DNA of 44,100 bases from Microscillaceae bacterium (lineage in GTDB: Bacteria; Bacteroidota; Bacteroidia; Cytophagales; Microscillaceae), in NCBI GenBank assembly GCA_011390205.1, contig JAABSX010000032.1, positions 1 through 44,100 of the forward strand, given 5' to 3'. The notes beneath the pieces were generated by a model that made no database searches, was not told the DNA's origin, and worked only from the letters and a program-made list of their open reading frames with translations. Within the stretch, counting starts at the first letter, position 1. Every line of letters begins with the position of its first letter. Positions 1-44,100 of the stretch are shown here, piece after piece. Made by a program: the position numbers and the translations under genes.

Positions 1-579
1 GGCTGCGTAGGTTTTGCTTCAATCTCCAAAAAATGGGTGAGTGCCTCCCAATGGTCTTTGTCTTGGCTCAAATCTAGCCGTAGTATGTCTTTTTTTCTAT
101 GCTCAAAATAGGCATCTACCTCTGCATGGTGCTTAAAATAAACTTCTGTGAAGACGCTCTTCTCAAAAAAATTGCTTCCATACCAGCGTTCATGAATCTG
201 CCTCACATCTGCCCTTGTATCAAAGCCCCAAGCCTTTCTTTTATGTGTAAACATCCACTCACAGCTTTTCAGCCAAGCCTCTAGGGGGCGAGTGGTGAGT
301 ATAAATTTACTATTGGGATAGCATAGGTCTAATTCTTTGTAAAAAAGTGGGACGGGATTGTCAGACAAAGCATCAAAACACTCAATGACAGGATTATTTT
401 CCAGCCCTTGTAATAGCTCTGGCACAAAATGTTTGCTTTTGTAGCCTAGCTGTAGAAGCGCCAAGTGTAAGGAGGTTGTTCCTGTGCGCTGCAGCCCGAT
501 TCCAAATATTTTAGATGTATGCTTGATATTTTTAGTTGTTGGTTCTGGTATTTATTTTCGTGTTTTGCAGTGTATTCAT
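1..579 (-). CDS. Sulfotransferase-family P-loop protein, truncated by the window edge, apparent N-terminal frameshift
   Basis: The minus-strand frame is open from about position 551 to the window edge and reads as good coding sequence. Near its start it carries the P-loop GIGLQRTGTTSLH, typical of sulfotransferase-like proteins that bind the 5'-phosphosulfate of PAPS. Further on are FILTTRPLEAWLKS, like the 3'-phosphate-binding region of the family, and a helix-rich part. No ATG, GTG or TTG lies between the upstream in-frame stop (552-554) and the P-loop. An ATG at 577-579, 25 bases after nuoM, opens a 15-codon frame that stops at 532; joining it to the main frame by removing one base gives a natural N-terminus. 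So the gene is either mutated by one base, uses an unusual start, or contains a sequencing error. The substrate is unknown. The 3' end lies outside the window. Confidence 0.7.
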
Positions 580-603
580 GCTTTTTGTCTAGTTTTCTCT
601 TCG

Positions 604-2301
604 CTACTTTGCACTCATTACTAGGTTTACCAGTGCTTCGATAGAGTTACTCATCACCCCAAACACCAAGCCTGGAAACAAACCTGCCAGCAAACTACAC
701 AAGACCAAGATACTGAGCATGGTGCCTTCTCTTGGGCTGAGGTCTGTCAGTTTATCGGCACTTTCTGCCCCATTTTTTAGCCAAAACTCACCTAGAAACA
801 TCCGCTGCAAAGTCCACAAAAAATAAGCAGCCCCCAGCACAATGCCAAGTGTAGCCAACAAAGCCAAATAATTAGGAAGAAGCTTTGAGCTGAAGCCTCC
901 TATAAGTGTGAATAACTCCCCAATAAAACCAGAAAAACCTGGAAGCCCTAAGGAGGCAAAGAAAGTAAGCATGACAAATACCGTAAAATAAGGCATTTTG
1001 ATAAGCAAACCACGGTAGTTCTCAATCTTGCGGTCGTGGGTGCGGTCATACAGCACTCCCACAATTAAAAACAAAGCTGCCGACAAAATGCCATGGCTAA
1101 ACATCTGAAAGACTGCCCCATTCACCCCTTCTACGGTCAGTGAGGCGATGCCCAGCAACACAAAACCCATGTGTGAAACTGATGAATAAGCAATCATTTT
1201 CTTCAAATCACTCATCGCAAGGGCATTCATCGCACCATATAAGATAGAAATTACTGCCAAAACAGCTATCCCAAAGGCTGCATATTGTGCTTCCTGAGGA
1301 AATATAGGATAAGCGATTCTTAGGATTCCGTAGCCGCCTACCTTAAGTAAAACACCTGCAAGCACTACCGAAATAGGTGTAGGGGCTTCTACGTGAGCAT
1401 CAGGAAGCCAAGTATGCAGTGGCACTACAGGGAGTTTTACCATAAAACCCAGCATCAGCGCAACAAATGCCCAAAAACGCCAAGAATTCATCAAGCCACT
1501 AGGGTACATCAGGCTGTCAGGAAGATAGTTAGCGGCATTCATCATTGCCAACATATTGAAAGTAAATACCCGATGTTCGAGGCTTATTTTTGATTCGGCA
1601 AGGGAGGTTTGTACTTGTTGTATCACCTCAGCATTTACCTGAGATGCATCCGAAATCAGACCCGCTTGCTCGGCAGTTTTGGCGGGGTCTATCACTGAGA
1701 GATACAAGGCAATCATCACCACCAATATCAGCAAAGAACCTACAAGGGTATAAATAAAAAATTTTAGGGAAGCATATTCTCTTCTTTCTCCGCCCCAATG
1801 CCCTATCAAAAAATACATAGGCAAAAGCATAAACTCAAAGAAGAGGTAAAAAAGGAGGAAATCTAAAGCCAAAAAACAGCCCATGATGGTGCCGCTCAAT
1901 AAAAGATACAGTGCAAAGTAAGCCTTTAGATTTTTGGACATTCGCCAAGAAGCAATGACTCCTATCCACATTACGATGCCTGTGAGCAAGACCAAAGCAA
2001 CGCTTAACCCATCTATGCCCAGAAGATACTCAGCTGAGAGATGCCCCATGCTGCCCAGATTTAGCCGAAACCAAGGTAATTTTACCAAAAACTGAAATTG
2101 GTTTTCTTCGGAGATGCCCACAAGGGCCTCAGGCCCTCGCTCAAAAAAGTAATACAATAAACCAGACAAGATGAGCTGAAGCGAAGTAGCTGCCAAGGCA
2201 ATGTACTTATAGCTTTTTGAAAACTTCTCAGGCAGTGTCAGCACAAGAAGCATCGCTAAGAGTGGAAAAAAAATGAGCCAATTTAACAAAAATGTAGGCA
2301 T
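604..2301 (-). CDS. nuoM: NADH-quinone oxidoreductase subunit M (NuoM)
   Basis: This 565-residue polytopic membrane protein is one of the antiporter-like proton-pumping subunits of respiratory complex I. Family hallmarks are the glutamate in LFYLFFEFMLLP (about E156), the stretch GGERREYASLKFF, the motif VKLPVVPLHTWLPDAHVEAP and the lysine of LLKVGGYG. It is longer than E. coli NuoM (about 509 residues) mainly because of a polar insert at about residues 206-275, between transmembrane segments. It lies 128 bases after atpG on the same strand and apart from any other nuo gene in the window, so it may be co-transcribed with the ATP synthase genes or have its own promoter in that gap. A related Mrp antiporter subunit is the main alternative, but the motifs fit NuoM better. 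Confidence 0.93.
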   Translation of the reverse strand: MPTFLLNWLIFFPLLAMLLVLTLPEKFSKSYKYIALAATSLQLILSGLLYYFFERGPEALVGISEENQFQFLVKLPWFRLNLGSMGHLSAEYLLGIDGLSVALVLLTGIVMWIGVIASWRMSKNLKAYFALYLLLSGTIMGCFLALDFLLFYLFFEFMLLPMYFLIGHWGGERREYASLKFFIYTLVGSLLILVVMIALYLSVIDPAKTAEQAGLISDASQVNAEVIQQVQTSLAESKISLEHRVFTFNMLAMMNAANYLPDSLMYPSGLMNSWRFWAFVALMLGFMVKLPVVPLHTWLPDAHVEAPTPISVVLAGVLLKVGGYGILRIAYPIFPQEAQYAAFGIAVLAVISILYGAMNALAMSDLKKMIAYSSVSHMGFVLLGIASLTVEGVNGAVFQMFSHGILSAALFLIVGVLYDRTHDRKIENYRGLLIKMPYFTVFVMLTFFASLGLPGFSGFIGELFTLIGGFSSKLLPNYLALLATLGIVLGAAYFLWTLQRMFLGEFWLKNGAESADKLTDLSPREGTMLSILVLCSLLAGLFPGLVFGVMSNSIEALVNLVMSAK

Positions 2302-2429
2302 ATCCTCAGAGATAATTGGACAGATGGCAGAAATATATCAAGTCTTGTATTATAAAGAAAAGTTTATAAGCACTTAATACATTCAATGCCTATAAACTTA
2401 ACCTAAGAAGTAATGATTCTTCCTGTATA

Positions 2430-3320
2430 TTATTCAGATTTCAGTGCCTCAGCGCCTGCTACTATTTCTAAGATTTCAGTAGTAATGGCAGCCTGACGAC
2501 TTCTGTTGTAGGTCAAGCGTAAATCTTTTAAGATTTCATTGGCATTTTCAGTAGCATTGTCCATTGAGGTCATTCTAGCACCTTGCTCAGAAGCATTGGA
2601 ATCTAAGACAGCCCTGTAGAGTTTAATCTTGAGGGTCTTAGGGATGAGCTCCTGCACGATTTCCTCTTGAGAAGGCTCTAGAAGATAATCCACGTTTTGT
2701 TTTTGTGCGGTATCTCCTTCTTGTGTTGCTTTGACAAGTGGCAGAAACTGATCTACCTGTACGATTTGAGTTACTACATTCTTAAATTCATTAAAAATCA
2801 GCTCTACTCTATCTATTTTACCACTCAAATACTGCTCTATGATAAATTCGGCAGCTTCTTTTACCTTGGCGAAGCTGAGGTCTTGTAGCAATCCCACAAA
2901 ATCACCGTTCGCATTGTATCCTCTTTTTCTGAGGGCATCAAAGCCTTTGCTACCTATATTTAAGAAATATAAGTTTCCTGCTTTGGCTTGTGAGGCATAT
3001 TTTCCTTCTGCGAGTGAGAGACAAGCTTTGATGATATTGGTATTAAACGCACCACAAAGGCCTCTATCTGCAGTAACTGCAACAATCATGACTTTTTCGG
3101 GTGTACGCTCTTTGGTAAACTCACCTGCTACATCGTCTTCAAGTGTGGCAGATAGATTACTCAGTATGTTGCTTAGTTGTTGGGCATAAGGGCGCATCTG
3201 TGTAATACGGTCTTGTGCACGCCGAAGCTTTGCTGCAGCCACCATTTTCATTGCTTTGGTGATTTGCTGAGTAGAGACCACTGAGGTGATTCTTCTTCGT
3301 ATTTCTTTTAAATTTGCCAT
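2430..3320 (-). CDS. atpG: ATP synthase F1 subunit gamma
   Basis: The 296-residue protein is the central rotor shaft of the F1 motor, which turns inside the alpha/beta ring and passes torque from the c-ring. The N-terminal helix (MANLKEIRRRITSVVSTQQI then TKAMKMVAAAKLR) and the C-terminal helix (TSMDNATENANEILKDL, then NRSRQAAITTEI) are the conserved coiled-coil pair of the family; the Rossmann-like middle contains TADRGLCGAFN. Length is normal for the Bacteroidota form. The ATG at 3320 lies 73 bases after atpA. It is the last ATP synthase gene of this cluster: atpD and atpC do not follow. Confidence 0.97.
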   Translation of the reverse strand: MANLKEIRRRITSVVSTQQITKAMKMVAAAKLRRAQDRITQMRPYAQQLSNILSNLSATLEDDVAGEFTKERTPEKVMIVAVTADRGLCGAFNTNIIKACLSLAEGKYASQAKAGNLYFLNIGSKGFDALRKRGYNANGDFVGLLQDLSFAKVKEAAEFIIEQYLSGKIDRVELIFNEFKNVVTQIVQVDQFLPLVKATQEGDTAQKQNVDYLLEPSQEEIVQELIPKTLKIKLYRAVLDSNASEQGARMTSMDNATENANEILKDLRLTYNRSRQAAITTEILEIVAGAEALKSE

Positions 3321-3393
3321 AAAAAACTACAAATTAGAGAGCAGTAAGATTTGTACTCTCTTCAAATTAGTGAGAGAGTACAAATACTAAAAT

Positions 3394-4968
3394 TTAATAT
3401 TTTTTGGCTAGGTTAAGAGCCACAGTTTTGATGACATTTCGCTCATCGTCCCCGATGTTGCCCGCTTTGATGCTGGCAAGGGTTTCTTTGTGCTCAGTGG
3501 TCATAATCATTAAGAACTCTTTTTCAAATTCTTTGACTTTTTCCACAGGTACCTTGTCAATATAGCCACTAGAAGAGGCTGTAATGATGGCAACCTGCTG
3601 CTCCACACTCATGGGTGAGTATTGCGCTTGTTTGAGTACTTCTTGGTTAATCTGCCCTCTAGTGATGGTCAGCTTTGTAGAAGCATCAAGGTCAGAGCCA
3701 AACTTAGCAAAAGCCTCCAACTCACGGAACTGTGCCTGGTCTAGCTTAAGTGTACCAGAGACTTTCTTCATAGATTTAATCTGTGCATTGCCACCCACAC
3801 GAGATACCGAGATACCTACATTGATGGCAGGGCGGATACCAGAGTTAAACAAGTTGGTCTCCAAGAATATTTGCCCATCTGTAATAGAAATCACATTGGT
3901 AGGGATATAAGCCGATACATCACCTGCTTGGGTCTCAATGATAGGAAGGGCAGTCAGTGAGCCACCACCTTTTACTTTTCCTTGAAGAGAAGGAGGTATG
4001 TCATTCATCTCTGAGGCTACTTTATCATTCTGGTTGATTTTGGCAGCACGCTCTAAAAGGCGGCTGTGAAGGTAAAACACATCACCAGGATAAGCTTCAC
4101 GACCAGGAGGGCGGCGAAGAAGCAAAGATACTTCACGGTAAGCTACTGCTTGCTTAGATAAATCATCATATACTACAAGTGCAGGACGGCCTGTATCACG
4201 GAAGTACTCACCAATGGCTGCACCTGTAAAAGGAGCAAAAAACTGCATTGGTGCGGGTGTAGAAGCAGAAGCAGACACGATGACCGTGTATTTCATAGCA
4301 CCTGCTTTTTCTAATGTATTAAGTACTTGCACTACGGTAGATTCTTTCTGACCGATGGCTACATAAATACAGTAAACAGGCTGACCGCTTTCATAAAATT
4401 CACGCTGATTGATGATGGTATCTATAGCTACTGCAGTTTTGCCTGTTTGGCGGTCACCGATGATAAGCTCACGCTGTCCACGCCCGATAGGAATCATCGC
4501 ATCAATAGATTTGATGCCTGTCTGGAGGGGTTCGGTTACGGGCTGTCTGTAGATTACACCTGGTGCTTTTCGCTCTATGGGCATTTCAAACAACTCACCT
4601 TGTATGGGCTCAGAGCGGTCTATTGGTTCGCCGAGTGTATTTACTACACGTCCAATCATTCCTTCACCTACTTTTATAGAGGCAATGCTATTGGTGCGGC
4701 GCACGCTGTCACCTTCTTTTACTTCGGAAGATTCTCCTAAAAGTACTACCCCTACATTGTCTTCTTCTAGGTTAAGTACCATACCTTTGAGCCCGTTTTC
4801 AAACTCGATAAGTTCACCAGATTGGGCTTTGGTAAGACCATAGACACGAGCTACGCCGTCGCCTACTTGTAGTACAGTGCCTACTTCTTCTAGTTCGGCA
4901 GCGGTTTTAAAACTAGAGAGCTGCTCTCTCAAAATTGCAGAAACCTCGTCGGGTCGGATACTTGCCAT
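3394..4968 (-). CDS. atpA: ATP synthase F1 subunit alpha
   Basis: The 524-residue non-catalytic nucleotide-binding subunit of F1. It shows the N-terminal beta-barrel domain, the Walker A motif GDRQTGKT (residues 171-178), the Walker B strand ALVVYDD, and [10 protein letters not shown] near residue 390, which carries the arginine that reaches into the neighbouring beta catalytic site. A stretch of about 20 residues around [12 protein letters not shown] makes it slightly longer than the E. coli protein (513). It starts 7 bases after the atpH stop, so the two are almost certainly translated from one message. Its partner atpD is not in this window. Confidence 0.98.
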
Positions 4969-4975
4969 ATTCTTA

Positions 4976-5524
4976 TTAGTTATATACCGTTTTGATGAAA
5001 TTTAATTTTAGTCTTTGGAGACTATTTTTGATAGAATTGTCTATTTGACTATTTCCTATATGCAAAATAAAGCCACCTAGTAGGTCAGGCTTTACTTGTT
5101 CTTCTAAAATAATTGTTTTGTCAAGCTCTTTGGAGAGTTTGTCTTTGAGCTCTTTTTTGAGTGTATCACTGAGTGCTATAGATGTTTCTATCTTTACCAC
5201 TTGGATGCCTTTTTCTATATAATACAGCTCAATAAACTGCTTGCTTAGCTCGTGCAGGATTGAATTTCTGTTTTTACTGCTCATAACCTCAAAGATAGAG
5301 ACCGTAAGTTTTTCTACCTTACTCTCAAACAAGCCTTTGAGTATGGACAGTTTCTTATGTCCTTTCACGATTGGGTTTCTGAGGACAGCCAAGAGCTCAG
5401 GGTTTTTATCACCTGTTTCTTTGAAAAGGCGCATATCTTCATAGACCTTGTCAAGGATTTTTTGCTCTTGAGCAAGCTCTAGGAGAGGCTGGGCATAACG
5501 GAGGGCAACTGCTTTTTCGGACAT
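4976..5524 (-). CDS. atpH: ATP synthase F1 subunit delta
   Basis: The 182-residue stator subunit links the top of F1 to the peripheral stalk b. The N-terminal helical bundle begins [18 protein letters not shown], the usual OSCP/delta start, and the C-terminal part has the family motif [20 protein letters not shown]. Length is normal. It sits between atpF (54-base gap) and atpA (7-base gap) in standard F1Fo order. Confidence 0.95.
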
Positions 5525-5578
5525 ATATACCTTTTATTAAAGAGCCTTCTTGTGATGATAAAGGCCAGAAAACTTTTG

Positions 5579-6073
5579 TTAGTTAATTTTGAGGTCTTTG
5601 ACTAAATCAGCGACCAACTGCGTTTGTTTTTCGGGGCTTTCTAATTCTCTTTTAAGAATTACCTCTGCCACTTCGATAGACAATGCTGCGATTTGCTTTT
5701 TCATATCAGCAATGGCAGAATTTTTTTCGGCTTGTATGGCACTGCGTGCGTCAGACAGCATTTTATCTACTTCTTTTTGTGCTTGTACTTTTGCTTCATC
5801 CTTAGTTTCTTGTGCTAACTGATGGGCAGTTTTCAAGATTTTATCTCTTTCTATACGGGCTTCGTCTAATAGCTTCTCATTATCTGCTTTTAGCTGCTCC
5901 ATATCTTTGCGAGCCTTGTCTGCTTCTTGCAAGGCATTCTCGATGGAGTGTTCTCTGTCTTTCAGGGCATTCATAATGGGCTTCCAAGCATAGCGAGAAA
6001 GCACAAACAGAACAACTAGAAAGGTAACGGTCTGCCAAAATATAAGACCAAACTCAGGAGTTACCAGATTCAT
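5579..6073 (-). CDS. atpF: ATP synthase Fo subunit b
   Basis: The 164-residue peripheral stalk subunit has one N-terminal membrane segment (about residues 7-27, FGLIFWQTVTFLVVLFVLS) followed by a long charged helix rich in E, K, D, A and Q, predicted to form the right-handed coiled coil that ties the a subunit to delta and alpha. Motifs such as WKPIMNALKDRE are typical. Only one b-type gene is present, so the stalk is presumably a b homodimer rather than b/b'. Confidence 0.95.
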   Translation of the reverse strand: MNLVTPEFGLIFWQTVTFLVVLFVLSRYAWKPIMNALKDREHSIENALQEADKARKDMEQLKADNEKLLDEARIERDKILKTAHQLAQETKDEAKVQAQKEVDKMLSDARSAIQAEKNSAIADMKKQIAALSIEVAEVILKRELESPEKQTQLVADLVKDLKIN

Positions 6074-6164
6074 TATAGTATAATTTAGTCAATGATAAAT
6101 TTATTTTTTTTAAAGAGAAAGAAACCACCTCTCACGAGGCAGTTTCTTAAAATACTTTTTCCGA

Positions 6165-6425
<261 letters not shown>

Positions 6426-6476
6426 TTATATATAAAAATGGAAAAAGTGTTTCTAAATCAACTATCTAACTACTTA

Positions 6477-7589
6477 TCAGTGTGCCTCTTCGTGGTGATG
6501 CTCCTCTACCGCCTGTCCGAAATAAAGGGCAGAAAGCAGCGTGAAAACATAAGCCTGCAACAATGCAACAAACAACTCTAAAAAGGTCATCGCCATGGCG
6601 AAAACTACACTCACAGGTGCTACCAAATAAGCAACACTCTTGAACATAAAAATCAAACTAAACAAACTCAACATGATGATGTGCCCTGCCGTGATGTTGG
6701 CAAACAAACGGATCATAAGAGAAACAGGCTTGATGAAAATACCTAAGAACTCTACCAATGGCATAATCGGTAATATTGTCTTCAACCACCATGGCACCCC
6801 TGGAGTATTAAAGATGTGCCCCCAATAGGCTCTGTTGCCACTAAATATGGTAATAAAGAATGTAAACAATGCCAATGTAAGCGTAATGGCGATGTTGCCT
6901 GTAAGGTTAGCCCCTGCTGGAAACAAACCCAGCATATTGTTAAACCAAATAAAGAAAAAGATGGTCAATAGATAAGGCAAAAATCGCTCATATTTGGGAC
7001 CGATTGCACCCTTGGCGATGTCATCTCTCACAAAAATGATGACAGGCTCAAAGAAAGATTGTATCCCTTTGGGTGCTTTGCCTGCATTTCTACGGTAGCC
7101 TTTCGCCACTCTAAAAAACACAAACATCAACAAGAAAACACTTAAAAACAAAGAAGCTACATTCTTGGTGATAGATATATCATAGATGCCTGCTCCTGAT
7201 TCAAGATGAAACTTGCCATGCTCATAATGGTAAGTATTGAGAGATGTCTTTACTTCTGTGGCGTGCACCTTGCTCATCTTACCTTTTTCTTCTTTTTCTA
7301 TTTCTATCTCTTTGCCATGGTGAATCTTAGACGACATAAAAACATCCAAGCCGTTGGGCGTATAAAGAATAACAGGCAAGGGCAAGGTATAGTGTGTCTC
7401 ACCAATGATGAAAAACTCCCACTCGTGCGCATCTGCAATGTGGTGCATGATGGTCTCACCAGGATTGAACTTTTCTGATTTTTCGCCATCCTCTGTTTTG
7501 GCAGACAGCGGAAGCGATATTAGAAAAATACCAATAAAAATTGGTAAAAGTCTATAAATAAACTGTGATTTATAAGTGGAAAAATTCAT
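6477..7589 (-). CDS. atpB: ATP synthase Fo subunit a
   Basis: The stator channel subunit passes protons to the c-ring. The essential arginine is in SLMIRLFANITAGHI (R294 counted from the start chosen here). The open frame reaches 7652, but that start would overlap the upstream gene by 59 bases. The ATG at 7589 lies 4 bases after that gene's stop and opens a typical signal peptide (FIYRLLPIFIGIFLISLPLSA), so I prefer it; the protein is then 370 residues. An N-terminal extension of about 130 mostly hydrophilic residues after the signal peptide is common in Bacteroidota a subunits and unlike the E. coli protein (271 residues). The C-terminus is histidine- and glutamate-rich (EEHHHEEAH). Confidence 0.94.
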   Translation of the reverse strand: MNFSTYKSQFIYRLLPIFIGIFLISLPLSAKTEDGEKSEKFNPGETIMHHIADAHEWEFFIIGETHYTLPLPVILYTPNGLDVFMSSKIHHGKEIEIEKEEKGKMSKVHATEVKTSLNTYHYEHGKFHLESGAGIYDISITKNVASLFLSVFLLMFVFFRVAKGYRRNAGKAPKGIQSFFEPVIIFVRDDIAKGAIGPKYERFLPYLLTIFFFIWFNNMLGLFPAGANLTGNIAITLTLALFTFFITIFSGNRAYWGHIFNTPGVPWWLKTILPIMPLVEFLGIFIKPVSLMIRLFANITAGHIIMLSLFSLIFMFKSVAYLVAPVSVVFAMAMTFLELFVALLQAYVFTLLSALYFGQAVEEHHHEEAH

Positions 7590-7593
7590 ATGC

Positions 7594-7974
7594 TTACTTA
7601 CTTTTTGTATTGGCACGCAAGTTAGCCAACAAGTAATAAATTTCAAAAACAAAATATGAGAAATAAAATATAAAAAAACTAGTTATCAAAAGCCACTTTG
7701 CTTCATCTCCCCTGAATAACAACACACTTATGAGCAGTATGCTCAATAAGAACCGAATTATCATTGCCGAAAAGTAATAAAGTGAAGATTTTGTTTGGTC
7801 TTCTATTTGGCTATATTGATGGATTTGGCGTGAAATATATCCTAAAAAAATAAAGAAGATAAGAAAAAGCCACTTGTATTGGTGAAAAAACTGCTTTTCG
7901 GTGTACCATTCGTCCAGCCCAATAAAGAGTAATGACAAGCAAGTCGGGATAAGTATAGGAAGCCAAGATTTCAT
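7594..7974 (-). CDS. Small membrane protein in the ATP synthase operon, AtpI position
   Basis: The 126-residue protein has about four hydrophobic segments (roughly 5-20, 34-47, 67-88 and 95-115) and a short basic C-terminus. I see no catalytic motif and no clear match by eye to AtpI, but its place directly before atpB, with a 4-base gap, is where the AtpI assembly factor sits in many bacteria. A role in inserting or stabilising Fo is an inference from position only. Confidence 0.75.
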   Translation of the reverse strand: MKSWLPILIPTCLSLLFIGLDEWYTEKQFFHQYKWLFLIFFIFLGYISRQIHQYSQIEDQTKSSLYYFSAMIIRFLLSILLISVLLFRGDEAKWLLITSFFIFYFSYFVFEIYYLLANLRANTKSK

Positions 7975-8043
7975 ATTTGCTAAAATTATCTTTTTTTAAG
8001 ATGCAAAGTTACTCATCTTGTCTGAAAACCATCTGTACAAAAA

Positions 8044-8268
8044 TTAATATTTAGGCATGCTTTTGATAAGGACAACCATTGCCCCTACACAGCTTATGAG
8101 GGCAAGCAAGACAGTAAAAACAGGAAAGGCAAGCCCCAAGCTACGATCTATATAAATGCCTCCCCACACAGACAAGCCTATCAAAATCATCATCTGAAAG
8201 GCGATGCCTGAGTAGCGAGTATATTGACGGGCGTTATGAGGCATTTTGTGAGGCTGTTTTTCCTTCAT
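8044..8268 (-). CDS. atpZ: AtpZ/AtpI-family protein (ATPase_gene1)
   Basis: The 74-residue protein has two membrane helices separated by a short turn: YSGIAFQMMILIGLSVWGGI, then the family-typical YIDRSLGLAFPVFTVLLALI. That arrangement and its position before the Fo genes match the ATPase_gene1/AtpZ family, which assists ATP synthase assembly or ion supply. Its start lies inside the end of the bactofilin gene (35-base overlap in another frame); a second Met at 8244 would cut the overlap to 11 bases. Confidence 0.82.
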   Translation of the reverse strand: MKEKQPHKMPHNARQYTRYSGIAFQMMILIGLSVWGGIYIDRSLGLAFPVFTVLLALISCVGAMVVLIKSMPKY

Positions 8269-8707
8269 GGCTTGTGTTTTGGGGATTGTTTTTAGGAGAG
8301 GCTGCTTGGAATTTATCCATTCTAATTTCTTTGGTGGGTTGGCTCATGTCACAGCTTCCATTAAAAGTAGCACCAGGCTCTATCACGAGTTTATTACAGG
8401 CGATGTCTCCTTTGATGTTGGCAGTAGGTTTAAGGGTGAGTGTTTCCACTATTTCTACTTTCCCTTCTATTTCGCCTGATATTTCGGCACTTTGCGCGAG
8501 CAGGTTTCCCTTAAGTTTGGCAGAATCTCCCAATACTACCCTTGATTTACTGGTGATGCTTCCCGAGATTTCACCATCCAGGCGAAGTGGCCCATAAATT
8601 TGCATATCACCCATCAAAAAAGCACCTTTACCTATGAGTGTCTGAGAGTTGCTAGAGATAGCCTCCTCCCCTTGTTGTTCGTGGGGTTTACTTCCAAAAA
8701 TTGCCAT
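8234..8707 (-). CDS. Bactofilin (polymer-forming cytoskeletal protein)
   Basis: The 157-residue protein has the bactofilin/DUF583 core at about residues 20-125: a right-handed beta-helix made of short repeats with regular glycine and hydrophobic positions (LIGKGAFLMGDMQIYGPLRL, then DGEISGSITSKSRVVLGDSA). Flexible polar tails flank it; the C-terminal tail is rich in Asn, Gln, Ser and Lys. Bactofilins form nucleotide-free filaments on the inner membrane and often position cell-wall enzymes. Here the gene follows an M23 peptidase gene on the same strand, a pairing seen in other bacteria such as Helicobacter. The end overlaps atpZ by 35 bases. Confidence 0.92.
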   Translation of the reverse strand: MAIFGSKPHEQQGEEAISSNSQTLIGKGAFLMGDMQIYGPLRLDGEISGSITSKSRVVLGDSAKLKGNLLAQSAEISGEIEGKVEIVETLTLKPTANIKGDIACNKLVIEPGATFNGSCDMSQPTKEIRMDKFQAASPKNNPQNTSHEGKTASQNAS

Positions 8708-8820
8708 ATTCTTTTAATTTGTTGGTTTTTGTATTTATTTAAGGTTTTTTAAGACAGAAATCTGAGGTGTAATCTATGTATAAAAACTGAAAAATAACTA
8801 CACACAGCCTTATTTTAAAT

Positions 8821-9729
8821 CTAAAAAGCTATCAAGTTTTCTGGGTTTATAACCTGCCCTTGATGCCACACTTCAAAATGCAAATGAGGGCCCGAGGTAA
8901 ATTTACCTGTATTGCCTATCAGTGCGATGACCTCTCCCTTTTCTACAAATTGTCCATTTTTCTTAAACAGTTTTGCACAGTGTTTATACACAGAGATAAG
9001 CCCGCTGCTGTGCTGCAAGGTAATGACATAGCCTGTGTCATCTGTCCAAGTAGCCATGATGACCGTGCCCTCGAGGGTCGCCTTGATGGCTTCGTCTTGA
9101 GGTGCCACGATGTCTATCCCTAAGTGATTTTGCTGTGCATTAAATTTTTCGGAGACGATGCCCTGCACAGGTTTGAAGAAATGTATATCTTCTAGGCTCA
9201 GATTGCTTGATTTTGCAGATTGTGTGCTGGTTTTGCCTGTGCTGCGTTCTACTTCTTCTCTAAGCCTTAAATCTGCTTTGCTGAGGTAGTCTAGGTTTAC
9301 ATCTTTGGAGGCAGCATCTTTGTTTTTTTCTGAGCCATCTTTGAGGGTATCAGATCTATCTTTTCTTTGGTAGGGGTTGTCAGTTTTCATGTATTGCACA
9401 TCTCCCCCCAAGAGTTTTTTGATATTGACGAGGTATTCATTCTGAATCTCAGACTGCCGCTCGAGGGAGTCCACAGTTTGTCGCATCTTTGTAAGGTCTC
9501 TTTTAAGGCGAGCTTCTTGTAGATTACCTGTGGGGCTGAGGGTAAACAGCCCTGCCGATAGAAAACCTACTACAAATACAGGAATGAAAAGCCCCACGGC
9601 TATCAGCACTATTTTGAGAGGGGTATAGGTGATGAAGCGTCTTTCTGAAAGGCTGTCTTCGTGGCGGATAAACAAAGCGAGCCGATCTGTCCACCAGAGA
9701 GATGTAAAAAATTTATCGTTAAACTTCAC
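8821..9729 (-). CDS. Membrane-anchored M23 family metallopeptidase
   Basis: The 302-residue protein has a short cytoplasmic part, one membrane anchor (about residues 39-64), a coiled-coil stretch (about 70-105), a charged linker and a C-terminal LytM/M23 domain. The zinc site is complete: H202 and D206 in NHLGIDIVAP, and H282/H284 in GPHLHFEVW; H250 is the likely catalytic base. Such enzymes cut peptidoglycan peptide cross-links in the periplasm. The start at 9729 is GTG; no ATG lies upstream of the membrane anchor. The bactofilin gene follows 113 bases downstream, so the enzyme may be localised by the bactofilin. Confidence 0.93.
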   Translation of the reverse strand: MKFNDKFFTSLWWTDRLALFIRHEDSLSERRFITYTPLKIVLIAVGLFIPVFVVGFLSAGLFTLSPTGNLQEARLKRDLTKMRQTVDSLERQSEIQNEYLVNIKKLLGGDVQYMKTDNPYQRKDRSDTLKDGSEKNKDAASKDVNLDYLSKADLRLREEVERSTGKTSTQSAKSSNLSLEDIHFFKPVQGIVSEKFNAQQNHLGIDIVAPQDEAIKATLEGTVIMATWTDDTGYVITLQHSSGLISVYKHCAKLFKKNGQFVEKGEVIALIGNTGKFTSGPHLHFEVWHQGQVINPENLIAF

Positions 9730-9902
9730 AATAAAAAATATTTGAACTTGTGATAAGTATCTTCTTTTCTAACAGTTTAGAAAGTAATTGGCATCTATTT
9801 TTAAGAAAATAAATGCACTTATATCTTAAGGAAGACGCTGCCAATGCTTTTTCAAGCAACGAATACAATGCTTTCTCTGTTTTTATTTTGCCAAAGTTAA
9901 TA

Positions 9903-9910
9903 TAAATTTG
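9903..9910 (+). promoter_or_regulatory. Bacteroidota -7 promoter element (TAnnTTTG)
   Basis: TAAATTTG matches the Bacteroidota -7 consensus exactly. It lies 27 bases before the ATG at 9938, in the divergent gap with the M23 peptidase gene. No well-spaced -33 TTTG was found (the nearest, at 9887-9890, is only 12 bases away). Confidence 0.5.
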
Positions 9911-9937
9911 AGAATTATGGTCAATATCACTCAAGCA

Positions 9938-12103
9938 ATGCAAAGCAAAAGATTATTTTTCCTCTTGGTTTTTATCCTTTCAGGGCTATTTGCAGCCTGT
10001 TCTCAGCAAAGCACCAAGTTTGTGCCTCGGACGTGGCATAACCTCAATGCTAAGTACAATTCTTATTTTTTGGCAAGGGAGGTGATTCAAAATGCAGAAA
10101 AAGATATTTTTGAGAATAGAACAGAAAACTACAACCGTATCCTAGATGTGATGCCTTTTGTAGATACTACTTACTTGCAAAAATTTGATACCAAGCTGCA
10201 AGATTGTATTAAAAAAGCAGCCAACATCAAAAATCTTCACGAAAACAGTGAGTGGCTGCATCCTGGTTATTTGCTCATAGGCAAGGCAAGGCATTATCTG
10301 CGTGATTATGACAATGCCATCAGCACATTCAAATACATCAATACCAAAAGCCCTGACAAAGAAAGCCAAAACCAAGCACTCATAGAGCTGATGCGTACTT
10401 ATATACAAGTAAAAGATTTCAAATCTGCCAAAGCTGCGATGGAGGCTATCCGCAAACGCCGCCTCGAAAAATCCGAAAAAAGAGATTTTTTCCTAATGAG
10501 AGGGCATCTTTTTAGAGAGCAAAATGATTTGATAGAAACTGCCAAAAGCCTCGGCTCGGCTGTCAAAATTATGCCCTACGGAGAAGAAAAAGCCAGAACG
10601 CACTTTATCTTGGGGCAAATCTACCAGCAGCTAGAGCGAACTGCACTTGCCTATGCCAATTTTAAAAAAGTGCTTAAAAATAACCCCTCATATGAACTCT
10701 CCTTTTATGCACGCCTTTACTCTGCACAAGTATCCGAACTGAGCGACCAAGGAGATGTCAAAAAAACACTCCGATATTTTAAAAAACTACTGAATGATGA
10801 AAAAAACAAAGATTTCAAAGATAAAATATACTACGAAATGGCTCTCTTCGAGCTCAGAAGAGAAGATATGCCCAAAGGCATAGAATACCTCAACGAATCA
10901 GTAGCCCTTAGCCAAAACCCACTACAAAAATCTTATTCTTATCTTAAACTCGGTGAAATAAACTATGACCCCCTCAAAAAATATGAACTTGCCAAGACAT
11001 ACTACGACAGTGTCATGGCCAACCTCCCTCCAAATGTAGAAAATTATAAGGACATAGAAAGAAGGCACAAAGCACTGCAAGATTTTGTGGAGCAGCTCCT
11101 CACCTACCGCACCCAAGACAGCCTACAAAAACTCTACAGAATGGATGAAAGTGTCAGAGAGGACTATATCAATAGCCAACTTACCTTAGAAGAAACCCAA
11201 AGACAAGACCAAATAGAAGCCGAAATAGAAAAACAAAGAAAACTCCAAAACCTCAAAAACCAGACGGGAGGCTCATTAGATAACCTCAGCAATAATCAAT
11301 GGTACTTCTATAACCCTGCCAGTGTGCAGTTTGGGCAAGAGGCTTTTATTAAAAGGTTCGGCAGAAGACCTCTTGCCGATAACTGGAGGCGTGCCGAAGC
11401 CCTACAAGGAATCATACAGACCACAGGTGTAGCCAATACACAGATTAACCCTGACATCTTCCGAAAAAAAGAAATTCAAAAAAGAGTAGAACGCAGAAAA
11501 CAACAACTCTATGACCTCTTGCCCAAAAGCGAGGAGGACATCAAAGCCTCTGACAAACAAATAGAAGATGCCGCCTACGAACTAGGACGCATCTATAAAT
11601 TTAGGCTCAACGAACCCAAAAACGCCATACAATACTTCGAAATCCTTCTCGATAGGTTTCCTCAAACCAAGTACAAGCCCGAAGTACTGTATTTTTTGTA
11701 TATCTTGCACAAAGACCTTGGCGAAGATACTCAAGCCGAAAGTTACAAGATGCAGCTCATCAGGCAGTATCCCAATGCTATTTTTACCAAAAGAATCATC
11801 AACCCAAACTGGGAAAAAGAAGCCCGTGAAAATGAAGAAAAAGTAAAAGAAAAATACAAAATGGCTTATACACACTACACCAACAAACAATACACACAAG
11901 CACATACCGAAATAGAATCTCTGCAAAACACCTACCCCAATAACCTCATAGAAGATAAGGTGAGCTTTCTTAAAATACTCATAGAGCTGCAAAGCACCAG
12001 CAACCGGAATATCATCAAGCAAGATTTACAAGAATTTACAGAAAAATACCCCAGCAGTGAGCTGCATGAGCGTGCCAAAGGCTTATTGAGCAAAATAAAA
12101 TAG
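9938..12103 (+). CDS. porW: PorW/SprE-type TPR lipoprotein of the type IX secretion system
   Basis: The protein of about 721 residues starts with a lipoprotein signal (MQSKRLFFLLVFILSG, Cys at 21; the lipobox F-A-A-C is slightly atypical). Directly after it comes TWHNLNAKYNSYFLAREV, the hallmark of the PorW/SprE family, which links T9SS parts and is needed for secretion and gliding. The rest is helical TPR-like repeats (residues about 110-350 and 530-700) with charged coiled-coil spacers. The open frame can extend to a TTG at 9908 and an ATG at 9917, but the ATG at 9938 gives the proper signal peptide and leaves room for the promoter at 9903-9910. The penicillin-binding protein gene follows at once. 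Confidence 0.85.
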   Translation: MQSKRLFFLLVFILSGLFAACSQQSTKFVPRTWHNLNAKYNSYFLAREVIQNAEKDIFENRTENYNRILDVMPFVDTTYLQKFDTKLQDCIKKAANIKNLHENSEWLHPGYLLIGKARHYLRDYDNAISTFKYINTKSPDKESQNQALIELMRTYIQVKDFKSAKAAMEAIRKRRLEKSEKRDFFLMRGHLFREQNDLIETAKSLGSAVKIMPYGEEKARTHFILGQIYQQLERTALAYANFKKVLKNNPSYELSFYARLYSAQVSELSDQGDVKKTLRYFKKLLNDEKNKDFKDKIYYEMALFELRREDMPKGIEYLNESVALSQNPLQKSYSYLKLGEINYDPLKKYELAKTYYDSVMANLPPNVENYKDIERRHKALQDFVEQLLTYRTQDSLQKLYRMDESVREDYINSQLTLEETQRQDQIEAEIEKQRKLQNLKNQTGGSLDNLSNNQWYFYNPASVQFGQEAFIKRFGRRPLADNWRRAEALQGIIQTTGVANTQINPDIFRKKEIQKRVERRKQQLYDLLPKSEEDIKASDKQIEDAAYELGRIYKFRLNEPKNAIQYFEILLDRFPQTKYKPEVLYFLYILHKDLGEDTQAESYKMQLIRQYPNAIFTKRIINPNWEKEARENEEKVKEKYKMAYTHYTNKQYTQAHTEIESLQNTYPNNLIEDKVSFLKILIELQSTSNRNIIKQDLQEFTEKYPSSELHERAKGLLSKIK

Positions 12104-12133
12104 ATAGAAAAGCATACAAACACATTCTTTTTG

Positions 12134-12141
12134 TATTTTTG
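12134..12141 (+). promoter_or_regulatory. Bacteroidota -7 promoter element before the PBP1A gene
   Basis: TATTTTTG matches TAnnTTTG and would start transcription near 12146, about 24 bases before the ATG at 12170. The element overlaps the upstream TTG start of the same frame (12131), which argues against that start. No clear -33 box is seen. Confidence 0.5.
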
Positions 12142-12169
12142 TAACTTATTTAATGTAGCCTATTTAATT

Positions 12170-14428
12170 ATGAAATTCAAATTAGTCAAAGGAAAATATT
12201 TTAGAGTTATACTCGCCGTCTGGATATTATTTGGAGTATCTATCATAGGTACTTGGCTGTATTTCAAGGCCCTTGAAAATGACTTCTTAGGATTATTTGG
12301 AGAAATACCCAGCTTCGAAATACTCGAAAACCCCCGCAATGAACTTGCCTCCGAAATCTATACCGCTGATAATATCCTCATGGGCAAGTATTACCGTGAA
12401 AACCGGACTCCTGTTACCTATGAAGAACTCTCACCTTACCTTGTCAATGCACTCATCGCCACAGAAGACATCCGCTTTGAAGAGCACTCAGGAATAGACT
12501 TCTGGGCGATTCTAAGGGCAGTAACTTCTCTTGGAAAAGATGGTGGAGGAAGTACGATTACCCAACAGCTTGCCAAAAACCTCTACCGTACACGGGGTGA
12601 AGCAAGTGAAGGCTCTCTACACAGTTTCCCTGTATTGGGTATGCTCGTCATCAAAACCAAAGAATGGCTCACCTCCGTCAAAATAGAGCAACGCTATACC
12701 AAACAAGAAATCATAGAAATGTACCTCAATACGGTCGCCTTTGGGCACAATGCCTTCGGAGTGCATACCGCCGCAAAAGCTTTCTTTGACAAACACCCCA
12801 GCCAACTCAATGGGCAAGAAGCCGCCGTACTCGTAGGTCTGCTCAAAGCTCCTACTTATTACAGCCCCATCCTTAACCCTGGAAATGCCAAAAATAGGAG
12901 AAACACCGTCTTGGAGCAAATGCAAAAATATGGCTACCTCACAGACAGTCAGTGCAATTACTTCAAAAAACAACCCATAGAAGTTCGCTATGGTGTAGTG
13001 CAGTCTGTAGGTGGTGTAGCTCCCTATTTTAGAGTAGAAGCTCAAAAATACCTAGAAAAGTGGGCAGCAGAAAATGGCTATGACTTATACAGTGATGGCT
13101 TACGGATTTATACTTCCATTGATTCTAGAATGCAGAAATATGCCGAAGAGGCAGTCCACGAGCATCTGGTATCTTTCCAAGCAAGGTTTTATAGCAGATG
13201 GAAAGGGCGAAACCCTTGGGTGGATTCTTGGAACAAAGAAATACCAGGATTCATAGAAAACGAAGCCCGCAAAAGTGCTAGATACAAATGGCTCTCCAAA
13301 AAATATGATGGAAACAAAGCCAAAATCATGGAAAACATGAATACGCCTACCAAAATGAGGGTCTATTACATGAAAGGAGACAGAGTAGGAGAAAGAGATA
13401 CCACCATGACACCGATGGATTCTATCCGATATTACAAACATTTCTTGCAGGCTGGCTTTATGGTCATGGAGCCTCAGACAGGCTTCGTCAAGGCTTGGGT
13501 AGGGGGCAATAACTTTAAGCATTTTCAGTATGACCACGTATTCCAATCTAAGCGGCAGCCTGGCTCTACTTTCAAGCCTATCCTATATGCTGCTGCACTA
13601 GACCATGGATACACGCCTTGCTATAAGCTACAAGATACACAGGTTTGTTTTCCAGGCCCATGGTGCCCTCGCAATGCCAACCTTGCCTACAGCGGTGCTT
13701 GGCTTACCCTCAAGCAAGGGCTTGCGACTTCTACCAACTCTATAGCGGCAGGACTGATGAAAAAAATAGGGCCTCGAATCGTGATAGAATATGCCCGTGA
13801 TTTGGGCATCAAAAGCCCCATAGATACCACAGCCACCATCTGCTTAGGCACAAGTGATGTTTCTATTTTTGAACTATTGGGTGCTTACTCTACCTTTGCC
13901 AACCAAGGAAACCACACAGAGCCTACTTTTATCACACGCATAGAAGATAGATATGGCAATGTGATTAAAGAGTTTGTACCCGAAGTACGCCGAGCCATCA
14001 GTGAAGAGCTTGCTTATCAAATGCTGGACATGATGCAAGGCACTACCCAATCAGGCGGAACTGCAGTGTTTATACACGGCTATGGAAAAGGAGAAAATAA
14101 TGTAGGCTGGCACAATGAAGTAGCTGCCAAAACAGGAACAACCCAAAACAACTCTGATGCATGGTTTATGGGGATGACCCATAACCTCTCCGCAGGTGTA
14201 TGGGTAGGAGGAGATACACGTGCTACTCGTTTTGAGAGCATCATAGATGGGCAGGGGGCAGTTTTAGCACTGCCAGTCTGGGGTAAGTTTTTTGAAAAAC
14301 TGTATGCAGACCCTGAGCTGCACGCAAAATATCCAAAAGGTGCTTTTGACCGCCCCGATGACCTCACGATTGAGCTGAACTGTGCAAAAATGGAAGCTGA
14401 CCGACAAGGAGTACTTAAGATAAATTAA
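12170..14428 (+). CDS. mrcA: Penicillin-binding protein 1A (bifunctional transglycosylase/transpeptidase)
   Basis: The 752-residue class A PBP polymerises glycan strands and cross-links their peptides in the periplasm. A single N-terminal anchor (about residues 9-33) is followed by the GT51 domain, with the catalytic glutamate E99 in ATEDIRFEEHSG and the motif GGSTITQQLAKNLYR. The transpeptidase domain has S466-T-F-K469, the STNS box (TSTNSIAAG) and K654-T-G-T. All catalytic motifs are intact. The frame extends upstream to a TTG at 12131, but the ATG at 12170 gives the normal cytoplasmic stub and fits the promoter. A strong terminator follows at 14495-14530. Confidence 0.96.
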   Translation: MKFKLVKGKYFRVILAVWILFGVSIIGTWLYFKALENDFLGLFGEIPSFEILENPRNELASEIYTADNILMGKYYRENRTPVTYEELSPYLVNALIATEDIRFEEHSGIDFWAILRAVTSLGKDGGGSTITQQLAKNLYRTRGEASEGSLHSFPVLGMLVIKTKEWLTSVKIEQRYTKQEIIEMYLNTVAFGHNAFGVHTAAKAFFDKHPSQLNGQEAAVLVGLLKAPTYYSPILNPGNAKNRRNTVLEQMQKYGYLTDSQCNYFKKQPIEVRYGVVQSVGGVAPYFRVEAQKYLEKWAAENGYDLYSDGLRIYTSIDSRMQKYAEEAVHEHLVSFQARFYSRWKGRNPWVDSWNKEIPGFIENEARKSARYKWLSKKYDGNKAKIMENMNTPTKMRVYYMKGDRVGERDTTMTPMDSIRYYKHFLQAGFMVMEPQTGFVKAWVGGNNFKHFQYDHVFQSKRQPGSTFKPILYAAALDHGYTPCYKLQDTQVCFPGPWCPRNANLAYSGAWLTLKQGLATSTNSIAAGLMKKIGPRIVIEYARDLGIKSPIDTTATICLGTSDVSIFELLGAYSTFANQGNHTEPTFITRIEDRYGNVIKEFVPEVRRAISEELAYQMLDMMQGTTQSGGTAVFIHGYGKGENNVGWHNEVAAKTGTTQNNSDAWFMGMTHNLSAGVWVGGDTRATRFESIIDGQGAVLALPVWGKFFEKLYADPELHAKYPKGAFDRPDDLTIELNCAKMEADRQGVLKIN

Positions 14429-14494
14429 AACAGATAGCCCAAAGGTTTTGATAACTAAAAACGGAATCTTCACAAAACACTTGATAACAAATAG

Positions 14495-14530
14495 AAGTAA
14501 CACAGGTTCTTGCTTGTGTTACTTTTTATT
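14495..14530 (+). terminator. Intrinsic terminator after the PBP1A gene
   Basis: A perfect 10-bp stem (AAGTAACACA at 14495-14504 with TGTGTTACTT at 14515-14524) and a 10-base loop are followed by TTTATTTTG. It lies 67 bases after the stop codon. Confidence 0.8.
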
Positions 14531-14625
14531 TTGTAATACAAGCCATGCTATTTTTACAGACTGAAAATGAACACATTCATAAATTGGCTCATTTACTTAT
14601 CATCTTTTAAATTAAATCGCCCAAA

Positions 14626-17172
14626 ATGCGAAAATCTCAAGTAAACTTCCGATGGCTACTCTTGATGGCTTGGCGTGATAGCCGCAGAAATTGGAGCCGT
14701 TTATTTCTATTTACCTCTTCCATCATCCTCGGGATAGCCGCACTCGTAGCAATTCGCTCCTTTGGTGAGAATCTTAAATCAGACATAGAAGGGCAGGCAA
14801 AAGAACTATTAGGGGCAGACCTACTCATCAACGGAAGGCAAAAACCTGACAGTACGCTACAAATCCTCTTGGACTCTATCAGCCAAGTGAGCTTAGCAAC
14901 CGCCGAAGAAATCAGCTTTGCTTCTATGGTCTATCACCCTAGCACCCAATCTACTCGCCTTGCCAATATCAGGGCATTAGAAGGTGATTTTCCTTTTTAT
15001 GGAGCATTAGAAACACTGCCCCTCAAAGCAGGAGCAACATTTAAGCAAAAGCAAGCTGCCGTAGTAGATCAGACACTCATCATACAGTTTGGGGCTGAGG
15101 CAGGGCAAAGCATGCGTGTGGGCAAGGTAGCCTTTGAGATAGAAGGAGAACTCCTGCAAGCACCTGGTCAGAACAACATCGCTTCCACGGTCTCGCCCAA
15201 AGTATATATCCCGATGAAATACCTCTCTAAAACTGGGCTGGTGCAGCCAGGCAGCCGTCTACTCTACAGGTATTATTACAAACTCCCCAAAGGATATGAT
15301 ACAGAGGTACTAAGCAAACAGATTAAAGACCGACTAAGCAAGGCAGAATATAGCCTCACTACCGTGGAAGATAGCAAGCGCAACCTCGGCAGTGCCTTTG
15401 AGACCCTGACAAGGTTCTTAAATTTAGTGGCTTTTATCGCCCTCTTGCTGGGCTGTGTGGGTGTAGCAAGTGCCGTGCAGGTCTATCTCAAAGAAAAGAT
15501 GAACACAGTGGCCATACTTCGCTGCCTTGGGGCAGAGGGTAAACACGCCTTCAGGATATTCCTGATTCAGATTCTTGCCATTGGTTTTGCTGGTTCGGTA
15601 TTAGGGGCTTTGCTGGGCAGTGGCATTCAGGTATTGTTGCCACTGGTTTTGGCTGATTTTTTGCCCGTAGCCGTGAATTATTCCATTTCTTGGTTTGCAG
15701 TGGGGCAAGGGATTTTGCTGGGAGTGATTGTCTCTGTTTTGTTTGCTTTGCTGCCCTTGCTCAGGGTTCGCAGTATTTCTCCTTTGCACACTTTAAGGGC
15801 TTCTTTTGAAGAGAAAAAAAATAGATTGGATGTATATCAGGTATTTGCATACACACTGATACTGGGCTTTATTTATCTCTTTGCATATTCTCAGATTAAA
15901 TCTTGGAAAGAATCAGCCTATTTTACTGCCTTCATTTTACTTTCTTTGGGAATCTTGGGCTTGGTGGCACGCTTGCTGATGTGGGCGGTGAGGCGTTTTT
16001 TTCCTGTAAGCTGGAATTATCTCTGGAGGCAGAGCATCGCCAATCTATACCGCCCCAATAACCAAACAGCCATCTTGATTTTGACCATAGGCTTAGGCAC
16101 AGGGCTTATCAGCACTTTATACCTTATCCAAGAAACTCTCCTGACGCAAATAGTCATTTCGGACAATAACAACCAACCCAATTTGATTTTATTTGACATC
16201 CAGACTGAGCAGAGAGAAGAAGTAGAAAAGCTGGTAAAAAAGTATAAATTACCCATCAAACAGCAGCTCCCCATAGTGGCTATGCGGCTTGCAGAATACA
16301 AAGGCCGTAGCAGGCAAGCATGGCTAGAAGACAGCAGCAGTTCTCTGCCCCGTGATGTACTCAACAGAGAATACCGAATCAGCTACAGAGATACCCTAGA
16401 TGACAATGAGAAACTGCTAGAAGGGACACTCGGAAAGCCTGTCAGCACAGCAGAAGACAGTATTTTTATCTCTATCTCAGATACACATGCCCAAAGAATG
16501 GAGGCAAAAATAGGAGATGAGATTGTCTTTAATGTGCAAGGCACACCCATCCGAACTTATATCGGAAGTATCCGCAAGCTAGACCTGACACAGTTTAAGA
16601 CCAGTTTTACCTTTGTGTTTCCGAGTGGAGTGCTCGAAGATGCCCCCCAGTTTTATGTCTTAATCACACGGACAGAAAGCCCTGAGCAATCTGCCCAAAT
16701 CCAACGCACACTGATACAAAAATTTCCGAATGTATCTGCTGTGGACATTGGCCTTATCATTGCCTCTGTCCAGAAAGTTTTAGACAAAGTATCTTTTGTG
16801 ATTCAGTTTATGGCACTTTTTAGTATTTTCACAGGGATTTTGGTATTGCTTGCCTCCGTGCGCATCAGCAAATACCAAAGAGTGCAAGAGAGTGTATTGC
16901 TCCGAACCTTGGGGGCTAGGCGAGGGCAGATATTTTGGATTAATTCATTAGAATATTTTTTCTTAGGAAGCCTTGCATCTCTCACAGGCATAGGCTTGTC
17001 TGTATTGGCAAGTTGGGCTTTAGTGATGTATATATTTGAGCTTAGCTTCACGCCTAATTTGCTACCTCTTTTGGGCATATTTGCATTTATCACGGGGCTT
17101 ACAGTATTGATAGGGTTACTCAACAGCAGAGGAGTGGTAAGTCGCCCCCCCTTAGAAGTATTGAGAGAATAA
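14626..17172 (+). CDS. YbbP-type ABC transporter permease with two FtsX domains
   Basis: The 848-residue membrane protein has an N-terminal helix (about 22-44), a large periplasmic MacB-like domain (about 45-255), a first FtsX helix group (about 260-385), further helices, a second periplasmic domain (about 520-720) and a second FtsX group (about 725-840). The start, LLMAWRDSRRNWSRLFLF, and the whole layout match COG3127/YbbP permeases, which work with a LolD-like ATPase, probably on lipids or lipoproteins. No ATPase gene is next to it here, although YbbP usually pairs with YbbA, so the partner must lie elsewhere. The gene has its own space between the PBP1A terminator and ndk. Confidence 0.88.
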   Translation: MRKSQVNFRWLLLMAWRDSRRNWSRLFLFTSSIILGIAALVAIRSFGENLKSDIEGQAKELLGADLLINGRQKPDSTLQILLDSISQVSLATAEEISFASMVYHPSTQSTRLANIRALEGDFPFYGALETLPLKAGATFKQKQAAVVDQTLIIQFGAEAGQSMRVGKVAFEIEGELLQAPGQNNIASTVSPKVYIPMKYLSKTGLVQPGSRLLYRYYYKLPKGYDTEVLSKQIKDRLSKAEYSLTTVEDSKRNLGSAFETLTRFLNLVAFIALLLGCVGVASAVQVYLKEKMNTVAILRCLGAEGKHAFRIFLIQILAIGFAGSVLGALLGSGIQVLLPLVLADFLPVAVNYSISWFAVGQGILLGVIVSVLFALLPLLRVRSISPLHTLRASFEEKKNRLDVYQVFAYTLILGFIYLFAYSQIKSWKESAYFTAFILLSLGILGLVARLLMWAVRRFFPVSWNYLWRQSIANLYRPNNQTAILILTIGLGTGLISTLYLIQETLLTQIVISDNNNQPNLILFDIQTEQREEVEKLVKKYKLPIKQQLPIVAMRLAEYKGRSRQAWLEDSSSSLPRDVLNREYRISYRDTLDDNEKLLEGTLGKPVSTAEDSIFISISDTHAQRMEAKIGDEIVFNVQGTPIRTYIGSIRKLDLTQFKTSFTFVFPSGVLEDAPQFYVLITRTESPEQSAQIQRTLIQKFPNVSAVDIGLIIASVQKVLDKVSFVIQFMALFSIFTGILVLLASVRISKYQRVQESVLLRTLGARRGQIFWINSLEYFFLGSLASLTGIGLSVLASWALVMYIFELSFTPNLLPLLGIFAFITGLTVLIGLLNSRGVVSRPPLEVLRE

Positions 17173-17222
17173 AACCAATGCACAAAGCCACTGTAAATGC
17201 TTCCTAAGAATACAAAAAGTAG

Positions 17223-17230
17223 TAACTTTG
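17223..17230 (+). promoter_or_regulatory. Bacteroidota -7 promoter element before ndk
   Basis: TAACTTTG matches TAnnTTTG exactly and lies 43 bases before the ndk ATG, implying a leader of roughly 35-40 bases. This suggests ndk is transcribed separately from the permease gene. Confidence 0.55.
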
Positions 17231-17272
17231 CACTTTAATAATCTCATCATCTCCTAAAAAAATAAAAGTAAC

Positions 17273-17692
17273 ATGGCAACTAACCGCACTTACACGATGA
17301 TAAAGCCCGATGCCGTAGCAGCAGGCAACACAGGCGCAATCATCAAAATGATAGAAGAGGCAGGCTTCAGAATAGTGGCAATGAAAATGACCCAAATGAC
17401 TCCTGACATAGCAGGCAAATTTTATGAAGTACACAAAGAGCGTCCTTTTTATGCAGACCTTTGCAGTTATATGTCTTCTGGACCCATTGTCCCGATGATT
17501 TTAGAAAAAGAAAATGCCGTAGAAGATTTCCGTAAATTGATTGGTGCTACTAACCCTGCAGATGCTGCCCCTGGCACTGTCCGTAAGTTGTTTGCAAAAT
17601 CTATCGAGGCAAATGCGATTCATGGCTCTGATTCAGATGAAAATGCAGCCATAGAGGGTGCTTTCTTCTTCTCTTCAGTAGAGCAAAACTAG
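17273..17692 (+). CDS. ndk: Nucleoside diphosphate kinase
   Basis: The 139-residue cytosolic enzyme moves the gamma-phosphate of ATP to nucleoside diphosphates. The start [10 protein letters not shown] and the active-site signature NAIHGSDS with the phospho-accepting H117 are intact, as are the conserved R/K and N residues around [10 protein letters not shown]. Length is normal. It has its own promoter element and a terminator directly downstream, so it is probably monocistronic. Confidence 0.98.
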
Positions 17693-17715
17693 GTTTTACC
17701 TGCTTTTTGATACAG

Positions 17716-17751
17716 CCTGCACGCTCCCTTGGCGGAAGTGTAGGTTTTTTT
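17716..17751 (+). terminator. Intrinsic terminator after ndk
   Basis: CCTGCAC (17716-17722) pairs with GTGTAGG (17738-17744, one G-T pair), with a short inner TCC/GGA stem, followed by seven T. It separates ndk from the convergent trpF gene, which ends at 17757. Confidence 0.78.
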
Positions 17752-17756
17752 ATACC

Positions 17757-18431
17757 CTAGCCCTGCTGCCCCAGTTGCTTGGCAAATGCCGTAAGCAAAT
17801 CAATGTCTTTGATTGCGGGGCTTTTCTCAAAACGGCTGTTGATGTCTAAAGCTGCGATGGGCAACTGAGGGTAAGATTTCATAAACTGCAGAGCCTCAGC
17901 TAGATTTTCTGGAGAAATCCCGCCACTCAAAAAGAAAGGCTTTTTCAGCGTATAATTTTCTAAAATGCCCCAGCTAAAGCGTTGTCCGCTTCCACCATAC
18001 GCTGATGTCTTGGTATCAAATAAAAAATAATCTACATGCGGAGCATAAGACACAAGCTGCTCAAAATCAAAAGAGGCATCTACCCCGAAGGCTTTGATGG
18101 TTCTGACTTCATGGGGGATACCCCTTGCCCCTCTGAGGATGGGAGATTTGAGTGAGGCACAAAAATCAGCATCTTCATCTCCGTGTAGCTGCACTAGCTG
18201 CAAGCCATACCTGTGCACCTGAGAAAAAATAAAATCAATGCTATGATTGACAAATACGCCCACTTTTTGAGTGTTGCCAAAATCAAGTGAAGGCATCCGA
18301 AAAGCATCTCCTACATATCTTGAAGATTTCTCATAAAAAATAAAGCCCATATAGTCAGGCTCTAGCACAAGCACCTCTGAGATATTCTCAGCGGCACGCA
18401 TTCCGCATACTTTCCAATGGATTGGTTTCAT
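17757..18431 (-). CDS. trpF: Phosphoribosylanthranilate isomerase
   Basis: The 224-residue TIM-barrel enzyme catalyses the Amadori rearrangement that makes CdRP in tryptophan synthesis. Visible motifs are KVCGM with the catalytic Cys9, MGFIFYEKSSRYV, LVQLHGDE, FLFDTK with the catalytic Asp139, and the phosphate-binding FLSGGISPEN and LDINSRFE. No other trp gene is in the window. It starts 53 bases after the histidine phosphatase gene on the same strand, so the two may share a transcript. Confidence 0.95.
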   Translation of the reverse strand: MKPIHWKVCGMRAAENISEVLVLEPDYMGFIFYEKSSRYVGDAFRMPSLDFGNTQKVGVFVNHSIDFIFSQVHRYGLQLVQLHGDEDADFCASLKSPILRGARGIPHEVRTIKAFGVDASFDFEQLVSYAPHVDYFLFDTKTSAYGGSGQRFSWGILENYTLKKPFFLSGGISPENLAEALQFMKSYPQLPIAALDINSRFEKSPAIKDIDLLTAFAKQLGQQG

Positions 18432-18484
18432 TTCTTTTTTATAACTGTGGCAATAAAAACCTAGAGGAGGACTTTATTGTAGAT

Positions 18485-19159
18485 TTATGTATCGATTTTG
18501 AGTGGTCTTTGATAAGGGTGATAGACAGAGTGCGTAGAAAGCGGGTGGTCAAGCTGATAGCGGTTATCCTCCTTGCGTGTGAGCATAAACATTTCGCAGT
18601 TCTTGGGGTTGGCGATGGTCTCAAAATGCTCTACTGTCCAGTGAAACCAGCGCATCAAGAAGAGGCGAATCGTCATTCCGTGGCTTACGATAACGGCATT
18701 CTCGGGGAAGTATGATTTTTGAAAATCACGGTGCATGGTATTCAAAAAATCACTTACCCTGTCATAGGCATCTGCTCCTGACTCCCCGTCAGGGATACGA
18801 AAGTAAAAAGTACCATAGGCATCTCTTGCTTCATTGATTTGCTCATTGACTTCTTTGGAGCGTAGATGCCCCCATTCTTGCTCACGCAGCCTTGGCTCTT
18901 CACGCCAATCTATTTTTTCTATATCAAGTGATTTTACAATTTCCTCAAAAGTCATTCGGGTACGCCAAAAGGGAGAAATGTAGAAAAAAGCATGCTCTCC
19001 ATTGAGTATTTCTCTGAGCTTTTGCCCTGTCTCTTGTGCTTGCAAAATGCCTGTAGGTGTGAGTGATAGGGTATAATCTGGCTTGTGGCTATAGATATTT
19101 TTATCTACATTGCCCTCTGACTCTCCGTGGCGTATTAGGATAATTCTTTTGGGTTTCAT
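18485..19159 (-). CDS. Histidine phosphatase family protein
   Basis: The 224-residue protein begins RIILIRHGESEGN, the phosphohistidine (H11) motif of the phosphoglycerate mutase-like superfamily, and has the second histidine in VSHGMTIRLFLMRW. Residues Arg10, His11, Glu12 and the later His make a complete active site. The sequence cannot distinguish a sugar-phosphate phosphatase from a true mutase; the motif WREEPRLREQEWG and the moderate length fit the broad phosphatase branch. Confidence 0.9.
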   Translation of the reverse strand: MKPKRIILIRHGESEGNVDKNIYSHKPDYTLSLTPTGILQAQETGQKLREILNGEHAFFYISPFWRTRMTFEEIVKSLDIEKIDWREEPRLREQEWGHLRSKEVNEQINEARDAYGTFYFRIPDGESGADAYDRVSDFLNTMHRDFQKSYFPENAVIVSHGMTIRLFLMRWFHWTVEHFETIANPKNCEMFMLTRKEDNRYQLDHPLSTHSVYHPYQRPLKIDT

Positions 19160-19247
19160 AGGAATTAAGTAAATCTCTGTGCAATATTACAAATTATATC
19201 TCAACACAAGTAGGATTTGTGCTGAGTTATATTCGATGTGTTTGGGT

Positions 19248-20120
19248 TTAGCGAAGCGAAGCAAGCCTTTCAAACAATGCTTTCTCTTCGTCTGTCAGAT
19301 TTTTAGGCAGTTGTATGGCTATTTTGAGATACATGTCACCTGAATCTGTGGCACTGCTATAGACAGGCATTCCTAAATCTTTCAGGCGGAGGGTTTTGCC
19401 ATTGTCTGTGCCTGCTGGGATTTTAATCTGAATGCTGCTGCCTTTGATGGTAGGGATTTCTACCTTTCCACCCAAAATGGCTGTGTATAAGTCCACTTTT
19501 ATTTCTTGGTGTAGGTCATTGCCTTTTCGTTCAAAACGCCCGTGAGCTAGCACTTTTACTTTGATGAGTAAATCTCCTGGCTGTCCTCCATAGCCTTGTC
19601 CACCTTTGCCTCTTACCCTCAGCACTTGCTCATTGGCTACACCTGGCTTGATATTGACCTTGATTTGTTCTTGCCCTACATTGAAGGTGCGGGCAGTGCC
19701 GTAGGCTGCTTGCTCTAGAGATAAGGAGATTTCTACCTCTGCATCTTGCCCTTTTAGGTTTTGTTGGCTGCTGGCTCTAGGCTCACCTGCCCCTCCTCCA
19801 AAGAACTGCTTAAAGAAGTCAGAAACACCTCCGCCTCCGCTGCCAAAAATATCTTTGAGGTCAAAATCAAACCCGTCAAAACCTGTGTTTTCGTATTGCT
19901 GCCAGTTTGCTCCTAATCGGTCATACTTTGTCCTCTTGGCTGGGTCACTGAGCACATTGTTAGCTTCGGTGATTTCTTGGAATTTTTTTTCCATGTTTTT
20001 ATCTCCTTGGTGCTTATCAGGGTGATATTTTATGGCAAGTTTTCGGTATGCCTTTTTGATTTCCTCTTGGCTGGCACTTCGGCTTACGCCCAATATTTTG
20101 TAATAATCTTGGTATTGCAT
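19248..20120 (-). CDS. DnaJ-type co-chaperone without zinc finger (CbpA-like)
   Basis: The 290-residue protein has an N-terminal J domain (residues 1-70) with the HPD motif H33-P34-D35, which stimulates the DnaK ATPase. A glycine- and phenylalanine-rich linker (about 75-115, including [11 protein letters not shown] and FFGGGAGEP) and two DnaJ C-terminal beta domains (about 125-280) follow. No cysteine-rich zinc domain is present, so it is CbpA-like rather than full DnaJ. It probably delivers clients to DnaK under stress. No dnaK or grpE lies nearby. Confidence 0.93.
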
Positions 20121-20469
20121 AGGTTTTTGTTTTTATAACATACGGATGACTAAGTAAATGTGCCAATGTGTAAATATGCTTATGTGTCAGTTATCAGTAT
20201 ATTGTACAAAAAATACTGTCCTTTGTGTAGGTAAAGACACTTGCACAGCCCTTACTCTAGCTCAAGTGATAATTTAGTAGCAAACAACGCCAATAAAAAC
20301 CACTTTTGAGCAGACATTTACTGTATAAACACAGACAAGTGAATATGTATTCAAGGTTTGTGTAATAAAAACACAAATTTAGAATGCTTGTGTATATTTT
20401 TTCTAAAAGTTGGTCAAAAATTTCTCCATCTTAAGACAGCACACCACCTTAAGGGTCTTCTGTAGCTTT
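20121..20469. other. Intergenic region, 349 bp, no gene seen
   Basis: AT-rich, with no credible open frame. It would hold the minus-strand promoter of the DnaJ-like gene, though I found no exact -7 match, and the terminator candidate of the T9SS cargo gene at 20362-20393. Confidence 0.6.
20362..20393 (-). terminator. Probable terminator of the T9SS cargo gene
   Basis: Read on the minus strand, ACACAAG and TTTGTGT form a 7-bp stem (one G-T pair) with a 9-base loop, followed by TTTTATTACA. It lies about 77 bases after the stop codon. Confidence 0.5.
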
Positions 20470-23013
20470 TTATTCTTTGACCATTTTTAGGGTAAAGTAT
20501 TGATACGGATTTCGGATAGTCATCAGATAAATCCCCGAACGCAGCATCAGGATGGCTGCATTTAACTTCTCTGAAGCATCTGTTCCTTTACTTTGAAAAT
20601 CCTGACTTAGTTTGCCTTGTGCATCCCTGATTTGTATTTGGTAGAGGGTATGAGGCAGCAAGCCCGAGAGATGAATCTCTTGCCCGTCTCGGAGGGGATT
20701 GGGGAATAGCTTGGGTTGGGCTTGCATGCCCTGCAAAAATATACGCTCAGCATACTGATAGTCTCCGTTTTTGTCTATTTGTTTGAGGCGATAATAGGCA
20801 GATTCAGATTCTTGATGCCTTAACAGGTATTGATTGGGGGCTGAAGCTGAGCCTTTCCCTTCTACAAAAGCTATTTTTTCAAAATACTGTCCGTTCTTGC
20901 TTTTTTCTACTTCAAAGCCTAGGTTATTCACCTCATTGGCTGTCTGCCAGTGTAGAGATATATTTTGGCTGTCTTCTCTCTTTGCTTCAAAACCCAGTAA
21001 ACTGACAGGCAAGGGTGCAAGGCTCTCACTGAGTGTCCAACTTGAAAAATCTGTAATGCCTTGTTTCTCTGCATAGTTTGCCGTAAAATCACTGGCATCT
21101 GGGCTAAAAGACTGCCAGCCTGTGCTTGCCGACCATCTTGAAATGAGCAAGGGTTCAGACAAGCCGTTTAGCTCAGATTCTGCATAAGTAATTCGGAGGT
21201 TGGTAGCAGGGATGGGGCTGACAGTAGAGGAGACTGCATATATTTTTTTGATGCCTAGCCCGCCACCACCTTGGTAGTGATACCTGGATATATTGACCTG
21301 ATAATCAGCCCCTGTGGTTCTATTCAAGGTGATGCCAAGCCCTGCTATCTCTGTGGGCGTATTATTGATGTTGCGGGCAGTGCAGGTGATTGCCCCTCCT
21401 TGGCTGGCTTCTGTAGTGGCGGTATTGTCTGTGATGATGTGGTTATTGGCCTTGTTTTCTTGTATTCCTCCAGTGCTGCCTAGGTTGAGATTGAAGCCGT
21501 TAAGGTTGATTTTGCCGGCTGTGAGGTTAATTCTACCATTGGTCAGGGAGATATTTCGGGTAAGGGTAGTCGTGCCTGCATGGTTAATTTCTAATCCGTT
21601 GGTATTCAAGATTAGGTTGGCAATGCCCAAGACCGAGTTTGGGTTATTGATTACAAATTTGCCCGTAATGCTGCTGTTTTGGGTAATACTGCCCGAGCCT
21701 CTGATGCCATCTCTAAAAACCTTCTCGCCTGTATTTTGAAAAGTAACTGAGCCATTGACTTCTAAGATTCCACGGAAAGTGGTAGGTGTATTTGCTCCCA
21801 CATTTCCTACATTTTGAGAGATTCTAAAAATAGGGATTTCGTTGATTGCATTTCCGAAGTAAGTCTGTCCCTCGGTTGTAAAAGCCAAACTAACATTCCA
21901 GTGAAAAACAGCTCCTGTTTCATAAGTAAAAGCACTGGCAGTGTTTCCTGCGTAGGCTTGTGAGATACCTGTGGCTTCTTTACTTACTCGGATTTCTCCT
22001 CCTGTTTTGGCACGGACAGTAGCCCCTGCTTCTAATGCCAAGATTGCACCACCATTGTGATTAAAGACACCCTCTACGCTGAGGTCATCTCCTGCACCAT
22101 TGGCAAGGGTAATCGTGCCTGCGGTATAATTAAGGATGCCCCCCGATTTGATTTCTAGTTGGTCAGTGCTGATGTTGCTGTTTACAAGCACAGTATGCCC
22201 GCTTCGGATGCTGACGACATTGGCGGCAGTCGTAGGCACTAGAGTCGCATTAATCCAAGTGCCATTGTCAGAAGAGGATTCCCAAGTATTGGGTGTATTC
22301 CAAGTCCCACTTTGTCTGCTTCTAAAATAATCACTGGCACTGCTCGTAGCCGCACCATCCAAAATCACCGCTCCATTGAGTTCTAGGTCATTTCCCGAAG
22401 CTATGTTATTGATGTACCAAGTCCCTGCAGCATTGCTTGCCCCCCATATTACGAGCCTGAAAGTAACGGTAGTGGCAGAGGGGACTGCCTGAAGTGCTGT
22501 GATGCCTGATAAATCTATGGCGGCTTGTAGGTTTCCTGCAGCATCTGTATTTGTTCCCCACGTGATGGCAGTGCCAATGTCTGTAAAGGTAGTTCCATCT
22601 AGGCTGTATTGCCAGATACCAGTGGTAGGGGCTGTCTCTGACCTACGAATATTGTATGCACTGATGGAGCTTAGATTTATTTTGTATCCTGTATTGGGTT
22701 TTACGGCAAAGGTGATGAATTCATTGTTGGTAATGGCTGCACTTTGATTGGCTGCATCAAAGCCATTCCCTCCCCAAGCATTGTTTGCTGCTGTGCCACT
22801 TGTAGTGATGCCTGAGCCTCTGCTCAGTGCTGTGATGCTTACATTAGGGTCACTGCTAGAGGGAATAAATGGAGAGACTCCATAGCTTGAAACTCCTTCT
22901 ACCTCCCAGACTGTGATTTGGGCTGAGAGAGGGTTTAAGGTTGCCAGAGATAAAATAAAAAAGAAGCATAAAACGCAAAGCCTTGTTTGGGCGGAAGTAA
23001 AGAGTAGTAACAT
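20470..23013 (-). CDS. Secreted protein with type IX secretion C-terminal sorting domain
   Basis: The 847-residue protein has an N-terminal signal peptide (about residues 1-31), then beta-rich repeats with many Asn, Thr, Gly and Ile (about 35-640), including segments like GTWNTPNTWESSSDNGTW, often seen in adhesin-like Bacteroidota proteins. A domain resembling the fibronectin-like module that precedes sorting domains (about 690-765, SLHWQTANEVNNLGFEVEKS) follows, then a T9SS type A sorting domain (about 770-847: PKLFPNPLRDG, GIYLMTIR). It is expected to cross the outer membrane through the T9SS and be attached to the surface or released. No enzymatic motif is visible; an adhesive or structural role is only an inference. 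Confidence 0.87.
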   Translation of the reverse strand: MLLLFTSAQTRLCVLCFFFILSLATLNPLSAQITVWEVEGVSSYGVSPFIPSSSDPNVSITALSRGSGITTSGTAANNAWGGNGFDAANQSAAITNNEFITFAVKPNTGYKINLSSISAYNIRRSETAPTTGIWQYSLDGTTFTDIGTAITWGTNTDAAGNLQAAIDLSGITALQAVPSATTVTFRLVIWGASNAAGTWYINNIASGNDLELNGAVILDGAATSSASDYFRSRQSGTWNTPNTWESSSDNGTWINATLVPTTAANVVSIRSGHTVLVNSNISTDQLEIKSGGILNYTAGTITLANGAGDDLSVEGVFNHNGGAILALEAGATVRAKTGGEIRVSKEATGISQAYAGNTASAFTYETGAVFHWNVSLAFTTEGQTYFGNAINEIPIFRISQNVGNVGANTPTTFRGILEVNGSVTFQNTGEKVFRDGIRGSGSITQNSSITGKFVINNPNSVLGIANLILNTNGLEINHAGTTTLTRNISLTNGRINLTAGKINLNGFNLNLGSTGGIQENKANNHIITDNTATTEASQGGAITCTARNINNTPTEIAGLGITLNRTTGADYQVNISRYHYQGGGGLGIKKIYAVSSTVSPIPATNLRITYAESELNGLSEPLLISRWSASTGWQSFSPDASDFTANYAEKQGITDFSSWTLSESLAPLPVSLLGFEAKREDSQNISLHWQTANEVNNLGFEVEKSKNGQYFEKIAFVEGKGSASAPNQYLLRHQESESAYYRLKQIDKNGDYQYAERIFLQGMQAQPKLFPNPLRDGQEIHLSGLLPHTLYQIQIRDAQGKLSQDFQSKGTDASEKLNAAILMLRSGIYLMTIRNPYQYFTLKMVKE

Positions 23014-23154
23014 ATCGATTGATTTTTGGGTAAATAAATGGTAAAATTACATGTATGGTTTGTTTATTTATGTTTTGGTAGGTCAAGCGTTTGTATAAAA
23101 TAAGTTTATTTGGCTAAGTAATGAGTGTCAAACAAAAATATCCTTAAAAAGTGT

Positions 23155-23205
23155 AAAGTCCTAGTTTATCAAATTAAGTTTTGGTTATTATTTTGATAGG
23201 ACTTT
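23155..23205 (-). terminator. Long imperfect inverted repeat, terminator-like, after the FG-GAP gene
   Basis: AAAGTCCT (23155-23162) pairs perfectly with AGGACTTT (23198-23205), and inside it ATCAAA pairs with TTTGAT, with an asymmetric bulge. On the minus strand it is followed by ACACTTTTT. It lies 49 bases after the FG-GAP gene stop and 142 bases before the cargo gene. Confidence 0.5.
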
Positions 23206-23253
23206 GTTTATTCTCTCAATAATGATAAAACCTTGTAAACTATTTGATGGGTT

Positions 23254-25236
23254 TTATTTTATTCCGTAAGCGATTCTAATGCCACCAGTATGCAACCCTA
23301 TGATTAAATCAGGGATGCCATCGGCATTCAAATCACTGACTACAGGAAAGATACTTGCCCCCAAATCTTCCTCAAGAAAGCTGTTTAGGAGTATATTTTT
23401 GAAAAGGAGTGTTTTTGCTTGCCATGTTTGTTCACTCTGTAGGTCAAAATCAGGGTAAAGCCTCAAGATACCTTCTCCATCTCCAGTGAGCAAATCAGGA
23501 ATGCCATTTTGGTTAAAATCTACCAAAACAGGGTTGAGGTGATGCCTGATTCCTTGCTTTTTGATGCCTCCCAGTGTATCTGTTTTGAGGGTGTAAGAGG
23601 ATGGATTTTCTTCTATAAGATGTGTAAGATTTCCACGTCTTTTGCCCAGAAAGATATGCGTTTTTTGGTCTGTTGGAGAAGTGAAAAAGTAGGGAAAATC
23701 ACCATATTCTAGGCTGATATTGGGTTCAAATGTCTTTTTGGTATCTAGTTTAAATGCTGTCCCTTTTTTAGCTTGATTGATAAAAAACAAGAGTTTTGCT
23801 TCTTTTCCTTGGTGATAGACCAGCCCCAGATCAGGGGCATTGTCTGCGTTGATGTCAAAGAAAAAAGGTTTAATATCAGTGATTTGCCAAGCTGAGAGCC
23901 CCAAGTAATCCTCGTCTATAAGTGTAAAATGTGGTTTTTGGGCTGTGCCTATGTTTTGGTAGTGTTGTAGCCTTGCTTTAAAATTATTTTCTGTCATATT
24001 TCCACGCTCCCCCACGAGCATATCCAAATCACCATCTGCGTCCAAATCTTGCAAGGCAGGGAAGGCATTCTCACCTACTTCTAGCATTTCACTTTGGAGA
24101 AAATCATTTTGCCTAAACTGAAAATCAGGCTTAGATTCACTGCCTACATTCTCATAAAGCCAAACTGAATGCTGAAAATCGATTTTATTTTCTGAATTAG
24201 AGAACACATTTGGGCTTACGAGCATGTCTTGCTTGCCATCTGCGTTGATGTCTTCAAAAAAAACTGCAGGAAACTCCTCCAACACAATGGGTTTGCTGGG
24301 GGGGAATGCTTGGTCAAACTCCTTAAAAAGGGCCTTTTGGGCTGTGCCTACATTGGGCAGGTAATAAATATATGGGCAAGAAACATCTCCGATGAGTGCA
24401 TCTAGGAGTCCGTCTCCGTTGAGGTCTTTGAGGGCTAGTGTAGAGCCTACATGCATTGTCTTGGGGGGAATCACAGCCCCGCCGCCACCGCCCATAGATT
24501 CTACCTCACACACATAGCCAAAGGTATAATCCCCACAGTCTGCCCCCTCTATCAGTCCACCCCAGCATGAGCTTTTGCGCTCAAAATCTAATTGGTTAGC
24601 GTTTTTGTATTTTTCCTGACTCATATTTTGATGCAGCTCAAGCCAGCTTCCTTGTGCAAAATCAAAACAAAGGATGTCCAAATCTCCATCCGAGTCTAAA
24701 TCTTGTATGATAGGAATGTCCATCATGTTTACTTGTAGGTTTACCATCCCTCTGAAGCCCTTGGTGCGGATAGGGTCCATCACAAGCTGCCATTGTGGAG
24801 GGGCATTGGCTGGAGTGATATTTTGATATACTTTGATGCCAAAGGGGGTGTGTGTGAACAGGTCAGCTCGACCGTCATGGTCATAGTCCCGCAAAAGCAG
24901 CCAACCTTTGAGCCCAGCAGGAAAACAAGCTTCATATTGTGGGGCATATTGATAGATGCCCGCAGCATCGGTCAAAAAGGTATAAACTTTTCCTGCAGTA
25001 CGCTCAAAGACGATGAGGTCGGGTTTTTGGTCTTGGTTAAGGTCATAGCTAGAAAACTGAGGTGAGTTCAGCCCACCTACCCAAGCAAGCAGCATTTTTT
25101 TTGTTTGATTTGTGAGCGGAATATCTTGCTGCCACTCAAAGTATATGTTTTGTGCAGCTATCTGAGGGGAGGCTGCCCAGAGCAGTAGCCCTAGGAGTGT
25201 CGAGTAGTAATGGCTTATATTTGGGTACTTGAGCAT
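23254..25236 (-). CDS. Secreted FG-GAP/VCBS repeat protein
   Basis: The 660-residue protein has a signal peptide (about 1-28, ending in AAQN) and about nine calcium-binding loops of the FG-GAP/VCBS type spread over its length, for example DLNQDQKPDL, DYDHDGRADL, DLDSDGDLDI, DLNGDGLLDA and DLNADGIPDL. These suggest an integrin-like beta-propeller. A cysteine-containing insert (CWGGLIEGADCGDY) sits near residue 220. It is exported and probably surface-exposed or periplasmic. Unlike its neighbour it ends without a recognisable T9SS sorting domain; the last propeller repeat runs to the stop codon. The ligand is unknown. Confidence 0.85.
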   Translation of the reverse strand: MLKYPNISHYYSTLLGLLLWAASPQIAAQNIYFEWQQDIPLTNQTKKMLLAWVGGLNSPQFSSYDLNQDQKPDLIVFERTAGKVYTFLTDAAGIYQYAPQYEACFPAGLKGWLLLRDYDHDGRADLFTHTPFGIKVYQNITPANAPPQWQLVMDPIRTKGFRGMVNLQVNMMDIPIIQDLDSDGDLDILCFDFAQGSWLELHQNMSQEKYKNANQLDFERKSSCWGGLIEGADCGDYTFGYVCEVESMGGGGGAVIPPKTMHVGSTLALKDLNGDGLLDALIGDVSCPYIYYLPNVGTAQKALFKEFDQAFPPSKPIVLEEFPAVFFEDINADGKQDMLVSPNVFSNSENKIDFQHSVWLYENVGSESKPDFQFRQNDFLQSEMLEVGENAFPALQDLDADGDLDMLVGERGNMTENNFKARLQHYQNIGTAQKPHFTLIDEDYLGLSAWQITDIKPFFFDINADNAPDLGLVYHQGKEAKLLFFINQAKKGTAFKLDTKKTFEPNISLEYGDFPYFFTSPTDQKTHIFLGKRRGNLTHLIEENPSSYTLKTDTLGGIKKQGIRHHLNPVLVDFNQNGIPDLLTGDGEGILRLYPDFDLQSEQTWQAKTLLFKNILLNSFLEEDLGASIFPVVSDLNADGIPDLIIGLHTGGIRIAYGIK

Positions 25237-25302
25237 CTTTAGTTTATACGATCTCTGGTGTAATTTACTGATTAATTAGCACATTTGTGTATCATCAAAC
25301 AT

Positions 25303-25947
25303 TTAACACACTTCACCCATTACTCGTTTCGCAAAAGCCACATAGATTCCCCAAGTAAGCAATGTGCCAAGCCAAGCCCCTGCATAAATATCCTCAAAAA
25401 AATGCTGCACTAGATACATTCTGGAGATACCCGCCAAAAGGGCCAAAACAAAAAAACACAGCCCCCAAGCCTTAGAGTGTAGCAACAGTGCCAACAGACA
25501 GAAGCATGAAAATGCAGTGGTGGTATGCCCCGAGGGAAAACTTTGCATGGCATGCACCGAGACACCTTCTACAAAATGCAAGGGTGCATCAGTAGAAAAA
25601 TAAGACAAAGGACGAGGCACGTCTGCAAAAATCAGTTTTTTTAGTGCCTGCACTGACAGACCACTTGCCGCAAAGCAAATAAGCCCCAGAAAGGCTGCCT
25701 TTCTCTTCCAAAAGAATAAGCCCATGATGAGCAAAATATAAAAAAAACCATCGCCTACCACAGTATAATAACTAAAAAACAAATCTAGCCAAGGGCTGTG
25801 CCATTGGTTGAGCCAAACTACGGCGAAGCCTTTTTCTTGAGTCAGTATCAAAACTGCACCCAAAAGAAAAAAAAGCAAACAAGCCACCAAAAAACCTTGG
25901 CCTTTTTGTGGAAACGGAGCTGTCGATGAAGTAAGCCTTTTGTTCAT
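25303..25947 (-). CDS. PAP2 family membrane phosphatase
   Basis: The 214-residue protein with about six membrane segments contains the full three-part acid phosphatase signature: K104 to R112-P113 (KLIFADVPRP), P138-S-G-H141, and S175-R176 with H182 and D187 (SRMYLVQHFFEDIYAG). Family members remove phosphate from lipid phosphates such as undecaprenyl pyrophosphate or phosphatidic acid, or from lipid A. The sequence alone does not choose between these. The gene sits 66 bases upstream of the FG-GAP gene on the same strand. Confidence 0.92.
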   Translation of the reverse strand: MNKRLTSSTAPFPQKGQGFLVACLLFFLLGAVLILTQEKGFAVVWLNQWHSPWLDLFFSYYTVVGDGFFYILLIMGLFFWKRKAAFLGLICFAASGLSVQALKKLIFADVPRPLSYFSTDAPLHFVEGVSVHAMQSFPSGHTTTAFSCFCLLALLLHSKAWGLCFFVLALLAGISRMYLVQHFFEDIYAGAWLGTLLTWGIYVAFAKRVMGEVC

Positions 25948-25996
25948 ATTACTTTTTGTCTGTTTCTCACAAAATTAAGATAGTTTACGGACATTT

Positions 25997-26806
25997 TTAG
26001 TGAAATCTTAGCTTCAGCCCTGCCCCCACGGTCCAGATATTCACAGATTGGTAGTAGCGTGCATAGAGTGCATTCACACCCCCATAGACCTTAAAATGTG
26101 GTTTTAAGACGAGGGCATAGCTTATTTCTCCGTTGAGTTCGGTGCGTGGGTTGGTGCTTCCTAGCTCATTGCTGACATTCTGCGTGTATCTAAATTCAGG
26201 TGCAAAACGAAGTTTTTGATTGATGAAGTACATATCTAGGCTTGTGGTCAGCTCGGGGTAGCTGAGGTTGGTATCGTATTCGTGCATAATGCCCACACCC
26301 GTGCGAAAGGTTACCTGCGGAGTATTGACCCAAGCAATCTGTATAATTTGCCAATCAAGGGTATTGTAGATATCCGAACCCTCCAGACGAGGTTCTATCA
26401 GAGATGAAAAGCGAAAATCAGTAGAAAAAATACCGACTTGCCCCCTGACTCTAGGGCGGAGAGAGTGATAATCATTGGGGATGCCTCCGTAGTTGAGTTC
26501 TACATCCAGTCCAAATTTAGGATTGAGCAAGCCTTGTTCACGTTTTTCTATGCGTCTTTCTTTCAGATAAGCTCGCTCTTCGGGGCTGAGCCACAGCCCT
26601 GAAAGCATAATATCTATCACATCTATGAATAAATTGGCGAATAAATTAGATGTAAAGCCATCCGAAGACCTTCTTGAGCTGCTACTGCTGCTAGAAGAGC
26701 CAGATACATTTTGCTGGGCTTTGTCTTTGATGCTTTCTATTTTTTGGCTATAGCTAAGCAAGGGAATCGCCAGCAGAATGATTAAAGTGAATATTTTTAG
26801 TTTCAT
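25997..26806 (-). CDS. Exported protein, probable outer-membrane beta-barrel, function unknown
   Basis: The 269-residue protein has a signal peptide (about 1-20, ending in SYSQ), then a linker with a run of eight serines followed by arginines, an amphipathic helix near LSPEERAYLKERRIEKRE, and from about residue 95 alternating hydrophobic/polar strands with aromatic ends (FGLDVELNYGGIP, VTFRTGVGIMHEY, PHFKVYGGVNALY). It closes with VGAGLKLRFH, typical of an outer-membrane barrel C-terminus ending in an aromatic-rich strand. I do not recognise the family. It precedes the PAP2 gene by 49 bases on the same strand. Confidence 0.7.
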   Translation of the reverse strand: MKLKIFTLIILLAIPLLSYSQKIESIKDKAQQNVSGSSSSSSSSRRSSDGFTSNLFANLFIDVIDIMLSGLWLSPEERAYLKERRIEKREQGLLNPKFGLDVELNYGGIPNDYHSLRPRVRGQVGIFSTDFRFSSLIEPRLEGSDIYNTLDWQIIQIAWVNTPQVTFRTGVGIMHEYDTNLSYPELTTSLDMYFINQKLRFAPEFRYTQNVSNELGSTNPRTELNGEISYALVLKPHFKVYGGVNALYARYYQSVNIWTVGAGLKLRFH

Positions 26807-26989
26807 ATTAGTAAAAGTTGTGTTGTAAGATTCTGTTGGTTTTTAGACAGTAAAAGGAAGTAAAAAGTTGCTTTGGTTTGGGGTTAAATTTTCTTAAATC
26901 TAAGCACTTTGTAAAGAATGATGGAGATGTTCTTAGGCTATTTTTTTGAAAACAAGAGGGATGTAGTCTATGAAATTATCTTTATTGCT

Positions 26990-26997
26990 TAAATTTG
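26990..26997 (+). promoter_or_regulatory. Bacteroidota -7 promoter element before the PolX-like gene
   Basis: TAAATTTG matches TAnnTTTG and lies 26 bases before the GTG start at 27023, a spacing like that at the PorW and PBP1A genes. Confidence 0.5.
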
Positions 26998-27022
26998 TAG
27001 AAAAAATAAACTCACTAAAACT

Positions 27023-28720
27023 GTGGAAAACAAAGACATTATCCGTCAAATAAAATTGTATGGCTCTATTTTGGAATTAAATGGGGAGAATAGTTTTAAA
27101 ATACGCTCCTACCAAAATGCAGTGTTTAACCTTGAGCGTGTCAAACAACCCCTCAAAAAACTATCTCTCAACGAATTAGAAAAACTAGAAGGAATCGGCA
27201 AGGCCATTGCTGCCAAAATAGATGAAGCCAACCAAAAAGGAATCTTCCGTCAATTAGAAGAAATCTTGGCACAAACCCCCAAAGGCGTGGTAGAGATGCT
27301 CGGCATAGATGGGCTAGGAGTCAAAAAAGTACGCACCCTCTGGCAAGAACACAAAATAGAAGACCTCGAGCAGCTCTTAGATGCTTGCGAAAATAACCAA
27401 ATCGCTCCGCTCAAAGGCTTTGGTGAGAAAACCCAAGAAAACATTCGCCAATCACTCATTTTCTTTAAAAGCACTTCTGGAAAAGTTCGCTTCCCCGAAG
27501 CGGAAATGTGGGCTTTGCATATCAAAGAATACCTCCAAAATATACACAAAGACCTAAAAATAGAAATCGTAGGAGCGGTGCGCCGAAAATTAGAAATCAC
27601 AGAGACCATTCATCTTTTGGTGAGCACCACAGAAGATGAGGCTGTCTTTGAGGTATTAGATAAAGCCGATTTTTTAGAAAGAATACTTCCTTCCCCGAGT
27701 CTTTTTGCATGGCATGGATCTATTCAGGACAATAAATTAAAATTAGTACTGCGTACTTGCCTGCCCGAAAGGCTTGTCAGTGAGGTATTTATACACTCGG
27801 CAGCTTCGGCACACCTCGCTTACCAAGCACCAAAGCAAGAAAAAACATTGCTGCAAGTAGCACAAAGTGCTGTTTTTCAAGATGAAACAGACATCTATAA
27901 AGCCATAGACTTGCCCTACATCGTGCCCGAAATGCGGGAAGGCTACCAAGAATTGGCACTTGCACAAGAGGGAAAATTGCCCCTACTCCTCAAAACCGAA
28001 GACATCAAGGGAATTATCCACGCTCACTCTACCTACAGTGATGGCAAAAATACCCTCGAAGAAATGGCTCAAGCTTGCAAAAAAGCAGGCTACGAATACC
28101 TTGGGATTACAGACCACTCTCAGACCGCAGTCTATGCTAGCGGACTTAAAGACTATGCCGTCAAAAAACAACACGAAGAAATAGACCAACTCAATGAAAA
28201 ACTAGCTCCTTTTAAGATTTTTAAAGGAATAGAATCTGATATTTTGGGTGATGGCTCACTAGATTATCCCGAAAATATCCTCAAAACCTTTGATTTTGTG
28301 ATTGCTTCGGTGCACAGTAGCCTCAAAATGGATATAGAAAAAGCCACCCAAAGATTAATCCGTGCCATAGAGAATCCGTACACGACTATGCTCGGACATC
28401 CTACAGGGCGAATCTTACTCCGCAGAGAAGGCTATCCCATTGATTATGAGCAAATTACAGAGGCATGTGCCAAGCACGGCGTCGTGATAGAAATCAATGC
28501 CTCCCCGTATCGCTTAGATTTGGATTGGCGTTGGGTAGGGCTTGCCCTCGAGAAAGGCGTAAAACTGAGCATTAACCCTGATGCACACGCCACAGCAGGC
28601 ATTGGAGATGTGAGATTTGGGGTAGATACAGGCAGAAAGGGCGGACTGACGGCTGCCCAGACTGTGAATGCCTTGCCTTTGGCTGAGTTTGAGGCCTTTC
28701 TGAAGGAAAGAAAAAAATAG
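27023..28720 (+). CDS. polX: PolX-family protein: degenerate polymerase X domain fused to an intact PHP nuclease domain
   Basis: The 565-residue protein begins with GTG. Residues 1-150 form the helix-hairpin-helix DNA-binding part (LEGIGKAIAAKI, IDGLGVKKVRTL, LKGFGEKTQENI). Residues 150-300 correspond to the palm and fingers, but the site aligned with the family DxD reads ETIHLLV (T195, H197) and the third aspartate position is V242, so metal binding for polymerisation looks lost. The PHP domain (330-560) keeps its metal ligands: H333, H335, H365, E404, H431, H459, D520 and H522. I infer a 3'-5' exonuclease or AP-endonuclease-like repair enzyme with an inactive polymerase. The oxygenase gene follows 32 bases later. 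Confidence 0.9.
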   Translation: MENKDIIRQIKLYGSILELNGENSFKIRSYQNAVFNLERVKQPLKKLSLNELEKLEGIGKAIAAKIDEANQKGIFRQLEEILAQTPKGVVEMLGIDGLGVKKVRTLWQEHKIEDLEQLLDACENNQIAPLKGFGEKTQENIRQSLIFFKSTSGKVRFPEAEMWALHIKEYLQNIHKDLKIEIVGAVRRKLEITETIHLLVSTTEDEAVFEVLDKADFLERILPSPSLFAWHGSIQDNKLKLVLRTCLPERLVSEVFIHSAASAHLAYQAPKQEKTLLQVAQSAVFQDETDIYKAIDLPYIVPEMREGYQELALAQEGKLPLLLKTEDIKGIIHAHSTYSDGKNTLEEMAQACKKAGYEYLGITDHSQTAVYASGLKDYAVKKQHEEIDQLNEKLAPFKIFKGIESDILGDGSLDYPENILKTFDFVIASVHSSLKMDIEKATQRLIRAIENPYTTMLGHPTGRILLRREGYPIDYEQITEACAKHGVVIEINASPYRLDLDWRWVGLALEKGVKLSINPDAHATAGIGDVRFGVDTGRKGGLTAAQTVNALPLAEFEAFLKERKK

Positions 28721-28752
28721 CCGTAATTTCTCTCAAAACATCTGAGGTCTGC

Positions 28753-29877
28753 ATGGTGTTTTTACGAAAAAATAAAGCCATGCAAGCAAGCAAGATTACA
28801 TTCTACCAAACTGATTTCTTAAATCAAATGCGACAAACAGGAGATGTAGCCGCCGATGAGTTGGTTCGGAGTATTTTCGAGTCAGGGGAAGCGGCGGTTT
28901 TTCACCGAATGTTCAAGGATTTGATTCATAACAGAGATTTGGACAGTGAAGCCTTGCCTGTGGAGCTGCGTGATTTTGCCAAAAACCATCTCCAGATACC
29001 TGCTTGGCTAGATGCTGGGAAGCTTAAAAAGGGAATTCAAGTTTTTCATCAAAATGCCGAACCCATCCTGACGATGCTGGGCTTTTTGTCTTTGCCTTAT
29101 TGCTATGCTGCCGCACAAGGGGCGGAGGTGCTGCTGCGCTCAGAGAGAATCAAGCGAGATACCAAGCGGAGGCTGCTAGAAACCGCCCAATTTGTGCTAG
29201 ATGTGATGCATCCTGAGGGCTTTGAGCCACAAGGCAAGGCTGTGGCTACCATCCTGAAAGTCAGGCTCATGCACGCTACCATCCGCTACCACTTAGGAAA
29301 ATCAAAAGACTGGGACAAGGCTTGGGGCGTACCCGTCAATCAAGAAGATATGGGCGGTACCAACGGTGCATTCTCTTGGATTAGCCTCAGAGGACTCAGG
29401 AAAATGGGCTACACACTCAATGTCCAAGAAAGTGAAAGCTACCTGTATCTTTGGAATGTGATAGGTACATTGCTGGGCGTGCGTGCCGAGCTATTGCCTG
29501 ATACTGCCAAAGAAGCCTTTTGGCTTGATAAAAAAATCGCCGAAAGGCATTTCTACAAATCCGAAGCAGGTGTGGAGCTGACCAAAGCCCTCAGAACCTG
29601 TCTTGCCGAAGATTCCAAAAAACCTTTCCCTGCTGGCTTTGCAGATGCGTACATGCGGTTTTTGCTGGGAGATAAGATAGCCGATTTGCTGGAGATTCCG
29701 CCTTCTAACTGGACGAGCAATCTGATTCCTTTGCTCAAATTTCAGAATGTATTGCAAAATACCTTGCCCACAAACGATGCCCAAAAGCAGGGGATGATGC
29801 ACCAAATGATAGCCGAAGAGGTGCTAAAAGACCCTGTAACCTTTGCTTTTCCGATGAATTTGCCTTCTGCTTCCTAA
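28753..29877 (+). CDS. DUF2236 / MpaB-type oxygenase
   Basis: The 374-residue helical protein lacks a signal peptide. The stretch VRLMHATIRYHLG, then NQEDMGGTNGAFSW, matches the DUF2236 family (MpaB, latex-clearing-protein-like). In that family a conserved Arg and His lie in the heme pocket, and some members are b-type heme oxygenases; the H and R of MHATIR are the candidates here. The substrate cannot be read from the sequence. The frame starts at ATG 28753; a second ATG at 28780 (MQASKITFYQ) is an equally good start and leaves 59 bases after polX. The gene is probably in the same transcript as polX, but a shared function is not obvious. Confidence 0.85.
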   Translation: MVFLRKNKAMQASKITFYQTDFLNQMRQTGDVAADELVRSIFESGEAAVFHRMFKDLIHNRDLDSEALPVELRDFAKNHLQIPAWLDAGKLKKGIQVFHQNAEPILTMLGFLSLPYCYAAAQGAEVLLRSERIKRDTKRRLLETAQFVLDVMHPEGFEPQGKAVATILKVRLMHATIRYHLGKSKDWDKAWGVPVNQEDMGGTNGAFSWISLRGLRKMGYTLNVQESESYLYLWNVIGTLLGVRAELLPDTAKEAFWLDKKIAERHFYKSEAGVELTKALRTCLAEDSKKPFPAGFADAYMRFLLGDKIADLLEIPPSNWTSNLIPLLKFQNVLQNTLPTNDAQKQGMMHQMIAEEVLKDPVTFAFPMNLPSAS

Positions 29878-29918
29878 AAAAAGCTGCGAACAATCATATA
29901 AACAAGAATCTTTCTTAT

Positions 29919-31520
29919 TTATAACTCTTCTTTTTTAAGTCTTTTGCCCTCGAGGGTGTAGCATATTCTTACTTCTTCGTAATCCTCTTCGTCATAGTCG
30001 GAGTACTGAATCTCGGTAGTTTCTAGCTGTGCTGAGCCACCCCAAAGAAACGAAACGCCCATCATTGTATCATAGATAAAATCTTCTAGCAGGGGTTTGC
30101 CCTCAAAGTGATGCACGAGGTAGATATTTTCATCTGTGCTAAGCTCCTCATTGACCGAAATCACGGGAGGGTGATAGAGTGAATCAATGAGCATTTTTTT
30201 GTAATCTTCTCCTTTGCGGCTTTTTACGTAATATTCATAGACCCTCTTTTCTTGATTGACCCTCTGCCCCAGCACAAATAAATCGTGTTGATCCACAAAA
30301 TCTTGGTCGGTGAAGGTATTAATCAATGTAAAATCAGAAAAATGCTTGCGTAATGCAAAGATAGCATCTTTGCCTTTGAGTGTGTGGAGGTCGTAATTTT
30401 CTCGGTAAGTGATGCTCTGGTTTCTCTGAAAAATATAATCTATTTTGCCCTTGTTTGCCAGTTCTTCTACATACTGTACCAGCCTCAGCCCGATGGCGTA
30501 AGGATTTAATCCTGAGCGACTTACGGAGGTAACGGCAGCATTGAGGCGTGCATAGGCGACTTCGTGCCCTTTGATGCGTTCGTCTCTTCTAAAAAGCTCA
30601 TCGTGCCAATAGCTTGCCCATCCCTCATTGATGATTTTGGTGCGAATCTGCGGCTCAAAATACAAGGCGGTATTCCTGACAATGCTCATGACGAGTTTCA
30701 TCCATTCATTTTTTTCTTTTTTGAGGAAAGGTGAGTTGTCTCTGATGTATTCCATCACATCTATGGCAGGTCGGTCTATTTGTTTTTTGAGGTAGAGATT
30801 GTACTTGCTCTGAAACTCAGGATATTTCTTTTTGACATCATTAAAAAACCAAGATTCACCTAGATTTTGGTCTTGGGCTATGTACTGATTGTATTTTTCT
30901 ATGTCTCTATAGACCTCTCCCTCTGGGGCTTTGATGACTTTTTGTAGAAAATCTCCAAAATAATAATCCAGCATCTCAGGCGGGTTTAGCTCTGTGGCGA
31001 AGCCTTGCCTTGAGAGTTCGTCAAAGTAGCCCACTAGATTGTTGATGCAGCGGCTAAACTCAATGGCATAATCTACCCAGCGGCCGTGTTCGCTTCTGAG
31101 GCTTGTAATCAGTCTTTTGTCAGCGAGTGCCTGCCCCACGAAATCATCTCCCCAAGTTCGCTCAAAAAGTCTGTTATTCTGAAAAAAATCAATGTGGGCA
31201 ATCACATGATAAAAAATCATGATGTTCATCCAGTCAGGATTATTGTCATTGTAAAACGAAATAGCAGGGCGAGAGTTAATGACCGTTTCGTAAGGATTGC
31301 TCGGAGAAAGTTTGTATTTTCCTTGTTCTTTGAGTACCTCTACGTCATTGACCCAGTAATCATACAGCGTAGGAATCATGACCTTAGGCGAAAGCGAAAT
31401 CATATCCCTATTCGTAACGATGTACTCGAGTGTATCTTTGTCAAAGTGCAGCCCAGCCTCTCTAGCTCGGTCTTTGCACTCTTCCATGATTTTCTTGGTA
31501 TGTTGATTGATTAATTGCAT
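29919..31520 (-). CDS. spoVR: SpoVR family protein
   Basis: The 533-residue cytosolic protein, named after a Bacillus cortex-formation gene and YcgB of E. coli, has family motifs such as NPYETVINSRPAISFYNDNN, IFYHVIAHIDFFQNN and NEGWASYWHDELF. The histidines, aspartate and glutamate in the last two look like a metal-site arrangement, although no activity is established. The length is close to that of YcgB (about 510). It is the third gene of the prkA-yeaH-spoVR set on this strand, separated from yeaH by 202 bases that contain palindromic repeats. The three genes are thought to act together in stress or starvation responses. Confidence 0.95.
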   Translation of the reverse strand: MQLINQHTKKIMEECKDRAREAGLHFDKDTLEYIVTNRDMISLSPKVMIPTLYDYWVNDVEVLKEQGKYKLSPSNPYETVINSRPAISFYNDNNPDWMNIMIFYHVIAHIDFFQNNRLFERTWGDDFVGQALADKRLITSLRSEHGRWVDYAIEFSRCINNLVGYFDELSRQGFATELNPPEMLDYYFGDFLQKVIKAPEGEVYRDIEKYNQYIAQDQNLGESWFFNDVKKKYPEFQSKYNLYLKKQIDRPAIDVMEYIRDNSPFLKKEKNEWMKLVMSIVRNTALYFEPQIRTKIINEGWASYWHDELFRRDERIKGHEVAYARLNAAVTSVSRSGLNPYAIGLRLVQYVEELANKGKIDYIFQRNQSITYRENYDLHTLKGKDAIFALRKHFSDFTLINTFTDQDFVDQHDLFVLGQRVNQEKRVYEYYVKSRKGEDYKKMLIDSLYHPPVISVNEELSTDENIYLVHHFEGKPLLEDFIYDTMMGVSFLWGGSAQLETTEIQYSDYDEEDYEEVRICYTLEGKRLKKEEL

Positions 31521-31549
31521 TTCTTAGTGTTTCAGTTTTAATCCTGTTT

Positions 31550-31610
31550 ATTCTTCTACCTTCGGATTATAAATCCTCTTGCTCTTTAGTCGTGATTACA
31601 AATCCCGACT
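31550..31610. repeat. Pair of short palindromes (GGATTTrTAATC type)
   Basis: Two similar dyads, CGGATTATAAATCC at 31563-31576 and GTGATTACAAATCCC at 31592-31606, lie side by side just after the spoVR start in the yeaH-spoVR gap. They resemble short intergenic repeats common in Bacteroidota. Confidence 0.4.
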
Positions 31611-31613
31611 AAC

Positions 31614-31735
31614 ATCGAAGCCCCCCAGCCCCCGAAGGGGGAGTTTTTTTATTGTTAAAATGATATTTTGTTAAAGCCTTCAGCCCCCTAACCCCCGAAG
31701 GGGTAACCTCCCCCTTCGGGGGTTAAGGGGTAACC
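31614..31735. repeat. GC-rich palindromic repeats between yeaH and spoVR
   Basis: Three copies of a unit with core CCCCCGAAGGGGG: one at about 31619-31643, one at 31681-31707 and one inverted at 31709-31734. The last two form a hairpin with arms of about 19 bp. The composition is far more GC-rich than the surrounding genes. The third copy contains the yeaH stop codon. They look like REP-type repeats; the first copy is also followed by seven T on the plus strand. Confidence 0.8.
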
Positions 31736-33102
31736 AATCTTTTGATACTCTCGATAATTCTGTTCTCAGTGGCTTTTTCTGCCATGAGGCTGTCTAGGCG
31801 GATGAGCTTAGGGTAATCACTCAAAATGCCCGATTTTTCGAGGTATCGCTCAATGGTAGTACCGTCATTGTAGCCTGACCAGCTGTTTTTTGCGATGGTG
31901 ATTCCTACACGACTGGCATATTTGAGAATCTTACGGGTAGCTTCGAGCATTTGCTCGCCTGAGTTTTCCCAGTCATCGCCGTCTGTGCCATGGAATACAT
32001 AAATATTATAATCTAGAGCCAATTTTTCTTCTTCTACGATTTGGTTTACCAGCTCAAAAGCGGGATAAACACTTGTGCCACCTGCTACAGTAGATTTATA
32101 ATAGGTATAAAAATCTTCTACCTCTTTGGCTTCTGTGTCGTGCAAGATAAATCGGCTCAGTACATTTCCCTTGTACTGATACATCAGCCAAGAGTAAATA
32201 AACAAATGCTGTGAGGTGATGACTTCCGTGGGCTTGCCGTGCATAGAGCCCGAGTAATCCCTGAGAAAAAATACCACAGCCTGTGATTCATAGTCAGGCT
32301 CTTTGGATAAGATTCTGTAAACCCTGTCATTGGGGATGATGAGTAAGTTTTCACCAGCAAAATCTTCATCAGATTTGATATTTCCGAGTTGGATATTGGT
32401 TTCTATGACTTTTTTGAGGGTTGCTTTTTTGTCTAAAATCTGCCCTTGCCCTTGGTTGATGTCTGTGAGGTCATAGAGATATTTGCTCATTGATTTTTTC
32501 TTCCCCTTGTCTTTGAGGTTGGGCAGTTCAAATTTTTCGGTTAGGATTCTGCCCAAATCAAAAGCCTCTGTGGTCATGTCATGCTCGCCTCCACCACCTT
32601 CTCCTGCTCCTGAGCCACTTCCTTCACCCTCTTGTGGGTCTATGGGCTGCTCACCCAGCACCTCACCTACTTCGCCTTCGCCCGTGCCGCCTGTGGTTCT
32701 TTCTTGATTTTCTTGGGGAGAATTGCCGTGAAAGAATTTGGTTTCGGTAGTCGTAGGCACGATGACGACCTCTCCTTTTTGATTTTTGCTAGGCTTCATA
32801 AGTTTGCCCAGTCTGATTCTCCTCGGAAATCCGTCATTTTCTCTTTGCTTGTCTTTTTCTATCAGTTCGTCAAGGGTTTGCAGAGAGAGTGCATAGGGCA
32901 TTTTGGGCGGAAATACACCCTGAATATGGCTGAGGTCATTGTAATCGTAGATGCCCTGTATGCCCTTGGGCATGCGGCTTTCATCGGGTTCAATTTGATG
33001 ATTTTGAGTATTTTCTAATTCCCTCAAAATCAGTTTTTCTTGTTCCTCTGTGAGTCCTGCCTCTTTCAGTCGTTGGTATAATTGATAATTTTTTTCTTTC
33101 AT
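31723..33102 (-). CDS. yeaH: YeaH/YhbH family protein (DUF444, VWA-like)
   Basis: The 459-residue protein has an N-terminal charged region, a glycine- and glutamate-rich low-complexity linker (about residues 135-175), the family stretch EAFDLGRILTEKFELPNL, and a C-terminal von Willebrand A-like domain. That domain has a complete metal-ion adhesion site: D-x-S-G-S in LRDYSGSMHG, Thr in AGGTSVYP and Asp in FHGTDGDDW. Family members (UPF0229) pair with the PrkA kinase; E. coli yeaH is co-transcribed with yeaG and induced in nitrogen starvation. The last three codons and the stop (VTP, TAA) lie inside the repeat downstream. Confidence 0.95.
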   Translation of the reverse strand: MKEKNYQLYQRLKEAGLTEEQEKLILRELENTQNHQIEPDESRMPKGIQGIYDYNDLSHIQGVFPPKMPYALSLQTLDELIEKDKQRENDGFPRRIRLGKLMKPSKNQKGEVVIVPTTTETKFFHGNSPQENQERTTGGTGEGEVGEVLGEQPIDPQEGEGSGSGAGEGGGGEHDMTTEAFDLGRILTEKFELPNLKDKGKKKSMSKYLYDLTDINQGQGQILDKKATLKKVIETNIQLGNIKSDEDFAGENLLIIPNDRVYRILSKEPDYESQAVVFFLRDYSGSMHGKPTEVITSQHLFIYSWLMYQYKGNVLSRFILHDTEAKEVEDFYTYYKSTVAGGTSVYPAFELVNQIVEEEKLALDYNIYVFHGTDGDDWENSGEQMLEATRKILKYASRVGITIAKNSWSGYNDGTTIERYLEKSGILSDYPKLIRLDSLMAEKATENRIIESIKRLVTP

Positions 33103-33124
33103 GTTTTTTTATTATTCAAAGCCT

Positions 33125-33230
33125 CCTAACAGCCCCCTAACCCCCGAAGGGGGAACTTCTTTCTCCCTCCCCTGAGGGGAGGGCAGGGGTGGGGTCTAAA
33201 ACTCCCCCTTTGGGGGCTGGGGGGCTGCCT
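33125..33230. repeat. GC-rich palindromic repeats between prkA and yeaH
   Basis: One copy of the CCCCCGAAGGGGG-type unit at 33130-33156, an inverted variant (CCCCCTTTGGGGG core) at 33201-33228, and a second palindromic unit between them, CTCCCCTGAGGGGAG, near 33166-33182. Together they fill almost the whole 130-base gap, from 22 bases before the yeaH ATG to just after the prkA stop. Confidence 0.8.
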
Positions 33231-33232
33231 GT

Positions 33233-35314
33233 TTAATTTGCATCATCTTGCGTACAGAAATACTCAATCGTCTTTAAGGCACAGGTGCGGCAATAGCCTA
33301 GCTTGCTCTCCATGGTTTCAATCATTCGGTTGTAGAGTTTTTGGTTTTCTTCGTTGGTGCGGTTAGAGAGTGCCCCCACGAGGCTGCCTGCCCCAGCCAC
33401 ATCAGATTTAAGCCTGACATCCGTTACAGCTTTCACAAGTTCGTTGTTATCCATAAAATTATAGGTAGGGTCTTGAATCATCTTCTGCCCATAAATTTTA
33501 GAAATGGTGGTACGGTAGCTTTGTTTTTGTTCACGGTTTTTGAGTCCGAGCCTTTCTTCCACACTGTCTATAAAGGTTTCATCTATTTTGAGGGGCATGA
33601 GTTTGCCTGTTTGTGGGTCTTTATACGTCCAGATACGGTTAGAACCTAGGCTTTTGGCATCTATACCGATGACCATATTTACATAATTGAGCACATCTTT
33701 TTGAATGGCATCAGGCTCATCCATGTAGGCATTGAAGATGGCCGTCATGACATTTTTGCGGTGCAGCCCTCTGGCGATGTTCATATCACTGAGGTATTTG
33801 GCTTGGTCTTGGGCATCTCTGACATAATCCAAGATGACCTGCTCAAGTGCGATAAAGACATCTCCAGCATACATACATTTGCCTTCTTGGGTTTCGGAGC
33901 GTTCTAAGATAATCTGAATGGCTCGTCCTAGGTTGCGGTGTCCGAGTCCTTTTTGCCCAAATCTCTTGGTGATATCAGGCTCGGTGTTGAGTTCATTGAT
34001 GACCTCACGCAGCGTCTTGATGCTTTTTTCGCCTGCTACTTCTCCTGCTGCCAGTTTCATCATTTCTATGGGTGTGAGTTTGTCAGAAGGGGGCATCCTT
34101 GTGAGGGTAACCGCTACAGAAAGTGCGTAATTGAGGTTAGGGTCTATGTGCAAAAAATCTCCTGCAAAGGTTGTTTTTTCGTGGCTACCGATGGAGAACT
34201 GTGTCAGTTGCTGCTGCTGTAAGTAGTTGGTATTGTGGGCCATATACGAGATGCGGCACCTGTCCACGATGGGGGCTTGTTCTTTTTCTTCTAAGAATCT
34301 TCCAAATTCGGCATTGTTGCTGGTGGCTACGATGAGGGTATCAAGGGGCCATTTGAAGCCCTCCATTTCGATGGTTCGGTTTTGGATGACACCCAGATAG
34401 ACTTGCACGAGGTCTTTTTTATTTTTGAAAATCTCATCGGCAAAGTGAATTCCTCCCCCTGCCACCCTTGCCAAAGCCCCTCTGCGGAGGTCAAAGCGAT
34501 AAGGGTTATTGGTATCTACAATGTGTAGCAGCCTAGAGATGGATTCTTCACCGATTAAATCAACGGCAGAAGAGGTGATTTTGTCTTTGGCGGCATACTT
34601 GCCTGTGAGTGTGCCTCTAGATTCGCTGATGGGCACAGGGAAAATCTCTATGAAATCCATCATCTTTTTTAAATCTCCCTCACAATGCTCTCTGATTTCT
34701 CCCAAGATATAATCTGTGCATGCCCCTAGAGGTCTGTAAAGCTCATAAAAATGATCTACTTGGGCATCTTTAGCACCCAGTTTGGAGAGGTATTCTTTGT
34801 TGTCTTGCTCCTCTTCAAAGAGATTCATTGCCAAGACCAGTGGGTCTTCGAAGGTTTGGGATTCTATGTCTAAGATTCTGCCGTAGCCCCCGAGTTGGTC
34901 TAGGTTTTTGAATTTAAAAGAATAGCGGCGATTCTCAGGGATAGACACAAAATTACGGTAAACTTTGCCTAGATAATCCACAAAGAAGGTTTTGCCATTG
35001 CCAGGCTCACCAATGAGCACAAAAGCCATCTCTGAAGAAGAGCCTCCTTCGGCAGCATCTTTGACATAAGAGACGAAGCTGTTCATCTCATCATACATGC
35101 CAATGATGTGTTTTGAGCCTTGCCTAAATACCTGAAAATCATAGGTATTTTGCCCATTGACGATTACTTTTTCGATGGAATTAGGCCCGCCCAGTGTCAT
35201 GCGGGTGATGGCTTGAAAGGCATTCTCAAATCTTCGTCTTTGTCCGATGACTTCTTGGATATGGTGTGCGAGGGTTTTTGTGCTAGGGTCTGTTTTTTTT
35301 AGTGCTTTTTCCAT
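33233..35314 (-). CDS. prkA: PrkA-type serine protein kinase / AAA protein
   Basis: The protein of about 693 residues has an N-terminal AAA-like module with the Walker A motif GEPGNGKT (residues 102-109) and a C-terminal kinase-related domain of the PrkA family. PrkA (YeaG in E. coli) phosphorylates itself and a small number of targets, and AAA-type protease activity has been reported for Bacillus PrkA. The open frame extends to a TTG at 35383, but the ATG at 35314 (MEKALKKTDPSTKTLAHHI) is the natural start. The protein is longer than B. subtilis PrkA (631) and ends with a cysteine-containing tail, YCRTCALKTIEYFC. It heads the prkA-yeaH-spoVR set. Confidence 0.95.
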   Translation of the reverse strand: MEKALKKTDPSTKTLAHHIQEVIGQRRRFENAFQAITRMTLGGPNSIEKVIVNGQNTYDFQVFRQGSKHIIGMYDEMNSFVSYVKDAAEGGSSSEMAFVLIGEPGNGKTFFVDYLGKVYRNFVSIPENRRYSFKFKNLDQLGGYGRILDIESQTFEDPLVLAMNLFEEEQDNKEYLSKLGAKDAQVDHFYELYRPLGACTDYILGEIREHCEGDLKKMMDFIEIFPVPISESRGTLTGKYAAKDKITSSAVDLIGEESISRLLHIVDTNNPYRFDLRRGALARVAGGGIHFADEIFKNKKDLVQVYLGVIQNRTIEMEGFKWPLDTLIVATSNNAEFGRFLEEKEQAPIVDRCRISYMAHNTNYLQQQQLTQFSIGSHEKTTFAGDFLHIDPNLNYALSVAVTLTRMPPSDKLTPIEMMKLAAGEVAGEKSIKTLREVINELNTEPDITKRFGQKGLGHRNLGRAIQIILERSETQEGKCMYAGDVFIALEQVILDYVRDAQDQAKYLSDMNIARGLHRKNVMTAIFNAYMDEPDAIQKDVLNYVNMVIGIDAKSLGSNRIWTYKDPQTGKLMPLKIDETFIDSVEERLGLKNREQKQSYRTTISKIYGQKMIQDPTYNFMDNNELVKAVTDVRLKSDVAGAGSLVGALSNRTNEENQKLYNRMIETMESKLGYCRTCALKTIEYFCTQDDAN

Positions 35315-35964
35315 AAATAAGGTAATTTTTTTGGGCAATGTATTAAAAACATAGGTAAATGTGTCAATTCGTGAATAAGCCAATGCTCAGTAGGTTCTAT
35401 GAAAAGTAGTTCAAATCAACTTTAATGGCCTACTTAAATTGGTATCTTTTGATAAAGATTTGCTGTGGAGTACTCTATTTTGCGGATAGATAAAATTTAC
35501 TTATCAGCAGCTAGGCTCAAGTGAAACTTTTTTGTGTTTGCTCCAAATAATATTCTGAGATTATAACGTGTGTAATTTGATAAACGTAAACTGAAAACGC
35601 ATGCACATCCAATTTAGTAAGTTTTTTGAGAAAAGTCAATAATTTAACATTTAATTTTGGAGGGGGATTGGTGCGTTTTTCTGGGTGTTTTAATGCAACT
35701 ATACATTTTTCTTAAAAATACTCCTCAGGCGAAAGGCTTGCTATGATGTACCATCTAAGAAATTGCTTTTTTTCTTTTTTGCATCACTTTGTCTGTATGT
35801 GCCATCAGCCCAATACTGCATTGTAAAAATAGGCAAAGCAGCCACGAAAACAGATGTTAGCACATCAATTCTTAGATTTAGACCTAAAATCAAGGTAAAT
35901 TTATGGATAATTACAGAACACATACTACCTTTATAGATTCAATGAAATTCAAAAAAAGCAACGT
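35315..35964. other. Divergent intergenic region between prkA and the SGNH gene
   Basis: About 650 AT-rich bases that must hold the promoters of prkA (minus) and the SGNH/MBOAT genes (plus). I found no exact TAnnTTTG for either; TACCTTTA near 35926-35933 is one base off for the plus strand. A 60-codon minus-strand open frame (35741-35923) is the only coding candidate and is discussed under findings. Confidence 0.6.
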
Positions 35965-36750
35965 ATGTCTGATAATTATAAACTCACTCGCTGGGTACTC
36001 TTTGGATTTATTATTTTGATATTGCTTTTGGGCTATTCTCTCTGGGACAATGCCACCGAAAGCACCCCTCGTCCACAAAGTCTGGAAGAGATAGAGGCAT
36101 ACCTTGCCCAAAACAAAGATTCACTTGGAGCAGAGCTTTTGAGTAGCCAAGCTATAGATTCAAGCCAAATTATAGATACTCGGCCGCAGCTTATCCTATT
36201 CATTGGCGACTCTATGGCTCAGGGCTTAGAGATTCCACTAAAAAAATATGCTGCTTTTAATGGGCATCAGCTCAACACCATCGCCAAGCAAAGTGCCACG
36301 ATTGTCTCTTGGGTGGGCAGCGACAGCACAGGGCGGCTCAGACAAACCCTCCAAGAGCTAAAGCCCTCTTACCTTATCATCTGTCTGGGTGCCAATGAGC
36401 TCATGACCAATGGCTTGGAGGTCTATGAGGGGTATATCCGCAACATCATAAAGCAGAGTGGCAATACCAAACTTATCTGGGTGGGGCCACCCAACTGGCG
36501 TAAAGACAATGGGCTGACAGACCTCATCGCAAAAGAACTCGGTGCAGGGCGTTATTTTTCTTCAAAAGATTTAACTTTGCCCCGAGCAGGAGACGGGATA
36601 CACCCCACTTATCAGGGGTATTTTGCTTGGGCTGATACACTCACTCAGTGGATACGAGAAGAGAGCCAGCATAAAATCTTGCTAGAAAAGCCACAAACGC
36701 CTGTCAAAGAGATAGACTCTTTGAATCTTAAAGAAGCAAAAAGACCCTAA
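35965..36750 (+). CDS. Membrane-anchored SGNH hydrolase (DUF459-like)
   Basis: The 261-residue protein has an N-terminal membrane anchor (about residues 9-25) and an SGNH/GDSL fold facing the periplasm. The catalytic blocks are G-D-S83 (FIGDSMAQGL), the oxyanion motif G142-A-N144-E, and D210 with H213 (GDGIHPTYQG). Proteins of this type transfer or remove acyl groups on polysaccharides; when beside an MBOAT gene they usually act as the periplasmic acyltransferase partner (as PatB or AlgJ/X do). The MBOAT gene follows 15 bases later. The glycan acceptor is unknown. Confidence 0.88.
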   Translation: MSDNYKLTRWVLFGFIILILLLGYSLWDNATESTPRPQSLEEIEAYLAQNKDSLGAELLSSQAIDSSQIIDTRPQLILFIGDSMAQGLEIPLKKYAAFNGHQLNTIAKQSATIVSWVGSDSTGRLRQTLQELKPSYLIICLGANELMTNGLEVYEGYIRNIIKQSGNTKLIWVGPPNWRKDNGLTDLIAKELGAGRYFSSKDLTLPRAGDGIHPTYQGYFAWADTLTQWIREESQHKILLEKPQTPVKEIDSLNLKEAKRP

Positions 36751-36765
36751 ATTAGTAATCAAGGA

Positions 36766-38235
36766 ATGGATTTTATCTGGCAAAATGTTTATGAGGCGTT
36801 GATTTATTCTCCCAAAGCACCTATTTTATTTAATAGTGGCTTGTTTATGGGTTTGTTTATGGTGTTTACTTCTATCTATGCACTTTTTTACAATCACAGC
36901 AAGGCGAGGGTGGCATATGTCTTGGCATTTAGTCTTTATTTTTACTATAAATCTAGCGGATTATTTGTCTTGAATCTGCTCTTTTGTATTCTGTTTAATT
37001 ATTATTTGGGCAAAAAAATACCGCTCATTCAGTCTCACAGGCTCAGAACTTGGGCAGTGGCTGGGGGCATTGTGCTCAATGTGGCTTTTTTGATGTATTT
37101 TAAATACACTAACTTTCTGCTCAGCAATGTAAGTTATTTGTTCAATGCTGAATTTCATCGCTTAGAGATTTTCTTGCCTATCGGGATTTCTTTTTATACT
37201 TTTCAGACGGTCAGTTACTTGGTAGATGTGCACAAAGAGCGGATAGAACCCTGCCAAAATGTATGGGATTTTGGGTTTTACCTTAGTTTTTTTCCTCAAC
37301 TGGTGGCGGGGCCTATCGTCAGGGCAAAAGATTTTTTGCCTCAGATTCACCAGAAAATCATCTTCAGACGTGAAGACATGGGCAATGGCATGTTTATGGT
37401 CATCAAGGGATTGGTCAAAAAAGCCCTCATTGCAGATTATCTTGCACAGTATGTAGATATTATATATGACAACCCTACGGGCTATTCGGGTTTTGAGAAC
37501 CTGATGGGGATGTATGCTTATACGCTTCAGATTTACTGTGATTTTTCGGGATATTCGGACATGGCGATTGGGCTGGCGTTGATTCTGGGCTTCAAGCTGC
37601 CCGAAAACTTCCGAAGTCCTTACAATTCAAAAGACATCACAGAGTTTTGGAGGAGGTGGCACATTAGCCTTTCCACTTGGCTGAGAGATTACATTTATAT
37701 TCCGCTAGGAGGCAACAGGCACGGCGTAGAGAAGCAGTATCTTTTCTTGATGCTGACGATGCTCATCGGAGGGTTTTGGCATGGTGCAGACTGGAAGTTT
37801 GTTTTTTGGGGCGGAATGCACGGGGCAGGGCTGATTATCCATAAAATCTTTGGGGAAACTGCCAAAGAAATGGAGTGGAATACAAGGCTGCTCACGCCTA
37901 TTGGCTGGCTCATTACTTTTCATTTTGTGGCATTTCTCTGGATATTTTTCCGTGCGGATAGCTTTACAGTGGCAGCACTTTCTATCAACAGGATAGTCTT
38001 TGATTTGGATTGGGCTTATCTCCTTCCATTTTTGCAGACACGTGGGCTGCTCGTGCTGATGCTGTGTGTAGGCTATGCACTTCATTTTACTTCAGAAAAA
38101 GATAAAAACCATCTGAGAGAATATTATAGCACATTGCCCCTCCTTGCCAAGGCACTCTTGCTGATACTCATTATTCAGGCAGTGCTACAGATACAGAATG
38201 AAAATGTGCAGCCTTTTATTTATTTTCAGTTTTAG
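36766..38235 (+). CDS. MBOAT family O-acyltransferase (AlgI/PatA-like)
   Basis: The 489-residue polytopic protein has about ten or more membrane segments. Diagnostic features are FFPQLVAGPIVRAKDFLPQI, the arginine-rich DITEFWRRWHISLSTWLRDY, then IYIPLGGNRHG, and the catalytic-histidine motif GGFWHGADW (H339). It carries acyl groups from a cytosolic donor across the membrane to a periplasmic transferase, here most likely the SGNH protein encoded just upstream. O-acetylation of a surface polysaccharide or peptidoglycan is the likely outcome, by analogy with AlgI and PatA. Confidence 0.95.
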   Translation: MDFIWQNVYEALIYSPKAPILFNSGLFMGLFMVFTSIYALFYNHSKARVAYVLAFSLYFYYKSSGLFVLNLLFCILFNYYLGKKIPLIQSHRLRTWAVAGGIVLNVAFLMYFKYTNFLLSNVSYLFNAEFHRLEIFLPIGISFYTFQTVSYLVDVHKERIEPCQNVWDFGFYLSFFPQLVAGPIVRAKDFLPQIHQKIIFRREDMGNGMFMVIKGLVKKALIADYLAQYVDIIYDNPTGYSGFENLMGMYAYTLQIYCDFSGYSDMAIGLALILGFKLPENFRSPYNSKDITEFWRRWHISLSTWLRDYIYIPLGGNRHGVEKQYLFLMLTMLIGGFWHGADWKFVFWGGMHGAGLIIHKIFGETAKEMEWNTRLLTPIGWLITFHFVAFLWIFFRADSFTVAALSINRIVFDLDWAYLLPFLQTRGLLVLMLCVGYALHFTSEKDKNHLREYYSTLPLLAKALLLILIIQAVLQIQNENVQPFIYFQF

Positions 38236-38381
38236 GAAGGGCTTCATCCTCTCTGCCGTCGCCTGAAGAAATACAGTCAATACAAAATAAAAACTCTCAA
38301 CAAAGGTTAATCATGTAATAAAAGAAAGATTTATTTAGATTCTAGGTAACTTACATCCCATCACCCAAACACTGAGCACAC

Positions 38382-39554
38382 ATGAAGTATCCAAACATTT
38401 ACATTCTATCAGTCCTCCTATTGGCTATACTTCAAGTAAATACACTCAGGGCACAAGACGAAGAACTTGTGAACATCTTTAATTATCCTAATTTTAGCAA
38501 TGCCCAAGATTTGAGGATTGTCCATAATACACAAATTACCAGAGGAACTGCCCGCCTTACACCTGCCAAAGTCGGACAAAAGGGAGGCATATGGTACACC
38601 AAATCACCCATTCAAGTAGATAAGGGCTTCAGCACAGCGTTTGCTTTCAGAATCTCTGGCTCAGGAGGTACACAAAATTGCTTTGGGGCAGATGGTTTTG
38701 CCCTGATTATCCATAACTCACACCAAGATTTGACAAAAGGCATCAACGGAGGAGGGATGGGCTACGATGGCATTCCTAACTGTATTGCGATAGAATTTGA
38801 TACTTTTGACAACAATGAACGCAGTGCCAATCATATCAGCATACAGACCAAGGGGCATGAGCCTAATAAAAGCAGCTTAGACGCTTCTGTTGCGATGAAT
38901 AGAAACCTAGGATTTAGTCTTGAAGATGGGCGAGTACACAATGTGAAAATTAACTACCGAAATGGTAAAATAGAAGTGTTCGTGGACAATATGCAAAACC
39001 CTATACTTATCGCTATTTTAGACATCGCCAATACCATAGCCCTAGACCAAGGGCAGGCTTGGGTGGGCATCAGTGCTGCCACAGGTGCAGGCTTCTCTAA
39101 GCACGATATCTTGCGATGGTCTATGCAAACGACCAGACCTACGCAAAAAATTACACAAACCAGTAGCACAACTCCCGAAAAACCCATCTTAGAAAAACCC
39201 ACTGTATTAGAAGATAGAAAAGTGGATTATGTCAAGATTATCAAAGTAAACTCGCCCGAAGTGCTTGTCAGGGTGTGGGATAATAAAACGGAAGATGGAG
39301 ACCTTATCTCTCTCAATCTGAATGGAGAATGGATTACGCAAAACCTGTACTTGAAGAAAAAAGTCAAGACATTTAAGGTAAATCTTAGGCAGAAAGAAAA
39401 CTTTTTGGTGCTGCATGCGCTCAATCTAGGCAGAATCCCACCCAACACAGCTGCCATCTCTATAGTAGATGGTAAAAACAAACAAACCCTTGTGCTAAGC
39501 TCAGATTTAGAGCAAAGCCAAGCCATTTCTATTGTCTATGAAGGCGGGGAGTAA
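38382..39554 (+). CDS. Secreted L-type (legume-like) lectin with C-terminal beta domain
   Basis: The 390-residue protein has a signal peptide (about 1-24, ending in LRAQ), a bacterial L-type lectin domain (about 28-250) and a second beta domain (about 285-388). Lectin features include TAFAFRISGSGG, the metal/sugar loop GADGFALIIHN, the acidic NCIAIEFDTFDNNE that should bind calcium, and GQAWVGISAATGAGF. The C-terminal domain (VLVRVWDNKTEDGDLISLNL, FLVLHALNLGRIPPNTAAIS) recurs in other secreted Bacteroidota proteins. No T9SS sorting domain is seen, so it is probably periplasmic or released another way. It likely binds glycans; no enzymatic site is visible. Confidence 0.85.
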   Translation: MKYPNIYILSVLLLAILQVNTLRAQDEELVNIFNYPNFSNAQDLRIVHNTQITRGTARLTPAKVGQKGGIWYTKSPIQVDKGFSTAFAFRISGSGGTQNCFGADGFALIIHNSHQDLTKGINGGGMGYDGIPNCIAIEFDTFDNNERSANHISIQTKGHEPNKSSLDASVAMNRNLGFSLEDGRVHNVKINYRNGKIEVFVDNMQNPILIAILDIANTIALDQGQAWVGISAATGAGFSKHDILRWSMQTTRPTQKITQTSSTTPEKPILEKPTVLEDRKVDYVKIIKVNSPEVLVRVWDNKTEDGDLISLNLNGEWITQNLYLKKKVKTFKVNLRQKENFLVLHALNLGRIPPNTAAISIVDGKNKQTLVLSSDLEQSQAISIVYEGGE

Positions 39555-39560
39555 AAGTTT

Positions 39561-39594
39561 TTAAAAAAAAGATACGCAAAGCAGGTCTTTGTGC
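39561..39594 (-). terminator. Weak bidirectional terminator between the lectin gene and murQ
   Basis: On the minus strand CAAAG and CTTTG form a short stem with loop ACCTG, extended past one mismatch, and eight T follow. The two genes converge here with only 40 bases between them. Confidence 0.35.
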
Positions 39595-40398
39595 TTATTT
39601 GAGGGCTTGCAATACTGCCCTGACACTTCCGTGCTTTTCTAACAGATTTTGGGCTTCCTCATACTCTAGTGCGAGCTCATCCATAATCATGCGAGTGCCT
39701 CTGTCCACCAATTTTTGGTTACTGAGCTGCATGTCTATCATTTTGTTGCCCTTGACCCTGCCTAGCTGAATCATGACTGAAGTAGAAATCATATTCAGTA
39801 CCAGCTTCTGGGCTGTGCCTGCTTTGAGTCTGGTGCTTCCTGTTACAAACTCAGGGCCTACGACTACCTCAATGGGGTAATCTACGGCTGACGATAGTTC
39901 TGTGTCTGGGTTACAGGTGATGCATGCAGTCAATAGCCCTTTTGATTTGGCTTTCGTAACACCCCCAAGTACATAAGGCGTTCGCCCTGAGGCTGCAATC
40001 CCGATGACAATATCATTCTCTTGGATTTGCTGTGCTTCTAGGTCTTTCCAGGCTTGCTGCTCATCATCTTCTGCAAACTCTACGGCTTTTCGGATGGCAG
40101 TATCTCCCCCTGCGATGATGCCAATGACCCAATCATGCGGCACACCGAATGTAGGAGGGCACTCAGAGGCATCTAAAATTCCTAACCTGCCGCTAGTGCC
40201 AGAGCCTATATAAAACAAGCGGCCGCCTTGTCGCATGCGTTCCACTATCTCAGGGATAAGCTTTTCAATCTGTGGGATTGTCTTCGCCACAGCTTGTGGC
40301 ACAGTATGATCTTCTTGGTTCATGTGTGTGAGCAGTTCGCCTACAGACATTTTTTCCAGGTGAGAGTATCGAGAGGTAGATTCGGTAACAGACATCAT
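39595..40398 (-). CDS. murQ: N-acetylmuramic acid 6-phosphate etherase
   Basis: The cytosolic SIS-domain enzyme splits the lactyl ether of MurNAc-6-phosphate to give GlcNAc-6-phosphate and lactate in cell-wall recycling. Motifs IGSGTSGRLGILDASECPPT (with the conserved Glu) and AEDDEQQ (second active-site Glu region), and GIAASGRTPYVLG, are all present. The frame extends to a TTG at 40413, but the ATG at 40398 (MMSVTESTSRYSHLEKMSVG) fits the family start. The protein is about 267 residues, somewhat shorter than E. coli MurQ (298). No PTS gene for MurNAc is nearby. Confidence 0.95.
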   Translation of the reverse strand: MMSVTESTSRYSHLEKMSVGELLTHMNQEDHTVPQAVAKTIPQIEKLIPEIVERMRQGGRLFYIGSGTSGRLGILDASECPPTFGVPHDWVIGIIAGGDTAIRKAVEFAEDDEQQAWKDLEAQQIQENDIVIGIAASGRTPYVLGGVTKAKSKGLLTACITCNPDTELSSAVDYPIEVVVGPEFVTGSTRLKAGTAQKLVLNMISTSVMIQLGRVKGNKMIDMQLSNQKLVDRGTRMIMDELALEYEEAQNLLEKHGSVRAVLQALK

Positions 40399-40457
40399 TT
40401 TTAAATCAATCAATAACAGTTAAGCAAGCACGCAAAATTACGATATTTTCTCATAAT

Positions 40458-41684
40458 TTATAATACGTTTAACAGGGTTTGACATTTCATTTCGGTTTCT
40501 CTCCATTCTTTCTCGGGCTGAGAGTCCTCGGTGATGCCAGCCCCTGCATACAGGGTGATTGCATGTGGGTGAAGCTGCATACAACGCAGATTGACAAATA
40601 AATGTGTGGACTGCTGCAGATGCACTGGTCCCAAAAAGCCGCTATAAAACCCCCTGTCATACTGCTCATGCTTTAGCACAAAATCTTGGGCAGGGATTTT
40701 GGGCATGCCACAGACGGCAGAAGTAGGGTGCAAGAGGGGAAGCATGACCTTGCCCAACTCTGCAAAATTGGTTGATTTCATATCTACCCTAAAAGTCGTT
40801 TTTAAGTGCATTAAATTACCTGCCACCACTGTTTTAGGCCCTTCTTCTTGAAAATCTCTCAACCTGATTTTTTTGAAACAGTTGATGATGTACCTGCTCA
40901 CAAGTGCCTGCTCTTCTATTTCTTTTTGTCGCCATGCCACCTCTGAGAGGTCTTGCCCCTCTTGGTAGGGCTGCGTGCCTGCAAGGGCTACTGTAGTAAA
41001 TGCCTGTTGTGGGTCTGTATTCATCAGTATCTCGGGGCTTGCTCCCATCCAAGTACCTATTTTGGGAAGATGACAGAGATACACAAAGGCTGTCTGGTAC
41101 TGCCTGCCTAGCCTCTGAAATACTGAAACTGCCTCAAAATTATCAGGCAAATCAATTTGCTTGGGGCGAGAAAGCACTACTTTTTGAAATTTACCTTCTT
41201 TGATTGCCCGAATGCCCCTTGCTACTATCTCTTGGTAATGGGCTTGGCTGAGGGCTTGTGCAAAATCTGTGGAAGGCAAAGCACTTTTGTGAGAAGAACT
41301 CAAGGGAGCGTCCTTCAGGTTTTGTCTTACTTTCTGCTTAAAATCTTGTGGAATAGTCAGATTCTCAAAAAAATCTTGCACAGTAGAGGCAGAGGTCAGG
41401 TGTGCATCAGCCCGCAAACGGTAAGATTGCCCCAAATCAGGATTTAAAAAAGGACTCATCACAAAACCAAGTGAGGCATCTTCCCAATCAATGGAATGCG
41501 GCACGGGCAGCCCCCCAAAATCTAAAATCAGGTGCTGCTCAGTCTGCTGAGGCAGTTGCCACATCGCAAAGGGAACTCCTTCCGAAAATGCAGCTTCTTT
41601 GATGGCACGCCAGAGTAATAAACAACTTGTAGGGGCGGCTTCTGAGAGAGAAATATGGGGTGATTTATCTTTGGAGTATAGCAT
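40458..41684 (-). CDS. menF: Isochorismate synthase
   Basis: The 408-residue chorismate-binding enzyme converts chorismate to isochorismate. The C-terminal catalytic fold shows KFQKVVLSRPKQI with the conserved lysine, VALAGTQPYQEG, LLHPTSAVCGMPK, and the closing YAGAGITEDSQPEKEWRETE with the Mg-binding glutamates. The residues KEIEEQALVSRYI and AVCGMPK are typical of MenF/EntC rather than anthranilate synthase. Because a MenI-like thioesterase gene lies just upstream on the same strand (101-base gap), menaquinone synthesis is more likely than a siderophore. Confidence 0.92.
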   Translation of the reverse strand: MLYSKDKSPHISLSEAAPTSCLLLWRAIKEAAFSEGVPFAMWQLPQQTEQHLILDFGGLPVPHSIDWEDASLGFVMSPFLNPDLGQSYRLRADAHLTSASTVQDFFENLTIPQDFKQKVRQNLKDAPLSSSHKSALPSTDFAQALSQAHYQEIVARGIRAIKEGKFQKVVLSRPKQIDLPDNFEAVSVFQRLGRQYQTAFVYLCHLPKIGTWMGASPEILMNTDPQQAFTTVALAGTQPYQEGQDLSEVAWRQKEIEEQALVSRYIINCFKKIRLRDFQEEGPKTVVAGNLMHLKTTFRVDMKSTNFAELGKVMLPLLHPTSAVCGMPKIPAQDFVLKHEQYDRGFYSGFLGPVHLQQSTHLFVNLRCMQLHPHAITLYAGAGITEDSQPEKEWRETEMKCQTLLNVL

Positions 41685-41785
41685 ATCAATCTATGTATGG
41701 CACTGCCTGTGCATTTTGGCTGTAGCTAGGCAGGCGTGTTTGCGTAAAAAATATTGAAAAACACAAAGTAATGTATTTACTTCAT

Positions 41786-42211
41786 TTAGATTTTATCAAT
41801 CGGGATGACTGCCATCGTGATTCGGCTCACATTGATGAGCTTGCCCTCTTCATTGTGAATCATAATCTGCCAGACTTGGGTAGATTTGCCGATGTGCAGG
41901 GGAGTCGCCTTGCCATAGACATAGCCCTCTCTGACAGGGCGAAGGTGATTGGAGTTGATGTCTAGCCCTACACACCTGTATTTTTTCATATCTACTGAGA
42001 ATGCAGCCCCTACACTGCCCAAAGTTTCTGCCAATACCACAGAAGCGCCCCCGTGCAAGATGCCATAAGGCTGCCGAGTGCGGTGGTCTACAGGCATTTT
42101 GGCACAGATATAATCTTCACCTACTTCTGTAAACTCTATGCCCAGGTGTGCATTCATAGAGTTTTTGTCATTGTCATTGAGCATTTGGGGGCTTAGGTCT
42201 TTGAGCATCAT
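41786..42211 (-). CDS. menI: Hotdog-fold thioesterase, MenI/YdiI-like (probable DHNA-CoA thioesterase)
   Basis: The 141-residue hotdog enzyme carries the family signature QPYGILHGGASVVLAETLGS, whose glutamate is the likely catalytic residue, and MPVDHRTRQPYG, closely resembling E. coli YdiI/MenI and EntH. The first of these releases 1,4-dihydroxy-2-naphthoate from its CoA ester. Since the next gene encodes isochorismate synthase, a menaquinone role is favoured. Start: two adjacent ATGs at 42211 and 42208; the first is used here. Confidence 0.85.
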   Translation of the reverse strand: MMLKDLSPQMLNDNDKNSMNAHLGIEFTEVGEDYICAKMPVDHRTRQPYGILHGGASVVLAETLGSVGAAFSVDMKKYRCVGLDINSNHLRPVREGYVYGKATPLHIGKSTQVWQIMIHNEEGKLINVSRITMAVIPIDKI

Positions 42212-42803
42212 AGAGAATGTCGGGTTTAAAAACTAAAATAAATACTTCTAAGTAAATGGATAATCAAAAATTATGGAATACTTTGATTGTCAGTAACTTA
42301 CAGCAAAATAATACTGTAATCCAATTTTGAGTACTTATTAAACCAAATTGCTGGCTAAAAAGATTTGCAAAGCAGTAGAAATAAAAGCAAAGGCAGGCAA
42401 AAATACACGGTGCATCGCCCAAACACATCTGACTCACCTTCTTCCGAATCTTGTAGCCTACTTCCTGCACCCTTTTTTGGAAATGCTTCATTTATGTCAG
42501 AAACTCATAAGATTTCACGCCTATGCCGTTTGCCCTTCTTGGCTTGGTGTTTTCTACAGAGATTTCAGTTCTAACGGACTTAAAAAGAAGTCTTGGGTCT
42601 GGTCATTTTTGAGCTCATCTTCATCCGTCTTGTTGCAATCTTCTTCAATGCTTTTTTGCATCAACACTCAATCACTTGATAGAATACTACCCGCAAATTT
42701 GAGCAGGTTTTGTGGATTGAGCATAATATAAAAAGTGTAAAAAACTAGCTTTTGTTCTTGAGTGTTTCTTTCGGTTTTGGTCTTAGTGTGCTTGTTTGCT
42801 TCT

Positions 42804-42852
42804 CTAAGTTAAAGTTTTTTTGGGTGCTGTGCAAGTTTTGTCAAGGGCTTAA
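42804..42852 (+). repeat. 49-bp direct repeat, copy 1
   Basis: Identical to positions 43897-43945 except for about three bases. The most conserved part is the 28 bases beginning TGCTGTGCAAGTTTTGTCAA. It lies downstream of the toxin gene, and the second copy lies upstream of the antitoxin gene. Confidence 0.85.
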
Positions 42853-42941
42853 AGTAAATTGTGTGCTTGGTGCTGGCTCGGTCTTGAACTCGCAGTGAAA
42901 AGCGGACGCTTCTAGTAATGAATAGTATATGAATTTATTGG

Positions 42942-42973
42942 ACTAAGACAATAAATCAAAAATTTGTCTTAGT
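42942..42973. other. Perfect 10-bp hairpin
   Basis: ACTAAGACAA (42942-42951) pairs with TTGTCTTAGT (42964-42973), with a 12-base loop. No T-run follows on either strand, so it is not a standard terminator; it lies about 120 bases after the toxin gene. Confidence 0.6.
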
Positions 42974-43004
42974 ACAGTAAAAATTCTGATTCCGTGATTG
43001 ATAT

Positions 43005-43035
43005 TTCACGAACCATAGTTTTTTTGGTTTGTGAA
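43005..43035. other. 11-bp hairpin downstream of vapC
   Basis: TTCACGAACCA (43005-43015) pairs with TGGTTTGTGAA (43025-43035) with a single G-T pair and a T-rich loop. It is the first structure downstream of the toxin gene (58 bases) and may stabilise or end its transcript, though no classical T-run follows on the minus strand. Confidence 0.55.
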
Positions 43036-43093
43036 GATATGAATTGAGGGTTTAGTGCCATCTTGTTTGTGCTTGGGAAAGAAAGGCCTATTT

Positions 43094-43501
43094 CTATTGG
43101 ATTGTCCAGTTCTCTATTTCCAATGCTGAAATACGTCCAAAGTGATTTGTGTTGTTTGTGATTAACTTCATATCAAATACAATGGCTGTTCCTGCAATAA
43201 GTGTATCATTATGCCCAATACTTAGCCCTTTGCTTCTTAGTTCGGCATAAATTTCTGCCGATTTCTTGGCAATATCTTCCGAAAGTGGCAACACTTTGTT
43301 AAGATGAACAAACTTCTCAAAAGTAACTAGCTGTTTTTTGGCATCTTTGAAATACAGCCCATTGAGTACTTCATAATAGGTAATCACACTAATATTGATA
43401 AAGCCAAATTCTTGTAGATATTTATCAAGAAGGTTTACTACCTCTATGTTGTTGCGAAAGAAAAAGGAAAGTGTATCTGTATCAATGAGTGCTTGTTTCA
43501 T
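43094..43501 (-). CDS. vapC: PIN domain ribonuclease toxin (VapC-like)
   Basis: The 135-residue protein has the VapC/PIN pattern: D7 in ALIDTDTLSFFF, E44 in TYYEVLNGLY, D99 in GHNDTLIAGTA and N117 with a nearby histidine in TNNTNHFGRI. The acidic residues would bind the metal for RNA cleavage; VapC toxins usually cut tRNA or rRNA. The start ATG overlaps the stop of the upstream gene by 4 bases (ATGA), the classic coupled layout. The gene lies between two copies of a direct repeat. Confidence 0.9.
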   Translation of the reverse strand: MKQALIDTDTLSFFFRNNIEVVNLLDKYLQEFGFINISVITYYEVLNGLYFKDAKKQLVTFEKFVHLNKVLPLSEDIAKKSAEIYAELRSKGLSIGHNDTLIAGTAIVFDMKLITNNTNHFGRISALEIENWTIQ

Positions 43502-43752
43502 AGTTCAATATCACGGCTAAACATTTCGGACTTGGTATTTTCTACAACTTTTAAGTACTCATCAAAATCACTATCAGACATCTCCGACCAAGCACCTGCC
43601 AAACTGAGTATTTCAGTTCTATTTTGCTCTTTTTGATGGATTTCCCTCGCAAGATTTCGCAAAAAATTATCTACTTGCTGTAAATAGTCGGTAGGTACAG
43701 CACTCAACTGTACTAAAATTGACTGATAAACACTGTCTTCTTGTCGTATCAT
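43498..43752 (-). CDS. Antitoxin partner of the VapC-like toxin
   Basis: The 84-residue acidic protein begins MIRQEDSVYQSILVQL and ends with an acidic stretch (SDSDFDEYLKVVENTKSEMF), where the region ILSLAGAWSEMSDSDFDEYL resembles toxin-binding tails of antitoxins paired with PIN toxins. The N-terminal part is helical and may give the DNA-binding or dimerisation function, but I do not recognise a known antitoxin fold such as AbrB or RHH. It is translated just before the toxin with a 4-base overlap, so identification rests mostly on gene order. Confidence 0.75.
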   Translation of the reverse strand: MIRQEDSVYQSILVQLSAVPTDYLQQVDNFLRNLAREIHQKEQNRTEILSLAGAWSEMSDSDFDEYLKVVENTKSEMFSRDIEL

Positions 43753-43896
43753 ACGTTTGTTAATTTTCTTCTCTTATTTAGTAAAATAAAGTATTTGTTT
43801 TGTAACGCTAATATTGAGGCAAACCGTTCACTTTTTACCTTCATTTGCGGTCTTCTTTGTGTAGATAAACTGATGCGCTTGGCTTTTTACACCCTA

Positions 43897-43945
43897 CTAA
43901 GTTAAGGATTTTTTTGGTGCTGTGCAAGTTTTGTCAAGGGCTTAA
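43897..43945 (+). repeat. 49-bp direct repeat, copy 2
   Basis: Second copy of the repeat at 42804-42852, same orientation and same length, about 46 of 49 bases identical. It is followed by an unrelated sequence beginning GGGAGTGTTCAATAAATAAT. Confidence 0.85.
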
Positions 43946-43978
43946 GGGAGTGTTCAATAAATAATCTCCCTAGTTTTA

Positions 43979-44100
43979 TTAGGGACGGAGTTGCTTGCGA
44001 AAGGAGGCTGGTAAACGAGGGTTTTCTATATCTAGTTTTAAATATTCAATATTTAAGTTCTTATATTCTGCAACCATAAGCATTAACTTATTAATTTCGT
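43979..44100 (-). CDS. C-terminal end of an unidentified protein, truncated by the window edge
   Basis: A minus-strand frame enters from beyond the window and stops at 43979-43981, giving about 40 residues: EINKLMLMVAEYKNLNIEYL, then KLDIENPRLPASFRKQLRP. Codon use looks genuine. A 5-bp dyad GGGAG/CTCCC (43945-43969) lies just past the stop. It could be the end of a transposase with the terminal repeat nearby, but 40 residues are too few to say. Confidence 0.45.
   Translation of the reverse strand, partial: EINKLMLMVAEYKNLNIEYLKLDIENPRLPASFRKQLRP

Follow-up and report, generated by a model that had tools for sequence, protein, structure and literature searches.

REP sequences are thought to spread in trans through RAYT transposases. 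Some bacterial palindromic repeat families have no known enzyme, and the Rickettsia palindromic elements (RPEs) are not known to have a partner enzyme. According to the passages cited, the hallmark of REP-RAYT is a RAYT gene lying between two repeat copies in inverted orientation (PMC2817692), GTAG REPs lend stop codons and occur inside genes, and CGTC-tagged repeats were not associated with transposase genes in one study (both PMC3733652). RPEs are ~150 bp long and were described from Rickettsia (PMC10969869).

The repeats investigated here lie in a stretch of 44,100 nucleotides from a Microscillaceae bacterium (contig JAABSX010000032.1), hereafter the window. They resemble REP/REPIN-RAYT systems in being dispersed short palindromes that form inverted pairs, with the gene of a DNA-cutting enzyme found between two inverted copies. 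They differ in that the enzyme is a Vsr-like PD-(D/E)XK nuclease (DUF559) and not a Y1 HUH transposase, the GTAG or CGTC tag is absent, the gene of the enzyme is often embedded in frame in housekeeping genes, and none was detected in the genome with the most units. Like RPEs, they are palindromic elements in frame within protein-coding genes; unlike RPEs, which were compared by description, they have a full form that carries a nuclease gene and occur in Bacteroidota and beyond. As with MITEs of bacterial insertion sequences, the short forms can be seen as arising by deletion from a longer element that has inverted ends and a coding region, but neither a transposase belonging to a known IS family nor a target-site duplication was seen, and the ends are ~26-nt hairpin units. 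As with homing endonuclease genes and inteins, related species differ in whether a nuclease gene occupies a given site in a conserved gene; however, no intein or intron domain was detected when two DUF559-containing hosts were scanned with Pfam, DUF559 is read through as one of the domains of its host, and the element occupies several sites besides intergenic copies. We lean, with modest confidence, towards the reading that the window repeats are non-autonomous (miniature, internally deleted) derivatives of a palindrome-ended DUF559 element, whose nuclease would recognise and spread them.

The repeats occupy the two gaps of the prkA-yeaH-spoVR operon, all three genes of which are on the minus strand. 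The features are as follows, with the outer limits of unit B set by eye.

29919-31520, minus strand: spoVR, an open reading frame with Pfam SpoVR.
31619-31643, plus strand: unit A, variant CAG..AG, with predicted mRNA pairing with 31708-31732 across 64 nt.
31682-31706, plus strand: unit A, head-outward partner of 31708-31732.
31708-31732, minus strand: unit A, diverged form TACCCCTTAACCCCCGAAGGGGGAG, which runs into the end of yeaH and provides its TAA stop.
31723-33102, minus strand: yeaH (DUF444), an open reading frame with a Pfam match, whose final codons and TAA stop come from unit A.
33131-33155, plus strand: unit A, consensus form AGCCCCCTAACCCCCGAAGGGGGAA, head directed to yeaH.
33162-33197, minus strand: unit B, a second C-rich palindrome with the core CCCTCCCCTCAGGGGAGGG at 33165-33183, between the A units of the prkA-yeaH gap.
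33202-33226, minus strand: unit A, variant AGCCCCCCAGCCCCCAAAGGGGGAG, head directed to prkA.
33233-35383, minus strand: prkA, an open reading frame with Pfam PrkA and AAA_PrkA, ending in a TAA stop.

The open reading frames and their Pfam matches (PrkA, DUF444 for YeaH, and SpoVR) confirmed the operon named in an earlier note on this DNA, and the gap sizes given there were right: 130 nt between prkA and yeaH (33103-33232) and 202 nt between yeaH and spoVR (31521-31722). The repeats it reported are real, as CCCCCGAAGGGGG was found with up to two mismatches at five places in the window, every one in the two gaps, compared with a shuffle mean of 0.39 and 0/100 shuffles that reached five. Its inverted copies able to form hairpins are present as inverted pairs, and strong RNA folds were predicted in mRNA sense for the prkA-yeaH gap (-69.6 kcal/mol, z -4.2) and for 31605-31745 (-62.1 kcal/mol, z -3.7). 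In the same sense, 6 nt separate the TAA stop of prkA from the first unit A (33226 end). The note had seen the unit nowhere else in the window, which holds, but it is not restricted to this operon: the count proposed there gave 18 exact unit A cores in the window's genome (G000; 4.51 Mb, 124 contigs), with 0 for the reversed-pattern control. The unit at 31708-31732 extends beyond its gap into yeaH to supply its stop. The second palindrome, CCCTCCCCTGAGGGGAGGG (33165-33183), occurs at seven places in the genome with up to two mismatches (control, 0). Elsewhere in the window, 38382-39554 encodes a protein with a legume-lectin domain, after a pair of genes for DUF459 and MBOAT proteins at 35965-38235.

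Unit A is a conserved unit of ~26 nt, AAGCCCCCTAACCCCCGAAGGGGGAATT, which is mostly paired with the C-rich heads outward and whose consensus contains neither the GTAG nor the CGTC tetranucleotide tag. Since its conservation ends after ~26 nt, a longer MITE with conserved arms was rejected. Among adjacent units up to 200 nt apart, 77/103 were head-outward, 18 and 6 were in the two tandem orientations and two were head-inward; when the spacer of a head-outward pair was at least 250 nt, DUF559 lay inside in 4/8. The first linker base covaries with the second base after the hairpin, and this foot pair has the top mutual information among all unit A column pairs. The counts were T-A 202, C-G 40, A-T 3 and T-G 6 (Watson-Crick, 245/263), and both T-A and C-G occur in each of G000, its unit-rich relatives G396 and G403, and Flavobacterium.

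Allowing one mismatch, CCCCTAACCCCCGAAGGGGG was present in 12/395 genomes sampled from the phylum, G000 included, and in 4/15 genomes of the family, with 202 (G396), 66 (G403), 18 (G000) and 8 copies. A 22-mer scan of named genome contigs detected at least 117 stretches across Bacteroidota and one contig labelled Bdellovibrio. Hosts among the matches listed were Flavobacterium, Lutibacter, Sphingobacterium, Pedobacter, Cellulophaga, Aequorivita, Salegentibacter, Gillisia, Spirosoma, Arcicella and MAGs of Bacteroidales. Unit A was also found in 17 viral contigs of IMG/VR (L198-L214).

The majority of the placements (193/268) were intergenic and 75/268 were inside open reading frames; these placements were not deduplicated and include overlapping loci of one place (L002/L003, L006/L007, L008-L010). 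For 90 of the 263 distinct units, the stop of an upstream same-strand open reading frame of at least 100 codons was within 12 nt, compared with 45/2955 random positions, and 27 of these 90 units use their own TAA as that stop. These results support the description of unit A as REP-like in form: short, palindromic, dispersed, in inverted pairs and near gene ends. In G000, units were found inside a Type ISP restriction gene (L002; in frame, aligned to PDB 7lo5), an Eco57I-type methylase gene and an HTTM/VKGC gene, and an IleRS gene (L127, aligned to PDB 8c8w) contains an in-frame unit insertion. The open reading frames with internal units include LeuRS, IleRS and MetH, and in several of them a DUF559 domain lies between two units; in-frame insertion into protein-coding genes was thus seen at L002, L127, metH and LeuRS. 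The peptide encoded by the left unit is typically SPLTPEGG and that by the right unit PPSGVRG. Since GTAG REPs also lend stop codons and occur inside genes, these habits are not new in themselves. Hairpins of the units would form in the mRNA and may tune message stability or stoichiometry, as the earlier note proposed, but unit A is also found within genes, at the ends of genes unrelated to these and in genera far apart, so it did not arise to regulate prkA-yeaH-spoVR.

The yeaH region was fetched in five relatives, and spoVR and prkA were nearby in G395 only (L334). The comparison with a relative lacking the repeats, which had also been suggested, came out in part: the yeaH-spoVR gap of G395 is 70 nt, versus 202 in the window, and lacks unit A, but it contains a different GC-rich hairpin. 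The short gap fits an insertion in the window's lineage, and the other hairpin, CCCTGCCGG..CCGGTAGGG, is also open to a regulatory reading.

DUF559 (PF04480) was found in 18/26 genomes, and 19 of its 31 places lay in open frames of at least 700 codons. The hosts, which were identified via Pfam or by reading flanking residues, included LeuRS, MetH, IleRS, RecG-like and AddA-like helicases, methylases and an in-frame HisF fusion. At L315 (G363), DUF559 is in frame at the N terminus of a HisF-like protein and is flanked by CCCCCTTTAGGGGG-type palindromes. Among 56 distinct DUF559 matches, 15 were bordered on each side, within 220 nt, by a CCCCC-NNN-GGGGG hairpin, and 11 of the 15 were at one metH site. 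Joined metH flanks, used as the query, matched 143/150 Flavobacterium genomes. By hand count, metH was uninterrupted (in one piece) in ~118/150, and in a further set it was split at the joint with the open frame kept. In 15 Flavobacterium genomes (14 complete inserts among the fetched loci, and G324 with 441 nt), the 36-nt linker was replaced by 429-489 nt, every insert being a multiple of three and encoding DUF559. The empty linker was 36 nt in 32/34 loci, and 45 and 35 nt in the other two. Of the 20 split or unusual metH loci that were fetched, L367 and L382 were cut by a contig end and L380 and L383-L385 were uninterrupted. The nine inserts whose ends were read start with a C-rich unit-A-type palindrome and end with an inverted unit; at L371 the hairpin of the starting palindrome is damaged. 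A nuclease gene between two inverted copies of unit A was therefore seen in these metH inserts, in genomes other than G000. The site holds both forms, full in L103, L137, L138 and L180 and short in L108, and comparison of occupied and empty sites by eye revealed no evident target-site duplication.

For LeuRS, 143/149 genomes of the class matched the query; by hand count, the match was a single piece in 118 and split into at least two in 22, and 19 of these 22 split loci were fetched. DUF559 was present in 10/19, nine of them in frame; the tenth, a 454-nt insert in LeuRS of G700 (L412), breaks the frame, by assembly error or true disruption. At least four of the 19 (L414, L417, L425 and L426) contained short palindromic inserts and no DUF559, and the remaining split loci, including L409 and L420-L423, had longer linkers. 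The linker of LeuRS in G000 (L428) is 33 nt. In L425 (G724) and L426 (G752), the in-frame insert is another palindrome, which starts with CGTC (DNA start CGTCACCCTGAAC) and encodes the peptide RHPELVSGS..MLKQVQHD. Because such unrelated palindromes and longer linkers are found at the LeuRS site, the site is permissive and same-site insertion partly reflects this, so we do not claim same-site insertion as proof of homing.

The DUF559 domain matches its profile and PDB 3hrl (E=1e-19), and E15, Q35, D44, E55, D57, H61 and D70 (first-row numbering) are invariant in all 24 aligned members. In the passages cited, YcjD was placed in the PD-(D/E)XK superfamily, close to Vsr (PMC1189080), and a Caulobacter DUF559 protein was tied to DNA damage (PMC12907096). 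To compare the flanks, 23 of 30 DUF559 loci were used, L321-L326 and L330 being dropped as partial, at a contig edge or differently placed. The 46 flanks had a median best GC-rich hairpin score of 17, compared with 9 in 734 controls (p=2e-18). By eye, the left and right palindromes were alike in 12/23 loci and unlike in 11/23; L302 has unit A on one side and a different palindrome on the other, and L301, L304, L318, L328 and L329 have no clear palindrome on one or both flanks. On a tree of 60 DUF559 domains, built without seven weak loci and rows shorter than 90 residues, palindrome class A required three changes, compared with 14-21 in the ten of 200 shuffles that were inspected. When one MetH row was kept, class A made up 5/39 rows and three changes were still needed, indicating that the signal in the tree comes from the metH clade and is weak outside MetH.

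From these observations we infer the mobility and function of the element. Its full form would consist of unit A, the DUF559 nuclease gene and an inverted unit A. The nuclease would recognise the palindromes, probably when they are extruded or single-stranded and form hairpins whose foot is mismatched; a Vsr-like, mismatch-sensing enzyme would suit this foot, in which unpaired bases lie between the covarying pair and the stem. It would cut at the palindromes, recombination would then copy the element, and short forms may spread in trans, by analogy with REP and RAYT. Two short forms would have landed at the stop codons of prkA and yeaH, and any effect on mRNA stability in prkA-yeaH-spoVR would be a by-product. 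The strongest objection is that no DUF559 match was found in G396 or G000, both draft assemblies, so that the proposed partner is missing from the genome richest in units; in G403, DUF559 is present only as a contig-edge fragment. Neither a transposition event nor nuclease activity was observed. MTES_1575, another candidate nuclease, was not found in G000, G396 or G403. The absence of DUF559 from G000 and G396 could be due to loss of the source gene, a gap in the drafts or another enzyme.

Alternatively, pre-existing palindromes could have been settled by the nuclease as a passenger or a homing endonuclease, with the units spread via gene conversion, replication errors or some unrecognised enzyme. 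We regard this as unlikely, about one chance in a handful. The abundance of unit A in genomes where no DUF559 was found, the unrelated palindromes minus DUF559 at the LeuRS site and the unlike ends of nearly half the loci all speak for it, whereas the ends that match in the other 12, as expected of a nuclease with its own ends, and the restriction of class A to few places on the nuclease tree speak against it. It is somewhat less probable still that the units are selected RNA or DNA structures, that is, 3'-end hairpins that protect or terminate transcripts and are maintained by a regulatory function at the ends of genes such as those of prkA-yeaH-spoVR. Under a stricter control with the same cut-off of at least 100 codons, 63/184 units after a stop-like triplet followed a true stop of an open reading frame, compared with 555/20061 intergenic stop-like triplets, and this enrichment, the covarying foot pair, the strong predicted mRNA folds in the window and the different hairpin in the G395 gap are what selection for structure would lead one to expect. 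Against it are the copies in frame inside genes, the G395 gap of 70 nt versus 202 with no unit A, and the terminator-like sites, which in the region occur at chance rate and which in the units are on the strand opposite the mRNA.

We consider it very improbable that a tyrosine (Y1) transposase of the IS200/IS605 kind moves the units as REP sequences. The earlier note had suggested REP-type mobility directed by a tyrosine transposase, of which the REP-like form stands and the RAYT link does not. The size, palindromic form, inverted pairs, gene-end location and stop-lending of unit A are those of REPs, and G000 encodes a Y1 transposase; however, neither of its two Y1 matches has a unit within 1.5 kb. 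The Y1 search gave 81 matches in 21/26 genomes, including the relatives with 202 and 66 units, and 62 matches were fetched as loci of their own, 19 being left out. None of the 62 had unit A on both flanks, and RAYT was rejected as the partner of unit A, which also lacks the GTAG or CGTC tag. At L028, a unit-like pair with other loops lies ~1.4 kb from the Y1 gene, on one side only, and two-mismatch look-alikes of the unit occur at L027, L035, L059 and L080. Several of the 16 Y1 loci inspected closely carry their own palindromes. The Y1 transposase at L027 is flanked by GCCCCGAAGGGGC in 66-bp tandem repeats, a distinct repeat and not unit A. The Y1 gene at L019 (G000 contig 47) has nearby palindromes such as CCAGTCTTCAGACTGG, which are not unit A.

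The pairing of a DUF559 nuclease with such palindromic repeats looks undescribed. In the open-licence PMC literature, preprints excluded, the peptide strings encoded by the units were not found, the DUF559/ycjD articles contained nothing on repeats in their titles and the starts of their abstracts, and combined searches returned no link between DUF559 and repeats in the portions of text covered. Strings of the unit sequence occur, in the excerpts returned, in two articles, one about CRISPRs of Synechococcus and one about the binding of RNAs by prion protein. To keep and express a nuclease gene by lodging it in frame within essential enzymes, with no splicing, would be unusual. For annotation, DUF559 domains and SPLTPEGG or PPSGVRG peptides within proteins would flag insertions and not host function.

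GC-rich palindromic flanks are often present around DUF559 in four phyla (Bacteroidota, Proteobacteria, Cyanobacteria and Deinococcus). At 12 loci beyond Bacteroidota (Azospirillum, Sphingomonas, Sinorhizobium, Methylobacterium, Synechocystis, Picosynechococcus, Pseudanabaena, Deinococcus and E. coli), the flank hairpins scored above controls (p=4e-9, with the near-identical L386 and L397 both counted); no clear palindrome was seen to the left of L388 and L393 or to the right of L386 and L395. In E. coli, a 50-nt repeat overlaps the end of ycjD, between sapF and fabI (L390, L398). This repeat was found in 4861/5426 E. coli genomes, with a per-genome median of 16 places, and its best place was 80-90% identical in most records. 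It may resemble BoxC. BoxC is 50 nt with 22 copies, and in older work 56 bp with 32 (PMC2267715), a structured repeat of ~50-56 bp whose 22-32 copies are near the count of the ycjD-linked repeat. More tentatively, at somewhat less than even confidence, Vsr-like PD-(D/E)XK nucleases (DUF559/YcjD) may form a class of mobile element that has its own pair of hairpin ends, much as RAYT has REPs, and that inserts in frame into interdomain loops of housekeeping proteins (LeuRS, MetH, RecG, an AddA-like helicase and methylases). There it would be produced as one of the domains of its host, and the short derivatives that it gives off would constitute several orphan palindromic repeat families, among them the repeats of the window and the dispersed E. 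coli repeat. A palindrome-lodged nuclease in these four phyla would be a candidate partner for orphan repeats and would give DUF559/YcjD a testable role. On cyanobacterial plasmids, the DUF559 genes at L388, L394 and L396 adjoin genes for DUF1156 or PglX-type methylases and have C-rich palindromes on at least one flank.
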